DNA of 64,000 bases. It comes from Gracilinema caldarium DSM 7334 (lineage in GTDB: Bacteria; Spirochaetota; Spirochaetia; Treponematales; Breznakiellaceae). Below, piece by piece: positions 1-64,000 of this stretch (position 1 is the first letter of the stretch; each line of letters starts with the position of its first letter). A program made the translations under genes and the position numbers. The notes beneath the pieces are model-generated. The model was not told the DNA's origin. It saw only the letters and a program-made list of their open reading frames with translations, and made no database searches. Where the stretch lies: assembly GCF_000219725.1 (NCBI RefSeq), contig NC_015732.1:992001-1056000 (forward strand), given 5' to 3'.

Positions 1-852
1 GCAAAAAAATTCGCGTCGGAAATTGGCTATCCTGTTGTTGTAAAGCCTTCTAATGATTCTGGAAGTCGTAACGTGTTTTGTTGCCGAAATGAAATTGAAC
101 TACTAGAGGCATTTAATATTATTACCAATGCTAAAGTAAATCAAGTAAATGAAGAACTTGATACAGATATTCTGGTAGAAGAATTTTTAGTTGGTCCAGA
201 ATATAGCGTGGAAGCTGGAACTGATGATGAAAAAACGGTTATATATTCTATTACCGCTAAGATTACAACTCCTCTTCCTTATGCTGTAGAGATTGGTCAT
301 TTAAGTCCTGCAAAATTAGATCCGCTTATAAAGCAACAAATGGAGGATTTGGTTATGCAGGCCATAGATGCTCTAGGTCTTAGAAGATGTGTAACACATA
401 CGGAAATCAAACTTACGCCTAAGGGGCCAAGGATTGTGGAAGTTAATGCTCGCCCGGGAGGTGATGAAATACCACGACTTGTACAGCTTACTACAGGTTA
501 CGATATTCGTCAGATTGCACTTTACTTGGCTTTAGGATATAGTCTTGAGGAAATGCCTCGTGATTCCGTTGTGGCAAGATCAGCAGCTATTCGGTTTTTT
601 GTTAGTGATAGGGATGGTGAAGTTATGATATCTTATCCTAACAATATAAAAGATAATAATAACGTTGTGGAGTTGGAGTTTTATGTTCGTTCTGGTGACT
701 GTGTTGCGAAAACGGTCGATAATTTCTCTCGTTTGGGTCATATTATTTGTTATGACCCAGAGGGTGAGATGGTAGATCAGCTTATTGATGCTTTAGTTGA
801 ACAAGTGCAAATTACTATAAATCCAAAAGAAAGAGGAGGATGTATATGTTAA
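1..852 (+). CDS. ATP-grasp domain ligase, 5' end outside window
   Basis: The reading frame is open from the first base, so the gene is truncated by the window edge and its start is not visible. The visible part reads as the C-terminal two thirds of an ATP-grasp enzyme. The glycine-rich nucleotide-binding strand (GYPVVVKPSNDSGSRNV) comes first, and a Mg/ATP-binding EVNARPGGDEIPRL motif follows about 130 residues later. This resembles carboxylate-amine ligases and carbamoyl-phosphate-synthetase-like folds. The substrate cannot be told. The protein ends in Gly-Gly-Cys-Ile-Cys, an unusual cysteine tail. The next gene starts inside its last codons, so the two are probably translationally coupled. 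Confidence 0.85.
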   Translation, partial: AKKFASEIGYPVVVKPSNDSGSRNVFCCRNEIELLEAFNIITNAKVNQVNEELDTDILVEEFLVGPEYSVEAGTDDEKTVIYSITAKITTPLPYAVEIGHLSPAKLDPLIKQQMEDLVMQAIDALGLRRCVTHTEIKLTPKGPRIVEVNARPGGDEIPRLVQLTTGYDIRQIALYLALGYSLEEMPRDSVVARSAAIRFFVSDRDGEVMISYPNNIKDNNNVVELEFYVRSGDCVAKTVDNFSRLGHIICYDPEGEMVDQLIDALVEQVQITINPKERGGCIC

Positions 853-1160
853 ATTTTATCTCACAATTGGAAAAAAGTTTTGCTGAATTTATTTCGGAAG
901 CCTATCAAAACCAAACTCTTTGTAATAAAAGTAAGGTGATAGTGCTTTTGACATTTGCTCTTTCAGAAGAAAATCCAGAACTTGTAAAAGAGGGTCTTAT
1001 AAAAGCAAAACAAGAAGGATTGACCAATGAAGAGATTGCACAAATTGAAGCAATAGTAATTGCATTGAAAGGCCGAAAAATTGTACATCTTCTGACAACA
1101 GGTTCTACAAAGCCTGGAAGTAACGAAGGGACGAACAAAAGTTCATGTTGCTGTCAATAA
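846..1160 (+). CDS. Small AhpD/carboxymuconolactone-decarboxylase-like protein with Cys-rich tail
   Basis: About 104 residues, all helical in appearance. The pattern of a conserved Lys near the start of the helical core, a KEGL..AKQEGLTNEEIAQ segment and a following hydrophobic helix matches the CMD/AhpD fold, but the usual CxxC catalytic pair is absent. The C-terminus is Ser-Ser-Cys-Cys-Cys-Gln. An ATG at 840 is also in frame, but the AGGAGG at 834-839 directly abuts it; the ATG at 846 has a normal 6-base spacing and is preferred. It overlaps the end of the ATP-grasp gene. The function is unknown; the tail suggests thiol chemistry or soft-metal binding (inference). Confidence 0.6.
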   Translation: MLNFISQLEKSFAEFISEAYQNQTLCNKSKVIVLLTFALSEENPELVKEGLIKAKQEGLTNEEIAQIEAIVIALKGRKIVHLLTTGSTKPGSNEGTNKSSCCCQ

Positions 1161-1298
1161 TGAGGAATAGAGTTACCAGACTACTTTTTAATCAAGATAT
1201 TGAAGTGAATGTTGCATATAAATTATAGGGTACTTCTAGAAATTTCAGTTTTAAGAGGTTAACTTAGTTTATATGCGAAATCCTGATAAGATTTGCTT

Positions 1299-1341
1299 AG
1301 GCGCTTCTAAAAATTTAACAGAGTTTTTAGAGGCGCTTTAT
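1299..1341 (+). terminator. Rho-independent terminator-like hairpin
   Basis: A 13-base stem (1301-1313 with 1324-1336, containing G-U pairs) with an A-rich and T-rich arm lies between the small CMD-like gene and the permease gene. A weaker related sequence (cttctagaaattt) lies about 70 bases upstream. The rest of the 1161-1477 gap shows no gene. Confidence 0.55.
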
Positions 1342-1477
1342 ACTGTTGTGCAACGTTAAATGAAAAAATAAAATATTGAGATTATGTTATTTTCATAAAA
1401 GGCATTTAAATGATGAATGTATTAAGGGATATGTTACTGATTTTTTTAAGTTAATGTTTAAGAAGAGAGGGAAAAAT

Positions 1478-2749
1478 ATGAGTGTAGCTGCTATTTTTTA
1501 TGAACTACTCAGAATAGGGCAGTTTATTTGGGATTCATTTATGCACATCTGGTGGCTACTCTTAATTACCATTCCTTTGGCGGTGTGGGTAAATATCAGC
1601 GACTTTGGAAAGTATGTAAAAAAACTAACAAATTACAACGTTTTTTTGTCAATATTTTTTGGTACTGTTATTGGAGCATTTAGCCCATTTTGCTCATGTA
1701 GTGTTATACCCGTAATTACTTCTTTTTTAATAACAGGTGCTCCACTTGCCGCTGTAATGTCTTTCTGGATTGCTTCGCCATCAATGGATCCAGAAATCTT
1801 TTTTCTTAGTGTTGCATCACTTGGTTGGCCGCTTGCTTTTGCAAGATTAGTTGCTACTTTCTTCTTAAGTCTTGGTGGAGGATTAATAACACACTTTTTT
1901 ATTTCAAAAGGATGGATAGGTAACGACTATCTCAAGCTCAAAAGTAAGCCGCAGCATACTGTCTATTCTTTACGAAATCTAAAAGAAAGGATAAAATCGA
2001 TTTTGTATAAATTATCCAATACAAAGACACAACAAATCTCCAACAGCAAAAATGCTTGCTGTGAAGAGGCTATACTTAACATAGAGGCTGTAAATGAAGA
2101 AATGAATCTTCTTGAGATTAATTTTGCAGCAAAACCACAGAAAGATTTTTCACAGCAAGAAAAAGCTAAGATATCATGTTGTTCGGAAATCAATATATCG
2201 CCTTATATTATTAATTTGGCCTCAGAACAAAAGCAAGAAACTAATTGTTGCTCAATCTCTAAAGTACAAGAAGTTGAATCATCTTGTTGTAACAATATGC
2301 TTTTGGATGAGAACAATAAAAGATTTACCTGGGAAGAATTTTGGAAAGAACTTATGAATGTTTTATGGATGGTGGGGAAATATCTCTTTATTGCCTATTT
2401 CTTGGAGGCAGTTATTTCATTTTATATACCTAAGGAATGGATTCAGAACCTGTTGGGATTTAGCAATCCTTTTTCTGTACTATATGCTACAATTCTTGGT
2501 GTTCCTCTCTATACCACAAATCTTACAGCGCTGGGGTTGATTGGAGGACTACTTGCGAAGAATATGAGTGGAGGAGCTGCTCTGGCCTTCTTGATTTCTG
2601 GGGCAACCACTACACTTCCTGCCATGTCCGCTGTATATGGAATTGTCTCGAAGCGTGTCTTTTTTATTTATTTAGGTATTATTGCGGTCGGTGCTATGTT
2701 CTTTGGTTATATATACCAAATAATAGAGATTATTTTGCTAAAGATGTAA
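1478..2749 (+). CDS. ArsP/DUF318-type permease with cysteine-pair linker
   Basis: A 423-residue membrane protein of the ArsP_1/DUF318 permease family, known for efflux of organoarsenicals or of Cu/Zn in some members. Two hydrophobic halves flank a soluble linker at roughly residues 150-310. The first half carries the family motif FCSCSVIP; the second ends in a run of membrane segments. The linker holds four or more Cys-Cys pairs (NACCEE, ISCCSE, TNCCSI, SSCCNN), plausibly metal or metalloid ligands. The start at 1478 is chosen because a purine-rich ribosome site (agagaggg) precedes it; a longer frame from 1376 has no such site. The substrate is not determined by sequence. Confidence 0.8.
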   Translation: MSVAAIFYELLRIGQFIWDSFMHIWWLLLITIPLAVWVNISDFGKYVKKLTNYNVFLSIFFGTVIGAFSPFCSCSVIPVITSFLITGAPLAAVMSFWIASPSMDPEIFFLSVASLGWPLAFARLVATFFLSLGGGLITHFFISKGWIGNDYLKLKSKPQHTVYSLRNLKERIKSILYKLSNTKTQQISNSKNACCEEAILNIEAVNEEMNLLEINFAAKPQKDFSQQEKAKISCCSEINISPYIINLASEQKQETNCCSISKVQEVESSCCNNMLLDENNKRFTWEEFWKELMNVLWMVGKYLFIAYFLEAVISFYIPKEWIQNLLGFSNPFSVLYATILGVPLYTTNLTALGLIGGLLAKNMSGGAALAFLISGATTTLPAMSAVYGIVSKRVFFIYLGIIAVGAMFFGYIYQIIEIILLKM

Positions 2750-2807
2750 TTGAATATTCCGGTCCAAATCTGCAACTCTATTAAGTTCTTGTTAGTACCA
2801 GATAGGT

Positions 2808-2849
2808 GGCAGGTTTCGGCCGGAATCCCTGACAGGTTTCATCGGAATA
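2808..2849. repeat. Tandem IS-end-like repeats
   Basis: Two copies of CAGGTTTC followed by CGGAAT lie 23 bases apart (from 2810 and from 2833). Multiple short repeats of this kind are typical of IS21-family element ends. No transposase is attached here, so this is probably a remnant. Confidence 0.4.
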
Positions 2850-2894
2850 CACATCTCTCTCTCGGTTAGGTTAATTAAAAAAATAAAAATGAAC

Positions 2895-2924
2895 TTGACA
2901 TATTTCAAAAATAGCTTTTATCCT
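2895..2924 (+). promoter_or_regulatory. Sigma-70 type promoter of the lipoprotein gene
   Basis: TTGACA at 2895-2900, a 17-base spacer and TTATCC at 2918-2923 (or TATCCT one base on). It lies about 75 bases upstream of the lipoprotein start. Confidence 0.6.
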
Positions 2925-2932
2925 AAAAGCAC

Positions 2933-2960
2933 AAAACCAAAAGCTGCAGCTTGGTTTTTT
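2933..2960 (+). terminator. Hairpin with T-run in the lipoprotein leader
   Basis: AAAACC (2933-2938) pairs with GGTTTT (2953-2958) around a self-complementary AAGCTGCAGCTT core, followed by more T. It sits between the promoter and the start codon, so it could act as an attenuator. It could also be a leftover terminator. Confidence 0.35.
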
Positions 2961-2997
2961 AAAATAATAGGCCTAAAAAAGTAACGGAGGTTATTGT

Positions 2998-4412
2998 ATG
3001 TACAAAGGGTTCTTTAAAACTCTGAAAAGGGTAATCGTTCTGTCTGTTTTCTTCCTTCCTTCTTTCCTTCCTTCCTTTTAGGAGCCTGTGCCTTTCCATT
3101 CAGTGGAGGCAGCCAGGGTGTAACACTTAATTCGGTATCTACCGAATTTCGAGAAATTGCGCAGAAAGGATATATGGGTGGTAGCGTAGTGTATAATCCT
3201 GAAGCTCCAGAAGCCGGGCATTTATATGCGGGCACTACACTTGCTATTCGGCTTGGTAAGATCCTTTCTAAAACCACCGGTGATGGCTCCCTGGTGTCGG
3301 AGGATAAGCCTGCTGAAGCGGAGTATGGAGTGCTTACCATCAATTCTATAAGTGAGCAAGCGCTTTCTTTGAGCGTCACCTTATATGATGCCAAGGGTGC
3401 CACCCTTGGGTCTGGGAATTATCAACTTGCTCGAAATGAAACGGTGGATATCAACGGGGATGGCAAGCCGGATTTGTTGTATGCCCCGCCGGTACAGAAA
3501 CGACCAGGTATGGAAAAAGCGGTATATCTGACCTTTGTCAGTAACCAGGAAGAAGGTTATACCAGTATGTTTTCCGTACTACCCGAGCAATATAACCGTG
3601 GGGTATATCCGAGCGGGATTATCGGGGTAAATCCAGCAGGTAAGTTTATTGTAAGCAAGTACGAAGGGGCCAGCGGAAGCCGCTCAATGGTGCGGGGCGT
3701 CGTTTATGGTGACTATGTGCTTGATACTACTACCGGTACGTACCAGCGGGTCATCCGTGCCAGTATGGGCCGGAGCGCTCGCATGCTCGATGAAGGGGAT
3801 CTGGAGAGTAGTCCTAGTGCCGACAGTTTTTATTTTGCAGAAACCGAATTTAACGAAATCATAACCCCCCTGGCATTGTATCAACAACTTCCGGTTAGTA
3901 TTCAAAGCCGTATTCAGGACCCTGTTAATGATAATACCAGTGCCCTTGCAGGGCTTAACCAACTGCTTAAGGAACGGGATTTAGTAAAAACGATAGCCCA
4001 GGATACGGGAGAAGTGCTGGATGCAGAGGTAGCCGCCTTTGTAGCCGATACCTCGGGTCTATCGGAATTGGAACTGGTCGCCCTGAATCGGCTGTATCTG
4101 GGCCACAAGTATCCCGATGTTTGTCCACAAAAGGATGGGGGCAGCAATGATATAACCGAGATACTGCCCCTCTTCAGTGTTACCTTAGGGTCTACAAGCG
4201 ATGATATAAGCTCTGAAACCAATCGGGCTGTATCATACAACGACTACAAAAGCCAGAAAGCCGCGTTACAGTCAAAGTTCGATTCGTATTATAAGGTGAC
4301 AATATTAAAAAGCAAATGTACTGATCTGTTGGAATTTATTAAAACAAGTACTAAAACAACCGATTATTTGTCTAATTTAGGCCTTGAATTAGGACTAAAA
4401 GGATCTTTTTGA
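2998..4412 (+). CDS. Lipoprotein with frame broken in CTTC repeat tract (probable phase-variable, OFF)
   Basis: A good ribosome site (ACGGAGG) and ATG at 2998 begin a signal peptide (MYKGFFKTLKRVIVLSVFF) that runs into a CTTC repeat tract and stops at 3079-3081. The open frame downstream (to 4412) is shifted by one, and read backwards it starts exactly with Leu-Gly-Ala-Cys, a lipobox. Adding one 4-base repeat unit joins the two into a ~470-residue lipoprotein. The mature part has a DINGDGKPDLLY segment like calcium-binding or FG-GAP repeats; no other family was recognised. The annotated frame after the tract would otherwise begin at ATG 3174. The last codons abut an IS256-type end, so the natural C-terminus may be lost. 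Confidence 0.7.
3051..3078 (+). repeat. Tetranucleotide CTTC repeat tract
   Basis: Seven consecutive 4-base units: CTTC x3, TTTC, CTTC x2, CTTT. The tract lies inside the signal-peptide coding region and is the point where the lipoprotein frame breaks. Gain of one unit or loss of two restores the frame. Confidence 0.85.
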
Positions 4413-4440
4413 GCCTATCCCTAAATTTGTGTAAACGGTA
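4413..4440. repeat. IS256-family terminal repeat (single end)
   Basis: The gcctatccctaaatttgtgt sequence just beyond the transposase stop resembles IS256-family ends. It begins within or next to the lipoprotein stop codon. The matching opposite end was not found. Confidence 0.45.
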
Positions 4441-4441
4441 A

Positions 4442-5203
4442 TTATCCTAGCGATACCCGATCGCCATAAAAGATGCTGAATTGATGCATTGCCATACCCC
4501 AGTCTCGGATAGGCATGGTCCATTTTTTAGAGATATGTTGTAATCCCATAAATACCAGCTTTAGCGCTGCATCGGTTGTGGGAAAGCTCAACCTGTTTTT
4601 AGTGATTCTTCGGATTGAGTAATTTAACGATTCAATCGCATTCGTGGTGTAGATCACTTTGCGTATTGGTTCCGGGTATTTAAAAAAGGGCACTACTTCT
4701 GCCCAACGCATTTTCCACGATCGAGCAATCATGGGGTACTTAGTATCCCACCGTTGGGCAAATTGAGTGAGTTCCTCTTCTGCTGCAGTTTCACTTGCCG
4801 CAGTGTAAATCTTTTTAAGGTCCGCAGCTACTGCTTTCTGGTCCTTATAGGGCACGTATTTCAACGAGTTACGCACCATGTGGACCATACAGAGTTGGAC
4901 TTCCGTTTTGGGGAATACCGTGGTAATCGCTTCAGGGAAGCCGCTTAAACCATCTACGGCTGCTATCAAAATATCCTGGATGCCCCGATTCTTAAGCTCA
5001 TTAAGCACCCGCAGCCAAAATGATGCTCCTTCAGCCTGGTCGATCCAAAGCCCTAAGAGCTCTTTTTTGCCCGTTATGGTGATACCTAGGGCCAGATATA
5101 GGGCTTTTTTAGCTACGTTCCCATCATCTCGGACATTGAGCACAATGGCGTCGAGAAACACGATGGGGTACAAGGAATCCAGGGTCCGGTTGAGTACCTG
5201 GCT
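4442..5203 (-). pseudogene. IS256-family transposase, 5'-truncated
   Basis: The frame encodes the C-terminal ~250 residues of a Mutator/IS256-type DDE transposase. YPIVFLDAI (first Asp), the IQDILIAAVDGLSGF segment (second Asp), LCMVHMVRNSLKYV and YTTNAIESLN (final Glu) are all present. Full-length members have ~400 residues, so the N-terminal part is missing. Going upstream, the frame meets a stop at 5204-5206 and no ATG start exists. The sequence there switches to a different transposase remnant. The copy is almost certainly inactive. Confidence 0.85.
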
Positions 5204-5206
5204 CTA

Positions 5207-5351
5207 GAGTATCATCTTTTACCTGCTGCATCCACTTATATATGGTCTGTACAGATATTCCTTATTCCTTGCTAACTTCATGTACCGGTCTATTATTTGG
5301 CGGAAGTACCTTCTGAAGAATCAGCATTTTATGCTTGATCGAGTAGCCCAT
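5207..5351 (-). pseudogene. Remnant of IS transposase OrfA (HTH domain) with nonsense codon
   Basis: Reading from the ATG at 5351 gives MGYSIKHKMLILQKVLPP, then a helix-turn-helix stretch (VSKE-stop-GISVQTIYKWMQQ). It resembles the N-terminal DNA-binding protein of two-gene insertion sequences. A TAA replaces a likely CAA inside the HTH, and the sequence is cut off where the IS256-type fragment begins. It overlaps no other gene. Confidence 0.6.
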
Positions 5352-5493
5352 AACAACATCTCCTTAAAACAGGGTATGTCATCTATCTTGACTCATTCGG
5401 AATGTTAGAACGACGCCTGCGGCGCGAAACGAGAATAATCATGTTGCTTTATGAAATTTCATATAGTAAAATGCGCAATAAAGGATTAAGAAA

Positions 5494-5807
5494 ATGCTTT
5501 CAAGAAAAAGTAGTTTGACATTTTTCTTTCTTTTAATGAAAAGGATTTTCCTGTTTGCGGATGAAGAGTCCATTTTTGATTTTAGTATTATTACATTCTT
5601 TGGAATCAAGAATGGTTCAGTTAATGAGCTTGTATATGAAAATGAAAATAAAATAAGTAAACTGGTTTGGGATCAATCAATGTCTCTACAATTCGGGATT
5701 GATATTAATATTAGAATTTGGAGATTTTTTATAAAAACTTGATACGCTACTTCCATTCCAATAAAGAGTGGTTATCTTGAAGATTTTGATTATTTAACAT
5801 CAAGAAT
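5494..5807 (+). pseudogene. Degenerate omptin-like outer-membrane protein
   Basis: The first 82 codons give a signal-like N-terminus followed by GSVNELVYENENKISKLVWD, closely parallel to GRVEELVFQGEKQISRLLWD in the intact gene at 11476. An in-frame TGA at 5740-5742 interrupts it, but similarity continues in the same frame (ATSIPIKSGYLEDFDYL) until about 5805. There it is cut off by high-GC sequence. A start at 5494 has a weak purine-rich site upstream. It is a dead paralogue, broken by both a nonsense codon and an insertion. Confidence 0.75.
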
Positions 5808-5939
5808 ATCGCCCGCCTCTGCGAAAGGCTCGGGAGCGACACGACCCTCTTCGTGGAACACTTACCGGACTTCGAAAGTTACCGCAAGGCCGCCGCCTAC
5901 GTTCGCACGCAGGCGGCGCTCGCCGGGGTAGCGACGTGA
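5808..5939 (+). pseudogene. 3' fragment of a sugar-phosphate isomerase/epimerase-like gene
   Basis: A high-GC open frame of 43 codons ending in TGA at 5937-5939 reads LGSDTTLFVEHLPDFESYRK and then a final helix. The EHLPDFE..Y pattern is typical of the C-terminus of AP-endonuclease-2-type TIM-barrel sugar isomerases and epimerases. The 5' part is absent. It marks the left edge of the high-GC island. Confidence 0.5.
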
Positions 5940-5948
5940 GGGCGCTCG

Positions 5949-6878
5949 CTAGAGCCGGAGCGTGAAGCTTACCCCCGTCGGGAGTACAGCGAAAGAAAGG
6001 GTACCCGCGCGGGTGTTACCTTCGCCAGGTGAAGCGTTGCCTGAGACCCCCGCCCTGCTTGCGCCGAGCCCCGGCAAGGCGAAGGCCGTCGCGTGAAGGG
6101 CGGGGACGAGCCAGCCGGAAAGCGTTCCCAGCGCGGCGCCCGCGAGAACGTCGGTGACGAAATGGTTTCCGCTCGCAACCCGGAGCGCGGCCACGGCGGA
6201 CGCGAGGGCGTAGGAGCCGGCGATGGCGGGAACTTTCCAGGGAGAATCGGCGTAATAGAGCGAGAACGCGCACGCGGTAAACCCCGCCGCGGTAAAGGCA
6301 AGCGCGGTGTGGCCCGACGGGAAGGACTGGCGGTAATCGCCGTTGCTGAGCTCGGCTTCCGGATACCCCGAATAATACATATAGGGCCGATACCGGGGCA
6401 GAAGGTTTTTCCCGAGCTCCTTCACGCCCCAGGTCAGGAGCATGGATTCCGCGTACATGACGCCGAGGGGAAACCAATCGTCCGAGGGAGCGGACAAAAG
6501 GACGGCGGGCGCGGCGAGCGCGGTCAGGGTAAACGCGGTGGAAATCGGATCGAGCGTCGCCGAAAAGGGCGCCATAAAGGGGCGGTCCAGGGGGTTCACC
6601 GAGCCGGGATCGAGGATTCCCGACGGGGGTAGCGGTTGACCGACCGATCGCTCGTACGCGAAGGCACCGGCGCCCAATAAAAGGCCGGTTCCGGCGAGAG
6701 CTCCGTCCACGGAAGTGGACAGGCGAAAGGCCGCCGGAGTGGCCGAAAGACCGGTCAGGGCCGAGAGGAGGCACGCGAGGGCGAGGGCCGCGGTTTTGCC
6801 CGAGCGATCCCGGGGCGCCTTCTGCGGCTGCCTGGGAGCGGCTCTGCCTCGACGACAGGCGGTTATCGCGCCGTTCAT
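5949..6878 (-). CDS. PAP2-family membrane phosphatase
   Basis: About 309 residues from the ATG at 6878. The three PAP2 acid-phosphatase motifs are present in order: KNLLPRYRP (KxxxxxxRP), SFPSGHT, and a final NHFVTDVLAG (HxxxD) preceded by an Arg. Several hydrophobic segments suggest a membrane enzyme removing phosphate from lipid phosphates or undecaprenyl pyrophosphate (family knowledge). The longer frame to 7022 overlaps the previous gene and is not needed. The start overlaps the stop of the upstream PAP2 gene by 4 bases (ATGA), indicating translational coupling. GC content is far above that of the flanking genes. Confidence 0.85.
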   Translation of the reverse strand: MNGAITACRRGRAAPRQPQKAPRDRSGKTAALALACLLSALTGLSATPAAFRLSTSVDGALAGTGLLLGAGAFAYERSVGQPLPPSGILDPGSVNPLDRPFMAPFSATLDPISTAFTLTALAAPAVLLSAPSDDWFPLGVMYAESMLLTWGVKELGKNLLPRYRPYMYYSGYPEAELSNGDYRQSFPSGHTALAFTAAGFTACAFSLYYADSPWKVPAIAGSYALASAVAALRVASGNHFVTDVLAGAALGTLSGWLVPALHATAFALPGLGASRAGVSGNASPGEGNTRAGTLSFAVLPTGVSFTLRL

Positions 6879-7498
6879 CGACTCACCCGCCCGCGCGAGA
6901 CACTGCCTCTGCGTTTCAAACGCCGGGTAAAACGGGAAACGGCTACCCGGGCGGCAAGGGCGCCGAGGAAGCCGACAGCAAACCCGGCGAGGATATCCGA
7001 GGGATAATGAACGAAAAGGCAACAGCGTGACGCGCCGATCGCCAAAGCGCCCAGGAGGGCCACAAGACCGACGCGCTTATGGCCCGCGAAAAAGAGGGCG
7101 GCAGCCGCGGCCATGGACACGGTCGCGTGCCCCGAGGGAAAGGAATATCCCGATTCCGGTGAAGAGCCCGCGAGGCGCCACCAATCGGCGAATAGGCCGA
7201 CTGCCTGAAACGGCCGTGGCCGCGCGACGAGCTCTTTAAGGGCGCCGGCGATACCGGCGGATACTAGCACCGCCCCGATTAGCATTACCCCGGCTTCCCT
7301 CGTCTTTTTAAACGGGAGGAGGGCGCTCCCCAAGAAAAGAAAGAGAATACCTTTCTCGGTCGCTAGGCCCAAAAAAGAGGAGAGTTCCGCGAGAGCCCCA
7401 GAATCCCTTACGGCTATCCCATGGAACAGGGACAATACAAATTGATCAAACGCGGACACGCCGTTGCCGATCGCGCCCGCCAGGCTTGAGATAATCAT
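6875..7498 (-). CDS. PAP2-family membrane phosphatase
   Basis: About 207 residues from the ATG at 7498, which has a good purine-rich site (agagagg) upstream; a longer frame from 7672 lacks support. PAP2 motifs are KELVARPRP, SFPSGHA and SRCCLFVHYPSDILAG. It is more compact than its downstream neighbour and has multiple membrane segments. The C-terminus is very Arg-rich. With the overlapping downstream PAP2 gene it forms a two-gene phosphatase unit inside the high-GC island, below an XRE regulator read in the same direction. Confidence 0.85.
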   Translation of the reverse strand: MIISSLAGAIGNGVSAFDQFVLSLFHGIAVRDSGALAELSSFLGLATEKGILFLFLGSALLPFKKTREAGVMLIGAVLVSAGIAGALKELVARPRPFQAVGLFADWWRLAGSSPESGYSFPSGHATVSMAAAAALFFAGHKRVGLVALLGALAIGASRCCLFVHYPSDILAGFAVGFLGALAARVAVSRFTRRLKRRGSVSRGRVSR

Positions 7499-7678
7499 GG
7501 TGACAAACCTCTCTCTAGAAAATCGTGTAGCGTTCCGGAAGCTCAGCGTGAGTATGCCGTTCAGAAAGCCCGTTTTCAAGAAACGATTCGTCACATTGGC
7601 GGGAATGGAGGGATATTCGCCGATACTTTTCGTGTCATCGGCCGTTTTTATGCGCGAAAAGGGGCAGGACAAGCCCGA

Positions 7679-8287
7679 TTAACGGTTTTCCAGCGCGATC
7701 AAGACGACTTTCGCGAGGAGCAGAACGAAGAGGAAGAAGGCCGCGTAGGGTTCCCGCGCCGCGATAAAGAGCGCGATCGCCGCGGAATGAAGCGCGAGTG
7801 AGCCGAAGCGCGCGAAACGGCGAAGCCTGCCGGAAAGCGAAACGGGGACGGCCAGCGCGGCCAAGCCCCACGCGCCCATGCTTCCCAGAGCGGCGAAAAA
7901 AGCGATTTTAAGCGCGCGCGCTTGGCTATATTCGAAAAGGCTCACGGTCGCGATATAATCGGCCCGGGGCTGGCTGAAAAAGGGCAAAAAGGCGAAACAG
8001 CAGGCGAGAAGGTCAAGAAGGCCGAAGGTCAGCGTTGACTGCCGCCCGACCCTCTCCCGGCCCTCGTTCTCGGCCGCGTCTAAAAGCTCTTTTCCGCTTA
8101 AAAGCTCGTCGAGTGAAACACCGAATACCTCCGAAAGGCGTTTCAGCGCCTCGATATTCGGCATTCCGCGCCCGCTTTCCCACTTCGAGACCGCCGTCCG
8201 CGAAATATTGAGCCGTTCGGACAGCTGCTCCTGGGTCATGCCGTTTTTTTTCCGCAACGTCTGCAATCGATCCTTGAATTCCATCAT
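7679..8287 (-). CDS. XRE-family regulator with membrane C-terminus
   Basis: 202 residues. Residues ~5-60 form a Cro/C1-type helix-turn-helix (LRKKNGMTQEQLSERLNISR, then TAVSKWESGRGMPNIEALK). The C-terminal ~110 residues contain four hydrophobic segments, so this is a membrane-tethered regulator. ATG at 8287 or 8284 both follow a gggag site. It lies upstream of the two PAP2 genes on the same strand with a ~180-base gap and may control them (inference). A 12-base C homopolymer lies about 50 bases upstream, where a promoter would be. Composition is high GC like the rest of the island. Confidence 0.8.
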   Translation of the reverse strand: MMEFKDRLQTLRKKNGMTQEQLSERLNISRTAVSKWESGRGMPNIEALKRLSEVFGVSLDELLSGKELLDAAENEGRERVGRQSTLTFGLLDLLACCFAFLPFFSQPRADYIATVSLFEYSQARALKIAFFAALGSMGAWGLAALAVPVSLSGRLRRFARFGSLALHSAAIALFIAAREPYAAFFLFVLLLAKVVLIALENR

Positions 8288-8335
8288 CCGCTCCCTGCCG
8301 CACGATGCGGTTCCCTTCGCCGGGGGGAAGGCCTT

Positions 8336-8347
8336 CCCCCCCCCCCC
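8336..8347. repeat. Poly(C)12 homopolymer
   Basis: Twelve consecutive C on the + strand, 49-60 bases upstream of the XRE regulator start. Homopolymers this long are slippage-prone in bacteria. Confidence 0.9.
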
Positions 8348-8512
8348 GCCGAAACTCGTCCCTGGGAAAACCCGGTCCGGATTTCCGGCTCCCCTTTCTT
8401 CGTAGTCCTATACCATGTAGCCGCGAACAAAATCATGCTATAGTAGCAGAACCTAAACCTTCGTATAAGGAAATTTCATGATTTCTATTAGCACAAAACA
8501 CGCACAGCGAAC

Positions 8513-8553
8513 TAATAGGAACTGTCATTGAATAATTAATAGGAACTATCATT
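8513..8553. repeat. 17-bp direct repeat pair
   Basis: TAATAGGAACTGTCATT at 8513-8529 and TAATAGGAACTATCATT at 8537-8553 differ by one base. Confidence 0.75.
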
Positions 8554-8749
8554 TCGGGGTTTTTGCGGTTTTGCGTCAAAATTCGGTTTTTTCCCCCGAA
8601 CTACAACTATTTTCCAGCCCGAACAACTATTCCAATCAGTATTTTTCGGCAACGCCGATCTTGTGCAGTATATTTCCAGTCTATTTCTGCCGTCAAGTCC
8701 TGATTCGCGCCAAGGTGACAAAGCTCAAAGATATAACGCCCCCACGAAG

Positions 8750-8803
8750 CCGTATAAACTCCGATTTTGAGTTGTTATCCTGTTCCGTATAAACTTCGTT
8801 TTG
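8750..8803. repeat. Second direct repeat pair (CCGTATAAACT)
   Basis: CCGTATAAACTCCGATTTT (from 8750) and CCGTATAAACTTCGTTTTG (from 8785) lie 35 bases apart. Confidence 0.65.
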
Positions 8804-8885
8804 GGTATTATACCGAAACCAATTCCAGCCTCGGGGGAGAACGTGCACAGACAGTCACTGGTTGCTCTCGTTCTTGCTGACTTGC

Positions 8886-10106
8886 CTAGTCAATAATCTT
8901 GGTAAGCTCCTTGGGATCCTCGATTATCGCTACAACCGACATTGTCCCTTGGTATTTCGGGCAGATAAACGGATCGACCTCGTAGACTTTTTGTAATAAC
9001 CGTGCCCAGCTTTGCTTGCGTAGCTTAGACCAAGCATCGGGGGCTTGGACAGTTTCCGCATTCTCTGGCGATATGGTTTGAACAATTTGGGACTGGCTTG
9101 GATGACCTTTTTGCCAACCCTCAGGTGATAGGCGGTAAATATTGGGTCGCTCTTGCCATTGCTTACGTACTTTTCCAGCATATACCCCATAACGGCGGAC
9201 CAATTGAACCCGCCGTGGTGGTACATGTGCCACAAGCTGGTCGACCAATTCAAAGCCTTTTAAGGTCTCTGTTTTTCCTTTGTAGAATCCCTTAGGTGCA
9301 GCTGTCCAGATTACCGTGTCGGAAGCTGGATCATAATGGATTTTTTCTGCACAGGTAGCGCCGCGAACGACATACTGGCCGAGGGCTTCTCGATCAGCCT
9401 TGTTGAACAGCCTGGTTTTACTCTCGATACTAAACCCGGAATGCTTCCAGTCTTTGAGCATATTGACTCTGGCTTGGTCAATCAGTTCCTTGCGCAGAAA
9501 CAATGCAAGAATGGCTGCTTGACAGACCTTGAGCATCCCTTCGTCGGCTCCGATTGGCAAATATACAAAACGGTCGTACTTGGTAAATCCGCCTTCCAGA
9601 ACCAGAACATGCCAGTGAGGGTGGAACCGGGCAAATTCGCCGAACGACTGGTAACTGACGATACAGGCGCAAAGCAGTTCTTGGCCAGCAGCCAATAAGA
9701 AAAATTTGGATAGCAACGAAAATATCAGCTTGGACACCTCTCCGAATAATCGTTTATCAGATTTAAAGTATGGCCTTAGAATCTTGGGAATCGTAAAAAC
9801 AAATTGCCGATGCGGTAAATCCAACAGCAAATCCTCAGCCAGGTATTCAGCGTAGAGTAAGGTCCTCTTTTGGTCGCACGATGGGCATAAGTGGAAAACC
9901 TTGCAGGAAAATGGCCTAAAGTACGAATGGCCACAATCTTCACAACGGATTCGGGCTACTCCTTTCGTCCAGTCAGCACATTTAGTAAAATTCTCAAGCC
10001 GGTCAAGAATAGTTTGCAATGGACTGGCATAGGCTTGATAACGGGTTAGAGAATTGCGGACTATTGTCGGTATTATCCCTTCCCGATGGGGAATATAGGT
10101 TCCCAT
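8886..10106 (-). CDS. IS91-family (HUH, Y2-type) transposase
   Basis: 406 residues. The N-terminal zinc-binding segment has CEDCGHSYFRPFSCKVFHLC and CPSC, then the HUH motif HPHWH, then a Tyr-bearing YVVRGATCAEKI segment and the YRFAAK-like central region. These elements move as single strands by rolling-circle transposition (family knowledge). The C-terminal zinc site normally reads CPxCGG; here it is CPKYQG, so a Cys is lost, and the protein ends early at KELTKIID. The copy may be slightly truncated or inactive. It is the only near-complete transposase in the accessory region. Confidence 0.85.
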   Translation of the reverse strand: MGTYIPHREGIIPTIVRNSLTRYQAYASPLQTILDRLENFTKCADWTKGVARIRCEDCGHSYFRPFSCKVFHLCPSCDQKRTLLYAEYLAEDLLLDLPHRQFVFTIPKILRPYFKSDKRLFGEVSKLIFSLLSKFFLLAAGQELLCACIVSYQSFGEFARFHPHWHVLVLEGGFTKYDRFVYLPIGADEGMLKVCQAAILALFLRKELIDQARVNMLKDWKHSGFSIESKTRLFNKADREALGQYVVRGATCAEKIHYDPASDTVIWTAAPKGFYKGKTETLKGFELVDQLVAHVPPRRVQLVRRYGVYAGKVRKQWQERPNIYRLSPEGWQKGHPSQSQIVQTISPENAETVQAPDAWSKLRKQSWARLLQKVYEVDPFICPKYQGTMSVVAIIEDPKELTKIID

Positions 10107-10189
10107 ACCTATACATACGCAGGGAAACTATCGTTTGCTTGTAATTGGGGAGAAAAAAGTAGAAAATGTGGACTAACTAACAACCAGTT

Positions 10190-10995
10190 CATTGCGTTAC
10201 GTAAAGCTCAGAGAAGGGGGATAAACTGAAACCAAAGTTTTGAAATTTTCTGTAGTTAGCCAGTGGGTGAAAATCCCAACCGGCCAAGCCTGGCAAGCAG
10301 CCGGAAGCGAGTCTTGCATGCTCAAGGGCGACCTTAAGGGCGTGAAGCGTAGACAGCGATCTCAAATGCCGTGCTATTGAGCCTCGAAATGTGTATAATC
10401 GGGGAAATTTCTGTAGTTGAACTAGGCGGGAACAACACCGAACCATCGAAGTGCCTGATGGCGAGGTTCCCCCGGGGTCTGAGAACAGGGCGAATGAGAA
10501 AGGGTAACCTGGGAACGTAAGAGATCTCGGCGTTTCTACCCTCGAATTAGCCGCGCTGGTGTGCGGGATACAAAAGAACCAGGCCCTGGGTGGCGCATGG
10601 ACAGCCGGGGAGCCAGAAATGGGAAACAAACCCAATTCATGCAAAGAGAGCAGTACTGACCAGGCGAAGGATAACGAAGTCAGTCGGGAAGAACGCCGAG
10701 AAGTCGTAGTGATTCATAGTACCGATGAAAGCGGGGAAGCCGAACCGCGGCGACCCGGTGGAGGGAAGGGGTCACCTGAACAAAGAACCGATGGAGGGAA
10801 ACACGGTGGGCACGCATGAGCCCAGGACAATGCAGGAAGTTGCCGACTACGTGTTAACGAAACGCTGCCGGATAGCTGAAAATGGGTAGGCGACATACCT
10901 AGCGAATCTTTGTTCCGAAGAACCGGATGCCTTAATTGGGCACGTCCGGGTCTGTGGGGGTTCCGGGCGGATGACCGCCCAGTTCTACCCGGCAG
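10190..10995 (+). mobile_element. Group II intron without ORF (approximate ends)
   Basis: No long real coding frame exists here, but the sequence reads like bacterial group II intron RNA. Domain I-like stretches include gtgggtgaaaatcccaacc, ggcgggaacaacaccgaacc and gggtaacctgggaacgtaag. Near the 3' end a domain V-like hairpin starts at gaaccggatgcc (about 10919) and closes with gcacgtccgggtc, followed by a domain VI-like hairpin and ttctaccc. Domain IV, which normally holds the ~1.3-kb maturase gene, is under ~100 bases, so the intron is ORF-less or deleted. The 5' boundary is uncertain because no clear GUGYG start was found. Confidence 0.65.
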
Positions 10996-11212
10996 CGGAC
11001 TCGCGGGACAAGCCCGCTCGCAGCTCAACCCAACGTTATACAGCCCGATGATAAGGATTGATCCAATAAGAAAGAGCTCGCCCATGAGAGAGCGGTTATA
11101 AAAATTTGTATGGCCTGTGCAGTCCCAAAGGCAATAGGCTTCCATTGCCCTCCAGAGCGATAGTCTCGATTCGCAATAAAAAGAAATATATCTAGGATGT
11201 TAAGAGCCTTGA

Positions 11213-11479
11213 GCCGGGAATAGTTTTCCTCCATGGGTTCCGCTATTCCAATATGAGGGAAGCACAGGCCAAGCATCCGGCTGGATTCCTTGCGTTGTTA
11301 GTGCTTCAAGGCTGAATAAGGAGGGGAAGGCTCTAGCCGAAGTATACAATCATACCTATCAGGTGTTTGATAGCGGTGATCCGGTTGCTCTCGATGACGC
11401 TACTTTCTGTGCGGGGATTGTGTACACTATCGTGAATGTAACCCATATCCTAGAGTCGAGCACCTACTGGTATAAATGA
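11213..11479 (+). pseudogene. 3' fragment of an unidentified gene coupled to the omptin-like gene
   Basis: An 88-codon frame, open after a stop at 11210-11212, has good coding character (WVPLFQYEGS, then VVSASRLNKEGKALAEVYNH, then GDPVALDDATF). It ends with TGA overlapping the ATG of the omptin-like gene (ATGA at 11476-11479). No start or ribosome site is visible. It looks like the C-terminal part of a protein whose 5' end was lost when the intron and other mobile sequence arrived. The family was not recognised. Confidence 0.5.
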
Positions 11480-12447
11480 GAAGCTTGTTCAACGTAAAGT
11501 ATGCGAACCTGCTACTGTTAGTTGGTGTATGGAATACCATTGGTCCCATAGCTTCTTGCTTTCCCCTGGGAGGTATGGGACAATTCTCTTTTTCCAGTGA
11601 AACCAACACTGGAGTATCATGGGGGCGCGTAGAAGAGCTCGTTTTTCAGGGAGAGAAGCAGATTAGTCGCCTTTTATGGGATACCAATTGGGTTCCTCAT
11701 CTCGGTGTAAAAGGCACAGTCCGGTATAGGTGGTTTACAGGCACACTGGAGGCTGCTACTGCTTTTCCTGTCCGTTCTGGTGCTTTAGAAGATTTTGATT
11801 ATCTCCTTTCCGATGCGTCAAAGCCTAGCCACTATTCGTGGCACGAGGCCTATCTGGATAAGGATATGTTTTTTGGGACTTCCTGGGGAATACGTTTTCC
11901 CCTTGTTACTGGAATAGCGGTGGAATCCCAGTTAGGTTTTGCCTACCAGAATCGTAAGTGGACCGGCCAAAATGGGTATCTTCAGTATCCAGTGTCAGGT
12001 TACTGGACAGGGGCTGAAAGTAAGCAAATCCTTGCTGGTCCGGTAATCAGTTATGAACAATCCCTGTGGTATCCCCGGCTGGTGCTCGCTGTAAACTGGG
12101 GACTATCTGGAACTACAGGGCTATCTGTTGGGGGTAGCTGGATTCCCTATCTACACATACAGGCCCTTGATAACCACTTCCTCAGGGATCCTCCAATGCA
12201 GTTCTATGATCAATTACAGGACGGGAGCGGTTATAAGGGTGCAGTAAAGCTTGTAGTCAATTCTGAAGGGACGGCTAGAGGAGAAAAGACTTGCTATATG
12301 GGGCTTAAAGTACGTTCATTTTATGTGAAGGGTTCTACCGCAAGTCGTACTATAGGGTCTCCTGATGTCAATTTTGTCATGGACCCAGTATATAGTGCGG
12401 GTAGCCGGGAATTGATATGGCAATTTTCTGTAGGAATTCGGATGTGA
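11476..12447 (+). CDS. Omptin-like outer-membrane protein/protease
   Basis: 323 residues with an N-terminal hydrophobic export signal and then alternating beta-barrel-type strands. Resemblance to omptins (outer-membrane aspartyl-type endoproteases) rests on order and motifs. A WD..WVPHLGVKGTVRYRW strand comes first, then LEDFDYL where omptins have the paired catalytic Asp residues (D83/D85). Later ALDNHF matches the D-x-H catalytic dyad (D210/H212). The start overlaps the stop of the preceding gene fragment. A dead paralogue lies at 5494. Whether it is an active protease is not shown by sequence. Confidence 0.6.
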   Translation: MRSLFNVKYANLLLLVGVWNTIGPIASCFPLGGMGQFSFSSETNTGVSWGRVEELVFQGEKQISRLLWDTNWVPHLGVKGTVRYRWFTGTLEAATAFPVRSGALEDFDYLLSDASKPSHYSWHEAYLDKDMFFGTSWGIRFPLVTGIAVESQLGFAYQNRKWTGQNGYLQYPVSGYWTGAESKQILAGPVISYEQSLWYPRLVLAVNWGLSGTTGLSVGGSWIPYLHIQALDNHFLRDPPMQFYDQLQDGSGYKGAVKLVVNSEGTARGEKTCYMGLKVRSFYVKGSTASRTIGSPDVNFVMDPVYSAGSRELIWQFSVGIRM

Positions 12448-12457
12448 TGTTTTTTAA

Positions 12458-13255
12458 TTAGCCTTCATTCCTCTTTATAAACTCTGCCGCGGTCTGGAAT
12501 ACTTCGAGCCGCTTTGCATCCCGGGTAAGAACATGGCCGGAGCCGGAAAGGAGAATTTTCTCCTTTTGTTCAGTTCCTATGGATGCAAAAATTTCGTTCA
12601 TACAATATTCACTGCCCAGCGGCAGGGCCTGATCATCCTTTGAATAGATAAGCAGGGTAGGTACTGCAATATGAGGAAGCGCTTCTCGAAGCCTTCCTAA
12701 GAGAAGGTTAAGTTCCCCAATAGAACGCAGGGGGTTATGGCTATAACAAAGGTGATCCCGGGCAGCATCCTTATCGAACCAGCCACTTTCAGGGTCCGCG
12801 TGTTCCTTAGGCATAAGAGGCTGAATCTTGCTGAGGAGCCTGGTGTATTTAAGCCGCCAATCATTGGGGAGGGCATAGGGAGAAGCCATAGCAATAATAC
12901 CCTTCACAGGGAGGATACTGCCAAAGAGTAAAGCCAGGGCCGCACCCATGGAAAGTCCAGCTATATAAACAGTATTGGTCCGATCTCTCAGCATGTAGTA
13001 GGCTTCTTCTACCGATACCATCCAGTCATGATGGGTGGATCGCATCATGTCATCGAGGCTGGTAGCGTGACCAGCAAGCCGGGGGCCGATGCAGGAAAAG
13101 CCCTCGTTCTGGTGCAGATATTCACCCATCCACCGCATCTCTTTAGGCGTCCCGGTAAAGCCATGAATAAGAAGGACCCCCGGGGCATCCTTCTCGCCTG
13201 AAAAATAAAAGGGCTCCGCCCCTGAGATTATGGCAGTATGTTTAATGGTTTCCAT
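12458..13255 (-). CDS. Alpha/beta hydrolase, carboxylesterase/monoacylglycerol-lipase type
   Basis: About 265 residues from the ATG at 13255; a longer frame to 13378 would run into the next gene's promoter region. The fold is clear: the oxyanion strand LLIHGFTGTPKEMRW, the nucleophile elbow GLSMGAALAL (Ser), a late Asp in LLIYSKDDQALPLG and a catalytic His in LSGSGHVLTRD. This arrangement matches thermophilic carboxylesterases and monoglyceride lipases (Est30 type). It is probably cytoplasmic, as no signal peptide is seen. It is transcribed divergently from the membrane/AAA+ pair. Confidence 0.85.
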   Translation of the reverse strand: METIKHTAIISGAEPFYFSGEKDAPGVLLIHGFTGTPKEMRWMGEYLHQNEGFSCIGPRLAGHATSLDDMMRSTHHDWMVSVEEAYYMLRDRTNTVYIAGLSMGAALALLFGSILPVKGIIAMASPYALPNDWRLKYTRLLSKIQPLMPKEHADPESGWFDKDAARDHLCYSHNPLRSIGELNLLLGRLREALPHIAVPTLLIYSKDDQALPLGSEYCMNEIFASIGTEQKEKILLSGSGHVLTRDAKRLEVFQTAAEFIKRNEG

Positions 13256-13341
13256 GAAAACAGTGTACACCAGGAATTTTGTTTTGTGTAAACCTTTTTT
13301 GCTAATGTGATGTATACTGATGGGTAGAAGGGGGACCCAAG

Positions 13342-13731
13342 ATGACAAAGGAAGAGCTGACAAGCCAGATGGATGCACGGATGCTTGAAGAAATTAACAA
13401 CTTTTACAAAGAACGGGAACGGATTCGGGATGCAATTGGCAAGATCGGCGGCATCCAGTATTCTAAAGCAGATACAATTGTAAATATTATTTTCATAATT
13501 CTCGTTGTCGGTTTTTTCAGCATAGAGTTGGTTTTTAAACCCCTGCCGACGACGATTTCCATCGAGATTGGTGTCTTTCTTGTTTCATTAAAAATTGTCT
13601 GGATGATTCACGCAAATCAGAAATTTAACCATTTTGTCTTCTGGGTCCTCAACTCTTTAGAATTTAGGATGAATACCAACACCCATCTGCTGGAAGAACT
13701 AGAAAAAAAGATTGATCTATTGCAACAATAG
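13342..13731 (+). CDS. Small membrane protein with two TM segments and coiled-coil ends
   Basis: 129 residues. A charged N-terminal helix (about residues 1-40) is followed by two hydrophobic segments (about 47-62 and 73-90) and a C-terminal amphipathic helix ending HLLEELEKKIDLLQQ. A ggggga site precedes the ATG. The gene lies 19 bases upstream of the AAA+ ATPase and is clearly in the same operon. The likely role is a membrane partner or anchor of that ATPase (inference). The family was not recognised. Confidence 0.65.
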   Translation: MTKEELTSQMDARMLEEINNFYKERERIRDAIGKIGGIQYSKADTIVNIIFIILVVGFFSIELVFKPLPTTISIEIGVFLVSLKIVWMIHANQKFNHFVFWVLNSLEFRMNTNTHLLEELEKKIDLLQQ

Positions 13732-13750
13732 CAACAAAGGAGCTTAATAC

Positions 13751-15502
13751 ATGGCCGAACAACTGATAGTTAAAAATCTGGGGTTCATCAAAATATTACC
13801 TGCCTGGGCTCAAGAGCTATCCTATAAATATTGCTCAAAAACAGCAAACCTTTACCTTATTCATGGAAATATCCGGGATTTTCTGCCCCACAAAATGAAC
13901 GAGGGTGAGTTTATCTTTGTCCGTATCCAGGAATATATTGCAGAGGTTCTCTTTGGTAATCGGGACATCATCGCCTTTTATGATCGGTCTAGTGGCGTAA
14001 CCTTTTGTACCAAAGAGATGGCCCGGGATTATCAGAAGACGATGACTGCCCGTTTCCCCGATGTAGACGTATCAGACTTTGTATCAACTGATCCTGAAAA
14101 GAGCTTTTATTATCTGGAAAAGTATTTTTTGATGAACATTCCGGAAAAGCGGCGGATTGTACTTATCATCGATTATGCAGAAACGGTGGTGCCCGCCAGC
14201 GACATAGCCCGGCTTACCGAAGAGGATCGCTATTGTTTGGTAACACTCAACCGCTGGTCCCATGACCCTGTTTTTACTAAGGGGGATGTGTCAGTTTTAT
14301 TACTTACAGAAAATTTGGCGGATCTCTCACCCAGGCTTGTAGGTTCCCCTTCAACCGTTAAGGTGAGCATACCAATCCCTGACCAAGATGTGCGGGAACA
14401 GTTCCTGACCTTTTTGGAAAAACAGGGGACATTGCTCTTGGATCGGGGCCTCGACTGTCGGCGGGTTGCGGCGGTTACGAGCGGTCTTAATTTGATGAAC
14501 CTGAACCGATTAGCTTCGGAGAGTTATCAGGAAGATATGCCTCTTTCGCTGGAATATATCCGGCAGAAAAAGAAGGAAATTATAGAAAACGAAGCTGCAG
14601 GCCTTCTGGAATTTATGGAAACAAACCATGACCTTTCCTATGTTTCGGGGCATGATTTTGTAAAGAAGCGGTTTAAAAATGCGGCCCGGGCGATTAAACA
14701 GGGCCGCCTCGATGTGCTTCCCATGGGATACCTCATTGCAGGTCCTGTCGGAACGGGGAAAAGCTTTATGGTTAGTGCCTTTGCAGGAGAAATCGGTATT
14801 CCCATGGTTAAGTTTCGCAATTTTAGGTCCAAGTGGCAGGGGGTTACCGAATCGAATCTGGAAAAGGTTTTAAATATCCTTAAGGCAATGGCCCCCGTGG
14901 CGGTCATGATCGATGAAGCTGATGCGTTCCTGGGCGACCGGGACCAGGAAGGCGACTCTGGAACCAGCAACCGGGTTTTTGCCCAGATTGCCAGTTTTAT
15001 GGGTAATACGGAATACCGGGGGAAAATCATCTGGTTTCTCATTACCTGTCGTCCCGACCTTATCCCCATCGATCTGAAACGGCAGGGGCGAGCAGAGGAG
15101 CACCTGGCCCTCTTTTATCCTGAAACGGAGGCAGAAAAAATCGCCCTCTTTGACACCCTGGTGCGAAAACTGGATCTTTCGATCCGGAAATTCCCAATTA
15201 CCGATGTACTGCGGCGGTTTAAGTATGAATTTTCCGGGGCTGACCTGGAAGCGGTCCTGATAAGAGCTAAATTTCGGGCAGCCATGGATGAACGGACCTT
15301 TGTGACCCGGGAAGATGTGGAAGAGGCCATGGCAGACTTTGTGCCCCCCGCATACCCCTACGAAATTGAACTGCAGAATCTAGTAGCTGTTTTGGAATGT
15401 ACCTCTAAGGAAATGGTACCTAAACGGTTCCAGAACCTGGACCGGACCAAGTTGGTCCGGGATATCCGGGAACTCAAGTCCCTCATTGGCGAACGGGACT
15501 GA
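13751..15502 (+). CDS. AAA+ ATPase with degenerate N-terminal ATPase-like domain
   Basis: 583 residues. The C-terminal AAA+ domain has Walker A GPVGTGKS (about residue 331), Walker B VAVMIDEADAF (about 380), sensor-1/arginine region ITCRPDLIPIDLKRQGR and a lid. The N-terminal ~300 residues look like a second P-loop fold lacking a Walker A motif (RRIVLIIDYAETVVP resembles a Walker B strand). This two-part layout recalls Ycf46-type ATPases. A substrate was not recognised. The conserved QGRAEEHL segment suggests arginine-finger use and a ring assembly. It probably acts with the membrane protein encoded just upstream. Confidence 0.75.
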   Translation: MAEQLIVKNLGFIKILPAWAQELSYKYCSKTANLYLIHGNIRDFLPHKMNEGEFIFVRIQEYIAEVLFGNRDIIAFYDRSSGVTFCTKEMARDYQKTMTARFPDVDVSDFVSTDPEKSFYYLEKYFLMNIPEKRRIVLIIDYAETVVPASDIARLTEEDRYCLVTLNRWSHDPVFTKGDVSVLLLTENLADLSPRLVGSPSTVKVSIPIPDQDVREQFLTFLEKQGTLLLDRGLDCRRVAAVTSGLNLMNLNRLASESYQEDMPLSLEYIRQKKKEIIENEAAGLLEFMETNHDLSYVSGHDFVKKRFKNAARAIKQGRLDVLPMGYLIAGPVGTGKSFMVSAFAGEIGIPMVKFRNFRSKWQGVTESNLEKVLNILKAMAPVAVMIDEADAFLGDRDQEGDSGTSNRVFAQIASFMGNTEYRGKIIWFLITCRPDLIPIDLKRQGRAEEHLALFYPETEAEKIALFDTLVRKLDLSIRKFPITDVLRRFKYEFSGADLEAVLIRAKFRAAMDERTFVTREDVEEAMADFVPPAYPYEIELQNLVAVLECTSKEMVPKRFQNLDRTKLVRDIRELKSLIGERD

Positions 15503-15616
15503 GACTGAGCATTCCGGTGCATTTGTAAGCTGACGATGTGGTATGCTGGTGTGCTACGTTGTCAAAACCGGTTGGAACTTATATGATTGTAGCCCCTGAA
15601 TGAGGAAGGAGTAATT

Positions 15617-16288
15617 ATGTCTAAAGAATGGACCAAAGCGACAATAGCAAAGACTATTGACCATACCATTTTAAAGCCCACTGCAACTGCTGAACAGATC
15701 CGAGAGCTCTGTGCAGAAGCCCGGGCGAATCATTTTGCCTCGGTCTGCGTGAACCCCTGCTGGGTGCCCCTGGTTGCGAAGGAATTGAATAACAGCGACG
15801 TTCTGGTATGCACCGTGATCGGCTTCCCCCTGGGAGCTAATCCTACAGAAATTAAGGTGGAAGAAACCAAATGGGCCGTTAAAAATGGTGCCCAGGAAGT
15901 GGATATGGTCATCAATATAGGTGCCCTCAAAGGAGGCGACTATAAAGCCGTAGAAGAAGATATCCGAGCAGTGGTAAAGGCTGCCGGCAAAGCGACTATT
16001 AAGGTTATTATCGAAACCTGCTTCCTCTCCAACGATGAAAAAAGGATCGCCTGTGAAGCCGCAATGAAAGCAGGTGCCCACTTTGTTAAAACCTCCACCG
16101 GTTTCGGTACCGGCGGTGCTACTGTAGAAGATGTCAAATTGATGAGAAAAACTGTTGGTGACACCATGAAGGTTAAGGCTTCCGGCGGGGTTAGGTCCTA
16201 TCATGATGCTATCGCTATGCTCGATGCGGGAGCTGATCGGATTGGCACCTCCTCCGGTGTGGCTATAGTAGCGGAACTGCCGGAATAA
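15617..16288 (+). CDS. deoC: Deoxyribose-phosphate aldolase
   Basis: 223 residues, a typical length. It cleaves 2-deoxyribose-5-phosphate to glyceraldehyde-3-phosphate and acetaldehyde. [10 protein letters not shown] at the start, the [12 protein letters not shown] segment, the Schiff-base Lys in [14 protein letters not shown] and the KASGGVRS phosphate-binding loop are all present. The ribosome site is GAAGGAG. It lies directly upstream of the nucleoside ABC transporter genes but is separated from them by a promoter, so it probably serves nucleoside salvage in the same functional group. Confidence 0.97.
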
Positions 16289-16342
16289 TGAGTTGGTATA
16301 GTCCATTAAGGGTATTGTTATACTAGATTGTATACAATTTCC

Positions 16343-16371
16343 TTGACGGTCTTTCTAATTGTGCGTATAAT
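16343..16371 (+). promoter_or_regulatory. Sigma-70 promoter of pnrA
   Basis: TTGACG at 16343-16348, a 17-base spacer and a perfect TATAAT at 16366-16371. It lies between deoC and the BMP-family lipoprotein gene. Confidence 0.8.
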
Positions 16372-16416
16372 AGTAGTCCGGCTGAAAAGGCCGCACAAGT
16401 TTTTATAGGAGGAACT

Positions 16417-17466
16417 ATGAAACGTGTAATTGTTGCTGCTATCGCAACCCTCGCTGTGTTTTCCATGGCTTTTGTGTCCTGTACACAGAAGAAACCCGCT
16501 GCAGCTGCTGCTCCTGCTTTCCGGATTGGATTAGTAACTGATATCGGTGGTATTGATGACAAGTCCTTTAATCAGGGTACCTGGGAAGGCATTGTTCGTT
16601 TTGCAAAAGAAGTTGGTCTGAAAGAGGGGGATTATAAATATCTCCAGTCCGCTGCTGAAGCTGATTATATTCCTAATCTCTCTACCTTTTCCGACGAAAA
16701 ACTTGATTTGATTGCTGCACCTGGCTTTCTTTTTGAAAAGTCTATTAGTGAAGTTGCAGACAAATATCCCAACAATAAGTACCTTATCATTGACTCTGTA
16801 GTTGCTAAACCCAATGTAGTGTCCGCAGTGTTTGCAGAACATGAAGGTTCTTTCCTGGTTGGTGTTGCTGCAGGGCTCAAAGCCAAGGCTGATGGTAAAA
16901 AAATAGTCGGCTTCCTTGGTGGTATGCAGTTCCCCCTTATCGAAAAATTCCAGGCTGGTTTTGAACAGGGTGTTAAGGCCGTCTACCCTGAATGCAAAAT
17001 TCTTGTTGACTATGCCGGAGACTTTAGTGCACCCGATAAGGGTCAGGCTATTGCCCAGAAGCAGTTCAATGCTGGCGCTTATATCATTTTCCATGCCGCG
17101 GGTGGTACCGGCAATGGTATGATTAAGGAAGCCAAAGAACGGACCGCCAAGGGCGATGTCCGTTGGGCTATTGGTGTCGATAAGGATCAGTATACTGACG
17201 GTATTTATGACGAAGCCAACAAGAAGTCTGCTGTTCTGACCTCCATGATGAAGCGGGTTGATGTTGCTGCCCATGATGTAGCCAAGATGACTATGGAAGG
17301 CAAATTCCCCGGTGGTCAGACCCTCGTATTCTCTGTAGCTAATAAGGGTGTTGGTATCCCTGAAAACAACCAAAACCTCTCTGACGATATTGTCGCCAAA
17401 GTAAAAGAATTTGAAGCTAAGATCGCCTCCGGCGAGCTTAAGGTTTCAGAAACTCCTGCGAAGTAA
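16417..17466 (+). CDS. pnrA: BMP-family substrate-binding lipoprotein (PnrA/TmpC type)
   Basis: 349 residues. A lipoprotein signal (MKRVIVAAIATLAVF, then FVSC) gives a lipid anchor at Cys ~21. The mature part is a periplasmic-binding-like fold of the basic membrane protein family: GIDDKSFNQGTWEG near the start, a GFLGGMQFPLIEKFQAGF hinge segment and YIIFHAAGGTGNG later. The Treponema pallidum member binds purine nucleosides (established). It is the first gene of the transporter operon, and a strong hairpin after it (17487-17533) may give it a higher transcript level than the ATPase and permeases. Confidence 0.92.
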   Translation: MKRVIVAAIATLAVFSMAFVSCTQKKPAAAAAPAFRIGLVTDIGGIDDKSFNQGTWEGIVRFAKEVGLKEGDYKYLQSAAEADYIPNLSTFSDEKLDLIAAPGFLFEKSISEVADKYPNNKYLIIDSVVAKPNVVSAVFAEHEGSFLVGVAAGLKAKADGKKIVGFLGGMQFPLIEKFQAGFEQGVKAVYPECKILVDYAGDFSAPDKGQAIAQKQFNAGAYIIFHAAGGTGNGMIKEAKERTAKGDVRWAIGVDKDQYTDGIYDEANKKSAVLTSMMKRVDVAAHDVAKMTMEGKFPGGQTLVFSVANKGVGIPENNQNLSDDIVAKVKEFEAKIASGELKVSETPAK

Positions 17467-17486
17467 TATTTCACGTCTATGATTTG

Positions 17487-17533
17487 AACGGGGTGTTCTG
17501 GGTTGTTCGTTTTTCCGGGACACCCCGTTTTAT
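17487..17533 (+). terminator. Terminator-like hairpin after pnrA
   Basis: AACGGGGTGT (17487-17496) pairs with ACACCCCGTT (17520-17529) and is followed by T-rich sequence. Such an intra-operon hairpin would favour expression of the binding protein over the transporter subunits. Confidence 0.75.
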
Positions 17534-17608
17534 TCTTATGGCCCACAGAGTAGTGCATGAATGTGGTGGGCCTTATTCCTTTCAAACTGGTAATATAAGG
17601 GGAAGTCG

Positions 17609-19129
17609 ATGGCATATATCATCGAGATGCTTAATATTGTAAAAACCTTCCCGGGTATTCGCGCAAATGATGATGTTACCCTTCAGGTAGAAGAAGGGTC
17701 CATTCATGCACTGTTAGGTGAAAATGGTGCGGGCAAATCCACCCTGATGAGTATTTTATTTGGTCTTTATCAACCTGATTCTGGGGTTATCAGGGTCCAT
17801 GGAAAAGAGGTGAAAATAACCGATCCTAATGTGGCTAATGATTTAGGGATTGGTATGGTGCATCAGCATTTTAAGCTGGTCCATAATTTTACGGTCGCAG
17901 AGAATATAGTGCTGGGCCTGGAACCAAGAAAGGGCCCGCTTATCAATATTGCAAGTGCCGAAAAGCGAGTAGCTGAAATCTCGAAACGCTATGGACTCGA
18001 AGTAGATCCAAAAGCGAAAATAGAAGATATCACCGTGGGTATGCAACAGCGGGTAGAAATTCTTAAAATGCTGTACCGGAATGCGGATATTCTTATTTTT
18101 GATGAGCCTACCGCAGTCCTCACACCGCAGGAAATTAATGAACTTATGGAAATAATGCGTCGTCTTACTGCAGAAGGGAAGACTGTCCTCTTAATTACCC
18201 ATAAGCTTAAGGAAATAAAAGCAGTCGCAGACGTTTGTACCGTGCTTCGCCGAGGGCGCCTCGTGGGTACCGTGCCTGTTAAGGATGCCTCAGAAGCTCA
18301 ATTGGCAGAAATGATGGTTGGCCGGGCTGTCAATTTCTCGGTTAATAAAAAGCCCGCGATCCCTGGCGAGGTTTTGCTTGAGGTTCAAGACCTAAAGGTA
18401 AAGAATTCCAAGGGGCTTCTTGGCGTAAAAGGTGTTTCTCTTAAGGTTCGCCGGGGTGAAATTCTCGGTCTTTGTGGTATAGATGGCAACGGACAAACCG
18501 AACTGGTCTATGCGCTCACCGGCCTCGCCCCTGTCGAAGGGGGAAAGATCCTTTTAAACGGCAAAGATATAACCCACCTGCCGGTAAAGGAACGGCTCGA
18601 AGCCGGCCTTGGCCATATACCGGAGGACCGGCACCGGCATGGGCTGGTGCTCGACTTCCGTCTGGACGAAAACCTGGTGGTCCACAACTTCCAGAGGCGC
18701 CCCTTCTCTAAGCTTGGGGTCCTCGATTATACCTCGATCCGTGCTAATGCGGAGCGGCTTATTAAGGAATTCGATGTTCGTTCCGGTGAAGGCCCTGCTA
18801 CACCTTCCCGCAGTCTTTCTGGCGGTAACCAGCAGAAAGCTATTGTTGCCCGGGAAATCGACCGGTCACCAGAGGTACTCATTGTAGCCCAACCAACCCG
18901 GGGGCTAGATGTGGGAGCTATCGAGTATATCCATCAGCGTATTGTAGAAGAGCGGGATAAGGGTAAAGCAATTCTACTCGTTTCTCTGGAATTGGATGAA
19001 ATATTGGACCTTTCAGATCGTATTGCCGTAATATTTAATGGCGAAATTGTTGCTGAGGTGGATGCAGCCAAAACAAATGAAAACGAACTCGGGCTCTATA
19101 TGGCTGGCTCGATGAGAAAGGCGGTGTAA
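17609..19129 (+). CDS. Nucleoside ABC transporter ATP-binding protein (two ABC domains)
   Basis: 506 residues with two ABC modules. The first has Walker A GENGAGKST, a VGMQQRVEIL signature and Walker B ILIFDEPTAVL. The second has a degenerate Walker A (GIDGNGQTEL), signature LSGGNQQKAIVARE and EVLIVAQPTRGLD. This duplicated layout is that of the sugar/nucleoside importer ATPases (RbsA/YufO type). It lies in an operon with a BMP lipoprotein and two permeases, matching the PnrABCDE purine nucleoside transporter. The next gene begins 2 bases after its stop. Confidence 0.92.
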   Translation: MAYIIEMLNIVKTFPGIRANDDVTLQVEEGSIHALLGENGAGKSTLMSILFGLYQPDSGVIRVHGKEVKITDPNVANDLGIGMVHQHFKLVHNFTVAENIVLGLEPRKGPLINIASAEKRVAEISKRYGLEVDPKAKIEDITVGMQQRVEILKMLYRNADILIFDEPTAVLTPQEINELMEIMRRLTAEGKTVLLITHKLKEIKAVADVCTVLRRGRLVGTVPVKDASEAQLAEMMVGRAVNFSVNKKPAIPGEVLLEVQDLKVKNSKGLLGVKGVSLKVRRGEILGLCGIDGNGQTELVYALTGLAPVEGGKILLNGKDITHLPVKERLEAGLGHIPEDRHRHGLVLDFRLDENLVVHNFQRRPFSKLGVLDYTSIRANAERLIKEFDVRSGEGPATPSRSLSGGNQQKAIVAREIDRSPEVLIVAQPTRGLDVGAIEYIHQRIVEERDKGKAILLVSLELDEILDLSDRIAVIFNGEIVAEVDAAKTNENELGLYMAGSMRKAV

Positions 19130-19131
19130 CC

Positions 19132-20241
19132 GTGAAAAGCAGTAAACGGCTTCAACTTATTGTACCGCTCATTGCGGTTTTGCTCGGCTTTGTGCTTGGC
19201 GCTATTGTTATTACAATTACCGGTAAATCCCCTGGGGGTATGTTTCTTGCCATGGGGCGTACTCTTACCGGTATTGATTTTAGCGGTCGAACTGGTATCA
19301 ATTTACGGTATGTGGGTGAGTTTATTTTACAAGCTCTCCCCATCACCCTTACAGGTCTTGCAGTTGCCTTTGCCTTCAGGACCGGGCTCTTTAACATCGG
19401 TGCCGAAGGCCAATTAATGGTGGGTTCTTTAGCTGCGGTCGCAGTAGCCCTCATGGTTAAGGCTCCGCCGGTTATTCATCCTATCATCGGTATTTTTGCT
19501 GCCATGGCTGCAGGAGCCCTCTGGGCATCAATCCCAGGACTTCTGAAGGCTCGCTTTAATGTCCACGAAGTCGTTGTGTCCATTATGATGAACTATACGG
19601 CCCTGCACTTTGTAAACTGGAGCCTTCTGCAGTTTGGTTCTGTCGACCGGGTTAAAACCCCCGAATTTCCACCATCTGCTACATTAAAAAGTGAATTTCT
19701 GGCCAATCTGACCAACGGGTCCCGGCTTAATTGGGGTATCATTCCGGTTATTCTTGCGGTAATTATTTTCTGGTTTGTCGTAGAAAAGACTACCTTTGGC
19801 TACCGGCTCAGGGCAGTCGGTTTTAATAAGGATGCGGCCCGCTATGCCGGTATGAAGGTAGAGCAGAATATCGTCCTTTCCATGATGATATCCGGGGCTT
19901 TTGCGGGACTGGCTGGGGCAGTCATTACCCTGGGGACCTTTAATTTCGGGCGGGTTCTGCCATCCTTTGAAGGCTATGGCATGGACGGAATCGCTGTTGC
20001 CCTGGTTGGCGGTAATCATGCGCTCGGTGTATTCCTTTCGGGACTCCTCTTTGGTATGCTTAAGGCTGCTCAGCCCCTCATGCAATCCCAGGGTATTCCC
20101 CGGGAAATTGCTTCCATTATTCAGGCATCTATCGTTCTCTTTGTAGCTATGAAACTAGGAATTGAGGCCGCTTTGGAATTCTTTACCCGAAAAAATGGAA
20201 ACTCTCGTATCGTATCTCGAAAAATGGGAGGCAAGAAATGA
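19132..20241 (+). CDS. Nucleoside ABC transporter permease
   Basis: 369 residues, a BPD_transp_2 family permease with about 8-10 membrane segments. The GTG start at 19132 follows immediately after the ATPase gene stop. The FRTGLFNIGAEGQL segment is the family signature, and VAVALVGGNHALGV marks the ATPase-contact region. It is partner to the second permease, whose start overlaps its stop by 4 bases. Confidence 0.92.
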   Translation: MKSSKRLQLIVPLIAVLLGFVLGAIVITITGKSPGGMFLAMGRTLTGIDFSGRTGINLRYVGEFILQALPITLTGLAVAFAFRTGLFNIGAEGQLMVGSLAAVAVALMVKAPPVIHPIIGIFAAMAAGALWASIPGLLKARFNVHEVVVSIMMNYTALHFVNWSLLQFGSVDRVKTPEFPPSATLKSEFLANLTNGSRLNWGIIPVILAVIIFWFVVEKTTFGYRLRAVGFNKDAARYAGMKVEQNIVLSMMISGAFAGLAGAVITLGTFNFGRVLPSFEGYGMDGIAVALVGGNHALGVFLSGLLFGMLKAAQPLMQSQGIPREIASIIQASIVLFVAMKLGIEAALEFFTRKNGNSRIVSRKMGGKK

Positions 20242-21188
20242 ATCTCCTCATTAATATGTTCCCTATTGCATTGATGTTTGCTGCCCCCATTGTTATTGCA
20301 GCCCTGGGTGGGCTTTTTAGCGAACGTTCCGGTATTGTCAACGTAGCTCTGGAAGGCATTATGATGGTAGGCGGTTTTGCAGCTGCCACGGTGACGGTTA
20401 TGCTGGAACCGATACTGCCTGGCTGGGCTCCATGGATTGGAATGCTGGTTGGACTCCTGTCGGGGATGGTTTTTTCCTTGCTCCACGCCCTTGCTTCAGT
20501 TAACTTTAAGGCAGATCAGGTCGTTTCCGGTACGGCCTTAAATATTCTGGCAGGGGGCCTTACGGTATATCTGGCCCAAATTATTTTCCGTCAACAACGC
20601 ACCAAGGCCTTTACCACTGGTCTTGCTAAAATCACCATTCCTGGGCTCAAGGATATTCCCATACTGGGACCCACCCTCTTTGACCATGTTTATCCCACTT
20701 TTTATGTTGCCCTGTTACTGGTGGTGCTTACCTGGTTTATCGTGTATAAAACTCCCTTTGGACTGCGCCTTCGGGCTTGTGGTGAACATCCTCAGGCGGC
20801 GGCATCTATGGGTATTAACGTCTATAGGATGCGATATCTCGGTGTTATGGCTTCGGGCGTCCTTGCGGGTCTTGCAGGGGGTGTTATGGTACTAACCCAG
20901 GATATTCAGTATACCCTGACATCCATCCATGGTACGGGCTTTATCGCTCTCGGCTCTTTAATATTTGGAAAGTGGAGCCCCTGGGGAGTCCTCGGTGCAG
21001 GCCTCTTCTTCGGTTTTTCCCAGGCCCTGTCCTATTATGCCAAGGACATTCCCTTTATGGCCACCCTTCCCCAGGAGTTCTTTTACCTCTTCCCCTATGT
21101 GCTTACCATCATCGCCCTGATTCTCTTCTCAGGCAAAGCCGTCGGCCCCAAAGCGGCCGGCGAAATCTACGACCCGGGAAAACGGTAA
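20238..21188 (+). CDS. Nucleoside ABC transporter permease
   Basis: 316 residues, the second BPD_transp_2 permease. The ATG overlaps the previous stop (ATGA), so it is translationally coupled. Signature segments are FSERSGIVNVALEGIMMVGG and the GTGFIALGSLIFGKWSPWG loop. It forms the heterodimeric channel of the nucleoside importer with the preceding protein. A clear terminator follows at 21205, ending the operon. Confidence 0.92.
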   Translation: MNLLINMFPIALMFAAPIVIAALGGLFSERSGIVNVALEGIMMVGGFAAATVTVMLEPILPGWAPWIGMLVGLLSGMVFSLLHALASVNFKADQVVSGTALNILAGGLTVYLAQIIFRQQRTKAFTTGLAKITIPGLKDIPILGPTLFDHVYPTFYVALLLVVLTWFIVYKTPFGLRLRACGEHPQAAASMGINVYRMRYLGVMASGVLAGLAGGVMVLTQDIQYTLTSIHGTGFIALGSLIFGKWSPWGVLGAGLFFGFSQALSYYAKDIPFMATLPQEFFYLFPYVLTIIALILFSGKAVGPKAAGEIYDPGKR

Positions 21189-21204
21189 TAGATCAAAAGA
21201 TTTT

Positions 21205-21236
21205 GTGGCTGACTGTCAATTCAGTCAGCCATTTAT
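21205..21236 (+). terminator. Rho-independent terminator of the pnr operon
   Basis: Perfect 9-base stem GGCTGACTG (21207-21215) with CAGTCAGCC (21222-21230), then atttat. Confidence 0.8.
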
Positions 21237-21291
21237 ATTCTATTTCCAGGTCTCTTGACGAGCCTCGAACTGTCCCCTACTATGGTTCATC

Positions 21292-23079
21292 ATGGATGCT
21301 AATGAACTGAGATCGAAATATATCGAATTTTTTAAATCTAAGGGTCATGCCCAGATTCAGGGAAAGTCCCTGATTCCTGACAACGACCCTACGGTTCTGT
21401 TTACCACTGCGGGAATGCACCCTTTGGTGCCCTATTTGTTAGGAGAGCCCCACCCCGCAGGAACCAGACTGACGGACTATCAAAAGTGTATACGCACTGG
21501 CGATATTGATGCGGTAGGCGACCCCAGCCACCTTACCTGTTTTGAAATGTTGGGCAACTGGTCCCTGGGTGATTACTTTAAGGAAGGGGCCATCACCATG
21601 AGTTTCGAGTTTCTGACGGACCCGAAATGGCTTGGCATTCCCATAGAAAAAATCGGGGTTACCGTTTTCGCCGGTGAAGAGGGTATTCCCCGGGATGATG
21701 AATCGGCGGCTATTTGGAAGCGTCTTGGTATTCCTGAAGAGCGGATCCGTTTCCTTCCCCGGGAAGATAACTGGTGGGGCCCAGCGGGTACTACCGGCCC
21801 CTGCGGCCCCGATACAGAAATGTTTATTGATACGGGACGTCCATCCTGCGGACCTGACTGCGGTCCTGGCTGTAAATGCGGCAAGTGGCTCGAGATTTGG
21901 AACGATGTGTTCATGCAGTACAATAAAACCGCAGAGGGCACCTATGAGCCCCTGGCCCGGAAGTGTGTTGACACTGGTATGGGTATTGAACGCACCGTAA
22001 CCATTCTGAACGGTAAAAAATCTGTATATGATACGGAGATCTTTGCTCCCCTTATTGCGGCGGTGGAAAGCATTTCAGGTTATACCTATGGCAGTGATAC
22101 AGAAAAGGACAAATCGGTCCGCATTATCTGCGATCATGGCAGGGCGGCGACCTTTATTCTTGGTGACCCCAAGGCTGTAAGCCCCTCCAATGTGGGGGCG
22201 GGGTATGTACTGCGCAGACTGATCCGCCGCGCGGTTCGCCATGGACGTAAACTGGGTATCGACAGGCTGTTCCTGACTGAAATTGCGGAAGCGGTGGTAG
22301 AAAAATTCGCCGCCCCCTATCCTGAATTGGCGGAAAATCGCAATCGCATTATGGAAGAACTCCAGCAGGAAGAGCAGAAGTTCCTGGAGACTCTGCAGAA
22401 GGGTGAACATGAGTTCGAAAAATTGCTTCCCAATCTGCTCAAGGATCCCCGGAAAATCATCTCCGGCCGTCTTGCTTTTAAGCTCTATGATACCTATGGG
22501 TTCCCCATAGAGCTCACCGAGGAACTGGCCGCCGAACATGGTATGACCATTAACCGGGAAGAATTTGATGAAGCCTTTAAAAAACATCAGGAGCTATCCC
22601 GAGCTGGAAGCGAGCAGGTCTTTAAGGGCGGCCTTGCAGATCACGGCGAACAGGCTATTAAGTACCACACCGCAACCCATCTCTTGCACAAGGCCCTCAG
22701 AATGGTGCTGGGGGAACATGTGGCTCAGAAGGGTTCAAATATTACCGCTGAACGGATGCGGTTTGACTTTTCCCACCCTGCACCAATGACGGCTGAGGAG
22801 ATTGCCCGGGTAGAAGCTATCGTAAATGAACAGATTCAACGGGATCTACCGGTAACCATGGAAATTATGTCATTAGAAGATGCAAAAGCCTCAGGAGCGA
22901 TCGCCTTATTTGGTGAAAAATATGAAGCTCAAGTTAAGGTTTATACCATTGGTGATTTTTCAAAAGAGGTATGCGGCGGTCCTCATGTGGATCGGACCGG
23001 CAAACTGGGTAGGTTTAAAATCCAGAAGGAACAATCCTCCTCTGCTGGAGTACGTCGTATTCGGGCTGTATTGGAGTAA
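21292..23079 (+). CDS. alaS: Alanine-tRNA ligase (compact form)
   Basis: 595 residues, class II aminoacyl-tRNA synthetase. The N-terminus has HAQIQGKSLIPDNDPTVLFT and motif 3-type GMGIERTVTIL; the editing domain has the HxxxH metal site (HTATHLLHK, about residue 460) and the later Cys-His pair (VCGGPHVDRTG). Typical bacterial AlaS has ~870 residues; this one stops after the editing domain and lacks the C-terminal DHH/C-Ala region. From memory Borrelia AlaS is similarly short, so this is taken as the natural length rather than a truncation. Confidence 0.95.
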   Translation: MDANELRSKYIEFFKSKGHAQIQGKSLIPDNDPTVLFTTAGMHPLVPYLLGEPHPAGTRLTDYQKCIRTGDIDAVGDPSHLTCFEMLGNWSLGDYFKEGAITMSFEFLTDPKWLGIPIEKIGVTVFAGEEGIPRDDESAAIWKRLGIPEERIRFLPREDNWWGPAGTTGPCGPDTEMFIDTGRPSCGPDCGPGCKCGKWLEIWNDVFMQYNKTAEGTYEPLARKCVDTGMGIERTVTILNGKKSVYDTEIFAPLIAAVESISGYTYGSDTEKDKSVRIICDHGRAATFILGDPKAVSPSNVGAGYVLRRLIRRAVRHGRKLGIDRLFLTEIAEAVVEKFAAPYPELAENRNRIMEELQQEEQKFLETLQKGEHEFEKLLPNLLKDPRKIISGRLAFKLYDTYGFPIELTEELAAEHGMTINREEFDEAFKKHQELSRAGSEQVFKGGLADHGEQAIKYHTATHLLHKALRMVLGEHVAQKGSNITAERMRFDFSHPAPMTAEEIARVEAIVNEQIQRDLPVTMEIMSLEDAKASGAIALFGEKYEAQVKVYTIGDFSKEVCGGPHVDRTGKLGRFKIQKEQSSSAGVRRIRAVLE

Positions 23080-23138
23080 GTCTATTGTAACCAAATTGAA
23101 GCACCTATTATTTTATAGAATAGAAAAGAAGGAACCAT

Positions 23139-24185
23139 ATGAAACGCAACCTACTACTAACATTATTTGTCTGTGCTGTGACGGTCCTCATACATGCTCA
23201 GACTGATTTACAGCCCGTAGCTCTTGTAAAATTAACTAAAACTGAACCTATTACAGTTAAGCAATTAAAAGCTGAGGTTCAGAAAATTGAATCACAGACG
23301 GGGAAGTCCCTGACAGTTGATGAGCGGAAACAGGTGCTGGATATTATGATTAATGAACGGCTTGCTTTGCAGGCCGCAGAACGGGACAAAATATCCGTAA
23401 CTGATGCCGAAATTAATCAGCAGTTACAACAAGTTCGATCAACTATGGCTCAAAATATTGGAAGACAACCTACGGATACCGAATTTGAAACTGCTATTAA
23501 ACAACAGACTGGAATGGATCTAGCTTCTTATAAAGAACAAATGAAACGGCTTGCAACAGTACAAAAATATCTTATGACTAAAAAGCAAGATATTATTCAA
23601 TCAATACAGAAACCTACTGAATCAGAAATAAAAAACTTCTATGAACTAAACAAAGCAAAACTTGTCCGGCCTGATACAGTTCGTTTTTCCATGATTTTTA
23701 TTCCCTATGGAAGTGATGCAACTGCTAAGGCTAAAGCTAAGGAATTAGCAGAAAAACTAATCAAAGATATTGGTACAAATCCATCCAAATTTGATGAGGC
23801 TGTGCTTCGGGGACAGTCAAGTACTGCTGGCTACCAAGCTGGCGATGGTGGGTATTTACCAAAAACTCCTGAGGCGCAGAATATTGTCGGTAAAGAATTT
23901 ATTAATATTGCCTTTTCATTGAAACAAGGTGAAGTATCACGACTTATTGAGAATACAAAGGGTTATCAAATTATAAAAATTACCGAAACTTACAGTCAGA
24001 AAACACTTGAGTTGGATGATATCTACCAATTGGGAAGCAAGGTATCTGTTCATGATTATATCGGTAATGTACTATATCAGCAAACTCAGCAAGCTGCTTT
24101 CGATCGGGCTAGTAAAGAGCTAGTTGATGAGTTGCGCGCTGGTGGTAAGTCATTTCAGGTTTTCGATAAGCTTATTGCATACTAA
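23139..24185 (+). CDS. SurA-like peptidyl-prolyl isomerase/chaperone (parvulin domain)
   Basis: 348 residues with a cleavable signal peptide (MKRNLLLTLFVCAVTVLIHA). A SurA-like N-terminal helical domain (about residues 40-150, VDERKQVLDIMINERLALQ) is followed by a rotamase domain (about 185-290, with RFSMIFI, GYQAGDGGYLPK and AFSLKQGEVSRLIENTKGYQ). It acts in the periplasm on outer-membrane proteins. It heads a tight operon: nusB begins 2 bases after its stop. A gaaggaac site precedes the start. Confidence 0.85.
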   Translation: MKRNLLLTLFVCAVTVLIHAQTDLQPVALVKLTKTEPITVKQLKAEVQKIESQTGKSLTVDERKQVLDIMINERLALQAAERDKISVTDAEINQQLQQVRSTMAQNIGRQPTDTEFETAIKQQTGMDLASYKEQMKRLATVQKYLMTKKQDIIQSIQKPTESEIKNFYELNKAKLVRPDTVRFSMIFIPYGSDATAKAKAKELAEKLIKDIGTNPSKFDEAVLRGQSSTAGYQAGDGGYLPKTPEAQNIVGKEFINIAFSLKQGEVSRLIENTKGYQIIKITETYSQKTLELDDIYQLGSKVSVHDYIGNVLYQQTQQAAFDRASKELVDELRAGGKSFQVFDKLIAY

Positions 24186-24187
24186 CT

Positions 24188-24619
24188 ATGGCATCGAGAC
24201 GTAAAGCACGAATATTGGCTTTTCAGGCCCTCTTTTCTTGGGAAACCTCAAAGGCTAGCATTCAAGACCTGGTGAGTTTTTCCTGGCTGGACAGCGAGAA
24301 ACGAGACGCCATCGATGAAGGCACTGCAACTTTTGCCCGGCTGCTGATCGCTGGTACCATAGAGAATATAGAAACGGTAGATAGACTCATTAAAGGACAT
24401 CTTAAAAATTGGAATTTTGACCGGCTTAATAGGGTTGATTTAGCAATTATGCGGATGAGTGTTTACTCTCTGAAGTATCAGAAGGATGTTCCTCCATCTA
24501 TAGTTATTGATGAAGCCATTGATATTGCAAAAGAGTATGGCACCGATGATTCCTTCCGGTTTATCAATGGTGTCTTAGACGCAATTAAAAAAGACCTTCA
24601 GGGCGGATCGGGGCAATGA
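24188..24619 (+). CDS. nusB: Transcription antitermination protein NusB
   Basis: 143 residues, normal length. The N-terminal SRRKARILAFQALFSWE segment and the C-terminal helices (NRVDLAIMRMSVYSL, then PPSIVIDEAIDIAKEYGTDD, then FINGVLDAI) match the NusB RNA-binding helical bundle. It acts with NusE/S10 at boxA of rRNA operons. The last 4 bases overlap the start of the next gene (ATGA). Confidence 0.95.
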   Translation: MASRRKARILAFQALFSWETSKASIQDLVSFSWLDSEKRDAIDEGTATFARLLIAGTIENIETVDRLIKGHLKNWNFDRLNRVDLAIMRMSVYSLKYQKDVPPSIVIDEAIDIAKEYGTDDSFRFINGVLDAIKKDLQGGSGQ

Positions 24620-26235
24620 ACTGGCAGAACCGTTCTATTGTTCGGTTCATACTCCTTTTGGGCAGTCTGATCATGGTGGCTGCCCTTCTGACCCTTTTTC
24701 TTAGACATCGCTCATCTCCTGTTCGGCGCCCATCTCTTTCAACCATAGATGAGGCAATCCGGACCTGGGCTGGCTTGGATGAACCGCAGTCGATTTTACA
24801 AGACTTATCTGAATTATTAGGTTCTACCGACAATTCTGGAATAGCCCTTTCTCTTCTCAAACGCTATCGGATATTAACGCTGAAAGCTCAATCGAGGGCC
24901 CAGCATAATAATCTCTTAAATGTTTATGTTGATCGGTCCAGGATCTTGTATCAGAAATTCCCTGAACGAACAGAATTACTCGTCTTTTTTTTAGACAGTC
25001 TGAACCAAGTTCTCAGGCCTTTTTCCGAGATGGAATTAGACAGCCTCAGGCATATCAGTATGGAATCTATTTCTGAACAAAATCGGGCACTTCTCATGCT
25101 GGTTATTCATAAAGCCCGTATGGATACCCCTGAGAACTGTATGGAATTACCCTATGGGACCATATTGCTTCATGAGCTTGCCCATAGTGATGGATCTACA
25201 GGCAGTGTATTTGCAATTAATGAAATCCTTGTGCTGGCTTTGACGGGCAATATACAAGCTGCTCTAGGAAGAGGGAAACAACTTCAGTCTCAAAGTAGTA
25301 TTGCGGAGGAGCTTGTTGCAAACCTTGTATTTGATTTTGGCTCCCCTGAAGAAGCGGCTCGTCGCTTTCATGAATTATATAACCGTGAAAAAAAACAACG
25401 GTTTGCGCTGCATGAAGCCGATGCCCTCCTTAAGGATGGTAAGCCCTTGTTAGCCAGGACCATATGGCTAGATCTGTTGCAGGAATTGTCGGGTAAAAAC
25501 CTGGAGCTCGCCCTGTATAACCTTGGTTCCCTGGCAACGAATCCTGCAGAGCGGCAGTTGTTTTTTCGTAAGCTCCTCGATATGCAAACATCCCATGAGT
25601 ATGCATTGATCAACTATAGCAGGTTGTTATACCCGGAAGCTATGGATGTTTATTTAACTCAATCTCCACTCTACACGAAAAGTTCACTCATTCAGCTTGA
25701 GAAGGTGAAACATGACCTCCTAGGAACATCAGTATATAAGACGGGTGCTTTATGGCTACTTCTCAATCACTTTCCTGTGGATGATCGTATATATCATTGG
25801 GCAGCCTGGTATTTCTTTCGAATTGGAAACTATCAAGAATTAGAGAAGCTTCTGTCTATGGCCCAAGAAAACAACATTGAGTATCCATCTCTCTTGCTCT
25901 ATAGGGCTTTTCTGGCCATGGAACAGGGAAATCTTTCTGAGGCAGAACAACTCCTCGCTTCGTATCATGGTGAAGCTTGGTATACTCCAGCCAATCTGGC
26001 AAAGATATATGAAAAAACCTACAGAATTCCCAAAGCTATTGAGTATTATCAGCTAGCGGCTTCTTTTGTGCATAATCCGGTGATTGCATCCAGACTCTAT
26101 GAACAGGTTGGACATTGTTATCGTAAACTGGATAAAGCATCCGATGCCCGCCGCAGTTATGAATATGCGCTGCAGCTGAATCCTGATAACATTACAGCCG
26201 CTTTTGCCCTTCAGCAGTTTGATCTTTATCGATAA
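24616..26235 (+). CDS. Membrane-anchored tetratricopeptide-repeat protein
   Basis: 539 residues. One N-terminal membrane segment (about residues 10-30) anchors a long helical-repeat protein. TPR motifs are clear near the C-terminus (AKIYEKTYRIPKAIEYYQLA, then GHCYRKLDKASDARRSYEYA, then LQLNPDNITAAF). Most of the chain probably lies in the periplasm. It is coupled to nusB by a 4-base overlap. A partner is not suggested by sequence; with the upstream parvulin gene a cell-envelope assembly role is possible (inference). Confidence 0.7.
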   Translation: MNWQNRSIVRFILLLGSLIMVAALLTLFLRHRSSPVRRPSLSTIDEAIRTWAGLDEPQSILQDLSELLGSTDNSGIALSLLKRYRILTLKAQSRAQHNNLLNVYVDRSRILYQKFPERTELLVFFLDSLNQVLRPFSEMELDSLRHISMESISEQNRALLMLVIHKARMDTPENCMELPYGTILLHELAHSDGSTGSVFAINEILVLALTGNIQAALGRGKQLQSQSSIAEELVANLVFDFGSPEEAARRFHELYNREKKQRFALHEADALLKDGKPLLARTIWLDLLQELSGKNLELALYNLGSLATNPAERQLFFRKLLDMQTSHEYALINYSRLLYPEAMDVYLTQSPLYTKSSLIQLEKVKHDLLGTSVYKTGALWLLLNHFPVDDRIYHWAAWYFFRIGNYQELEKLLSMAQENNIEYPSLLLYRAFLAMEQGNLSEAEQLLASYHGEAWYTPANLAKIYEKTYRIPKAIEYYQLAASFVHNPVIASRLYEQVGHCYRKLDKASDARRSYEYALQLNPDNITAAFALQQFDLYR

Positions 26236-26294
26236 AGTCTATAGGTTCACCTTTCTTATAGAAACCACTGCCTTAAAATGCCTTAAAAGGCCGA

Positions 26295-26333
26295 TAAAAA
26301 AAGGCTGTCTTGGATCTCCTTCCAAAACAGCCT
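26295..26333 (-). terminator. Terminator of groS, convergent with the TPR operon
   Basis: On the minus strand the stem GGCTGT.TTGGA with TCCAA.ACAGCC (26303-26333) is followed by T7. A second hairpin (GGCTGCCC...CAGCC, from 26340) can serve the + strand. Confidence 0.75.
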
Positions 26334-26383
26334 CCTTAAGGCTGCCCTTCTGGACAGCCCCTTTTCTCATCAATCTAAAAGTC

Positions 26384-26650
26384 TTATTCGATGATTGCAA
26401 TAATGTCAGACATTTTAAGGATCAGATACTCAACACCATCAACCTTAATCTGGGTTCCGGCGTATTTGTCATACATGACTTTCTGCCCTACGGCTACCTT
26501 AATGACATCCTTATTGTCACCGATAGCGGTTACCGTACCGGTCTGGGTCTTTTCCTGGGCGGTATCGGGAATAATGATACCCCCTGCGGTTTTAGATTCA
26601 GTTTTCTCTAATTTTACCATGACGCGGTCGTCTAAGGGTTTTACAGTCAT
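26384..26650 (-). CDS. groS: Co-chaperonin GroES
   Basis: 88 residues. The sequence KPLDDRVMVKLEKTESKTAG and the mobile loop GGIIIPDTAQEKTQTGTVTA are diagnostic, as is the C-terminal VDGVEYLILKMSDIIAIIE. It caps the GroEL ring. A strong site (CAGGAGGA) precedes the start. No groEL lies downstream in this window, so the pair is split. No CIRCE heat-shock operator is seen upstream. Confidence 0.96.
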   Translation of the reverse strand: MTVKPLDDRVMVKLEKTESKTAGGIIIPDTAQEKTQTGTVTAIGDNKDVIKVAVGQKVMYDKYAGTQIKVDGVEYLILKMSDIIAIIE

Positions 26651-26702
26651 ATAATTCCTCCTGAGGTACAGATAAAATTGTAGTAATGGATATTACGGTT
26701 TA

Positions 26703-26732
26703 AATATACGGAAAATGACCGGCTAAGGTCAA
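26703..26732 (-). promoter_or_regulatory. Candidate groS promoter with internal palindrome
   Basis: Minus strand TTGACC (26732-26727), an 18-base spacer and TATATT (26708-26703). TGACC-GGCTAA-GGTCA forms a small inverted repeat overlapping the -35 box. Confidence 0.5.
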
Positions 26733-26800
26733 CAAAATTCGTTCATAAAGATAAATTTGCTTATAATGAAAAATTATAGTATTTTAGGAAAGGAATAAAT

Positions 26801-27508
26801 ATGAATCTTTGGTATGGACCATTTAAACGGGGCCGTAAGGCCCTTGCAAAACATAAAACTACCATTGCTGTGAGAGAGTTTAGAGCTGCTTTGGAATATT
26901 GTCCTGTGAAAGCATCCAGAGAGATGGCCCGTATTTTGTTTTACCTGGGCTTAGCTCTAGATCGATCCGGGCAATCAGGCCTCGCCGCAAAAAGCTGGGT
27001 TAACGCTCGTAAGCTTGTGCGTTCTGGTCATCTAGCCGCTATGTACTCCCGTTGGATAAACGATTATGGTATGAGAAAAACAGGTAGTCCCCTCTTGGAT
27101 GATTACCGGGCTTTCCAATCAATACAGGTATTCCATTATTTAAGTAAACGAGGGGCAGGTCGATTTTGTTCAGAGGCTGAACGGGATGTGGTGTATACGG
27201 TCATCGAAGATGCCTGGAAACTAATAGCAAAGTCACGGATTCTCACTTCGCTTTCATGTTCACAAAAGATTTCGATCTTTAAAAAGGCAAAGCTTGATTT
27301 TCCCTATATGTATGCTGAGGATTTATTACAATCAGACTGTGAACCTATTGTAGGCAATTTTAAAGGAAAAAGACCAGGTGTACCGCTTCGTCTGAGTGGC
27401 GATGATAGCTGTCCCTGCGGTTCTGGGTTACCATTCCGACAATGTTGCGGCAGAATTTATTCCTGTGTGGAACAGGAACATACCACACCGCATCACTATG
27501 AACGCTGA
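26801..27508 (+). CDS. Protein with C-terminal SEC-C zinc motif
   Basis: 235 residues. The C-terminus holds CPCGSGLPFRQCCG, the SEC-C motif that binds zinc and is found at the end of SecA and many adaptor-like proteins. The N-terminal ~90 residues look like helical repeats (AVREFRAALEYCP, then FYLGLALDRSGQSGLAAKSW), probably TPR-like. An aggaa site precedes the ATG. The gene stands alone between divergent groS and the sigma factor gene. A specific role cannot be given. Confidence 0.65.
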   Translation: MNLWYGPFKRGRKALAKHKTTIAVREFRAALEYCPVKASREMARILFYLGLALDRSGQSGLAAKSWVNARKLVRSGHLAAMYSRWINDYGMRKTGSPLLDDYRAFQSIQVFHYLSKRGAGRFCSEAERDVVYTVIEDAWKLIAKSRILTSLSCSQKISIFKKAKLDFPYMYAEDLLQSDCEPIVGNFKGKRPGVPLRLSGDDSCPCGSGLPFRQCCGRIYSCVEQEHTTPHHYER

Positions 27509-27565
27509 TGTGGGTCATTTAGAACCATAATTTACTTTATTTTTAACGGTTGTATCATTTAGACA

Positions 27566-27584
27566 CACTAATTTGCAAATAGTG
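27566..27584. promoter_or_regulatory. Candidate enhancer (UAS) for a sigma-54 activator
   Basis: CACTA-ATTTGCAAA-TAGTG, an inverted repeat with palindromic core TTTGCAAA, lies about 110-130 bases upstream of the -24/-12 promoter. That is the usual distance for bacterial enhancer-binding protein sites. An A/T-only stretch (27630-27658) that could bend lies between them. Confidence 0.4.
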
Positions 27585-27692
27585 ATAGAAATATGAAAAT
27601 GGTTACAGTGATAATGCAGACTTGTGAAATATAAATATATATAATATATATAAATAATTACGATCTGCGTTTTGCTGTTTTCTTCGATGTTC

Positions 27693-27708
27693 TTGGCACG
27701 ATATTTGC
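27693..27708 (+). promoter_or_regulatory. Sigma-54 (-24/-12) promoter of the sigma factor gene
   Basis: TTGGCACG-atat-TTGC has the invariant GG (27695-27696) and GC (27707-27708) exactly 10 bases apart and matches the TGGCACG-N4-TTGC consensus completely. It lies 32 bases upstream of the start codon, leaving a short leader with AGGAGG at 27728. Confidence 0.8.
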
Positions 27709-27739
27709 TGTATGTAAGTACCTATTTAGGAGGTACAAC

Positions 27740-28624
27740 ATGGCAGAAACAAAAAAGATCGTAAAATCAAAATCGGTAAAAAAAGAAACGATGAACGATG
27801 AAAATGTTCTTTCTATATATCTTAAAGAAATCAATAAGATTCCGCTCTTAACAAGAGAAGAGGAAGATGCAATAGCCCGGGCTGCAGCCAAGGGTGATAA
27901 GGCAGCACGGGATAAACTTGCTGCAGCTAATCTGCGATTCGTTGTGAATGTGGCAAAAAAGTACCAAAACCAAGGATTATCGCTCTCGGACCTCATCAGC
28001 GAAGGTAATATTGGGCTCCTGAATGCTATTGAACGGTACGATGTAGATAAGGGGTATCATTTTATTTCCTATGCGGTCTGGTGGATTCGGCAGGCTATAT
28101 TAAAGGCTATCTGTGAAAAATCCCGTATGATCCGTCTGCCCTTGAATCGGGCTAATGAACTGGTACAGATTGAAAAGGCCCGTAAGGTCTTGCAGGGTGG
28201 TGCTACCAGCGATGCAGAGATCAATGAAGTAGCCCGTCTCCTTGATATGGAACCTTCCCATGTGACTGATCTTATCAATATTAGCCGTGAACTGGTTTCT
28301 CTGGAAAGTCCTGTATTTACAGAAAAGGATTCTTCCATTCTAGGGGATTTTTTAGAAGATACCACCTACAAAGCCCCCGAAGCTGCGGCTATTGAATCAG
28401 CGCTGCGTGAAGACATTGATGCAGTGCTCAATACTTTGACAGAGAAAGAAGCTGAAATTATCCGGTACCGCTTTGGTCTTAATGGCCATGTACCTATGTC
28501 CTTAAAAGAAATAGGGGATAAGTACCATTTGACCAAGGAGCGGATCCGGCAAATTGAAAAAAAAGCGCTTAAACGGCTTCAGCATCCTGCCCGTAAGCAG
28601 TATCTTGAAAGCTATGTAGCCTAA
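27740..28624 (+). CDS. RNA polymerase sigma-70 family factor (group 2/RpoD-like)
   Basis: 294 residues. Regions 2 to 4 of sigma-70 are present, without the long N-terminal region 1.1 of a housekeeping RpoD. Region 2 has AAANLRFVVNVAKKY, DLISEGNIGLLNAIERYD and the -10 recognition helix FISYAVWWIRQAI. Region 4 has a helix-turn-helix MSLKEIGDKYHLTKERIRQIE. This size and layout match RpoS/group 2 factors that switch gene sets. The start follows a perfect AGGAGG. It is preceded by a sigma-54 promoter, so it should be made when RpoN and an activator are on. The terminator after it is shared with convergent asnA. Confidence 0.85.
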   Translation: MAETKKIVKSKSVKKETMNDENVLSIYLKEINKIPLLTREEEDAIARAAAKGDKAARDKLAAANLRFVVNVAKKYQNQGLSLSDLISEGNIGLLNAIERYDVDKGYHFISYAVWWIRQAILKAICEKSRMIRLPLNRANELVQIEKARKVLQGGATSDAEINEVARLLDMEPSHVTDLINISRELVSLESPVFTEKDSSILGDFLEDTTYKAPEAAAIESALREDIDAVLNTLTEKEAEIIRYRFGLNGHVPMSLKEIGDKYHLTKERIRQIEKKALKRLQHPARKQYLESYVA

Positions 28625-28627
28625 TCG

Positions 28628-28660
28628 CAGGGGTGTATCTTACATGAGATGCACCCCCTG
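28628..28660. terminator. Bidirectional terminator, overlapping the asnA 3' end
   Basis: AGGGGTGTATCT pairs with AGATGCACCCCCT (about 28629-28659). The stem includes the last codons of asnA and lies just after the sigma factor stop. Confidence 0.7.
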
Positions 28661-29674
28661 TTGTTTACAGAGGTCTATTGTTTCCTGGGGCCATACGGAA
28701 GCTTGAACCTCACCAATATGGGCCTTTCGCAGGAAGAACATGCAAAGCCGTGATTGTCCGATACCGCCGCCAATCGTCTGGGGGAATTCGCCTGCGAGCA
28801 GTCGACTGTGCCAGTATAGATGAGCCCGTTCTTCTGTATTGGTGATCTTAAGCTGACGCCTCATGCTCTCCGCATCTACCCGGATACCCATGGATGAAAG
28901 TTCTAAGGAATCCTTTCGGACTGGATCCCAGACAATGATGTCCCCATTAAGGCCTGCGGTTCCATCTTCTGCAGGGGTCGTCCAATCATCATAGTCAGGA
29001 GCCCTGCCTCCATGAATGGAGCCATCTGATAGTTTTCCCCCAATACCGATAATAAAGATGGCTCCATATTCGCGGGCCAGCTCCCGTTCCCGTTCCTGGG
29101 GAGTCAGTTTAGGGTATCGGCGCAGGGCTTCTTCAGTATGGATAAAGGTGATCTGTTCAGGGAGCACCGGCTCTATTTCTTCATAGTGTTCGCTCACCAC
29201 AAATTCGGTTCGTTTGAGCACCTCATAGATTTTTTCTACTATCTTTTTCAGGAACGTCCGATTACGCTGACCTTTTTTCATCACCAGCTCCCAATCCCAC
29301 TGATCAACGTAGATTGAATGAATTGCATCGATATCATCATCGGGTCGTAAGGCATTCATATCAGTATACAACCCGGTCCCTGCCTTGTAACCATAGTCCG
29401 CTAAAGCCATCCGTTTCCATTTAGCAAGGGATTGAACCACTTCCATCTCAGTATCCCCCAGGTTTTTAACCGGGAAACGGACAGGCCGTTCAATACCATT
29501 CAAGTCATCGTTAATACCTGAACCACGGGGAACAAAGAGGGGGGATGTCACCCGGGAGAGCTGCAGTTCTGCAGAGAGATTACGTTCAAAAAAATCCTTT
29601 ACCAGCTTAATTGCCTGTTCAGTCTGTTTAAGGCTTAATATTGGCCTATAGTCTTTAGGTAAAATAACAGCCAT
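28640..29674 (-). CDS. asnA: Aspartate-ammonia ligase (asparagine synthetase A)
   Basis: 344 residues. AsnA makes asparagine from aspartate, ammonia and ATP, and is related to class II tRNA synthetases. Key segments are SRVTSPLFVPRGSGINDDLN, EVVQSLAKWKR, DQWDWELVMKKGQRN and the GGGIGQSRLCMFFLRK ATP-binding end. A ggag site precedes the ATG. It is convergent with the sigma factor gene, sharing the terminator. AsnA is ammonia-dependent, in line with gdhA and NrpR further along. Confidence 0.95.
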   Translation of the reverse strand: MAVILPKDYRPILSLKQTEQAIKLVKDFFERNLSAELQLSRVTSPLFVPRGSGINDDLNGIERPVRFPVKNLGDTEMEVVQSLAKWKRMALADYGYKAGTGLYTDMNALRPDDDIDAIHSIYVDQWDWELVMKKGQRNRTFLKKIVEKIYEVLKRTEFVVSEHYEEIEPVLPEQITFIHTEEALRRYPKLTPQERERELAREYGAIFIIGIGGKLSDGSIHGGRAPDYDDWTTPAEDGTAGLNGDIIVWDPVRKDSLELSSMGIRVDAESMRRQLKITNTEERAHLYWHSRLLAGEFPQTIGGGIGQSRLCMFFLRKAHIGEVQASVWPQETIDLCKQQGVHLM

Positions 29675-29822
29675 GAGGTACTCCTTCGGTGCTTACTGTA
29701 TCAATTGGGAGCCCTGCGAACAAGGGGGCATATATAAAAAACAAATAAAGGTACTGCTTCTACAAAAAACTTTTGTTCTGCTGATGTCTGGATCTACTTT
29801 TCGTTCAGGACGATGTCTTTAC

Positions 29823-31253
29823 TTAATATAACGGAGTGTGCATTAGCTCTTTTAGGCTCTGGGCCAGCCTGCTGATCCCTTCATCAATCTGGTCTGCTTC
29901 GATGCAGGCAAAACTGAGGCGAATATGGGTTGGGTCCTGAAAGGCTTCCCCTGGCATGATCCGTACGCCAGTTTTAAGAGCATGGGTATACAGGTCAGCG
30001 CTTTTTATTCCTTCTGGCAAGCCTATCCAGAGATGCAAACCGCCAGTACAGCTGTGTTGGCTGCAGCCGAGAGGAAGGAGATGTTGTGAAACGGTACTAA
30101 TGCTGTGTTTATAAAGCCTGCCGTATCGTTCGCGTAATTCATCCATTCGCCTTTTGTGATGATCCCCAGATAGATATAAATCCACAGCCCGTTGCATAAA
30201 GCTGTCGGTGGCGATGTCGGAGCTTTGTTTTGCCTGTTCATAAAGATTTTGAAGTGCCGGTGGAACTATGAGGAGCCCAAGCCGCAACCCCGGCAGAAGG
30301 ACCTTTGAAAAACCCCGAACATAGATAACCCGGCTGTGCTGATCTATCGACTTCAGGTTCAGCGGTTCGGGAGGTTGATCAAAATAAAGATCCGAAAGGA
30401 GGTCATCTTCTAAAATATAGGCATCATACTTAGCAGCAAGTTCCAGGAGTCGGTACAGTTCTTCTGTTCCCCAGCTGTAGGTGGTAGGGGTCTGGAAACG
30501 GCTCTGAATATACAGGAGCCGTGGTCGCGTTTCTGCAAGCCGTTTCTCCAGAAGATCCATATCCCATCCAGTGGGATACAGCGGTAAGGCGATAGTATCC
30601 GCCCCCCGGGACCAGAAAGCTCCCAAAGCTCCCCGATAGGTAGGCGCTTCAAGTATAACCCGATCTCCGGGATGCAGCAGGGCCTTGGAGGTGAGGTCTA
30701 TTCCCTGCTGAGCTCCGGATACAACCCAGATCGTCGATGGTGGTGCTGAAATTTGCAAAATCTCTTCGGCATATCGGGACAGGGTCTGCCTGAAGGGCGC
30801 CCAACCGGCACTGTGTTGATATTCAAAGGCCCAGCCCGCGTCCCGGTCCAGGACTTCATGTAAAATGGTTTTGAACTGATCGACGGGAAAGAGATCCGGT
30901 GAAGGGGTTCCTGCCGCAAGGTCCAGAAAGGTTCCATCGTTGGTATGCTGGAAGGCGAGGCTTGACCGAAGATCAGTCTCCGTAATGTCTAAATCTGCAA
31001 GGTTTTTTTTATGTCTCACATAGACCCCGCTTCCCGGCCGGGAACGGACCCAGCCTTCCTGTTCAAGAATGCGGTAAGCCGCAACAACGGTGGCAGGATT
31101 CACCTGGATGGTGTGAGATAATCTGCGTATGGAAGGGAGCCGCTCCCCATCCATAACCTCTCCCCGGCTGATTGCATGGCGCAGGCTGTCAGCCAGCTGC
31201 AGATATAGGGGATTTTCGCTGTCTGTATTTAACATCAGGTTTTCATATTTCAT
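29823..31253 (-). CDS. MocR/PdxR-type regulator (GntR HTH + aminotransferase fold)
   Basis: 476 residues. Residues ~10-75 are a GntR winged helix ([17 protein letters not shown], then [20 protein letters not shown]). The rest is a class I aminotransferase-like domain with a PLP Lys in [16 protein letters not shown] and a conserved SGAQQGIDL segment. Such MocR regulators sense PLP; the PdxR subgroup controls pdxST (established in other bacteria). It is divergent from pdxST with a 127-base gap, strongly supporting the PdxR role. Note it could also be called a PLP-dependent aminotransferase by domain alone. Confidence 0.85.
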
Positions 31254-31307
31254 ACATTTCCCCAGGGCTCATCATATCATATTGAGAGCATGGTTGTGTT
31301 TTTTTAC

Positions 31308-31360
31308 CTGTCAACTGTATCGGTACTGTATTGACAGATCTGGTCCTTGTGGTGGATATT
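31308..31360 (+). promoter_or_regulatory. pdxST promoter with repeat operator
   Basis: ACTGTAT occurs at 31314-31320 and 31325-31331 (11 bases apart, one helix turn), nested within CTGTCAA...TTGACAG (31308-31337). The last arm overlaps the -35 box TTGACA (31331-31336); GATATT at 31355 is the probable -10. This fits a MocR-type operator. Confidence 0.5.
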
Positions 31361-31380
31361 CTACACAGGGAGAGCGTAAA

Positions 31381-32259
31381 ATGGAAGATAGATTTGCAAT
31401 TAATCGTGACCTGGCCCGGATGCTGAAGGGCGGGGTTATTATGGATGTCGTTAACGTTGAGCAGGCAAAAATTGCCGAAGCCGCTGGTGCAGTAGCGGTT
31501 ATGGCCCTAGAACGGGTCCCCTCTGATATTCGTAAGCAGGGTGGGGTAGCCCGGATGAGCGACCCTGCCATGATTACTGAAATTAAGAATGCGGTCAGTA
31601 TTCCCGTCATGGCCAAGTGCCGGATTGGTCATTTTATCGAGGCCCGGATCCTCGAGGCTCTGGGTATCGATTATATTGATGAAAGCGAAGTGCTGACTCC
31701 GGCCGATGAGTCCTATCATATTGATAAAAAGAGTTTTCGTATTCCCTTTGTCTGCGGTGCCCGTGACCTGGGTGAAGCCCTGCGCCGCATCGGCGAAGGG
31801 GCTGCCATGATACGAACCAAGGGAGAAGCCGGTACGGGCAACGTGGTAGAAGCGGTCCGGCACCTGCGCACCGTGAATGATGGCATCCGCCGGCTGCAGG
31901 GTTTACCCCGGGAAGAACTGATGACTGCCGCCAAAGAGCTGGGGGCCCCCTATGATCTGGTCTGCTATGTGGCAGAAAACGGCAAATTGCCGGTGGTCAA
32001 TTTTGCAGCCGGCGGTGTGGCAACCCCCGCCGATGCGGCCCTCATGATGGCTCTGGGGGCAGATGGGGTTTTTGTCGGTTCCGGCATCTTCAAATCTTCG
32101 GATCCAGAAAAACGGGCTAAGGCTATTGTAAAGGCCGTAACCTACTGGCAGGATGCGAAGGTTCTGGCAGAAGTTTCTGCAGGTCTCGGTGAGCCCATGA
32201 GCGGTATCGATCTTCGGGATCTGGCACCCCAGGAACGGCTTGCTGAACGGGGCTGGTAA
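31381..32259 (+). CDS. pdxS: PLP synthase synthase subunit PdxS
   Basis: 292 residues, typical. It builds pyridoxal 5'-phosphate from ribose-5-phosphate, glyceraldehyde-3-phosphate and ammonia in the DXP-independent route. [40 protein letters not shown] and the active-site Lys in [14 protein letters not shown] are all present. The start is the MEDRF methionine at 31381 after AGGGAGAG; a longer frame from 31129 covers the regulator promoter and is rejected. pdxT begins directly after the stop. Confidence 0.97.
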
Positions 32260-32847
32260 ATGAAACGGATTGGGGTATTGGCCCTGCAGGGCGGTGTGGC
32301 AGAGCATGCAGAGATGCTCAAAGGCATCGGCGATGTCGAACCGGTGCTGGTTCGTACCGCTGAGGATCTTGCTGCCACCGATGCCCTCATTATACCCGGA
32401 GGTGAAAGTACCGCTGTTGGTACCATCCTTGCCCATGACAGCCGGGGGCAGGCTTTACGGGAACTGCTCGTATCTCGAATCCAACAGGGCTTTCCTGTCT
32501 GGGGAACCTGTATGGGGGCAATCCTTTTAGCCAGGAGTATCCGTAATGATCATCGGCGGCATCTTTCGGTGATGGATATCGAGGTGCACCGTAATGCCTA
32601 TGGGAGTCAGCTCGACAGTTTTACCGTATCGGAACCCATCGAAGGCTTAGAAGGCGGGCCCTTCCCCATGGTATTTATCCGGGCACCGGTTATCTCTGAG
32701 GTTGGTCCCGACGTTCAAGTCCTTGCCCGGCATAAGGACGCTATTGTCGCCTGCCGACAGGGAAATCTGCTGGCTTCTACGTTCCACCCTGAATTAACCG
32801 ACGATGACCGATTCCATCGTTACTTTATTTCATTTATTAAAAGGTAG
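32260..32847 (+). CDS. pdxT: PLP synthase glutaminase subunit PdxT
   Basis: 195 residues, normal for the glutaminase partner of PdxS. The IGVLALQGGVAEHAEML start, IPGGESTAVGTIL, the nucleophile Cys in VWGTCMGAILLA and the C-terminal STFHPELTDDDRFHRYF (His/Glu of the triad) are present. It delivers ammonia from glutamine to PdxS. It is tightly coupled to pdxS, with ATG directly following the TAA, and a terminator follows at 32883. Confidence 0.97.
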   Translation: MKRIGVLALQGGVAEHAEMLKGIGDVEPVLVRTAEDLAATDALIIPGGESTAVGTILAHDSRGQALRELLVSRIQQGFPVWGTCMGAILLARSIRNDHRRHLSVMDIEVHRNAYGSQLDSFTVSEPIEGLEGGPFPMVFIRAPVISEVGPDVQVLARHKDAIVACRQGNLLASTFHPELTDDDRFHRYFISFIKR

Positions 32848-32882
32848 TTTTCCTTCATAGTGATAGGTTAGAACATCTTGCA

Positions 32883-32922
32883 GGCTGTTGAAATACGTAT
32901 AACATTTCAACGGCTTGTTTTT
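32883..32922 (+). terminator. Terminator of pdxST
   Basis: GCTGTTGAAAT (32884-32894) pairs with ATTTCAACGGC (32904-32914), then a T-rich run. Confidence 0.75.
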
Positions 32923-33022
32923 CTATTCATCAATTCTTGAGCATCCCTATTTATATAATATAAACTGAAACTATTCACAGTTGAAGTTAACCATGTTACT
33001 CTTGTATTAAGGGGATTATTGA

Positions 33023-37070
<4,048 letters not shown>

Positions 37071-37080
37071 TTATGCAGTA

Positions 37081-37109
37081 ATACTAAAGCACAAGTTGTG
37101 CTTCGTCAA
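37081..37109 (-). promoter_or_regulatory. gdhA promoter with operator filling the spacer
   Basis: On the minus strand TTGACG (37109-37104) and TAGTAT (37086-37081) are separated by exactly 17 bases, and those 17 bases are the perfect palindrome AAGCACAA-N-TTGTGCTT. A repressor bound there would block RNA polymerase directly. Confidence 0.75.
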
Positions 37110-37134
37110 CCAAATTTTTCGTGATGCTTTATAC

Positions 37135-37162
37135 TTGTAATGCCGCACCCCGCTTGTTATAG
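37135..37162 (+). promoter_or_regulatory. Candidate nrpR promoter (near-leaderless)
   Basis: TTGTAA (37135-37140), a 16-base spacer and TTATAG (37157-37162). Transcription would begin only a few bases before the ATG at 37174, and no Shine-Dalgarno sequence is seen. Confidence 0.4.
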
Positions 37163-37173
37163 TGTTCTCTTGT

Positions 37174-38178
37174 ATGGAAGCTGAATCACAGAAAGCAAAG
37201 AAACTAGCCATCCTGTCTATCCTCGATGAAGCCGATTCTCCCTTGAGCGGTGCTGAATTGGAAGAGCGCCTGCGGGATAAGGGCTATGAACTGAGTGAAC
37301 GGACCATAAGGCTCTATCTGCAGCATCTTGATGCGGAAGGCTATACCGAATCTGTTGGAAAACAGGGGAGAAAAATAACCGATCAGGGCCGAATGTTATT
37401 GGACGAACAGCGGCTGATTCACCGGGTGGGGTATATGTCTGCCCGAATAGACCAAATGACCTATACTATGGATTTTGACCTGCCCCGCCGTAAGGGGACC
37501 GTGGTTATTAATCTCGCTATAATAAAGCAGGAAGAGTTTTTACGCTACCTTCCACAGGTGGAGCTTGTTTTTGAAAAAGGCTATGCCATGGGTACTTTGG
37601 TAAGTTTCCTTCATGAGGGAGAAAGGCTTGGGTCCTATACCATTCCAACAGGACATATCGGGTTTTGTACCGTCTGCTCGGTTACATTAAATGGGGTGTT
37701 TCTTAAATATGGCATTCCAACCCGATCTCTGTTTAGCGGTCTTTTACAGCTAGAGCAGGGTCAGGCCCGGCGTTTTGTAGAGTTGATAAGTTATGATGGT
37801 ACCAGTATTGATCCCCTGCAGCTTTTTATTCGGGGTAAGATGACCGATTATATGGGAGCGATCCGGGATGGAAATGGACGAATTGGGGCTGGATTCCGGG
37901 AGATTCCCGGGGAAAGCTACCAGCTCGCCCAGGATTTGGCCCGGCAGCTTCAGGACATTGGCTTGGGAGCCTTCCTGAAGATTGGCAGACCCTCCCGGGA
38001 CCTTTTAAATGTACCGGTCCACGAGGGCTGCTGCGGCCTTATTGTTATCGGCGGCCTTAACCCTGTGGCGGTCTTTGAAGAGTCCGGCATTTCAGTTAGC
38101 TACAACGCTCTTGCAGGTTATATGGAATATAACCAGCTTTTTCATCATTCACAGATGCGGGATCGGCTTGGAATATAG
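37174..38178 (+). CDS. nrpR: NrpR-like regulator (winged helix + DUF128)
   Basis: 334 residues from the ATG at 37174 (a GTG at 37162 is in frame). Residues ~5-70 are an NrpR-type winged helix (KKLAILSILDEADSPLSGAE, then YELSERTIRLYLQHLDAEGY). The rest is a DUF128/NRD domain (FEKGYAMGTLVSFLHEGERL, then GHIGFCTVCSVTLNGVFLK). In methanogens NrpR represses nif and glnA and is released by 2-oxoglutarate (established). Here it is divergent from gdhA, whose promoter contains a perfect palindrome, so gdhA is the likely target. A weak hairpin after the gene may terminate it. Confidence 0.85.
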   Translation: MEAESQKAKKLAILSILDEADSPLSGAELEERLRDKGYELSERTIRLYLQHLDAEGYTESVGKQGRKITDQGRMLLDEQRLIHRVGYMSARIDQMTYTMDFDLPRRKGTVVINLAIIKQEEFLRYLPQVELVFEKGYAMGTLVSFLHEGERLGSYTIPTGHIGFCTVCSVTLNGVFLKYGIPTRSLFSGLLQLEQGQARRFVELISYDGTSIDPLQLFIRGKMTDYMGAIRDGNGRIGAGFREIPGESYQLAQDLARQLQDIGLGAFLKIGRPSRDLLNVPVHEGCCGLIVIGGLNPVAVFEESGISVSYNALAGYMEYNQLFHHSQMRDRLGI

Positions 38179-38267
38179 AAAAATGGATATTTAATAGACA
38201 AGGTACCCCCTGGTCAACGCGCCTAGTGGGGTTCCTCTCTTATAGTGATTGTATCGCTGACAATTGA

Positions 38268-38668
38268 ACTAAGCTTGGTAATACGCCGCTTTCGTCAAAA
38301 AATCAGTTTTATTCTCAAAAGACTCAGCAGCATATAGTTCCTCTTCTGACTATCGATGGAGACTCTCGATATCACTTTGGAAGGTCTTTGCACCTGGTGG
38401 AATCAGATGGTGTTGTGCATTTTAATATCGCTCTACTGCATGGGTAAACATCGTGACTTTGTTGCTGTTCCAGGGAGCGGTAAACTCGGTCTCATTGTTC
38501 GTCTGTATGACGGATCCTGAAGTTAGTAGCATACTTAATGAGCAGTTGAGCAGAGACTATTGTATCCTTCCTGCATCAGTACATACATTGGTAGACCTTG
38601 CTCAGTCTATCAAGGAAGAATTAGGAGTGCTTATCCGGGAAACCTCAGCCTTTAAGATTCGGCTTTAG
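38268..38668 (+). pseudogene. Decayed gene of unknown family
   Basis: The frame from 38268 reads sensibly (QQHIVPLLTIDGDSRYHFGR, then SLHLVESDGVVHFNIALLHG) to a stop at 38445. A +1 shift continues it (VNIVTLLLFQGAVNSV, then SRDYCILPASVHTLVDLAQS) to 38668. No start codon with a ribosome site is seen. This looks like the 3' half of a lost gene with one frameshift; a FIST-type sensor domain is one possibility but weak. The last 17 bases overlap the convergent Fe-S protein gene. Confidence 0.4.
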
Positions 38669-39146
38669 CGCTATCTTTAGAGGCATTGTCTTTTGTGGAA
38701 GCACTTCCCAAAGTGTCCTGCAAGGTCCCCACGGGGCAGATGGCACACCAGGCTCGGGGCTTAAAGAAGATACCCATGGTATAGCTTATCCCCAGGGATA
38801 TGACATAAATGGCCCAGAAAATACGCCCCACCTGGGCCCAGCTGTGTCCGAATCGCACCAGCAGGTTTACCATACAGAACAGCATGAACGCACAGAGGGC
38901 TCGCCGCAGTTCCGGAGCATAAAGTGTTTTAGGAAGCCTGTGTTTTCGTGACACCTTAGGCAGTACCGCCTGCAGGGATGCCCCATTGGGGCAGATGCGG
39001 CCGCAAAAATAGCGGGTACTGCGGAAATTAAGGACCACCGCCAGAACAATAAGGCCGATCACAAGGAGCCCCACCGGCGGATAAAAGTATCCGCCCACCG
39101 CTACGGCCACCACAAAGATAACAGAAAGTAATTTTTTAGGATTCAT
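38652..39146 (-). CDS. Membrane protein with ferredoxin-type Cys motifs (Fer4_5/NapH-like)
   Basis: 164 residues with about four membrane segments. Two Cys motifs, FCGRICPNG (about residue 50) and WCAICPVGTL (about 133), match the membrane ferredoxin-like NapH/RnfA-adjacent Fer4_5 family, which passes electrons across the membrane. The start overlaps the stop of the thioredoxin gene by 4 bases (ATGA), so the two proteins probably work as a redox pair. The C-terminal tail is Ser/Lys/Ala-rich. The partner enzyme is not in this window. Confidence 0.7.
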   Translation of the reverse strand: MNPKKLLSVIFVVAVAVGGYFYPPVGLLVIGLIVLAVVLNFRSTRYFCGRICPNGASLQAVLPKVSRKHRLPKTLYAPELRRALCAFMLFCMVNLLVRFGHSWAQVGRIFWAIYVISLGISYTMGIFFKPRAWCAICPVGTLQDTLGSASTKDNASKDSAKAES

Positions 39147-39472
39147 TCAAAAATCATCCTGTAGTATCGGTCAATTTTGCTGGCCAGTTCCATGATACCA
39201 AAATTTCGCGCCTCACGGATGAGTTCCTTGCCCTGAAAGTACCCAAGAATTGCCGGTACCGAGTAGACCGAAAGCTGGCCTCGCACTTCCGGCAGGGCCT
39301 CGATATCAATATAATAGAGTTTCATCTGGGGAAACTCTTCATTCATCAATCTGATGATTTTGGGCTTAATACTGGTACAGACCCCGCAGGTGGGGGTAGA
39401 ACAATAAAAAAGCACCGCCTGTTCCCGGGAGAGCAGGTTTTGAAATTCTTCCAAACTGGATATAGCATTCAT
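39143..39472 (-). CDS. Thioredoxin-family protein
   Basis: About 109 residues from the ATG at 39472 (a longer frame to 39502 is rejected). The core is a thioredoxin fold with active-site TCGVC and the cis-Pro loop SVPAILGYFQGKEL. The protein is short and has no signal peptide, so it is probably cytoplasmic. Coupled by a 4-base overlap to a membrane Fe-S protein, it may feed or receive electrons from it (inference). It is divergent from the cupin regulator. Confidence 0.85.
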   Translation of the reverse strand: MNAISSLEEFQNLLSREQAVLFYCSTPTCGVCTSIKPKIIRLMNEEFPQMKLYYIDIEALPEVRGQLSVYSVPAILGYFQGKELIREARNFGIMELASKIDRYYRMIFE

Positions 39473-39532
39473 AAAGTTTAATATATGAAAAAATATATAC
39501 AATGTAAAGAGGGTAAAAACAGCTATAGGAGG

Positions 39533-39562
39533 TTGACAATACCATAAAACTTTAACTATACT
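39533..39562 (+). promoter_or_regulatory. Promoter of the cupin regulator operon
   Basis: TTGACA (39533-39538), an 18-base spacer and TATACT (39557-39562). TTTAACTATACTTAA around the -10 is partly symmetric and could be an autoregulatory site. Confidence 0.55.
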
Positions 39563-39594
39563 TAATGCACTACATTTTTATTAAAGAGGTGACT

Positions 39595-40176
39595 ATGCAC
39601 TACCGCTTTGGCGAAAAGATTCGTGCGGTTAGAGAACGGCGTTCCCTTACCCTGAAGGAAGTGGCAGATCGGGCCGGGGTTAGCGAAAGCCTGGTCTCTC
39701 AGATCGAGCGAAACCGGGTATCCCCGGCAATCGATACGCTTCTGTCCCTTGCAGAGGCTCTGGACATAGATCTGGAATACCTCTTTTCCGATTTCAGGCG
39801 GGAACGGGCTGTCCAGATTGTCCACGTCGATGAACGGCCCACGTTTACCCGTCCCGGGGGGGTGCTTTATGAGCGGCTTGCCCAATTGGACGCTGCGTCC
39901 CAGGGTCAGGACGGTATCGAAGCCTATTATATCACCATAGAAAAAAATGGAAAGACCGGTGGTAAAGAGTACGGCCATAGGGGCTGGGAACTGGGGGTCG
40001 TTGTAGAGGGAACTGCGGAACTTACCGTGGGCACCAAAACCTACCGGCTTAATCCCGGCGATTCAGCCAGTTTCCGTTCCGATGCCCCCCATGTGCTTGC
40101 CAATGCCGGCGAAGGACCTCTTAAAGTATTTTGGATAATCACTCCCCCAAAGGGAGAAATTGGTTCAGGAGTTTAA
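39595..40176 (+). CDS. XRE-family regulator with cupin sensor domain
   Basis: 193 residues from the ATG at 39595 after AGAGGTG; an upstream in-frame start at 39565 lacks a site. Residues ~8-65 are a Cro/C1 helix-turn-helix (LTLKEVADRAGVSESLVSQI), and residues ~115-185 a cupin (GKEYGHRGWELGVVVEGTAE, then LNPGDSASFRSDAPHVLAN). Cupin regulators of this type (PuuR/SutR-like) bind small metabolites. The LeuCD-type dehydratase follows 4 bases after its stop, so it probably controls that pathway. Confidence 0.9.
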   Translation: MHYRFGEKIRAVRERRSLTLKEVADRAGVSESLVSQIERNRVSPAIDTLLSLAEALDIDLEYLFSDFRRERAVQIVHVDERPTFTRPGGVLYERLAQLDAASQGQDGIEAYYITIEKNGKTGGKEYGHRGWELGVVVEGTAELTVGTKTYRLNPGDSASFRSDAPHVLANAGEGPLKVFWIITPPKGEIGSGV

Positions 40177-40180
40177 ATTG

Positions 40181-41491
40181 ATGGAACAGAAACAGACAGG
40201 CAAGACCCTGGCAGAAAAAATTTTCGAAACCCATCTGGTTGACCAGCCCTTCGGCGAAGCCTGGGTTTTACGGCTCGATGCGGTGTTCTGCCATGAGATT
40301 ACTACCCCGGTGGCGATTAATGATCTGGTCAGCAAGGGTATGGATCGGGTCTTTGATCCAACCAAAATTAAAGCCGTCATTGATCATGTAACCCCCGCCA
40401 AGGATTCTAAAACAGCCCTGCAGGGCAAGATCCTTCGGGACTGGGCCCGCCGGCATGGCATTAAGGACTTTTTTGACATTGGCCGGAACGGGGTTTGCCA
40501 TGCCCTGTTTCCGGAAAAGGGCTTTGTCCGGCCCGGCTATACGGTCATCATGGGGGACAGCCACACCTGCACCCACGGCGCTTTTGGAGCCTTTGCCGCC
40601 GGAGTTGGCACCACTGACCTGGAGGTAGGGATCCTTAAAGGGGTCTGTGCCTTTAAGCCCCCCCTTACCATGCGGATTAATCTGGAAGGCACACTCAAGA
40701 AGGGTGTCACCGCCAAGGATGTAATCCTCGCGGTTATTGCAAAGATTGGCGTTTCCGGCGCCACCGATAAAATTATGGAATTCCGGGGCCCGGTGGTAGA
40801 TGCCCTCTCTATGGAAGGCCGAATGACCCTCTGCAATATGGCCATAGAAGCTGGGGGTACCAGCGGGGTCTGTATGCCTGACATGACCACCGTAGAATAC
40901 CTCTGGCCCTTCATCGGCCCCGATGGGGAAGGGCAGTTTGCCACAAAAGAGGCGGCCCTGGCGGCTTATAAGGCCTGGTGGAGCGACGAAGATGCTCGCT
41001 ACGATTCGGTCATCAATCTGGATTGTTCTGCCCTGGAGCCGGTATCAACCATCGGTTACAAGCCCGACCAGGTTAAGCCCATAGCAGAATTAAAGGACAC
41101 CAGGGTAGATCAGGTCTATATCGGTTCCTGTACCAATGGCCGTATCGAAGACCTGCGGGAAGCGGCGGCGGTGCTGAAGGGCCGGAAAATTGCCGATTCA
41201 GTCCGGGGCATTCTTTCCCCGGCTACGCCCGAAGTCTATGCCCAGGCTCTTAAAGAAGGACTTATTCAGATTTTTATGGATGCAGGATTCTGTGTTACCA
41301 ATCCTACCTGTGGCGCCTGTCTCGGTATGTCCAACGGAGTCCTGGCGGAGGGCGAAGTCTGTGCCTCTACCACAAACCGCAATTTTTATGGACGGATGGG
41401 GAAGGGGGGTATGGTACACCTCATGAGTCCCGCCAGCGCCGCCGCAACGGCGGTTACGGGCTATATCACCAGGGCAGAAGACCTGGAATAG
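40181..41491 (+). CDS. leuC: LeuC/homoaconitase-type dehydratase, large subunit
   Basis: 437 residues from the ATG at 40181 after AGGAG; a TTG at 40160 would overlap the regulator. Aconitase-family [4Fe-4S] enzyme: Fe-S Cys residues are in IGSCTNGR and NPTCGACLGMSNG, with MGDSHTCTHGAFGAFAAGVG upstream. The ~420-440-residue subfamily includes archaeal-type LeuC and homoaconitase, and sequence alone does not separate isopropylmalate, homoaconitate and related substrates. It is paired with leuD, 21 bases downstream, and headed by a cupin regulator. No leuA or leuB is nearby, so the symbol is tentative. Confidence 0.85.
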   Translation: MEQKQTGKTLAEKIFETHLVDQPFGEAWVLRLDAVFCHEITTPVAINDLVSKGMDRVFDPTKIKAVIDHVTPAKDSKTALQGKILRDWARRHGIKDFFDIGRNGVCHALFPEKGFVRPGYTVIMGDSHTCTHGAFGAFAAGVGTTDLEVGILKGVCAFKPPLTMRINLEGTLKKGVTAKDVILAVIAKIGVSGATDKIMEFRGPVVDALSMEGRMTLCNMAIEAGGTSGVCMPDMTTVEYLWPFIGPDGEGQFATKEAALAAYKAWWSDEDARYDSVINLDCSALEPVSTIGYKPDQVKPIAELKDTRVDQVYIGSCTNGRIEDLREAAAVLKGRKIADSVRGILSPATPEVYAQALKEGLIQIFMDAGFCVTNPTCGACLGMSNGVLAEGEVCASTTNRNFYGRMGKGGMVHLMSPASAAATAVTGYITRAEDLE

Positions 41492-41512
41492 ACCTTACAT
41501 AAGGAGCAAGCG

Positions 41513-42040
41513 GTGAAACAATTTGGTGGAAACGTACTGTTTCTCGATCGCAGTGATATCAATACGGATGAAATAATCCCAGCAAAATACCTGACTGAAA
41601 TTTCAAAAGAAGCCCTGAAACCCTATTGCCTCGAGGACCTGAAGCTTCCGGATTTTGATGCCAAACGGGACCTACCGGGTAAAAGCGTTATCCTCACCCG
41701 GGGCAACTTCGGTTGTGGCAGTTCCCGGGAACATGCCCCCTGGGCCCTGGAAGTGAATGGAATTAACCTCGTGGTAGCCGAAAGTTTTGCCCGAATATTC
41801 AGGCAGAACATGTACAACTGCGGCATGCTTGCCATTGAACTCCCCCCTGCTCAGATTGATGAACTTTTCACCCTTTTTAAAGGGCTGGAAACGGTGGTGT
41901 CCGTGCACCTTGAGGGGCGGCAGTTGCAGTTTAGCGCTCCCGGTAAATCCGCCTATCTGGCTACATTCCGGCTTACTGAGTTTGAATCTGCCCTGGTTCA
42001 TTCTGGCGGCTGGGTCCAGTTTGCTGCCGAGCGCTATTAA
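41513..42040 (+). CDS. leuD: LeuD/homoaconitase-type dehydratase, small subunit
   Basis: 175 residues from a GTG start after AAGGAGCAAG. The swivel domain motifs are present: LDRSDINTDEIIPAKYL and the GNFGCGSSREHAPWAL loop that positions the substrate. The archaeal-length small subunit matches its large-subunit neighbour. It forms the heterodimeric hydro-lyase with the LeuC-type protein. The substrate uncertainty is as for that subunit. Confidence 0.9.
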   Translation: MKQFGGNVLFLDRSDINTDEIIPAKYLTEISKEALKPYCLEDLKLPDFDAKRDLPGKSVILTRGNFGCGSSREHAPWALEVNGINLVVAESFARIFRQNMYNCGMLAIELPPAQIDELFTLFKGLETVVSVHLEGRQLQFSAPGKSAYLATFRLTEFESALVHSGGWVQFAAERY

Positions 42041-42086
42041 GAGGTGCTGCTAGCCGTACCGACCCCAGTCCTGATAGAATGGGGGC

Positions 42087-43250
42087 ATGAATCTGGGCAT
42101 TGTATTTTTCTTCGCATTTACCGTGTACGGCGTAGCTTCGCCCTATCTTTCAGTTCTTGTTCGGGATCTTGGGTATCCCCCCTCAATGGTCGGGCTTCTC
42201 TTGGGGCTTTTTGAAATTGCAGGAATTGTAGGACCCTTCTTTATTGGCCGCTACTCCGATTCTCGGGGAAGATACCGTCCTGGTCTTTTTATTGTACTGC
42301 TTATTATTCCCCTAGCGTTAATCCCCCTGCTTATATGGCGGCATATTTTGGTAACTACCATTGCTCTCATTCTGCTCGCCTTCGGTATCCGCTCGATTAT
42401 TCCGCTCCTTGATGCGGCTGCAACTCTTTTGCTCACAAAAAAAGATGATTATGGGAAAATTCGTTCAATAGGCTCGCTTAGCTTTGTACTCACTGCGCTC
42501 CTCCTGCAGTTTACTCCGGTGCTTCAGCCGCACACCGCTTTTGCGATTGGTATCTGGCTTGGTATAACCGCTTTGGCTGCCATGATAACACTCCCCCTTC
42601 TACGGGAAGGAGCTATCCATCAACCTGAATTTAAAAATGAAATAGAACCTACACTGTCCAATAATGCTGGAACTCATCCTGCTTTTCCGCCGGTATTTAT
42701 CATTGGTCTCATTATTATCGCCCTAGGGCGGCTTTCTATGGCACCAATTGCTTCATTCTTTTCTCTTTATGTTTCTGAGGAACTTCATTGGAATGCGGTA
42801 GGTCTTATGTGGGCCCTTTCAGCGGTTTCTGAAATTCCTTTTATGTTCATTTCTGGCAGATTGCTGCGAAAATATGGTGCCGCACCATTAATTGCCCTGT
42901 CTATGGTAGCGGTTATTGCCAGATTAGGATTCTATGCATTCTACCCAACCATGGGTGGCGCGATTATAGGACAGCTCCTCCATTCACTCTGTTATGGTCT
43001 CTTTCATCCTGCGGCAGTCGCCTTTGTAAGTACCCATGTACCACCTCAAAAACGGGCAGTGGGACTTACCATGTACATTTCTCTTGGCGTAGGACTGCCA
43101 ACGTTTATTGGAAGTGCTCTGGGGGGCTATGTGGTTGAGTTTTTTGGGTATCGGATACTCTTTGGTTCCTATACAATCTTTAGTTTTATAGGGCTCATAG
43201 TATATGTTATTTTTCGGCAGTCCCTTTCAGAAAAAACCGAAGGCCGTTGA
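42087..43250 (+). CDS. MFS transporter
   Basis: 387 residues with 12 predicted membrane segments. The layout is two six-helix halves with a central loop (about residues 180-205). GRYSDSRGRYRPG is the MFS motif A between helices 2 and 3. The overall shape resembles the PPP/LacY-like (MFS_1_like) group. No substrate can be inferred. It lies 46 bases after leuD and could be co-transcribed with the dehydratase, making an importer of its substrate possible (inference). Confidence 0.8.
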   Translation: MNLGIVFFFAFTVYGVASPYLSVLVRDLGYPPSMVGLLLGLFEIAGIVGPFFIGRYSDSRGRYRPGLFIVLLIIPLALIPLLIWRHILVTTIALILLAFGIRSIIPLLDAAATLLLTKKDDYGKIRSIGSLSFVLTALLLQFTPVLQPHTAFAIGIWLGITALAAMITLPLLREGAIHQPEFKNEIEPTLSNNAGTHPAFPPVFIIGLIIIALGRLSMAPIASFFSLYVSEELHWNAVGLMWALSAVSEIPFMFISGRLLRKYGAAPLIALSMVAVIARLGFYAFYPTMGGAIIGQLLHSLCYGLFHPAAVAFVSTHVPPQKRAVGLTMYISLGVGLPTFIGSALGGYVVEFFGYRILFGSYTIFSFIGLIVYVIFRQSLSEKTEGR

Positions 43251-43284
43251 CAAGATATCTCTCACTGCATAGGCTTCTATTATT

Positions 43285-44064
43285 ATGATAGCCACTATAG
43301 TTAATGCCCTTGCAGTTATTTTCGGGTCTCTGTTAGGTCTGGTCCTGGGAGGGAAAATATCGGATAAATATCGTACCGTTGTATTTGACGGTGCTGGTAT
43401 TACTACGGTTGTTATTGGCATTACTATGGCCATAACAAGCCAGAGGATTATCTATTTAGCCCTTGCTCTTATCATTGGGGGCCTCATTGGCACTGCTTTG
43501 GATTTTGATAGTGCTATATTGCGTTTTGGAAGATTTCTTGAAAAACTTAGCTTGAAAGGTAAGGCTAAATCCGAACTTAAGGCTACCAAAGTACAGTCTA
43601 CCGAAAATCCCACAGACCATCGTTCAAGCTGGGATTTTGGACATGCCTTTCTCAATGCATCTGTTCTATTTTGTGTGGGTGCTATGGCATTACTGGGATC
43701 TTTTAAGGCTGGTACGGAAGGAGATTATACCCTTATCCTCACCAAGTCTATACTAGACGGTTTTATGGCTATCCTCATGACCGCCGCCATGGGGCCTGGC
43801 GTAGCCTTTTCTGCCCTGCCAATTCTCGTATATCAGGGTTTACTAACATTAGGCGCCCAGTCTGTTAAGCCCCTGGTAAGTTCCCTCATGCTTTCTGAAT
43901 TAACCGGTGTTGGCGGTGCTATGGTGCTGATGATTGGATTAAATTTATTATCAGTAAAATCAATAAAAACCGCCAATTTCCTGCCAGCCCTGGTGCTTAT
44001 TGTTATTCTGACGCTTCTGGATCCGTATCTTTTGTCGTTGGCTGCTATTTGGGGGATTAATTAA
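43285..44064 (+). CDS. DUF554-family membrane protein
   Basis: 259 residues, all-hydrophobic with about six to seven membrane segments. The start MIATIVNALAVIFGSLLGL and the GLIGTALDFDSAI segment fit the DUF554 (YdfK/YqgA) family, whose function is not established. A short hydrophilic loop lies near residues 95-115. It follows the MFS gene by 34 bases without a visible ribosome site. Confidence 0.75.
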   Translation: MIATIVNALAVIFGSLLGLVLGGKISDKYRTVVFDGAGITTVVIGITMAITSQRIIYLALALIIGGLIGTALDFDSAILRFGRFLEKLSLKGKAKSELKATKVQSTENPTDHRSSWDFGHAFLNASVLFCVGAMALLGSFKAGTEGDYTLILTKSILDGFMAILMTAAMGPGVAFSALPILVYQGLLTLGAQSVKPLVSSLMLSELTGVGGAMVLMIGLNLLSVKSIKTANFLPALVLIVILTLLDPYLLSLAAIWGIN

Positions 44065-44065
44065 G

Positions 44066-44094
44066 TTGACAATTTAAAAAATGCGTCGTAAACT
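44066..44094 (+). promoter_or_regulatory. Promoter of the MsmK-type ATPase gene
   Basis: TTGACA (44066-44071), a 17-base spacer and TAAACT (44089-44094). Confidence 0.6.
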
Positions 44095-44129
44095 TTAAAC
44101 CAATAAAATAACCCTTTATGGGAGGCCTT

Positions 44130-45257
44130 ATGGCAAAGGTAGAACTCAAAGGTATTAGCAAGGTGTATGAAGGCAATGTCCGTGCTGTGGATAATGCTAA
44201 CATCACCGTAAACGACAAGGAATTTGTCGTTTTCGTCGGTCCTTCTGGCTGTGGTAAGTCAACCACCCTCCGTATGATCGCCGGTCTTGAGGACATCAGC
44301 GAAGGTGAACTCTATATCGATGGCGAACTGATGAACGATGTTCCACCCAAAGATCGGAACATTGCCATGGTATTCCAGAACTACGCCCTGTATCCTCACA
44401 TGACTGTGTATGATAACATGGCCTTTGGTCTTAAAATCAGGAAAGTAGACAAGGCAGAAATTGACCGCCGTGTTCATGAAGCTGCTCGTATTCTGGATAT
44501 TGAAAAATTCTTGGACCGCAAGCCGAAGGCCCTCTCCGGTGGGCAGCGCCAGCGTGTCGCCGTAGGTCGTGCTATTGTCCGGAACCCCAAGGTCTTCCTC
44601 TTCGATGAGCCCCTTTCCAACCTGGATGCTAAACTACGTGTTCAGATGCGTGCTGAATTGTCGGATCTGCACCTCCGGCTGAACGCTACTATGATCTATG
44701 TTACCCATGACCAGGTAGAAGCTATGACCATGGCAAGCAAGATCGTGGTTATGAAAGACGGCAAGGTTCAACAGATTGGTTCACCCCTTTTCCTGTATAA
44801 TCATCCGATTAACAAGTTCGTTGCAGGCTTTATTGGTTCTCCCCCCATGAACTTCCTCAGCGTGAAGGTTGTGGAAAAGAATGGTACCATTGTTCTTGAT
44901 GAAGGTTCTTTCGAAGTAAAACCTGTCGAAGAACATGTGAAATACCTGAAAAAATATGTTGGGAAGGAAATTTACTTCGGGATTCGTCCTGAGGATTTGA
45001 CCTTTGTTGAATCTCCTGCAGCGAATAATAATATTTCTGTTAAAGTAACTGTAGTTGAACCCCTTGGTGCGGACATTAACCTCTGGCTTTCTACAAAAAC
45101 CCAGCCAATGATTGCTCGAACTGAACCTCACCATGTGTTCCATGTAGGTGATACAGTCAACTTTGTGCCCCATATGGAAAAGGCTCGGTTCTTTGATAAG
45201 GACACTGAGCTTTCCATTCTTGCTGAGCTCGATAGCGTAGAGCAGGGTGCTAGGTAA
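44130..45257 (+). CDS. ABC transporter ATPase, MsmK/UgpC type
   Basis: 375 residues from the ATG at 44130 after GGAGG; an earlier ATG at 44118 is unlikely as it precedes the ribosome site. Walker [10 protein letters not shown], signature [15 protein letters not shown] and Walker [13 protein letters not shown] are intact. The C-terminal TOBE domain ([17 protein letters not shown]) is typical of the carbohydrate-importer ATPases that serve several permeases. No permease gene is adjacent, so it probably energises transporters encoded elsewhere. Confidence 0.93.
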
Positions 45258-45296
45258 GCAAGCAACATTTCTGATAATAATTTACAAGTAACTTCG

Positions 45297-45331
45297 GGAC
45301 TGTCTGTACATGCACAGACAGTCCTTTTTTC
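45297..45331 (+). terminator. Rho-independent terminator
   Basis: Stem GGACTGTCTGT with ACAGACAGTCC (45297-45324), then T6. Confidence 0.9.
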
Positions 45332-45366
45332 TTGTAAACAATACATAATCATCTTATACTTAGGTT

Positions 45367-47133
45367 ATGGTGAATCAAATTATTGCTATAGAAGAGCTTT
45401 CTCAAAAGATTACATCTATTTCTAATATATCAGAAAAGATATTCTTAAACCTTGGGAAAATCACCCCACTCTTTGTAAAAGAACTTCATAATAACCTAAT
45501 CTTACTTGAAAAAAACTTTTCCACTCAGGATGGATCGAAAACGTTTTTATTTGAATTTGATTTGTTGTTCAAAGAAACAACGAGCACTATTAATAAAGGT
45601 TCCGTTTTTTTTTCACAAATGCATACTCGCGGGAATAATCTACTACGTTCTTTATCTGCTTCTCTTTTTCAGCTGGAAAAATTAGATAAAATAATTGACA
45701 ATATTAGAAACGATTCAGAAGATATGGCCCTTGTATCTCTCAATGCACTTACCGGAGCTATAAAATCAGGAAGTGCTGGAAAGGCTTTTAGTGTAATTAC
45801 CGATGAACTCAAGCGGCTTTCAGAACATATACATCAATTAACAATTGTGTTACAGACCGATAGCACATCCCTCATAAAACAATTGAATAGTTTTACCAGT
45901 GAATTACAAAAACTAGAACTATTACAAAGTAGTATCTTTTCTGGCTTAGACACTAAAATTAACAACCAATTTTCTGCAATAGCTGGAAAAATACAAGGAC
46001 TTACCGAGTCTCTTTATGCTCTTGTTATAGAAAGTAAGCGTCTAGAAGGCCCTGTTTCTGCAGTAATGGAGACTGTACAAATTCAGGATATAATTCGTCA
46101 ATCCCTTGATCATATCCAAATTGCACTGAGCGCGTATGAATCAATACAAGCGGATACTTCAATAAATCCGGAAGAATTGCAAGAATTTAAGTGGCAGCTT
46201 GCAAGTCTCGGTGAAGTTATTATGATTGATGTGATTAAGCGGCTTGAAGAAGCTGTTGTTATTTTTGAGACAGCCCTGATGGAAATACAAAAACTTATTC
46301 AAAAGGGCGAAAAACAGAGAACACTTATATTAAGAGAACATTTTTCTACTCATTCAGAACATTCAGTCGTGATAGTATTTGAAGAAGCATCAAAAGCCCT
46401 TACCTTAGTTGAACAGAATCTGTCAAATTATATGTCTATTAAGAAAGCCGTTGCCTCTCAAGGGAGTCGGATTGCAGATATGGTCGCTATATTATCTAAG
46501 CAGTATGATAAATTTGATAAAATAATTAATCGATTTAAAACTGTTGACATCGCAGCACGGATTGAAATATCAAAACAAAGTATTTTACGATCTATTAAAG
46601 ATACTGTTTTTGCTATGTCAGAACTAATAATAAGAATTACCCAGGATGTAGAAAATGCAAAAAAAACAAGTCTTTCTTTTATTGATGATACTCATCATGC
46701 TATTCTAGAATATGCAAAGACCTATCAAGAAGAAATTTCAACATTTTCTATTGCTCAAAAAGAACTTTCAAAGTCATTTCAACAATTTTTAATATATCGT
46801 GAGAATTTAGAAAATCATATTAGAAACTTTACTCTTTTCTCGGAAACCTTTATTAAATTAATAGAAACCCAAAATAAAGAGTTGGATGAAATAAAGCAAT
46901 TAGTCATGTTGTGCCAATCTGTCCGTACTATATTTTCTGAAGTGAAAGAGTCTATACCTGTTGGTATGGTGCATATAGAAATTAAAAATCAACATCTACA
47001 AGAACTTATTAAAAAATTTACTATTTATGCTCATAAACAGGCTGCGGCAGAAATTGGAAACTTTGAAGTAGCTTCTTCTTCTAACGGTCATCGAGATCTT
47101 GCGATAGAAGCAAGTGAAGTAACTTTTTTTTAA
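45367..47133 (+). CDS. Soluble receptor-like coiled-coil protein (MCP-like hairpin)
   Basis: 588 residues, almost entirely helical coiled coil, without a membrane segment or signal. Residues ~122-155 read VSLNALTGAIKSGSAGKAFS VITDELKRLSEHI, a divergent copy of the receptor stretch usually written [29 protein letters not shown]. The rest lacks a recognisable sensory domain. It is followed 23 bases later by cheD, a receptor deamidase, so a chemotaxis or scaffold role is likely. Whether it binds CheA/CheW is not shown. Confidence 0.6.
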   Translation: MVNQIIAIEELSQKITSISNISEKIFLNLGKITPLFVKELHNNLILLEKNFSTQDGSKTFLFEFDLLFKETTSTINKGSVFFSQMHTRGNNLLRSLSASLFQLEKLDKIIDNIRNDSEDMALVSLNALTGAIKSGSAGKAFSVITDELKRLSEHIHQLTIVLQTDSTSLIKQLNSFTSELQKLELLQSSIFSGLDTKINNQFSAIAGKIQGLTESLYALVIESKRLEGPVSAVMETVQIQDIIRQSLDHIQIALSAYESIQADTSINPEELQEFKWQLASLGEVIMIDVIKRLEEAVVIFETALMEIQKLIQKGEKQRTLILREHFSTHSEHSVVIVFEEASKALTLVEQNLSNYMSIKKAVASQGSRIADMVAILSKQYDKFDKIINRFKTVDIAARIEISKQSILRSIKDTVFAMSELIIRITQDVENAKKTSLSFIDDTHHAILEYAKTYQEEISTFSIAQKELSKSFQQFLIYRENLENHIRNFTLFSETFIKLIETQNKELDEIKQLVMLCQSVRTIFSEVKESIPVGMVHIEIKNQHLQELIKKFTIYAHKQAAAEIGNFEVASSSNGHRDLAIEASEVTFF

Positions 47134-47156
47134 AGTTCTTTTAGGATGATGGATGT

Positions 47157-47798
47157 ATGTATTCCCATAAAGTATTAGCCTATGAACAGCCAATTACCAT
47201 TATTAAGCCAGGTGAATTTTTAGTATCCCAGGATGATATTATCATATCTACTGTACTGGGCTCCTGTATTGCGGTGGCTATGTACGATGCTACCTGTGGC
47301 GTTGGTGGATTGAATCATTTTTTATTACCTGGTTTCTTCGTACCTCAGCATGACCCAAAGCTAAGCCAAATGGGACCTCTTATTGATCCGGATCCACGGG
47401 ACTTTCTTGAAGATAGTGCCCGATACGGCATGTATGCTATGGAAGTGTTAATCAATGGGCTCTTTCATCTTGGTGCGAAACGGGCAAATTTGATTGCGAA
47501 GGTTTTTGGAGGCGCTTCTGTCCTTGGTTTAGGCAGGGCTGGCCGAAAGACAGTAGCCCAGAGTAATATCGATTTTGTTTTTGAGTATCTGGAAACAGAA
47601 CAGATTCCCATTCTTGCCTCCGATGTCGGTGGAAAAGAATCTCGAAAGATTCTCTTTTTTGTAAAAAGCGGTAAGGTCCTCTTAAAACGGATCCGGGGTA
47701 CCTATACTAGTCTGGTTGCCCAGGAAGAACATGTCTACGAAGAACGGCTTAAGGCAAAACCGGTCGAAGGCTCAGTCCACTTTTTCAAGGAAGAATGA
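47157..47798 (+). CDS. cheD: Chemoreceptor glutamine deamidase CheD
   Basis: 213 residues. The catalytic triad is visible: Thr32 and Cys37 in STVLGSC and His54 in GGLNHFLLPG, with the 17-residue Cys-to-His spacing of the family. It deamidates receptor Gln and also interacts with CheC in other species. No cheC lies here. The last 14 bases overlap the convergent RNB nuclease gene. Confidence 0.95.
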   Translation: MYSHKVLAYEQPITIIKPGEFLVSQDDIIISTVLGSCIAVAMYDATCGVGGLNHFLLPGFFVPQHDPKLSQMGPLIDPDPRDFLEDSARYGMYAMEVLINGLFHLGAKRANLIAKVFGGASVLGLGRAGRKTVAQSNIDFVFEYLETEQIPILASDVGGKESRKILFFVKSGKVLLKRIRGTYTSLVAQEEHVYEERLKAKPVEGSVHFFKEE

Positions 47799-49638
47799 AC
47801 ATGCATTCTAATTCTGGAAGTTTTACCGCTTTTAACTCAAGTCGGACCATTTCATTATAGGTCACTGAGCCCTTTACAACGACCTGGGTTTCCATAGCGA
47901 GCTCTGGAATTATAAGAGTAGCCCGGTTCCCCTTAAGGTCCACCACCACCCCATCCCAGGTAGTGCCAATCCGTTCCTGCAGGTATACAGCAGTCCAATG
48001 CAGTTTTGAAGCCCGTTCTGCCTGAATGTTGGTAAGGGCCGCGGCCTCGCCGGCGGCAACCCGTTCAAGGATCTCATCAATGCTGAGGAGGTTTTCACCC
48101 CGCAGGTAACGCCGGATCTGCTGATGGGCCAGGAGGTCCGTATAGCGCCGCAAGGGGCTGGTTACCTGGGTATACACCGGAAGACCCAGGCCGGCGTGAT
48201 CCCCCGGCTGGGCGGAGAGCCGGCGAGGCCGCATGCAGCGCCTGAGCTGGTATGAGCCCGCAAGGCCTGGCAGGACTTCATTGGGCAGATCCCCCAGTTC
48301 CTGGGCTATAAAGGGAAAAGGAATACGGTTTCGCATAGCCCATAGGGCAGTAGCTTCCCCTGCGATAAGCATGCATTCCCGTACCATTTCGGCTGACCTG
48401 TAGGCGGGAATCGGTGTAAACTCGATAGTCCTATCCGCCACATGGAGATGCACCTCGGGAAACTCAATGGTTACCGCCCCTGCGGCCTGTCTGCGGCTTA
48501 CATTTTTCTCTGCAAATGCAAAGAGGGCTTTCAGAGGCTCCTCTTCGATCCGCCGGTCCGCCTCATCGTATGTGAGCCGGGTAACCCGTACCAGACTGCG
48601 GAAAATGTCGATTCCCTCGGGCCGGCCATCCTCCGCAAGGGTAATTTTAAAGGTGAGAGCCGGGGATGTTTCACCTAATCCAAGGGCAAAGTGGGTTAGG
48701 CTTTCCTCATGGAGCATTCTGAGGGCCCCCTCTGGCAGATAGAGGGTGGAACCGCGGCTGCGGGCTTCCAGGTCTGCTTCGCAGTCACTCAGTACCGAAG
48801 CAGCCGGGTCCGCCACATGCACATAGAGGGTAGATCCATCAATATATACCGCATCATCCGGATCGGTACTCCAGGGATTATCAATCGCAAAGGCAGGAAG
48901 TCCTGTAAGATCGATCCGCTCTTCCGCTGGAGGCGGCTCTATGGTTATCCGACCTGAGCCAGAGGGACAACCGAAACGGCTCGGATAGGGGTTGATGAAC
49001 GGGTCCCAGTACCCAATCTTGAGGAGCAGTTTGTGGGCTTCCTGGGGTGTTTCAGGTCTGCCCAGGTCCCGTAGAGTGCGGCTTTTATCGGTTTTACCAA
49101 GAGCGAGGGCTTCTACATCCTGTAAAAAGCGTCCTTCGCTGGCTTTATCGTAGGTGCCCGATCGCAGGTGTTCGAGAAATTGTTCCCGCTCTTCCTGTTC
49201 CCGGTTTTTCTCATTCCGTTTCCGCTGAATTTGCTCTACTTCATCAGCACTGCGCACCTGAACCGCCAGTTCGGGCACATACTTCGCCCCCGATGCATCG
49301 GCGGCGGCTTCGGTAAAGTAGAGCCCATCCTGTACATGTTTATACAATTCCCAGGCTGTCCGGGGCGTAAAAGCTCCAAATATAAGCTCCGCCGCCTCCT
49401 CTACCGTTGTGCGGCTCCCTGCAAGAAGTTCCCAGGCTCCTGCCAGGTCTCCCTCTGCAAGGGGGCTTTCAAGTTCTTTGAGTGACCCAAGGGGACCTGG
49501 GTGTAAGAGGGTTATATCTTTGGGTCTCAGTTTTATCTGTTCACCCGTAGCGAGCTGGATGGTTAATTTATCAGCGATTTCTGTAATAAGGGCGGGTTTT
49601 GTTTTATAAATAACCAGTGCTTTTTCTCGTATGTTCAT
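47785..49638 (-). CDS. RNB-domain ribonuclease (RNase II/R family)
   Basis: 617 residues. The catalytic RNB domain has AIDNPWSTDPDDAVYID, the Asp cluster that binds Mg, and later EFTPIPAYRSAEMVRECML and VTSPLRRYTDLLAHQQIRR. The C-terminal S1-like barrel is partial (VVDLKGNRATLIIPELAMET). The N-terminal ~200 residues differ from E. coli RNase II. It degrades RNA 3' to 5' (family knowledge). Spirochaetes often carry this shorter form. The 3' end overlaps convergent cheD by 14 bases. Confidence 0.85.
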   Translation of the reverse strand: MNIREKALVIYKTKPALITEIADKLTIQLATGEQIKLRPKDITLLHPGPLGSLKELESPLAEGDLAGAWELLAGSRTTVEEAAELIFGAFTPRTAWELYKHVQDGLYFTEAAADASGAKYVPELAVQVRSADEVEQIQRKRNEKNREQEEREQFLEHLRSGTYDKASEGRFLQDVEALALGKTDKSRTLRDLGRPETPQEAHKLLLKIGYWDPFINPYPSRFGCPSGSGRITIEPPPAEERIDLTGLPAFAIDNPWSTDPDDAVYIDGSTLYVHVADPAASVLSDCEADLEARSRGSTLYLPEGALRMLHEESLTHFALGLGETSPALTFKITLAEDGRPEGIDIFRSLVRVTRLTYDEADRRIEEEPLKALFAFAEKNVSRRQAAGAVTIEFPEVHLHVADRTIEFTPIPAYRSAEMVRECMLIAGEATALWAMRNRIPFPFIAQELGDLPNEVLPGLAGSYQLRRCMRPRRLSAQPGDHAGLGLPVYTQVTSPLRRYTDLLAHQQIRRYLRGENLLSIDEILERVAAGEAAALTNIQAERASKLHWTAVYLQERIGTTWDGVVVDLKGNRATLIIPELAMETQVVVKGSVTYNEMVRLELKAVKLPELECMFILP

Positions 49639-49884
49639 AGATTCAAGTCTATCATTTTAAGAGCCTATGGCTCAACTAGGAACCTGTCGGACTTGTAGAT
49701 TTGTGCTCAGGGTGTCCCTTTAGCCATGACAAAGCTTGATCAACCTGGCTCTTCAGGTAGAGCAGACCACTTAAAATAACAGGTTTTGAGCACGAAGCTT
49801 ATACAATTTATATACAATTTTTCTTTTACTATTGCATAAAAATACAATATTTGATACAGTGCGAGGCATAATGGAGGTTTTTCG
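49639..49884 (+). other. lysC leader region, no riboswitch recognised
   Basis: 246 bases between divergent RNB and lysC genes. Several possible hairpins are present, but the conserved core of a lysine (L-box) riboswitch is not recognisable. AT-rich sequence (49800-49865) precedes the GGAGG ribosome site at 49872 of lysC, giving several possible -10 boxes. Confidence 0.4.
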
Positions 49885-51216
49885 ATGATTGTAATGAAGT
49901 TTGGTGGCAGTTCTGTTGCCAATGCTGAACGGATTCGGTATGTAGCAGGTATCGTGAAATCCCAAATCGATCAGAAACCGGTATTAGTGCTTTCTGCAAT
50001 GGGGGATACAACCGATCATCTTCTCGAAGCGGCGGATCAGGCATTACAAGGATCTGTATCTATTGCAAAAATTGAAAACCTCCATAAACAGACCATTAAA
50101 GATTTGAACCTTGATACTGCAGTTGTCGGGGAAGTAGATGCCCTGCTTTCGGAACTGAAGAGTCTTCTCGTGGGTATTTCCCTCATCAAGGAACTCACCA
50201 ACCGGACCAAAGATTATCTCGTATCCTTCGGAGAGCGGCTTTCCATACGGATTGCAGCAGCCTATTTCCGTTCAGAAGGTATCAAGGCGCAGGCCCTCGA
50301 TGCATGGGATGCGGGCTTTCGTTCCGATGCCAACTACAGCCAGGCTGAGGTTCTGCCTGAAGCCTGGGAGAGTATTGCAAGGAATCTTACCCCCCTCGTG
50401 GAATCTGGGGCCTTGCCCATTGTTACCGGTTTTATTGCCAAGGATCCTCAGGGGAACATAACCACCCTGGGCCGGGGCGGATCGGATCTGACCGCCACCA
50501 TTATCGGTTCCGCCTGCAAAGCCCAGGAAGTGCAAGTGTGGAAGGATGTGGATGGAATCCTCACCGCAGACCCCCGGCTGGTGAAAACTGCCCGTCCCGT
50601 AGAGATGGTCACCTATGAAGAAGCGGCAGAACTTGCGTATTTTGGTGCCCAGGTTCTGCATCCTCGGTCCATGCAACCCTGCATTGCTACTGGAACCACC
50701 GTCAGGGTAAAGAACTCCTATAATCCTCAAGCCAAAGGGACAAGAATTGTGGCAAAGCTCGATGGCAATGCTGGGCCTGTCCGGGCAATTACATCCAAGA
50801 AAAACGTAACCCTGGTAGATATTGTTTCGAGCCGTATGCTGGGCCAATACGGCTTTTTAGCTGGGGTGTTTCAGGCCTTTTCGGTCCATAAAATTTCAGT
50901 TGATATGGTAGCCACCAGTGAAGTCTCTATTTCTCTTACCCTCGATGCTGCCCATGACCTTCTAGCCCTGAAAGGGGATCTCGAAAAGATTGCCAACGTA
51001 ACGATCAAGGAAAAAAAGGCAATTATCACCATCATTGGAGATATCAGACGATCTTCTGAAATCCTGGAACGGGCATTCGGGGTTTGCAGTTCCCTGGGGA
51101 TCCAGGTTCAGATGATATCCCAGGGAGCCAGTAAGGTGAATATCAGTTTTATTGTGAATGACACAGAGGCCTCCCAGGTTGTTCAGGGCCTGCATAAAGC
51201 CTTTTTTGAAGCCTAA
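49885..51216 (+). CDS. lysC: Aspartate kinase (monofunctional)
   Basis: 443 residues. The catalytic domain starts with VMKFGGSSVANAERI and has VTGFIAKDPQGNITTLGRGG SDLTATIIG. The C-terminal ~140 residues form tandem ACT domains (VTLVDIVSSRMLGQYGF and AIITIIGDI), the usual site of feedback by lysine or threonine. It makes aspartyl phosphate, first step to lysine, threonine and methionine. It is the first gene of a six-gene lysine operon; dapB follows 15 bases later. Confidence 0.95.
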   Translation: MIVMKFGGSSVANAERIRYVAGIVKSQIDQKPVLVLSAMGDTTDHLLEAADQALQGSVSIAKIENLHKQTIKDLNLDTAVVGEVDALLSELKSLLVGISLIKELTNRTKDYLVSFGERLSIRIAAAYFRSEGIKAQALDAWDAGFRSDANYSQAEVLPEAWESIARNLTPLVESGALPIVTGFIAKDPQGNITTLGRGGSDLTATIIGSACKAQEVQVWKDVDGILTADPRLVKTARPVEMVTYEEAAELAYFGAQVLHPRSMQPCIATGTTVRVKNSYNPQAKGTRIVAKLDGNAGPVRAITSKKNVTLVDIVSSRMLGQYGFLAGVFQAFSVHKISVDMVATSEVSISLTLDAAHDLLALKGDLEKIANVTIKEKKAIITIIGDIRRSSEILERAFGVCSSLGIQVQMISQGASKVNISFIVNDTEASQVVQGLHKAFFEA

Positions 51217-51231
51217 GCGGAGGAAGGAACT

Positions 51232-52029
51232 ATGAATATTGCCCTCGTCGGGTACGGAAAAATGGGACATATGATCGAAGCCGCCGCCCTGGAACGACAG
51301 CATCGCATCGTTGCCTATGTGGACCCTGTTGCTTTTGTTGCCGGTGGTTCAGATCAGGGCTTCGCATCGGTCCGGGAAATGCTTGCATCGGGTATTCAGG
51401 TTGATGTGGCTATAGAGTTTACCCGGCCTGATACGGCGGTTCCCAACATAACAGAGTTGGTAAAAGCCCGTATCCCTGTGGTGGTTGGCACTACGGGCTG
51501 GTATGCAGCCTTGCCGGAAATTACCAAGCTTGTTAACGAAGAAAAGGCTGCGCTCCTCTGGTCCAGTAACTTTTCTATCGGAGTCCAGCTCTTTTTCAGA
51601 ATCGCCAGCTACGCGGCGAAACTTTTTAATGAGTATGAGGAGTATGATGTGGGTGGGTTCGAAGCCCACCATAATAAAAAGGCCGATAGTCCCTCGGGAA
51701 CCGCAAAAACCCTGGTAGAGCGGGTGCTTAAGGAATTGAATCGGAAAATAACACCGGTCTATGACACCCTGGATCGTCCCCCTAGCCCTGAGGAACTGCA
51801 TTTCCCCAGTCTTCGTATGGGGTCCGTTCCGGGAACCCACAGTCTCTTTTTCGATTCCACCGCCGATACCATCGAACTGACCCATACCGCCAGAAGCCGG
51901 GAGGGTTTTGCCCGCGGTGCGGTACGGGCTGCTGAGTGGCTTATTAGATGCACCGGTCCTGAAGGCCCCGGAAATCTCAAACGGGAAGGGGTCTTTACCA
52001 TGGATGATGTGCTGGCCCATATCTCTTAA
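51232..52029 (+). CDS. dapB: 4-hydroxy-tetrahydrodipicolinate reductase
   Basis: 265 residues. The Rossmann start IALVGYGKMGHMIEA, VVVGTTGWYAALPE, FSIGVQLFFRIA and the catalytic His/Lys region EAHHNKKADSPSGTAKTL are all seen. It reduces the DapA product to tetrahydrodipicolinate. A GAGGAAGG site precedes the start. It lies between lysC and dapA, with 20 bases to dapA. Confidence 0.95.
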   Translation: MNIALVGYGKMGHMIEAAALERQHRIVAYVDPVAFVAGGSDQGFASVREMLASGIQVDVAIEFTRPDTAVPNITELVKARIPVVVGTTGWYAALPEITKLVNEEKAALLWSSNFSIGVQLFFRIASYAAKLFNEYEEYDVGGFEAHHNKKADSPSGTAKTLVERVLKELNRKITPVYDTLDRPPSPEELHFPSLRMGSVPGTHSLFFDSTADTIELTHTARSREGFARGAVRAAEWLIRCTGPEGPGNLKREGVFTMDDVLAHIS

Positions 52030-52049
52030 AACGTAATGGAGTACCTAGT

Positions 52050-52958
52050 ATGATGCAATTACAGGGGGCTTTTACGGCCCTGATTACCCCCATGCATGGG
52101 GATGGGACAGTAGATTATGAAGGATTTCGCAGTCTCATACGGTTTCAGTTGGAAAAGGGTATTCACGGTCTTGTGCCTCTGGGCACCACCGGTGAGACTC
52201 CAACCCTAGAACGGGATGAACAGGATCGGCTTATCGAAATCGCCGTACAGGAAGCGAAGGGCCGGGTGCCTGTTATCGTCGGGGTTGGGTCCAATGCTAC
52301 GGCTAAAACAATCGAGAATGCCAAACGGGCTCGGGCTCTTGGTGCCGATGGAATCCTGGTGGTAACCCCCTATTATAACAAGCCCACCAACGAGGGGATT
52401 TATAGACATTTTTCTGCCATAGCGGACGCTACGGATGCACCCATCCTTATTTATAATATTGCCTCAAGGACGGGCAAAAATATTGATGTGCAAACCATGG
52501 AGCGGCTTTCCCGAATACCCACTGTAATCGGTGTAAAGGAGGCTTCAGGCGATTTGGCACAGATGGGAGACATTATCCAGATGGTGGCTCAGCCGCGGCG
52601 GGCAGAAGGCAAGCCCTTCGCAGTCCTTTCTGGGGATGATGCCTTTACCCTTGCCCTCTGCGCCTTGGGTGGGGATGGGGTAGTATCTGTAGTGTCTAAC
52701 CTGGTCCCGGATCGGGTGAGTAGTCTTGCAAAAGCCTGCCTGGCTGGCAACTTTGCTAAGGCTCGGGAGCTGCATTATAGCCTGCTTCCCCTCTTTAAGG
52801 GAGCCTTTATTGAGACGAACCCCATACCTATAAAGACTGCTATGGGCTGGGCTGGACTGCCTGCAGGGCCCTGCAGGCTGCCCCTCTGTGACCTTGAGGC
52901 GGCTAATATACCAAAGCTTAAATCCGCATTGGCTGCAGCGGACATTGCGGTCCGCTAG
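52050..52958 (+). CDS. dapA: 4-hydroxy-tetrahydrodipicolinate synthase
   Basis: 302 residues. [20 protein letters not shown], the GTTGETPTL loop, [14 protein letters not shown] with the proton-relay Tyr and the Schiff-base Lys in [10 protein letters not shown] are present. It condenses pyruvate and aspartate semialdehyde. Two ATG codons in a row give 52050 or 52053 as start, both behind GGAG. It lies in the lysine operon. Confidence 0.96.
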
Positions 52959-52990
52959 CACGAATAGTACAAGATAAGGAGCAACAGATT

Positions 52991-54088
52991 ATGCAGAAGA
53001 TACCCGTAGGTGTTCTTGGAGCTACCGGTATGGTAGGCCAGCAGTATATAGCCCTCCTGGCGGACCACCCCTGGTTTGAGGTCCGCTATGTGGCCGCGTC
53101 TCCCCGCAGTGCGGGCAAACCCTATGCAGAAGCCGTAGCCGGCCGCTGGCACTTAAGCCGTAGCTATGGAAAGGGCGTCGGGGACCTTATGGTGGCGGAT
53201 GCCAATGATGTGCAGTCTGCCCTGGCAGCCTTTAAGAAAGGAGACTGTGCTTTCGTGTTCTCAGCCCTGGAAATGGCTAAAGATGAAATTAAGGCTCTGG
53301 AAGAGGCGTATGCTGCAGCAGGAATACCTGTAGTTTCTAATGCTTCCGCGCACCGCTGGACGCCGGATGTTCCCATGCTTATTGCTGAAATCAATCCCCA
53401 TCATGCGGATATCATTCCTCAGCAACGGGAACAGCGGGGCTGGGACAAGGGCTTTATTGTGGTAAAGCCCAATTGCTCCATCCAGAGCTATATGACCCCC
53501 ATTTGGGCCCTGATGCAGAAAGGATATGAAATCCGGAGGATGTTTGTGACCACCCTGCAGGCCGTATCCGGTGCGGGCTACCCAGGGGTCCCGAGCCTTG
53601 ATATGATTGATAACATTGTCCCCTATATTGGCGGGGAAGAAGAAAAATCCGAACAGGAGCCCCTCAAAATTCTGGGATCTGTTCAGGGCGGAACCATCGT
53701 GAATGCCCCAGGCCCCCTTGTATCTGCCCACTGTAACCGGGTCCCGGTGGTGGATGGCCACACCGCCTGTGTAAGCCTAGAGTTCGGCGACAAAAAGCCC
53801 TCTATCGAGGAAGTAAAGGCTATCTGGGCACAATTCCGGGCCCTGCCCCAGGAACTGAAGCTTCCCTTTGCTCCGGAACAACCGATTATAGTCCGGGAAG
53901 AAGCCGATCGGCCCCAGCCGCGGAAGGACCGGGATGCGGACAAAGCGATGGCTGTTACGGTAGGCCGCATCCGGCCCTGCAAGCTCTTTGATCTTCGTTT
54001 TGTGGGGCTTTCCCACAATACGGTTCGTGGAGCTGCTGGAGGGGGTATCCTCAATGCGGAGCTTCTCAAAGCCAGGGGATATCTGTAA
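52991..54088 (+). CDS. asd: Aspartate-semialdehyde dehydrogenase (archaeal/fungal-type)
   Basis: 365 residues. The NADP fold begins [19 protein letters not shown]; the catalytic Cys is in [12 protein letters not shown], and [14 protein letters not shown] carries the active-site His region. This longer form resembles archaeal and fungal ASADH more than the enterobacterial enzyme. It reduces aspartyl phosphate to the semialdehyde. A AAGGAG site precedes the ATG. It lies between dapA and lysA. Confidence 0.93.
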
Positions 54089-54097
54089 GATTGCATT

Positions 54098-55375
54098 ATG
54101 AACAATAAAACCTTTCCACTTACTGCTGAACAGCTCAGAAAGCTTGTGGCAACCTATCCAACGCCCTTTTATATCTATGATGAAAGGGCGATTCGTGAAA
54201 ATGCCCGGAACATAAAAAAGGCCTTTGCTATTTTACCGGGCTTTTTTGAACATTTTGCTGTTAAGGCCCTGCCAAATCCCTTTATTTTAAAGATTCTCAA
54301 GGATGAAGGCTTCGGTGCAGACTGTTCAAGCCTGCCTGAATTGCTGCTGTCTGAACAGGCGGGTATCAGGGGGGAAGCAATTATGTTCACCTCCAATGAT
54401 ACCCCCGCCCATGAGTACCAGGAGGCGAAACAGATGGGGGCCATCATCAATCTGGATGATTATACCCATATCGATTTTCTTGAATCTGTCGCCGGAATTC
54501 CGGAACTCATTTCCTGCCGTTATAACCCGGGGCCGCTTAAGGAGGGTAATGCCATCATCGGCAAGCCTGAGGAAGCCAAATATGGTTTTACCCGGGATCA
54601 GCTCTTTAAAGGCTACCAGCGGCTCAGAGAAAAGGGTGCCCGGCGTTTTGCCCTCCATACCATGGTCGCTTCCAACGAGCTCAATATTGAATATCATATA
54701 GAAACGGCTCGAATTCTCTTTGAATTGGCGGTGGAGCTCTATCAGAAGCTGGGTATTCGCCTTGAGTTTGTCAATCTTGGAGGCGGCGCGGGGATTCCCT
54801 ACCGGCTTGATCAGCAGGCTATCGATTATGATGCGCTTACCCGGGGTATAAGAAGGGCCTATGATGCCATTATCGTGCCTGCCGGACTGGATCCCCTGGG
54901 GATACACCTCGAATGGGGCCGGATCATCACGGGGCCCTATGGGTGGCTCGTAAGTACCGCCATCCACGAAAAGCATATCTACCGGGACTATATCGGTCTC
55001 GATGCCACCATGGCGGACCTGATGCGGCCCGGCATGTATGGGGCCTATCATCACATCACGGTGGCTGGCAAGGAATCGGCGCCTCTTACGGAAACCTATG
55101 ATGTGGTAGGCAGCCTCTGCGAAAATAACGATAAATTTGCGGTCCAGCGGAAATTACCCCGGATAGAACGGGGCGACCTGGTGATTATTCACGATGCAGG
55201 TGCCCACGGCCGGGCTATGGGCTTTAACTATAACGGCAAACTCCGGGCGGGAGAACTGCTGCTGCGGAGCGATGGCTCGGTGGTACCAATCCGCCGCCGT
55301 GAAACCGTCGAAGATTATTTTGCCACCCTGGACTTTACTGCCCTTTCTCAGTTTTCATCGGCTGAACCATCTTAG
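54098..55375 (+). CDS. lysA: Diaminopimelate decarboxylase family protein
   Basis: 425 residues. A PLP-binding barrel has the Schiff-base Lys in HFAVKALPNPFILKIL and the phosphate-binding GGGAGIPYRL. The C-terminal barrel has YDVVGSLCENNDKFAV and DAGAHGRAMGFNYNG, both typical of LysA. It decarboxylates meso-diaminopimelate to lysine, completing the pathway. The first 20 residues are unusual but family-like. Only 9 bases separate it from asd. Confidence 0.9.
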   Translation: MNNKTFPLTAEQLRKLVATYPTPFYIYDERAIRENARNIKKAFAILPGFFEHFAVKALPNPFILKILKDEGFGADCSSLPELLLSEQAGIRGEAIMFTSNDTPAHEYQEAKQMGAIINLDDYTHIDFLESVAGIPELISCRYNPGPLKEGNAIIGKPEEAKYGFTRDQLFKGYQRLREKGARRFALHTMVASNELNIEYHIETARILFELAVELYQKLGIRLEFVNLGGGAGIPYRLDQQAIDYDALTRGIRRAYDAIIVPAGLDPLGIHLEWGRIITGPYGWLVSTAIHEKHIYRDYIGLDATMADLMRPGMYGAYHHITVAGKESAPLTETYDVVGSLCENNDKFAVQRKLPRIERGDLVIIHDAGAHGRAMGFNYNGKLRAGELLLRSDGSVVPIRRRETVEDYFATLDFTALSQFSSAEPS

Positions 55376-55386
55376 AGGAGTTAAGC

Positions 55387-56610
55387 ATGCTGGCACGTAA
55401 TGAGGCACTGGCGAATCTGAAAGCGGGGTATCTCTTCCCCGAAATTGCAAAACGGCGTCGGGAATTTCTTGCGAAGCACCCGGAAGCAAAGATCATCAGT
55501 CTGGGTATCGGGAATACGACCGAACCCATCACGCCCCATATTGATGCAGGGCTGGTCGAGGGGGCCCGGCGGCTCGCCACCAGGGAAGGCTACAGCGGCT
55601 ATGGGGATGAGCAGGGTATGACTGCTCTGCGGGAGAAGATTGCCCAGGTTTTCTATAATTCCTTAGAGGGCTGTAGGCTCATAGCCGCTGACGAGGTTTT
55701 TATATCCGATGGAGCCAAGTGTGACATTGGCCGGCTTCAGCTGCTCTTTGGTCGATCGGTGCCGGTGTCTGTCCAGGACCCTTCCTATCCCGTCTATGTG
55801 GATGGCTCGGTCCTCATTGGAGCCGCCGGGCCCTGGAACGGTACGGGCTACCAGGGTATCCACTATCTGCCCTGTACCGCAGAGAATAACTATTTCCCCG
55901 ATTTAGATAGGCTTCCCAAAAACGGGCTTGTATATTTCTGTTCTCCCAATAATCCCACCGGTGCGGTTGCTAGCCGTGAACAGCTTACTGCCCTAGTAAA
56001 GGCTGTTCAAAAATCGGGATCTATCCTTATTTTCGATGCGGCTTATGCGGAATACATCCGGTCCCCCGAACTGCCTAAGAGTATTTTCCAGATTCCCGGA
56101 GCGGAAACCTGCGCCATTGAAGTAAATTCCTTTTCCAAGCCTATAGGATTTACCGGGGTACGGCTGGGTTGGACCATCGTTCCGAAGACCCTTGTGTATG
56201 AGGGCGGCGAAAGCGTGAATGCGGACTGGAACCGCATTTGTACCACCGTCTTTAATGGGGCTTCCAATATAGCTCAATACGGCGGCTTGGCTGCTCTGGA
56301 CCCGGAAGGCTTACAGGAGATGCGACAGCTCACCGATTACTACTTGGAGAATGCCCGGCATATCCGAAGTACCCTGCAAAAGTTGAGAATTGCCTGTGTT
56401 GGAGGGGATAATGCGCCCTATATATGGGCCCATTTCCCCGGCCGTACAAGTTGGGATGTATTTGAAACCATCCTGGAAACCTGCTGGGTGGTAACCACCC
56501 CCGGCTCAGGTTTTGGGCCTGCAGGGGAGTCTTTTATACGATTCTCTGCCTTCGGCCACCGGGAAGATATTGTCGAAGCCTGTACAAGGCTTGAGCGATT
56601 GGCAAAGTAG
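55387..56610 (+). CDS. dapL: LL-diaminopimelate aminotransferase
   Basis: 407 residues, fold type I aminotransferase. PLP Lys is in EVNSFSKPIGFTGVRLGW; YFCSPNNPTGAVASREQL and DGAKCDIGRLQ are DapL hallmarks. It converts tetrahydrodipicolinate directly to LL-DAP, bypassing the succinylase and acetylase branches. This is the spirochaete/chlamydia/plant route. The operon lacks dapF, so LL-to-meso epimerisation must be encoded elsewhere or differ. It begins 11 bases after lysA. Confidence 0.95.
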   Translation: MLARNEALANLKAGYLFPEIAKRRREFLAKHPEAKIISLGIGNTTEPITPHIDAGLVEGARRLATREGYSGYGDEQGMTALREKIAQVFYNSLEGCRLIAADEVFISDGAKCDIGRLQLLFGRSVPVSVQDPSYPVYVDGSVLIGAAGPWNGTGYQGIHYLPCTAENNYFPDLDRLPKNGLVYFCSPNNPTGAVASREQLTALVKAVQKSGSILIFDAAYAEYIRSPELPKSIFQIPGAETCAIEVNSFSKPIGFTGVRLGWTIVPKTLVYEGGESVNADWNRICTTVFNGASNIAQYGGLAALDPEGLQEMRQLTDYYLENARHIRSTLQKLRIACVGGDNAPYIWAHFPGRTSWDVFETILETCWVVTTPGSGFGPAGESFIRFSAFGHREDIVEACTRLERLAK

Positions 56611-56637
56611 CCTTATTTTTAGTATAGTAACCCCGTT

Positions 56638-56678
56638 CTGCTCCCCAAAAAAAATTCAGGGGGGGGGTAGTAGAGCAG
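56638..56678. repeat. Hairpin with A8 and G9 runs after dapL
   Basis: CTGCTCCCC (56638-56646) can pair with GGGG..GAGCAG (to 56678) and contains A8 and G9 homopolymers. No T-run follows, so a terminator is uncertain. Confidence 0.4.
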
Positions 56679-56763
56679 TGTGTTGGACTTGTCCGAATAA
56701 GCTTAAAAAATTGCGGACATATTAAAAGCTACACATCCGACAGGCTCATAGGGGTTATTTTTT

Positions 56764-57252
56764 ATGGACGGAATACGAATTCTCATTACTGGCGGCACCT
56801 TTGATAAACATTATGATGAACTTAAGGGCGTTTTAACCTTTAAAAACAGTCATCTCCCTGACATTATCAAACAGGTTCGTATAACGGTTCCGGTGGAGCT
56901 GGAAATACTGCAGCTAGTGGACAGCCTGGAAATGGGCGATCAGGACCGGCAGAACATTCTTGCAGCCTGTAGAAAAACTCCTGAAGATAGGATTGTTATT
57001 ACCCATGGTACGGACCGGATGGTCGATACCGCTAAAGTTCTCGGACCTGCCAGCCTTAATAAAACCATCGTACTTACCGGAGCCATGATTCCCTATTCGG
57101 TTGCAGGGAGTGACTCTCTTTTTAATCTGGGGTGCGCCTTTACGGCGGTGCAACTGCTCTCACCAGGAGTATATATTACCATGAATGGCCGAGTTTTTCC
57201 CTGGGACAAGGTACGGAAAAATTACGAAAAGGGTGTTTTTGAAGGCCTTTAG
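56764..57252 (+). CDS. Short asparaginase-domain protein
   Basis: 162 residues, the N-terminal domain only of the type I/II asparaginase fold. ILITGGTFDKHYDE (first Thr) and VITHGTDRMVDTA (second Thr, with the DxxV region) carry the catalytic motifs. Classical asparaginases have ~330 residues; short versions of this length are a separate family whose substrate is not certain. A leading GGTTATTTTTT lacks a clear ribosome site. It follows the lysine operon but has its own gap. Confidence 0.75.
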   Translation: MDGIRILITGGTFDKHYDELKGVLTFKNSHLPDIIKQVRITVPVELEILQLVDSLEMGDQDRQNILAACRKTPEDRIVITHGTDRMVDTAKVLGPASLNKTIVLTGAMIPYSVAGSDSLFNLGCAFTAVQLLSPGVYITMNGRVFPWDKVRKNYEKGVFEGL

Positions 57253-57388
57253 CTTGTTTCTTATTATTTGGCTATATTTGTTTCCTCTAAGCGCTGCGAG
57301 GTTTTTTTCTCTGTTTCTGTGGGTTCCTGTAAATTTTGTACCTCTGCCTACGGTGAGCCCACCTGTCAAGACCATTATAAAGAAAAAA
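57253..57388 (+). other. AT-rich flank of the IS3 element
   Basis: 136 bases with no gene recognised; it may contain the displaced 3' end of the outer-membrane protein gene, but no matching reading frame was confirmed. Confidence 0.3.
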
Positions 57389-57411
57389 TAAGGTGGATAG
57401 AGTATGGGGGC

Positions 57412-58290
57412 TCAAGCAGTGAGAGCCTCCTCTAATGGTAGGGTAGATCTAAATGCCTGAGCATAGATTTCATCTGGTGTAGCATAGTCCAACGATTGAT
57501 GGTACCGTTTACTGTTGTAAAAAGTTACATAGGTTTTTAGTCCCTCCTTGAGTTCAGTCATGGTTTGATAGTCTTTGATATAAATATCTTCATACTTGAT
57601 GGTACGCCAGACCCGTTCCATGTAAATATTATCAAGAGCTCGATTTTTGCTATCCATACTGATACGAATGCCATACGATTCAAGGACTGAAATAAACGCT
57701 TCGCTAGTAAACTGACTCCCCTGATCCGTATTGAAGATAGCCGGGATTCCCCACTGTTTGATTGATTCTTCAAGGGAAGCTACACAAAAGTCCGTATCCA
57801 TGGTATTTGAGACCTTCCAGGACAATATCTTACGAGAATACAGGTCGAGTATGACCACCAGGTACACAAAGCCTTTACCGAGCTTAATGTAGGTGATATC
57901 CGTCGCCCAGACCTGGTTAGGAATCCAAAGCACCATGTTTTTAAGCAGATAGGGGTACTTTTTATGCCCTTTAGAGCGAATACTGGTCCGTTTTTTGGGA
58001 TATATGGCCCGTAAACCAGCTTTATGCATGATACGACGCACCTGTTTCCGTGTTACCCCCATATCTGCTAAGGCACGAGCTATTTTGCGATACCCATAAA
58101 ACGGGTGAACTTTGAGCTCTTCCAGGATGGCATTCAAAATGGCAAGGTCTCTATCTTCGTCCTTTTCTACGGCCTTGTAGTAATAACTTGCTCGAGTTAT
58201 TCCCAGTATTCGGCATTGCTCTCGTATCGATAAGTCTGGATAGTCCGGTTCTATAGCGGCGGTTCGGTCCCGTATAATTGTTTGTACTTT
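57412..58290 (-). CDS. IS3-family transposase OrfB (made by -1 frameshift as OrfAB)
   Basis: The integrase catalytic core has Asp in QVWATDITYIKLG, Asp in FNTDQGSQFTS and Glu in DNIYMERVWRTIKYE (DDE). The helix-turn-helix-like stretch before it (FYGYRKIARALADMGVTRK) is typical. The frame is open back to an A9 run (58288-58296 on the complement), where a -1 shift from orfA enters it; the first plausible internal start is a TTG at 58137. The element looks intact and potentially active. Confidence 0.88.
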   Translation of the reverse strand, partial: KVQTIIRDRTAAIEPDYPDLSIREQCRILGITRASYYYKAVEKDEDRDLAILNAILEELKVHPFYGYRKIARALADMGVTRKQVRRIMHKAGLRAIYPKKRTSIRSKGHKKYPYLLKNMVLWIPNQVWATDITYIKLGKGFVYLVVILDLYSRKILSWKVSNTMDTDFCVASLEESIKQWGIPAIFNTDQGSQFTSEAFISVLESYGIRISMDSKNRALDNIYMERVWRTIKYEDIYIKDYQTMTELKEGLKTYVTFYNSKRYHQSLDYATPDEIYAQAFRSTLPLEEALTA

Positions 58291-58553
58291 TTTTTTAAGA
58301 ATTCGTTCTCTATCTGGAGCTTACCGATTTGTTTATACAGTTCATCCTGTTTCTGCTCCAGCTCGTGCCGTTCCGTATCCTTCCCTGGCTTTTCAAAGAG
58401 CACTTCAGCTCCTTCAAGAAGCTGTTTCTTCCAGAGGGTCACCATGTTTGGATGAACCTCATAAAGAGCTGCTAGTTCCTGGACCGTTTTATCACCGCGA
58501 AGGGCTTCGAGAGCCACCTTCGCTTTAAATGCCTTATCGTATCGTTTCCTCAT
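58251..58553 (-). CDS. IS3-family transposase OrfA
   Basis: 100 residues. KRYDKAFKAKVALEALRGDK, then a helix-turn-helix (TVQELAALYEVHPNMVTLWK), and a leucine-zipper-like C-terminus (DELYKQIGKLQIENEFLKKK). It binds the IS ends and regulates transposition. Near its 3' end the mRNA carries A9, a programmed -1 frameshift site leading to OrfAB. Confidence 0.88.
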   Translation of the reverse strand: MRKRYDKAFKAKVALEALRGDKTVQELAALYEVHPNMVTLWKKQLLEGAEVLFEKPGKDTERHELEQKQDELYKQIGKLQIENEFLKKKYKQLYGTEPPL

Positions 58554-58594
58554 GTTGGTAGTTTCCTCCTGTTAGGCAGGTTATTTCTGTACTC

Positions 58595-59584
58595 CTACCA
58601 CCTTATTTTTACATTTTTTTTGGCCCAGTTTCCAGGGCTCATTATAGCCTCCTGTCCAGTTTCAACTTGCTCTACTAAGGGTGTTGGTTTTCGTTTGGGT
58701 AAACGAAGGGTATCTATTGTAGCTGTTAAACCAAGGGTTGCTTCATATAAAATGGTAGTGTCATCGGGACTTTTTAAATTACCAACTCCCCAAGCATAAA
58801 GGGGAGCCTTACCACCGCCAGTGATTTTAAAATTATCAGAGAATTTAAAACTGGCATCAAGGCCAATCATGAAAGCCGCAAGCTCATCGTTACTCGTAGT
58901 TACGTCTATATACGATCGTTTTAGTGATTGATATCCAAGGGTTATTGTTGCTGTGTATGGTATATATTTTTTAAATACCTCAGTAACCCAATCATAGTTA
59001 GTTACTGTATCAACTACAGTTAGATCGGTATTTTTTTTATAGGTAAAGGTTTTTGTTGATACTTTAAAACTGGTGAGTGTGTTAGGTCCCCAAAGACCTA
59101 TGGCTAATTCGTTACGTTGTTGCACATAATCACCTGGGAGGTTGATGCCAGCTCCTATAGTGGTATCTGAACGAAAACTACCATAGATGATTCCTGGAAT
59201 TGTCATTGTCAGTGTGGTACTAAGCCCGGAAGTAATCATCGAAGAGGAAGAATTAAAGAGTCCAAAAAAAGGCCCTACAGTAATTTTGGCATAACCTGTA
59301 TCATAGGCTATGGTTGTGTACAGGCTGTTCCTCAGAATAGGGTCATGATTGAATAGGACAGTAAAATTGGTATTTTCTGCAATTTTCTGATCTAATTGGG
59401 CTATTCCATAGAATGATAGGTTTTCACTAAAAGCTTGATTCCCATCACTTAAGGCAGTAGTTCTGCTTGTATCGAAGGCGATATTCCCTAAAGAACCATA
59501 TAAACTGATATCAATGCCAGAAACTGTTACACCCACCCCTGCTAGTAACAAACCTATAAATAAATATCGTATATTCTGTTTCAT
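58595..59584 (-). CDS. Outer-membrane protein, C-terminus altered by IS insertion
   Basis: About 329 residues from the ATG at 59584 (longer frame rejected), which follows the previous gene's stop by 1 base. It has a cleavable signal (MKQNIRYLFIGLLLAGVGVT) and amphipathic strands typical of a beta-barrel. The final codons (NVKIRW, stop) are provided by the IS3 end, and the protein does not end in the usual aromatic residue, so the natural C-terminus is probably lost. No family was recognised. Confidence 0.6.
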   Translation of the reverse strand: MKQNIRYLFIGLLLAGVGVTVSGIDISLYGSLGNIAFDTSRTTALSDGNQAFSENLSFYGIAQLDQKIAENTNFTVLFNHDPILRNSLYTTIAYDTGYAKITVGPFFGLFNSSSSMITSGLSTTLTMTIPGIIYGSFRSDTTIGAGINLPGDYVQQRNELAIGLWGPNTLTSFKVSTKTFTYKKNTDLTVVDTVTNYDWVTEVFKKYIPYTATITLGYQSLKRSYIDVTTSNDELAAFMIGLDASFKFSDNFKITGGGKAPLYAWGVGNLKSPDDTTILYEATLGLTATIDTLRLPKRKPTPLVEQVETGQEAIMSPGNWAKKNVKIRW

Positions 59585-59585
59585 A

Positions 59586-60812
59586 TCAATATGCCGTCCG
59601 TACACCAATAAAAATATCTGCCATTTCAAAAGGTTCGTTATAATTAAATGGATCAAGACGAATCTTCATATCCCAGCGGATTCCCTCGGTAATAATACTC
59701 AGCAATGGGGATATTCGTACATCTAACGTTCTATTTGTAGATTCGGATCGAATATTAATGGTGTTTTCGAGGCCACCCTGAAGACGATGTTTCAGTATAT
59801 CGCCGAAAAGTAATTTAATATTTATATCTGTTGCTCCCCGTTCTTCAGGATTAACCAACTGGAGGTATCGTAGAGGATGATAAAAAAGGGTTATATGGAG
59901 TGCGAAAAGTCCGATTGAAAGCCGTGGTTCAAATAAAAAGAAAAGATTATCGATTTTAAATGCCGTACCTCCCTCCCATCCAGGAATGCCCACCTGTGCC
60001 ATAAAATCTGCCCCAGTACCAGTCGTAAAATAGGTAAGCATACCACCCCGATACATACCATAGGTTCCATAGGGTGTGGTTGCACCCACGAAGGCTTCAA
60101 ATTTAACATATTGACTATTCACTAATAGTCGCAGATCCCCAGAGTAACGTCCCGATTCTGGAATACCGGTGCTCTCATCAATAAATGCGCTATCCTGATA
60201 GAGATATAACATGGGTATTATCTGTTTCCATGGAAGAAATGAAAGATGAAATCCAGTTCCTATAGCTTGATGAATACCGTTATATTGATATGTTGGATTA
60301 CCACCTATGCCTTGTGGAAAATAGGAAAACCCTTTAAATTCTGTTGTTATGGGAACACTTCCAAATACATGAGGAAAATCTTCTCCTGAACAAAAGGTGT
60401 CAGAAAAACCGATGAAATAGCTGATTTCTAGAGGTAACTCAAAGGGCTGGCGTGCGGTAACCTGGGCTAATTTGAACTGAAGTGCTGCAAGATTGTTGAA
60501 TCGGTCAACAAGAGCGTTATATTCTTCTTCAGTCGGTGTCGTCGTTATGGGCTCTACTTGTGTCCTGCCATAACCGAGGGCTCGTTCTAGGTTTTGAGAA
60601 GAGAAGGAAAGTCGCAGTAATCCACCGTATTTATAACCGCCTGAAAGCGCAATATCTGCTTGAGCAATTGAAGAAAGTGTAAAAATTCCATTTTCTACAG
60701 TGCCTGTACTGGCCATCTCTAAAGAAGGAACGGTTAGTTCAGCGGAAAATGCATAGAGCTCAGTAAATAGCAACAATATAATGACTAGGACATAATTTTT
60801 TCTGAAGCTCAT
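59586..60812 (-). CDS. Outer-membrane protein
   Basis: 408 residues with a signal peptide (MSFRKNYVLVIILLLFTELY, then AFSA). The mature chain alternates hydrophobic and polar residues and has many aromatic girdle-like positions (GYKYGGLLRLSFSSQNLE, MYRGGMLTYFTTGTG, RYLQLVNPEE), as expected for a barrel. It ends in AY. An aaggagcg site precedes the start. It forms an operon with the downstream outer-membrane protein. The function is unknown. Confidence 0.7.
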   Translation of the reverse strand: MSFRKNYVLVIILLLFTELYAFSAELTVPSLEMASTGTVENGIFTLSSIAQADIALSGGYKYGGLLRLSFSSQNLERALGYGRTQVEPITTTPTEEEYNALVDRFNNLAALQFKLAQVTARQPFELPLEISYFIGFSDTFCSGEDFPHVFGSVPITTEFKGFSYFPQGIGGNPTYQYNGIHQAIGTGFHLSFLPWKQIIPMLYLYQDSAFIDESTGIPESGRYSGDLRLLVNSQYVKFEAFVGATTPYGTYGMYRGGMLTYFTTGTGADFMAQVGIPGWEGGTAFKIDNLFFLFEPRLSIGLFALHITLFYHPLRYLQLVNPEERGATDINIKLLFGDILKHRLQGGLENTINIRSESTNRTLDVRISPLLSIITEGIRWDMKIRLDPFNYNEPFEMADIFIGVRTAY

Positions 60813-60908
60813 ATAACGCTCCTTGTAACAATTTTATCATGTTATTACACAACTTACAACAAATAAGCCTTGACGTAAGACGATTTGTGTATAAACATTA
60901 TCAATGTC

Positions 60909-63317
60909 ATGAGTGATTATTTAGACCCCAACAATGAAGAACTTTTAAAAGACTTTTTTAGTGAAGCCCAGATGCAAGTTGAAGTACTGGAGCAAAATAT
61001 TCTGGTGCTCGAAAATGAAGGTCATAATCGTGATGCGGTAGATGAGATTTTCCGGGCAGCCCATACCCTTAAAGGTGGTGCTGCTACGGTGGAAATGCAT
61101 GAACTGTCATCATTTACCCACCTTGTTGAAGATGTGCTCGATGCAATCCGATCCGATCTGGTTCAGATTAATGAGGATGTAATTGATGTATTACTCCTTG
61201 CGATAGATATTATTAAGGAAATGCTCGATGCACGTATGAAGGGATCGGTCTTCGGTGGGGATAGTTCCGGGATTGAACAGCGACTTTCTGCGTTGCTTCC
61301 TGAGGGTGGACGGAAGGGGAAACAGGCTGGGAAAGCCCCTTCTCAAGTAAAAACAGCTGCAGCTTCTGTTCATCTAGAAGCCCCAACAGCTGCACCTTCT
61401 GGTCTGAAAACGAGCAAGCACTCCTTGACAGAATATGACATTCTAGAGATGCGTCAAGCTGCTCCGGACGGTACCACCATTTATCGGATTGCGGTGACCT
61501 TTAATGAGGATAACGTCATGAATACCGTAGGCGGTATTCAGGTATTTGCTGCTCTAAAGGGGGTTAGCACAGTCCTCAGAACTGTACCTGACTTTGAACA
61601 GCTTTATGAAGATGTTTTTCATCCCGTGGTAGAGTATTATGTTGCTAGTACCCACAGTCTGGATGATCTCTACAAAATTGTATCAATTCCAGATGTAACA
61701 TTAAGTGCAGAAATTGATGAACTCGGAAGTGGTGGTACCGCAAGCAGCCAATTAAAGCCTTCAGGAGCTATGAATTCTAAGCCAGCGATTGCTGAAACCC
61801 ACATCCAGTCAGAAGCAAAATCTGTCGCTCAATCGTCTGCGTCTGTACCAGAAGCAAAAGAATCGATCCATCAGGACGAATCTAAGGGTGGGGATCAGGA
61901 AGCAGAAGCTAAACGGGCTGGAAAAGATGTCGGTTCAATTCTACGGGTAGATTCCAAACGAATCGACAATCTGCTGAATCTTGTATCTGAAACGGTTATT
62001 ACCAAGGCAACCTTTAATCAGATTTCCAACCAGTTCGGCGAACTCATGACTCAATTACAAGGTACCGAAACACTATATCGGGAAAAAATGAAAGAGCTTT
62101 TTGATCGTCTGCCTGAATATCTTGAAGGCATCCAAAATGGGCGGACGGTTAAAGAAATCCGAAAAGAAATTACTGAACGGTATGGGGATCTTTTCACCCT
62201 CTTTGATCCCATCGAGACAGGTCTTAAGGTTAATATTGGTAAATATCGATCAACTGCCCAGAATTTAGGTCGTATCACCGGGGAATTGCAGGAAGGGGTC
62301 ATGCGGATCCGGATGGTGCCTATTAGCCAGATCTTTAACCGGTTTCCCCGTTTAGTTCGGGATCTTTCCAAGAGTCTTAATAAAAAGGTTAATCTTGTTA
62401 TTGAAGGTGAAGAAACTGAACTTGATAAATCGGTTATCGAAGATCTTCTGGATCCAATCATGCACTCGGTCCGCAATTGTATAGACCATGGAATTGAAGC
62501 TCCAGAGGTTCGCCTTAGCTCAGGAAAAAGTGAAACCGGCACGGTGCTCCTCAAAGCCAGCAATGAAGGCAATATGATCATCATCGAAATTGCCGATGAT
62601 GGCAAGGGTATTGATGTTGAGGCTGTTCGTGCAAAGGCAATTGAACGAGGATTAATCCATCCAAATAAAGAATTAACCGATGTAGAAGCCTTTAATCTGA
62701 TATTTGAACCTGGTTTTTCGACCGCCAAGGAAATTACCAATATTTCTGGTCGAGGGGTTGGGCTGGATGTGGTCCGCCGGCAGGTAGAGAAGCTCAATGG
62801 TACTGTTACAGTCAGTTCAGAACGTGGAAAGGGAACACGATTTACCATCAAACTACCCTTAACCCTCGCTATTATTCAGGGGCTTTTGGTACGGGTCGGT
62901 AGTGAAATTTATTCCATACCGATAACCTCAGTTATCGAAAGTCATCGAATTAGACCTTCAGAAATTAAAATGATCGATAACTATGAGGTGTTTAATATCC
63001 GAAATGATGTCATTTCCTTACTGCGTCTCAATAGGCTCTTTGGAATTAAGACTGACGAACAACGGGAATATTACTTTGTGGTTATTGTCGGTACGGCAGA
63101 GAAAAAAATGGGGCTCATGGTAGACAGTCTCATCGGTGAAGAAGATGTGGTTATTAAACCGTTGCGGGATCAGTTTACCAACTCGCCTGGTATTGCAGGA
63201 GCTTCAATTTTGGGTGATGGTTCCGTTTCGCTTATTATCGATGTCAGCCAACTTCTGGAATTAGGCTTACGGAAAGAACTAGAAGAACGGCGCCGTCGGG
63301 AAGCATCGGTTCGATAG
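60909..63317 (+). CDS. cheA: Chemotaxis histidine kinase CheA
   Basis: 802 residues from the ATG at 60909 (the frame is open to 60885). Phospho-acceptor His52 lies in FRAAHTLKGGAATVEM; an Ala/Ser-rich linker (about 285-340) leads to a P3 dimerisation segment (DSKRIDNLLNLVSETVITKA) and the HATPase domain with N-box SVRNCIDHGIEAPEVR and GRGVGLDVVRRQVEKLNGTV. The C-terminal CheW-like P5 domain is complete. P3 is unusually long. It starts the chemotaxis unit; the CheW fusion follows directly. Confidence 0.96.
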   Translation: MSDYLDPNNEELLKDFFSEAQMQVEVLEQNILVLENEGHNRDAVDEIFRAAHTLKGGAATVEMHELSSFTHLVEDVLDAIRSDLVQINEDVIDVLLLAIDIIKEMLDARMKGSVFGGDSSGIEQRLSALLPEGGRKGKQAGKAPSQVKTAAASVHLEAPTAAPSGLKTSKHSLTEYDILEMRQAAPDGTTIYRIAVTFNEDNVMNTVGGIQVFAALKGVSTVLRTVPDFEQLYEDVFHPVVEYYVASTHSLDDLYKIVSIPDVTLSAEIDELGSGGTASSQLKPSGAMNSKPAIAETHIQSEAKSVAQSSASVPEAKESIHQDESKGGDQEAEAKRAGKDVGSILRVDSKRIDNLLNLVSETVITKATFNQISNQFGELMTQLQGTETLYREKMKELFDRLPEYLEGIQNGRTVKEIRKEITERYGDLFTLFDPIETGLKVNIGKYRSTAQNLGRITGELQEGVMRIRMVPISQIFNRFPRLVRDLSKSLNKKVNLVIEGEETELDKSVIEDLLDPIMHSVRNCIDHGIEAPEVRLSSGKSETGTVLLKASNEGNMIIIEIADDGKGIDVEAVRAKAIERGLIHPNKELTDVEAFNLIFEPGFSTAKEITNISGRGVGLDVVRRQVEKLNGTVTVSSERGKGTRFTIKLPLTLAIIQGLLVRVGSEIYSIPITSVIESHRIRPSEIKMIDNYEVFNIRNDVISLLRLNRLFGIKTDEQREYYFVVIVGTAEKKMGLMVDSLIGEEDVVIKPLRDQFTNSPGIAGASILGDGSVSLIIDVSQLLELGLRKELEERRRREASVR

Positions 63318-64000
63318 ATGGGGATGAATATGCAAACACAAGAGCAAAACTTGCAACAGGAAGTTCATGATGAAAATGGTCATAGAGAAACAGCAAGGGC
63401 TGAAAAAGTCACCATAGTAGATTTTAAAATGGTAACCTTTTCTCTGGCTGGTAAAGACTATGGTGTTGACATCATGAATGTTAAAGAGATTGCTAAGGCC
63501 AGCAAATTTACCTATGTTCCTAATGCGGCTCCATTTTTACGAGGGGTCTATAATCTGCGGGGAGAAATCATTCCTGTTATAGATTTCCGCATCTTTTTTC
63601 ATCTGCCAGCAGAACGAAAAAGCGAAGATGCATTGGAAAATCTTCTCATTTTGCGGTTAGAAGACCATGTGTATGGCGTTATTGTAGATAGTATCGATAA
63701 GGTTGTTGGTATCCAGTCCAGTACCATTCAACCACCCCATCCGATTTTTGGGGATATCAATATTAAATACATTCATGGTGTAGTGGAAAATCAGGGCAGA
63801 CTTTACATCATCCTTGATGTGAACCGTATCTTTGAGCAAAAAGAAGAAGAAAAGCCTCGCCTTATTTCTGAAACAGCGAGCGGTACCTTTTTTGCTGCCC
63901 AGACAGCAGCTCTGCAAAAGGAGACTGTTTCTAGTTCATCAAAAGCTTCAGCTTCTGAGCTTGAGTTTATTAAGGAAACCCTTTTTGCGCTTAAACATTT
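63318..64000 (+). CDS. cheW: CheW with C-terminal extension (probable CheW/CheR-like fusion), 3' end outside window
   Basis: The frame starts just after cheA; ATG at 63318, 63324 or 63330 are possible, the last having GGGG 6 bases upstream. A CheW domain is clear (VDFKMVTFSLAGKDYGVDIM, then AAPFLRGVYNLRGEIIPVID). After the CheW core (ending near FEQKEEEK) the frame runs on through an Ala/Ser-rich linker to ELEFIKETLFALKH at the window edge. A C-terminal CheR-like domain, known in Treponema, would begin here, but it is cut off. Confidence 0.8.
   Translation, partial: MGMNMQTQEQNLQQEVHDENGHRETARAEKVTIVDFKMVTFSLAGKDYGVDIMNVKEIAKASKFTYVPNAAPFLRGVYNLRGEIIPVIDFRIFFHLPAERKSEDALENLLILRLEDHVYGVIVDSIDKVVGIQSSTIQPPHPIFGDINIKYIHGVVENQGRLYIILDVNRIFEQKEEEKPRLISETASGTFFAAQTAALQKETVSSSSKASASELEFIKETLFALKH

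What the first reader, a model, noticed from the sequence alone, without database searches (positions are those of the whole stretch)
2998..3120. Lipoprotein switched by a CTTC repeat tract inside its signal peptide
Seen directly: ATG 2998 with a good ribosome site opens a signal peptide that runs into seven CTTC-like units and stops. The downstream frame is off by one and starts at a perfect lipobox (LGAC). One extra unit (+4) or two fewer (-8) joins them. Slipped-strand phase variation is a known mechanism; this locus was not recognised.
Basis: partly seen in the sequence, partly recalled or inferred. Interest (0 to 1): 0.78.

Follow-up and report, generated by a model that had tools for sequence, protein, structure and literature searches.

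The report
Broken lipoprotein gene with repeat frameshift
A surface-lipoprotein gene in a harmless hot-spring spirochaete has been knocked out of frame by two extra CTTC repeats in its signal peptide, but it has also lost its last third and its neighbouring gene, so here it is most likely a dead relic of a repeat-prone gene and not a working on/off switch.

Summary
ATG 2998 opens a signal peptide that runs through a CTTC tract (3051-3077) into TAG 3079. The lipobox frame (LGAC, 3078-3089) is off by one, and +4 or -8 nt joins the two. The tract is the strongest tandem array in the window.

The genome is almost certainly Spirochaeta (Treponema) caldaria H1T, since its length matches exactly. The only close ortholog, in another genus (G018), is an intact 710-aa lipoprotein with a perfect 22-bp TTCC tract. 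It is exactly 8 nt shorter, in frame, with no other indel across 444 aligned residues. The lipobox Cys is invariant in nine aligned homologs. The frameshift is therefore real and equals two repeat units.

The switch interpretation fails for this strain. The gene is cut at codon ~470 of 710 by an IS256-family fragment, and its last 240 codons are absent from the genome. The next gene keeps only its last 55 codons. The tract is interrupted (perfect runs of 12 and 14 bp). A duplicate of the gene's 5' end, 5.5 kb upstream, has the same tract length and differs there by one substitution.

Best reading: a locked-off pseudogene of a formerly slippage-prone lipoprotein gene. An Opa-like switch may survive in G018's lineage; that is untested.

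The parts
2878..3229 (+). Downstream copy (B) of a 352-bp direct repeat holding promoter, RBS, signal peptide and the gene's first 232 bp; the other copy (A) is at genome 989361-989712, outside the window
   Evidence: 350/352 identical, no gaps; only these two copies in the genome
2895..2924 (+). Probable promoter TTGACA-18-TATCCT
   Evidence: Sequence; TTGACA also present at the same place in the G018 ortholog
2934..2957 (+). 5'-UTR inverted repeat AAACCA...TGGTTT
   Evidence: One compensatory change in G018 (AAGCCA...TGGCTT); folding of the longer segment is no better than shuffles, so only suggestive
2986..2990 (+). Ribosome-binding site GGAGG
   Evidence: Sequence; also present in G018
2998..3081 (+). 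Out-of-frame signal-peptide ORF, 27 aa, ending at TAG 3079
   Evidence: first 24 aa are 67% identical to the G018 signal peptide
3051..3077 (+). Interrupted CTTC tetranucleotide tract, 6.8 units
   Evidence: perfect runs 3051-3062 and 3064-3077; exactly 8 nt longer than in G018
3078..3089 (+). Lipobox LGAC (Cys codon 3087-3089)
   Evidence: Cys is an invariant column in 9 homologs
3078..4412 (+). Body of the lipoprotein gene in the other frame, 444 codons, truncated
   Evidence: 68% identical to G018 residues up to ~470 of 710; no stop inside
4410..5191 (-). IS256/Mutator-family transposase fragment that cuts the gene (about 783 bp of a ~1312-bp element)
   Evidence: PF00872 E=5.5e-74; two longer copies elsewhere in the genome
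5192..5396 (.). Second repeat fragment abutting the IS piece
   Evidence: 81% identical to genome 1762429-1762634
11312..11476 (+). Last 55 codons of the next gene of the operon (second lipoprotein), the rest missing
   Evidence: 60% identical to residues 230-284 of the G018 gene; the only match in the genome
11476..12447 (+). Homolog of the omptin-family outer-membrane protease gene that neighbours the ortholog in G018
   Evidence: 60% identical over 284 aa; the G018 protein hits PF01278 at E=1.1e-17

Best explanation
The locus is the 5' two thirds of a large spirochaete lipoprotein gene, now a pseudogene. The ancestral gene encoded part of the hydrophobic core of its signal peptide with a TTCC/CTTC tract. 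Replication slippage there left it two units (+8 nt) longer than the intact ortholog in G018. That put a TAG just before the lipobox and turned the gene off. An IS256-family insertion with deletion removed the 3' third and most of the next gene, and a 5.2-kb cargo segment became flanked by a duplicate of a 352-bp stretch holding the promoter and the gene's first 232 bp. Shown here: the frames, the 8-nt difference, the truncation and the duplication. Inferred: that slippage made the 8-nt difference, that the gene is not expressed, and the order of events.
For: The G018 ortholog is one open frame with a perfect 22-bp TTCC tract, 8 nt shorter. The protein alignment of the 444 downstream residues is ungapped against G018, so the tract is the only length change. 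The lipobox Cys is invariant in 9 homologs, and 27 of 29 order-wide homologs match a lipobox pattern. Pairwise dN 0.21 with saturated dS indicates long purifying selection on the downstream frame, so the gene was on for most of its history. The C-terminal 240 aa occur nowhere in the genome, only 55 codons of the next gene remain, and an IS fragment lies at the break. Both duplicate copies carry the same +8 tract length. The assembly is finished, 310x Illumina+454, with 80 annotated pseudogenes (PMC3739177).
Against: The remaining 444-codon frame has no stop and ends near a predicted domain boundary (low-confidence model), so a shortened lipoprotein could still be made if the frame were restored. 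The tract, though interrupted, could still slip at a low rate. With a single close ortholog, the direction of the length change (expansion here or contraction in G018) is not polarised.
Confidence: 0.76

Rival explanations
1. An active slipped-strand phase-variable switch in this strain: unit gain or loss toggles a shortened lipoprotein on and off.
For: A tetranucleotide tract in the signal peptide with frames arranged so that unit changes toggle expression; the ortholog is in the ON state with a different unit number; promoter and RBS are intact.
Against: The gene lacks its last 240 residues and its operon partner. Perfect runs are only 12 and 14 bp, below the five-unit cut-off. The two copies differ by a point change inside the tract and not in length.
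Confidence: 0.1
2. The tract is incidental: a low-complexity Phe/Leu/Ser/Pro hydrophobic core, and the frameshift is an ordinary indel in a pseudogene.
For: Signal peptides tolerate repetitive hydrophobic sequence (general knowledge); the gene is a pseudogene anyway.
Against: The indel is exactly two repeat units and lies at the tract. The tract is at the same site in both genera, although a 16-bp TTCC array occurs in only 6 of 200 family genomes, and only the G018 one lies in a lipoprotein signal peptide.
Confidence: 0.1
3. Sequencing or assembly error in the repeat.
For: The region lies in a 352-bp duplicate that short reads cannot span.
Against: An 8-nt error shared by both copies is unlikely. 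The copies are resolved by two differences, and the genome was finished with Illumina 283x and 454 27x, error rate under 1e-5 (PMC3739177).
Confidence: 0.02
4. The downstream frame is still translated, by reinitiation at ATG 3174 or by -1 frameshifting before TAG 3079.
For: An open frame of 412 codons from ATG 3174.
Against: Either the signal peptide is lost, unlike in the homologs checked, or a frameshift site is needed, and TCC TTT TAG is not a canonical slippery heptamer (general knowledge). The product is truncated in any case.
Confidence: 0.02

Closest known systems
Neisseria opa genes (CTCTT pentamer repeats in the leader-peptide coding sequence; PMC3745409)
   Same: Pyrimidine repeat inside the signal-peptide coding region of a surface protein; unit gain or loss moves the downstream frame in or out.
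   Different: Tetranucleotide, not pentamer; a lipoprotein, not an outer-membrane barrel protein; the tract here is short and interrupted; the gene is truncated; no variation among cells or isolates shown; no sequence homology tested or claimed.
Tetranucleotide-repeat contingency loci (PhasomeIt cut-off of five or more units; PMC5953494)
   Same: Intragenic tetranucleotide tract whose unit number sets the reading frame; the G018 ortholog (5.5 perfect units) passes the cut-off.
   Different: The window tract fails the cut-off (longest perfect runs 12 and 14 bp).
Large (~700-890 aa) Treponematales lipoprotein family, unnamed
   Same: 68% identical to the G018 member; shares the lipobox and the DINGDGKPD block.
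   Different: The window copy is frameshifted and lacks the C-terminal 240 residues.

Membership tests
Slipped-strand phase-variable (SSR contingency) locus | Intragenic repeat whose unit number sets the reading frame | tested here: met
   Frame arithmetic and G018 comparison
Slipped-strand phase-variable (SSR contingency) locus | Uninterrupted tract long enough to be hypermutable (five or more tetranucleotide units) | tested here: not met
   Perfect runs of 12 and 14 bp; cut-off from PMC5953494. Met in the G018 ortholog (22 bp)
Slipped-strand phase-variable (SSR contingency) locus | Intact gene to switch | tested here: not met
   3' third absent from the genome, IS fragment at the break
Slipped-strand phase-variable (SSR contingency) locus | Unit-number variation among cells or isolates | not testable with these tools
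   No reads or second isolate held; the one duplicate copy has the same length, the other genus differs by two units
Bacterial lipoprotein | Signal peptide followed by lipobox Cys | tested here: met
   Cys invariant in nine homologs; in the window it is reached only in the other frame
Pseudogene | Disabled relative to an intact ortholog | tested here: met
   Frameshift plus loss of the 3' third relative to G018
FG-GAP repeat protein | Pfam gathering score | tested here: not met
   PF01839 17.3 bits against a cut-off of 22.1

The most novel reading that the evidence does not exclude
The ortholog in the sister genus (G018) is a live Opa-style switch. A perfect TTCC tract in the signal peptide would let a spirochaete of that lineage stochastically turn a large surface lipoprotein (next to an omptin-type protease) on and off, and the H1T locus would be a fossil OFF state of that switch.
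Probability: 0.22. Interest if true: 0.5.

Novelty: new member of a known kind. Interest (0 to 1): 0.27.

Why it matters
It shows how a plausible switch read from one sequence can be a relic: comparison with one ortholog confirms the repeat-unit frameshift, while checking gene completeness removes the function. If the intact G018 ortholog proves variable, it would extend signal-peptide repeat switching to non-pathogenic spirochaetes, where I found no report in the held library.

Tried and rejected
The first genome-contig scan with the single protein found no relatives. The alignment scan found only distant ones, all without a tract. No perfect 16-bp CTTC array exists in this genome. The other TTCC arrays in the family do not lie in lipoprotein signal peptides. 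The AlphaFold model has low confidence (mean pLDDT 59) and its PDB matches have very low TM-scores (query-normalised below 0.1), so no fold or function was inferred. The 5'-UTR fold is no better than shuffles. FG-GAP matches fall below the gathering score. The gaps near the 3' end in the raw DNA alignment were judged alignment noise, because the protein alignment there is ungapped. GenBank annotation of the record was not held.

Full report
WHAT IS THERE. ATG 2998 follows GGAGG and opens MYKGFFKTLKRVIVLSVFFLPSFLPSF*, which ends at TAG 3079. The frame that starts at 3078 reads LGACAFPF... and is open to TGA 4410. The CTTC array at 3051-3077 has 6.8 copies at 91% match; as a 16-bp period at 3047-3077 it is the highest-scoring of the 25 TRF rows in the window. 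Unit changes of -2, +1 or +4 join the frames. The array is beyond chance for the window, and no perfect period-4 array of 13 bp or more occurs in 400 kb sampled from this genome. It is interrupted once, leaving perfect runs of 12 and 14 bp.

WHICH ORGANISM. The host genome is one contig of 3,239,340 bp. This is exactly the size published for Spirochaeta caldaria H1T (renamed Treponema caldaria; GenBank CP002868), finished with Illumina 283x and 454 27x and listing 80 pseudogenes (PMC3739177). The identification rests on length and on kinship to Treponema MAGs.

THE ORTHOLOG. Among 200 genomes of the family, only G018, in a different genus, has a close ortholog, 68% identical. It is one open frame of 710 aa from the corresponding ATG, with a signal peptide MYKRFFKALKGLMVLFISFLPSFLLGSC that contains a perfect 22-bp TTCC tract. 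Upstream elements are similar (TTGACA, GGAGG, a 5'-UTR inverted repeat). Between the ATG and the lipobox the two genes differ in length by exactly 8 nt, at the tract. Downstream, the 444 residues align without any gap. The window gene is thus two units longer and out of frame. With one ortholog, whether the change was a gain here or a loss in G018 cannot be polarised.

THE FAMILY. The protein belongs to a family of large lipoproteins found through the order (37 of 394 genomes at E 1e-8). The lipobox Cys is invariant in an alignment of nine. In a wider set of 29 N-termini, 27 match a simple lipobox pattern. One of the other two (L088) has a plausible lipobox by eye, and the other (L089) is cut by a contig edge. 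Apart from G018, none has a tetranucleotide tract in the signal peptide. Nei-Gojobori dN against G018 is 0.21 with saturated dS, so the downstream frame was long under purifying selection. That is expected for a gene that was usually on.

WHY IT IS NOT A WORKING SWITCH HERE. (a) The gene ends at codon ~470 of 710, where an IS256/Mutator-family fragment begins. A genome-wide search with the full ortholog finds nothing of the last 240 residues. (b) In G018 the next gene is a second lipoprotein. In this genome only its last 55 codons remain, at window 11312-11476, directly before the omptin-type neighbour. About 6.9 kb of IS and foreign DNA fills the gap. (c) The tract fails the cut-off of five or more units used to call tetranucleotide phase-variable tracts in Neisseria (PMC5953494). 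(d) A 352-bp segment containing promoter, signal peptide and tract exists twice, at genome 989361-989712 and 994878-995229, 350/352 identical. Both copies have the same tract length. One of the two differences is a C/T difference inside the tract, so since the duplication the tract has mutated by substitution and not by unit number. This is one observation and does not measure a rate.

MECHANISM. Most likely, replication slippage in a signal-peptide tract moved the gene out of frame. IS-mediated truncation and loss of the neighbouring gene then made the loss permanent, or came first and removed selection to stay in frame. The order of these events is not known, except that the +8 state is shared by both copies and so probably predates the duplication.

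COMPARISON WITH KNOWN SYSTEMS. The closest mechanism is Neisseria opa, where CTCTT repeats in the leader-peptide coding sequence switch the frame at about 1e-3 per cell per generation (PMC3745409). The window locus works like a frozen OFF allele of such a gene. It is not filed as a phase-variable locus because two defining features were tested and not met (hypermutable tract, intact gene). The novelty label 'new member of a known kind' therefore refers to a pseudogene made by a repeat-unit frameshift. The G018 ortholog does meet the tract cut-off and is the better candidate for a live switch; no read or isolate data were available to test it. Literature searches for phase variation together with Treponema or spirochetes returned reviews and T. 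pallidum work but no report on this locus.

LIMITS. No isolates or reads were available. The structure model was poor and gave no functional lead. Function of the lipoprotein remains unknown beyond membrane anchoring inferred from the lipobox.

Noticed in passing
window 1-2877 (genome 989713-994877, L003:4713-9877): A low-GC 5.2-kb cargo flanked by the 352-bp direct repeats, as left by a single-crossover (Campbell-type) integration of a circle. It encodes a DUF5714/MbdU-like protein, an ArsM-like methyltransferase, an ATP-grasp ligase, an MduS-like small protein and an ArsP/SaoE-like permease, several ending in or carrying Cys-Cys motifs. It looks like a cysteine version of the selenoprotein organometal (SAO/Mbd) gene sets.
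   Followed up: partly
L100 and L102 signal peptides (G303, G375): Two distant homologs have an in-frame G8 run in the n-region of the signal peptide (KKWGGYS), just below the usual G9 cut-off for poly-G phase variation.
   Followed up: no
window 5482-5796: A fragment 34% identical to the omptin-type neighbour gene, in addition to the 60% identical copy at 11584-12435: a second, degraded paralog.
   Followed up: no
window 5950-8300: A 62% G+C block with two PAP2-phosphatase-like ORFs and a helix-turn-helix regulator-like ORF (named by eye, not searched), in a 46% G+C genome: probably foreign DNA within the region that replaced the gene's 3' end.
   Followed up: no
window 2934-2957: A 5'-UTR inverted repeat with one compensatory change in G018; in the window it is followed by T6 and so resembles a terminator between promoter and gene.
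   Followed up: partly
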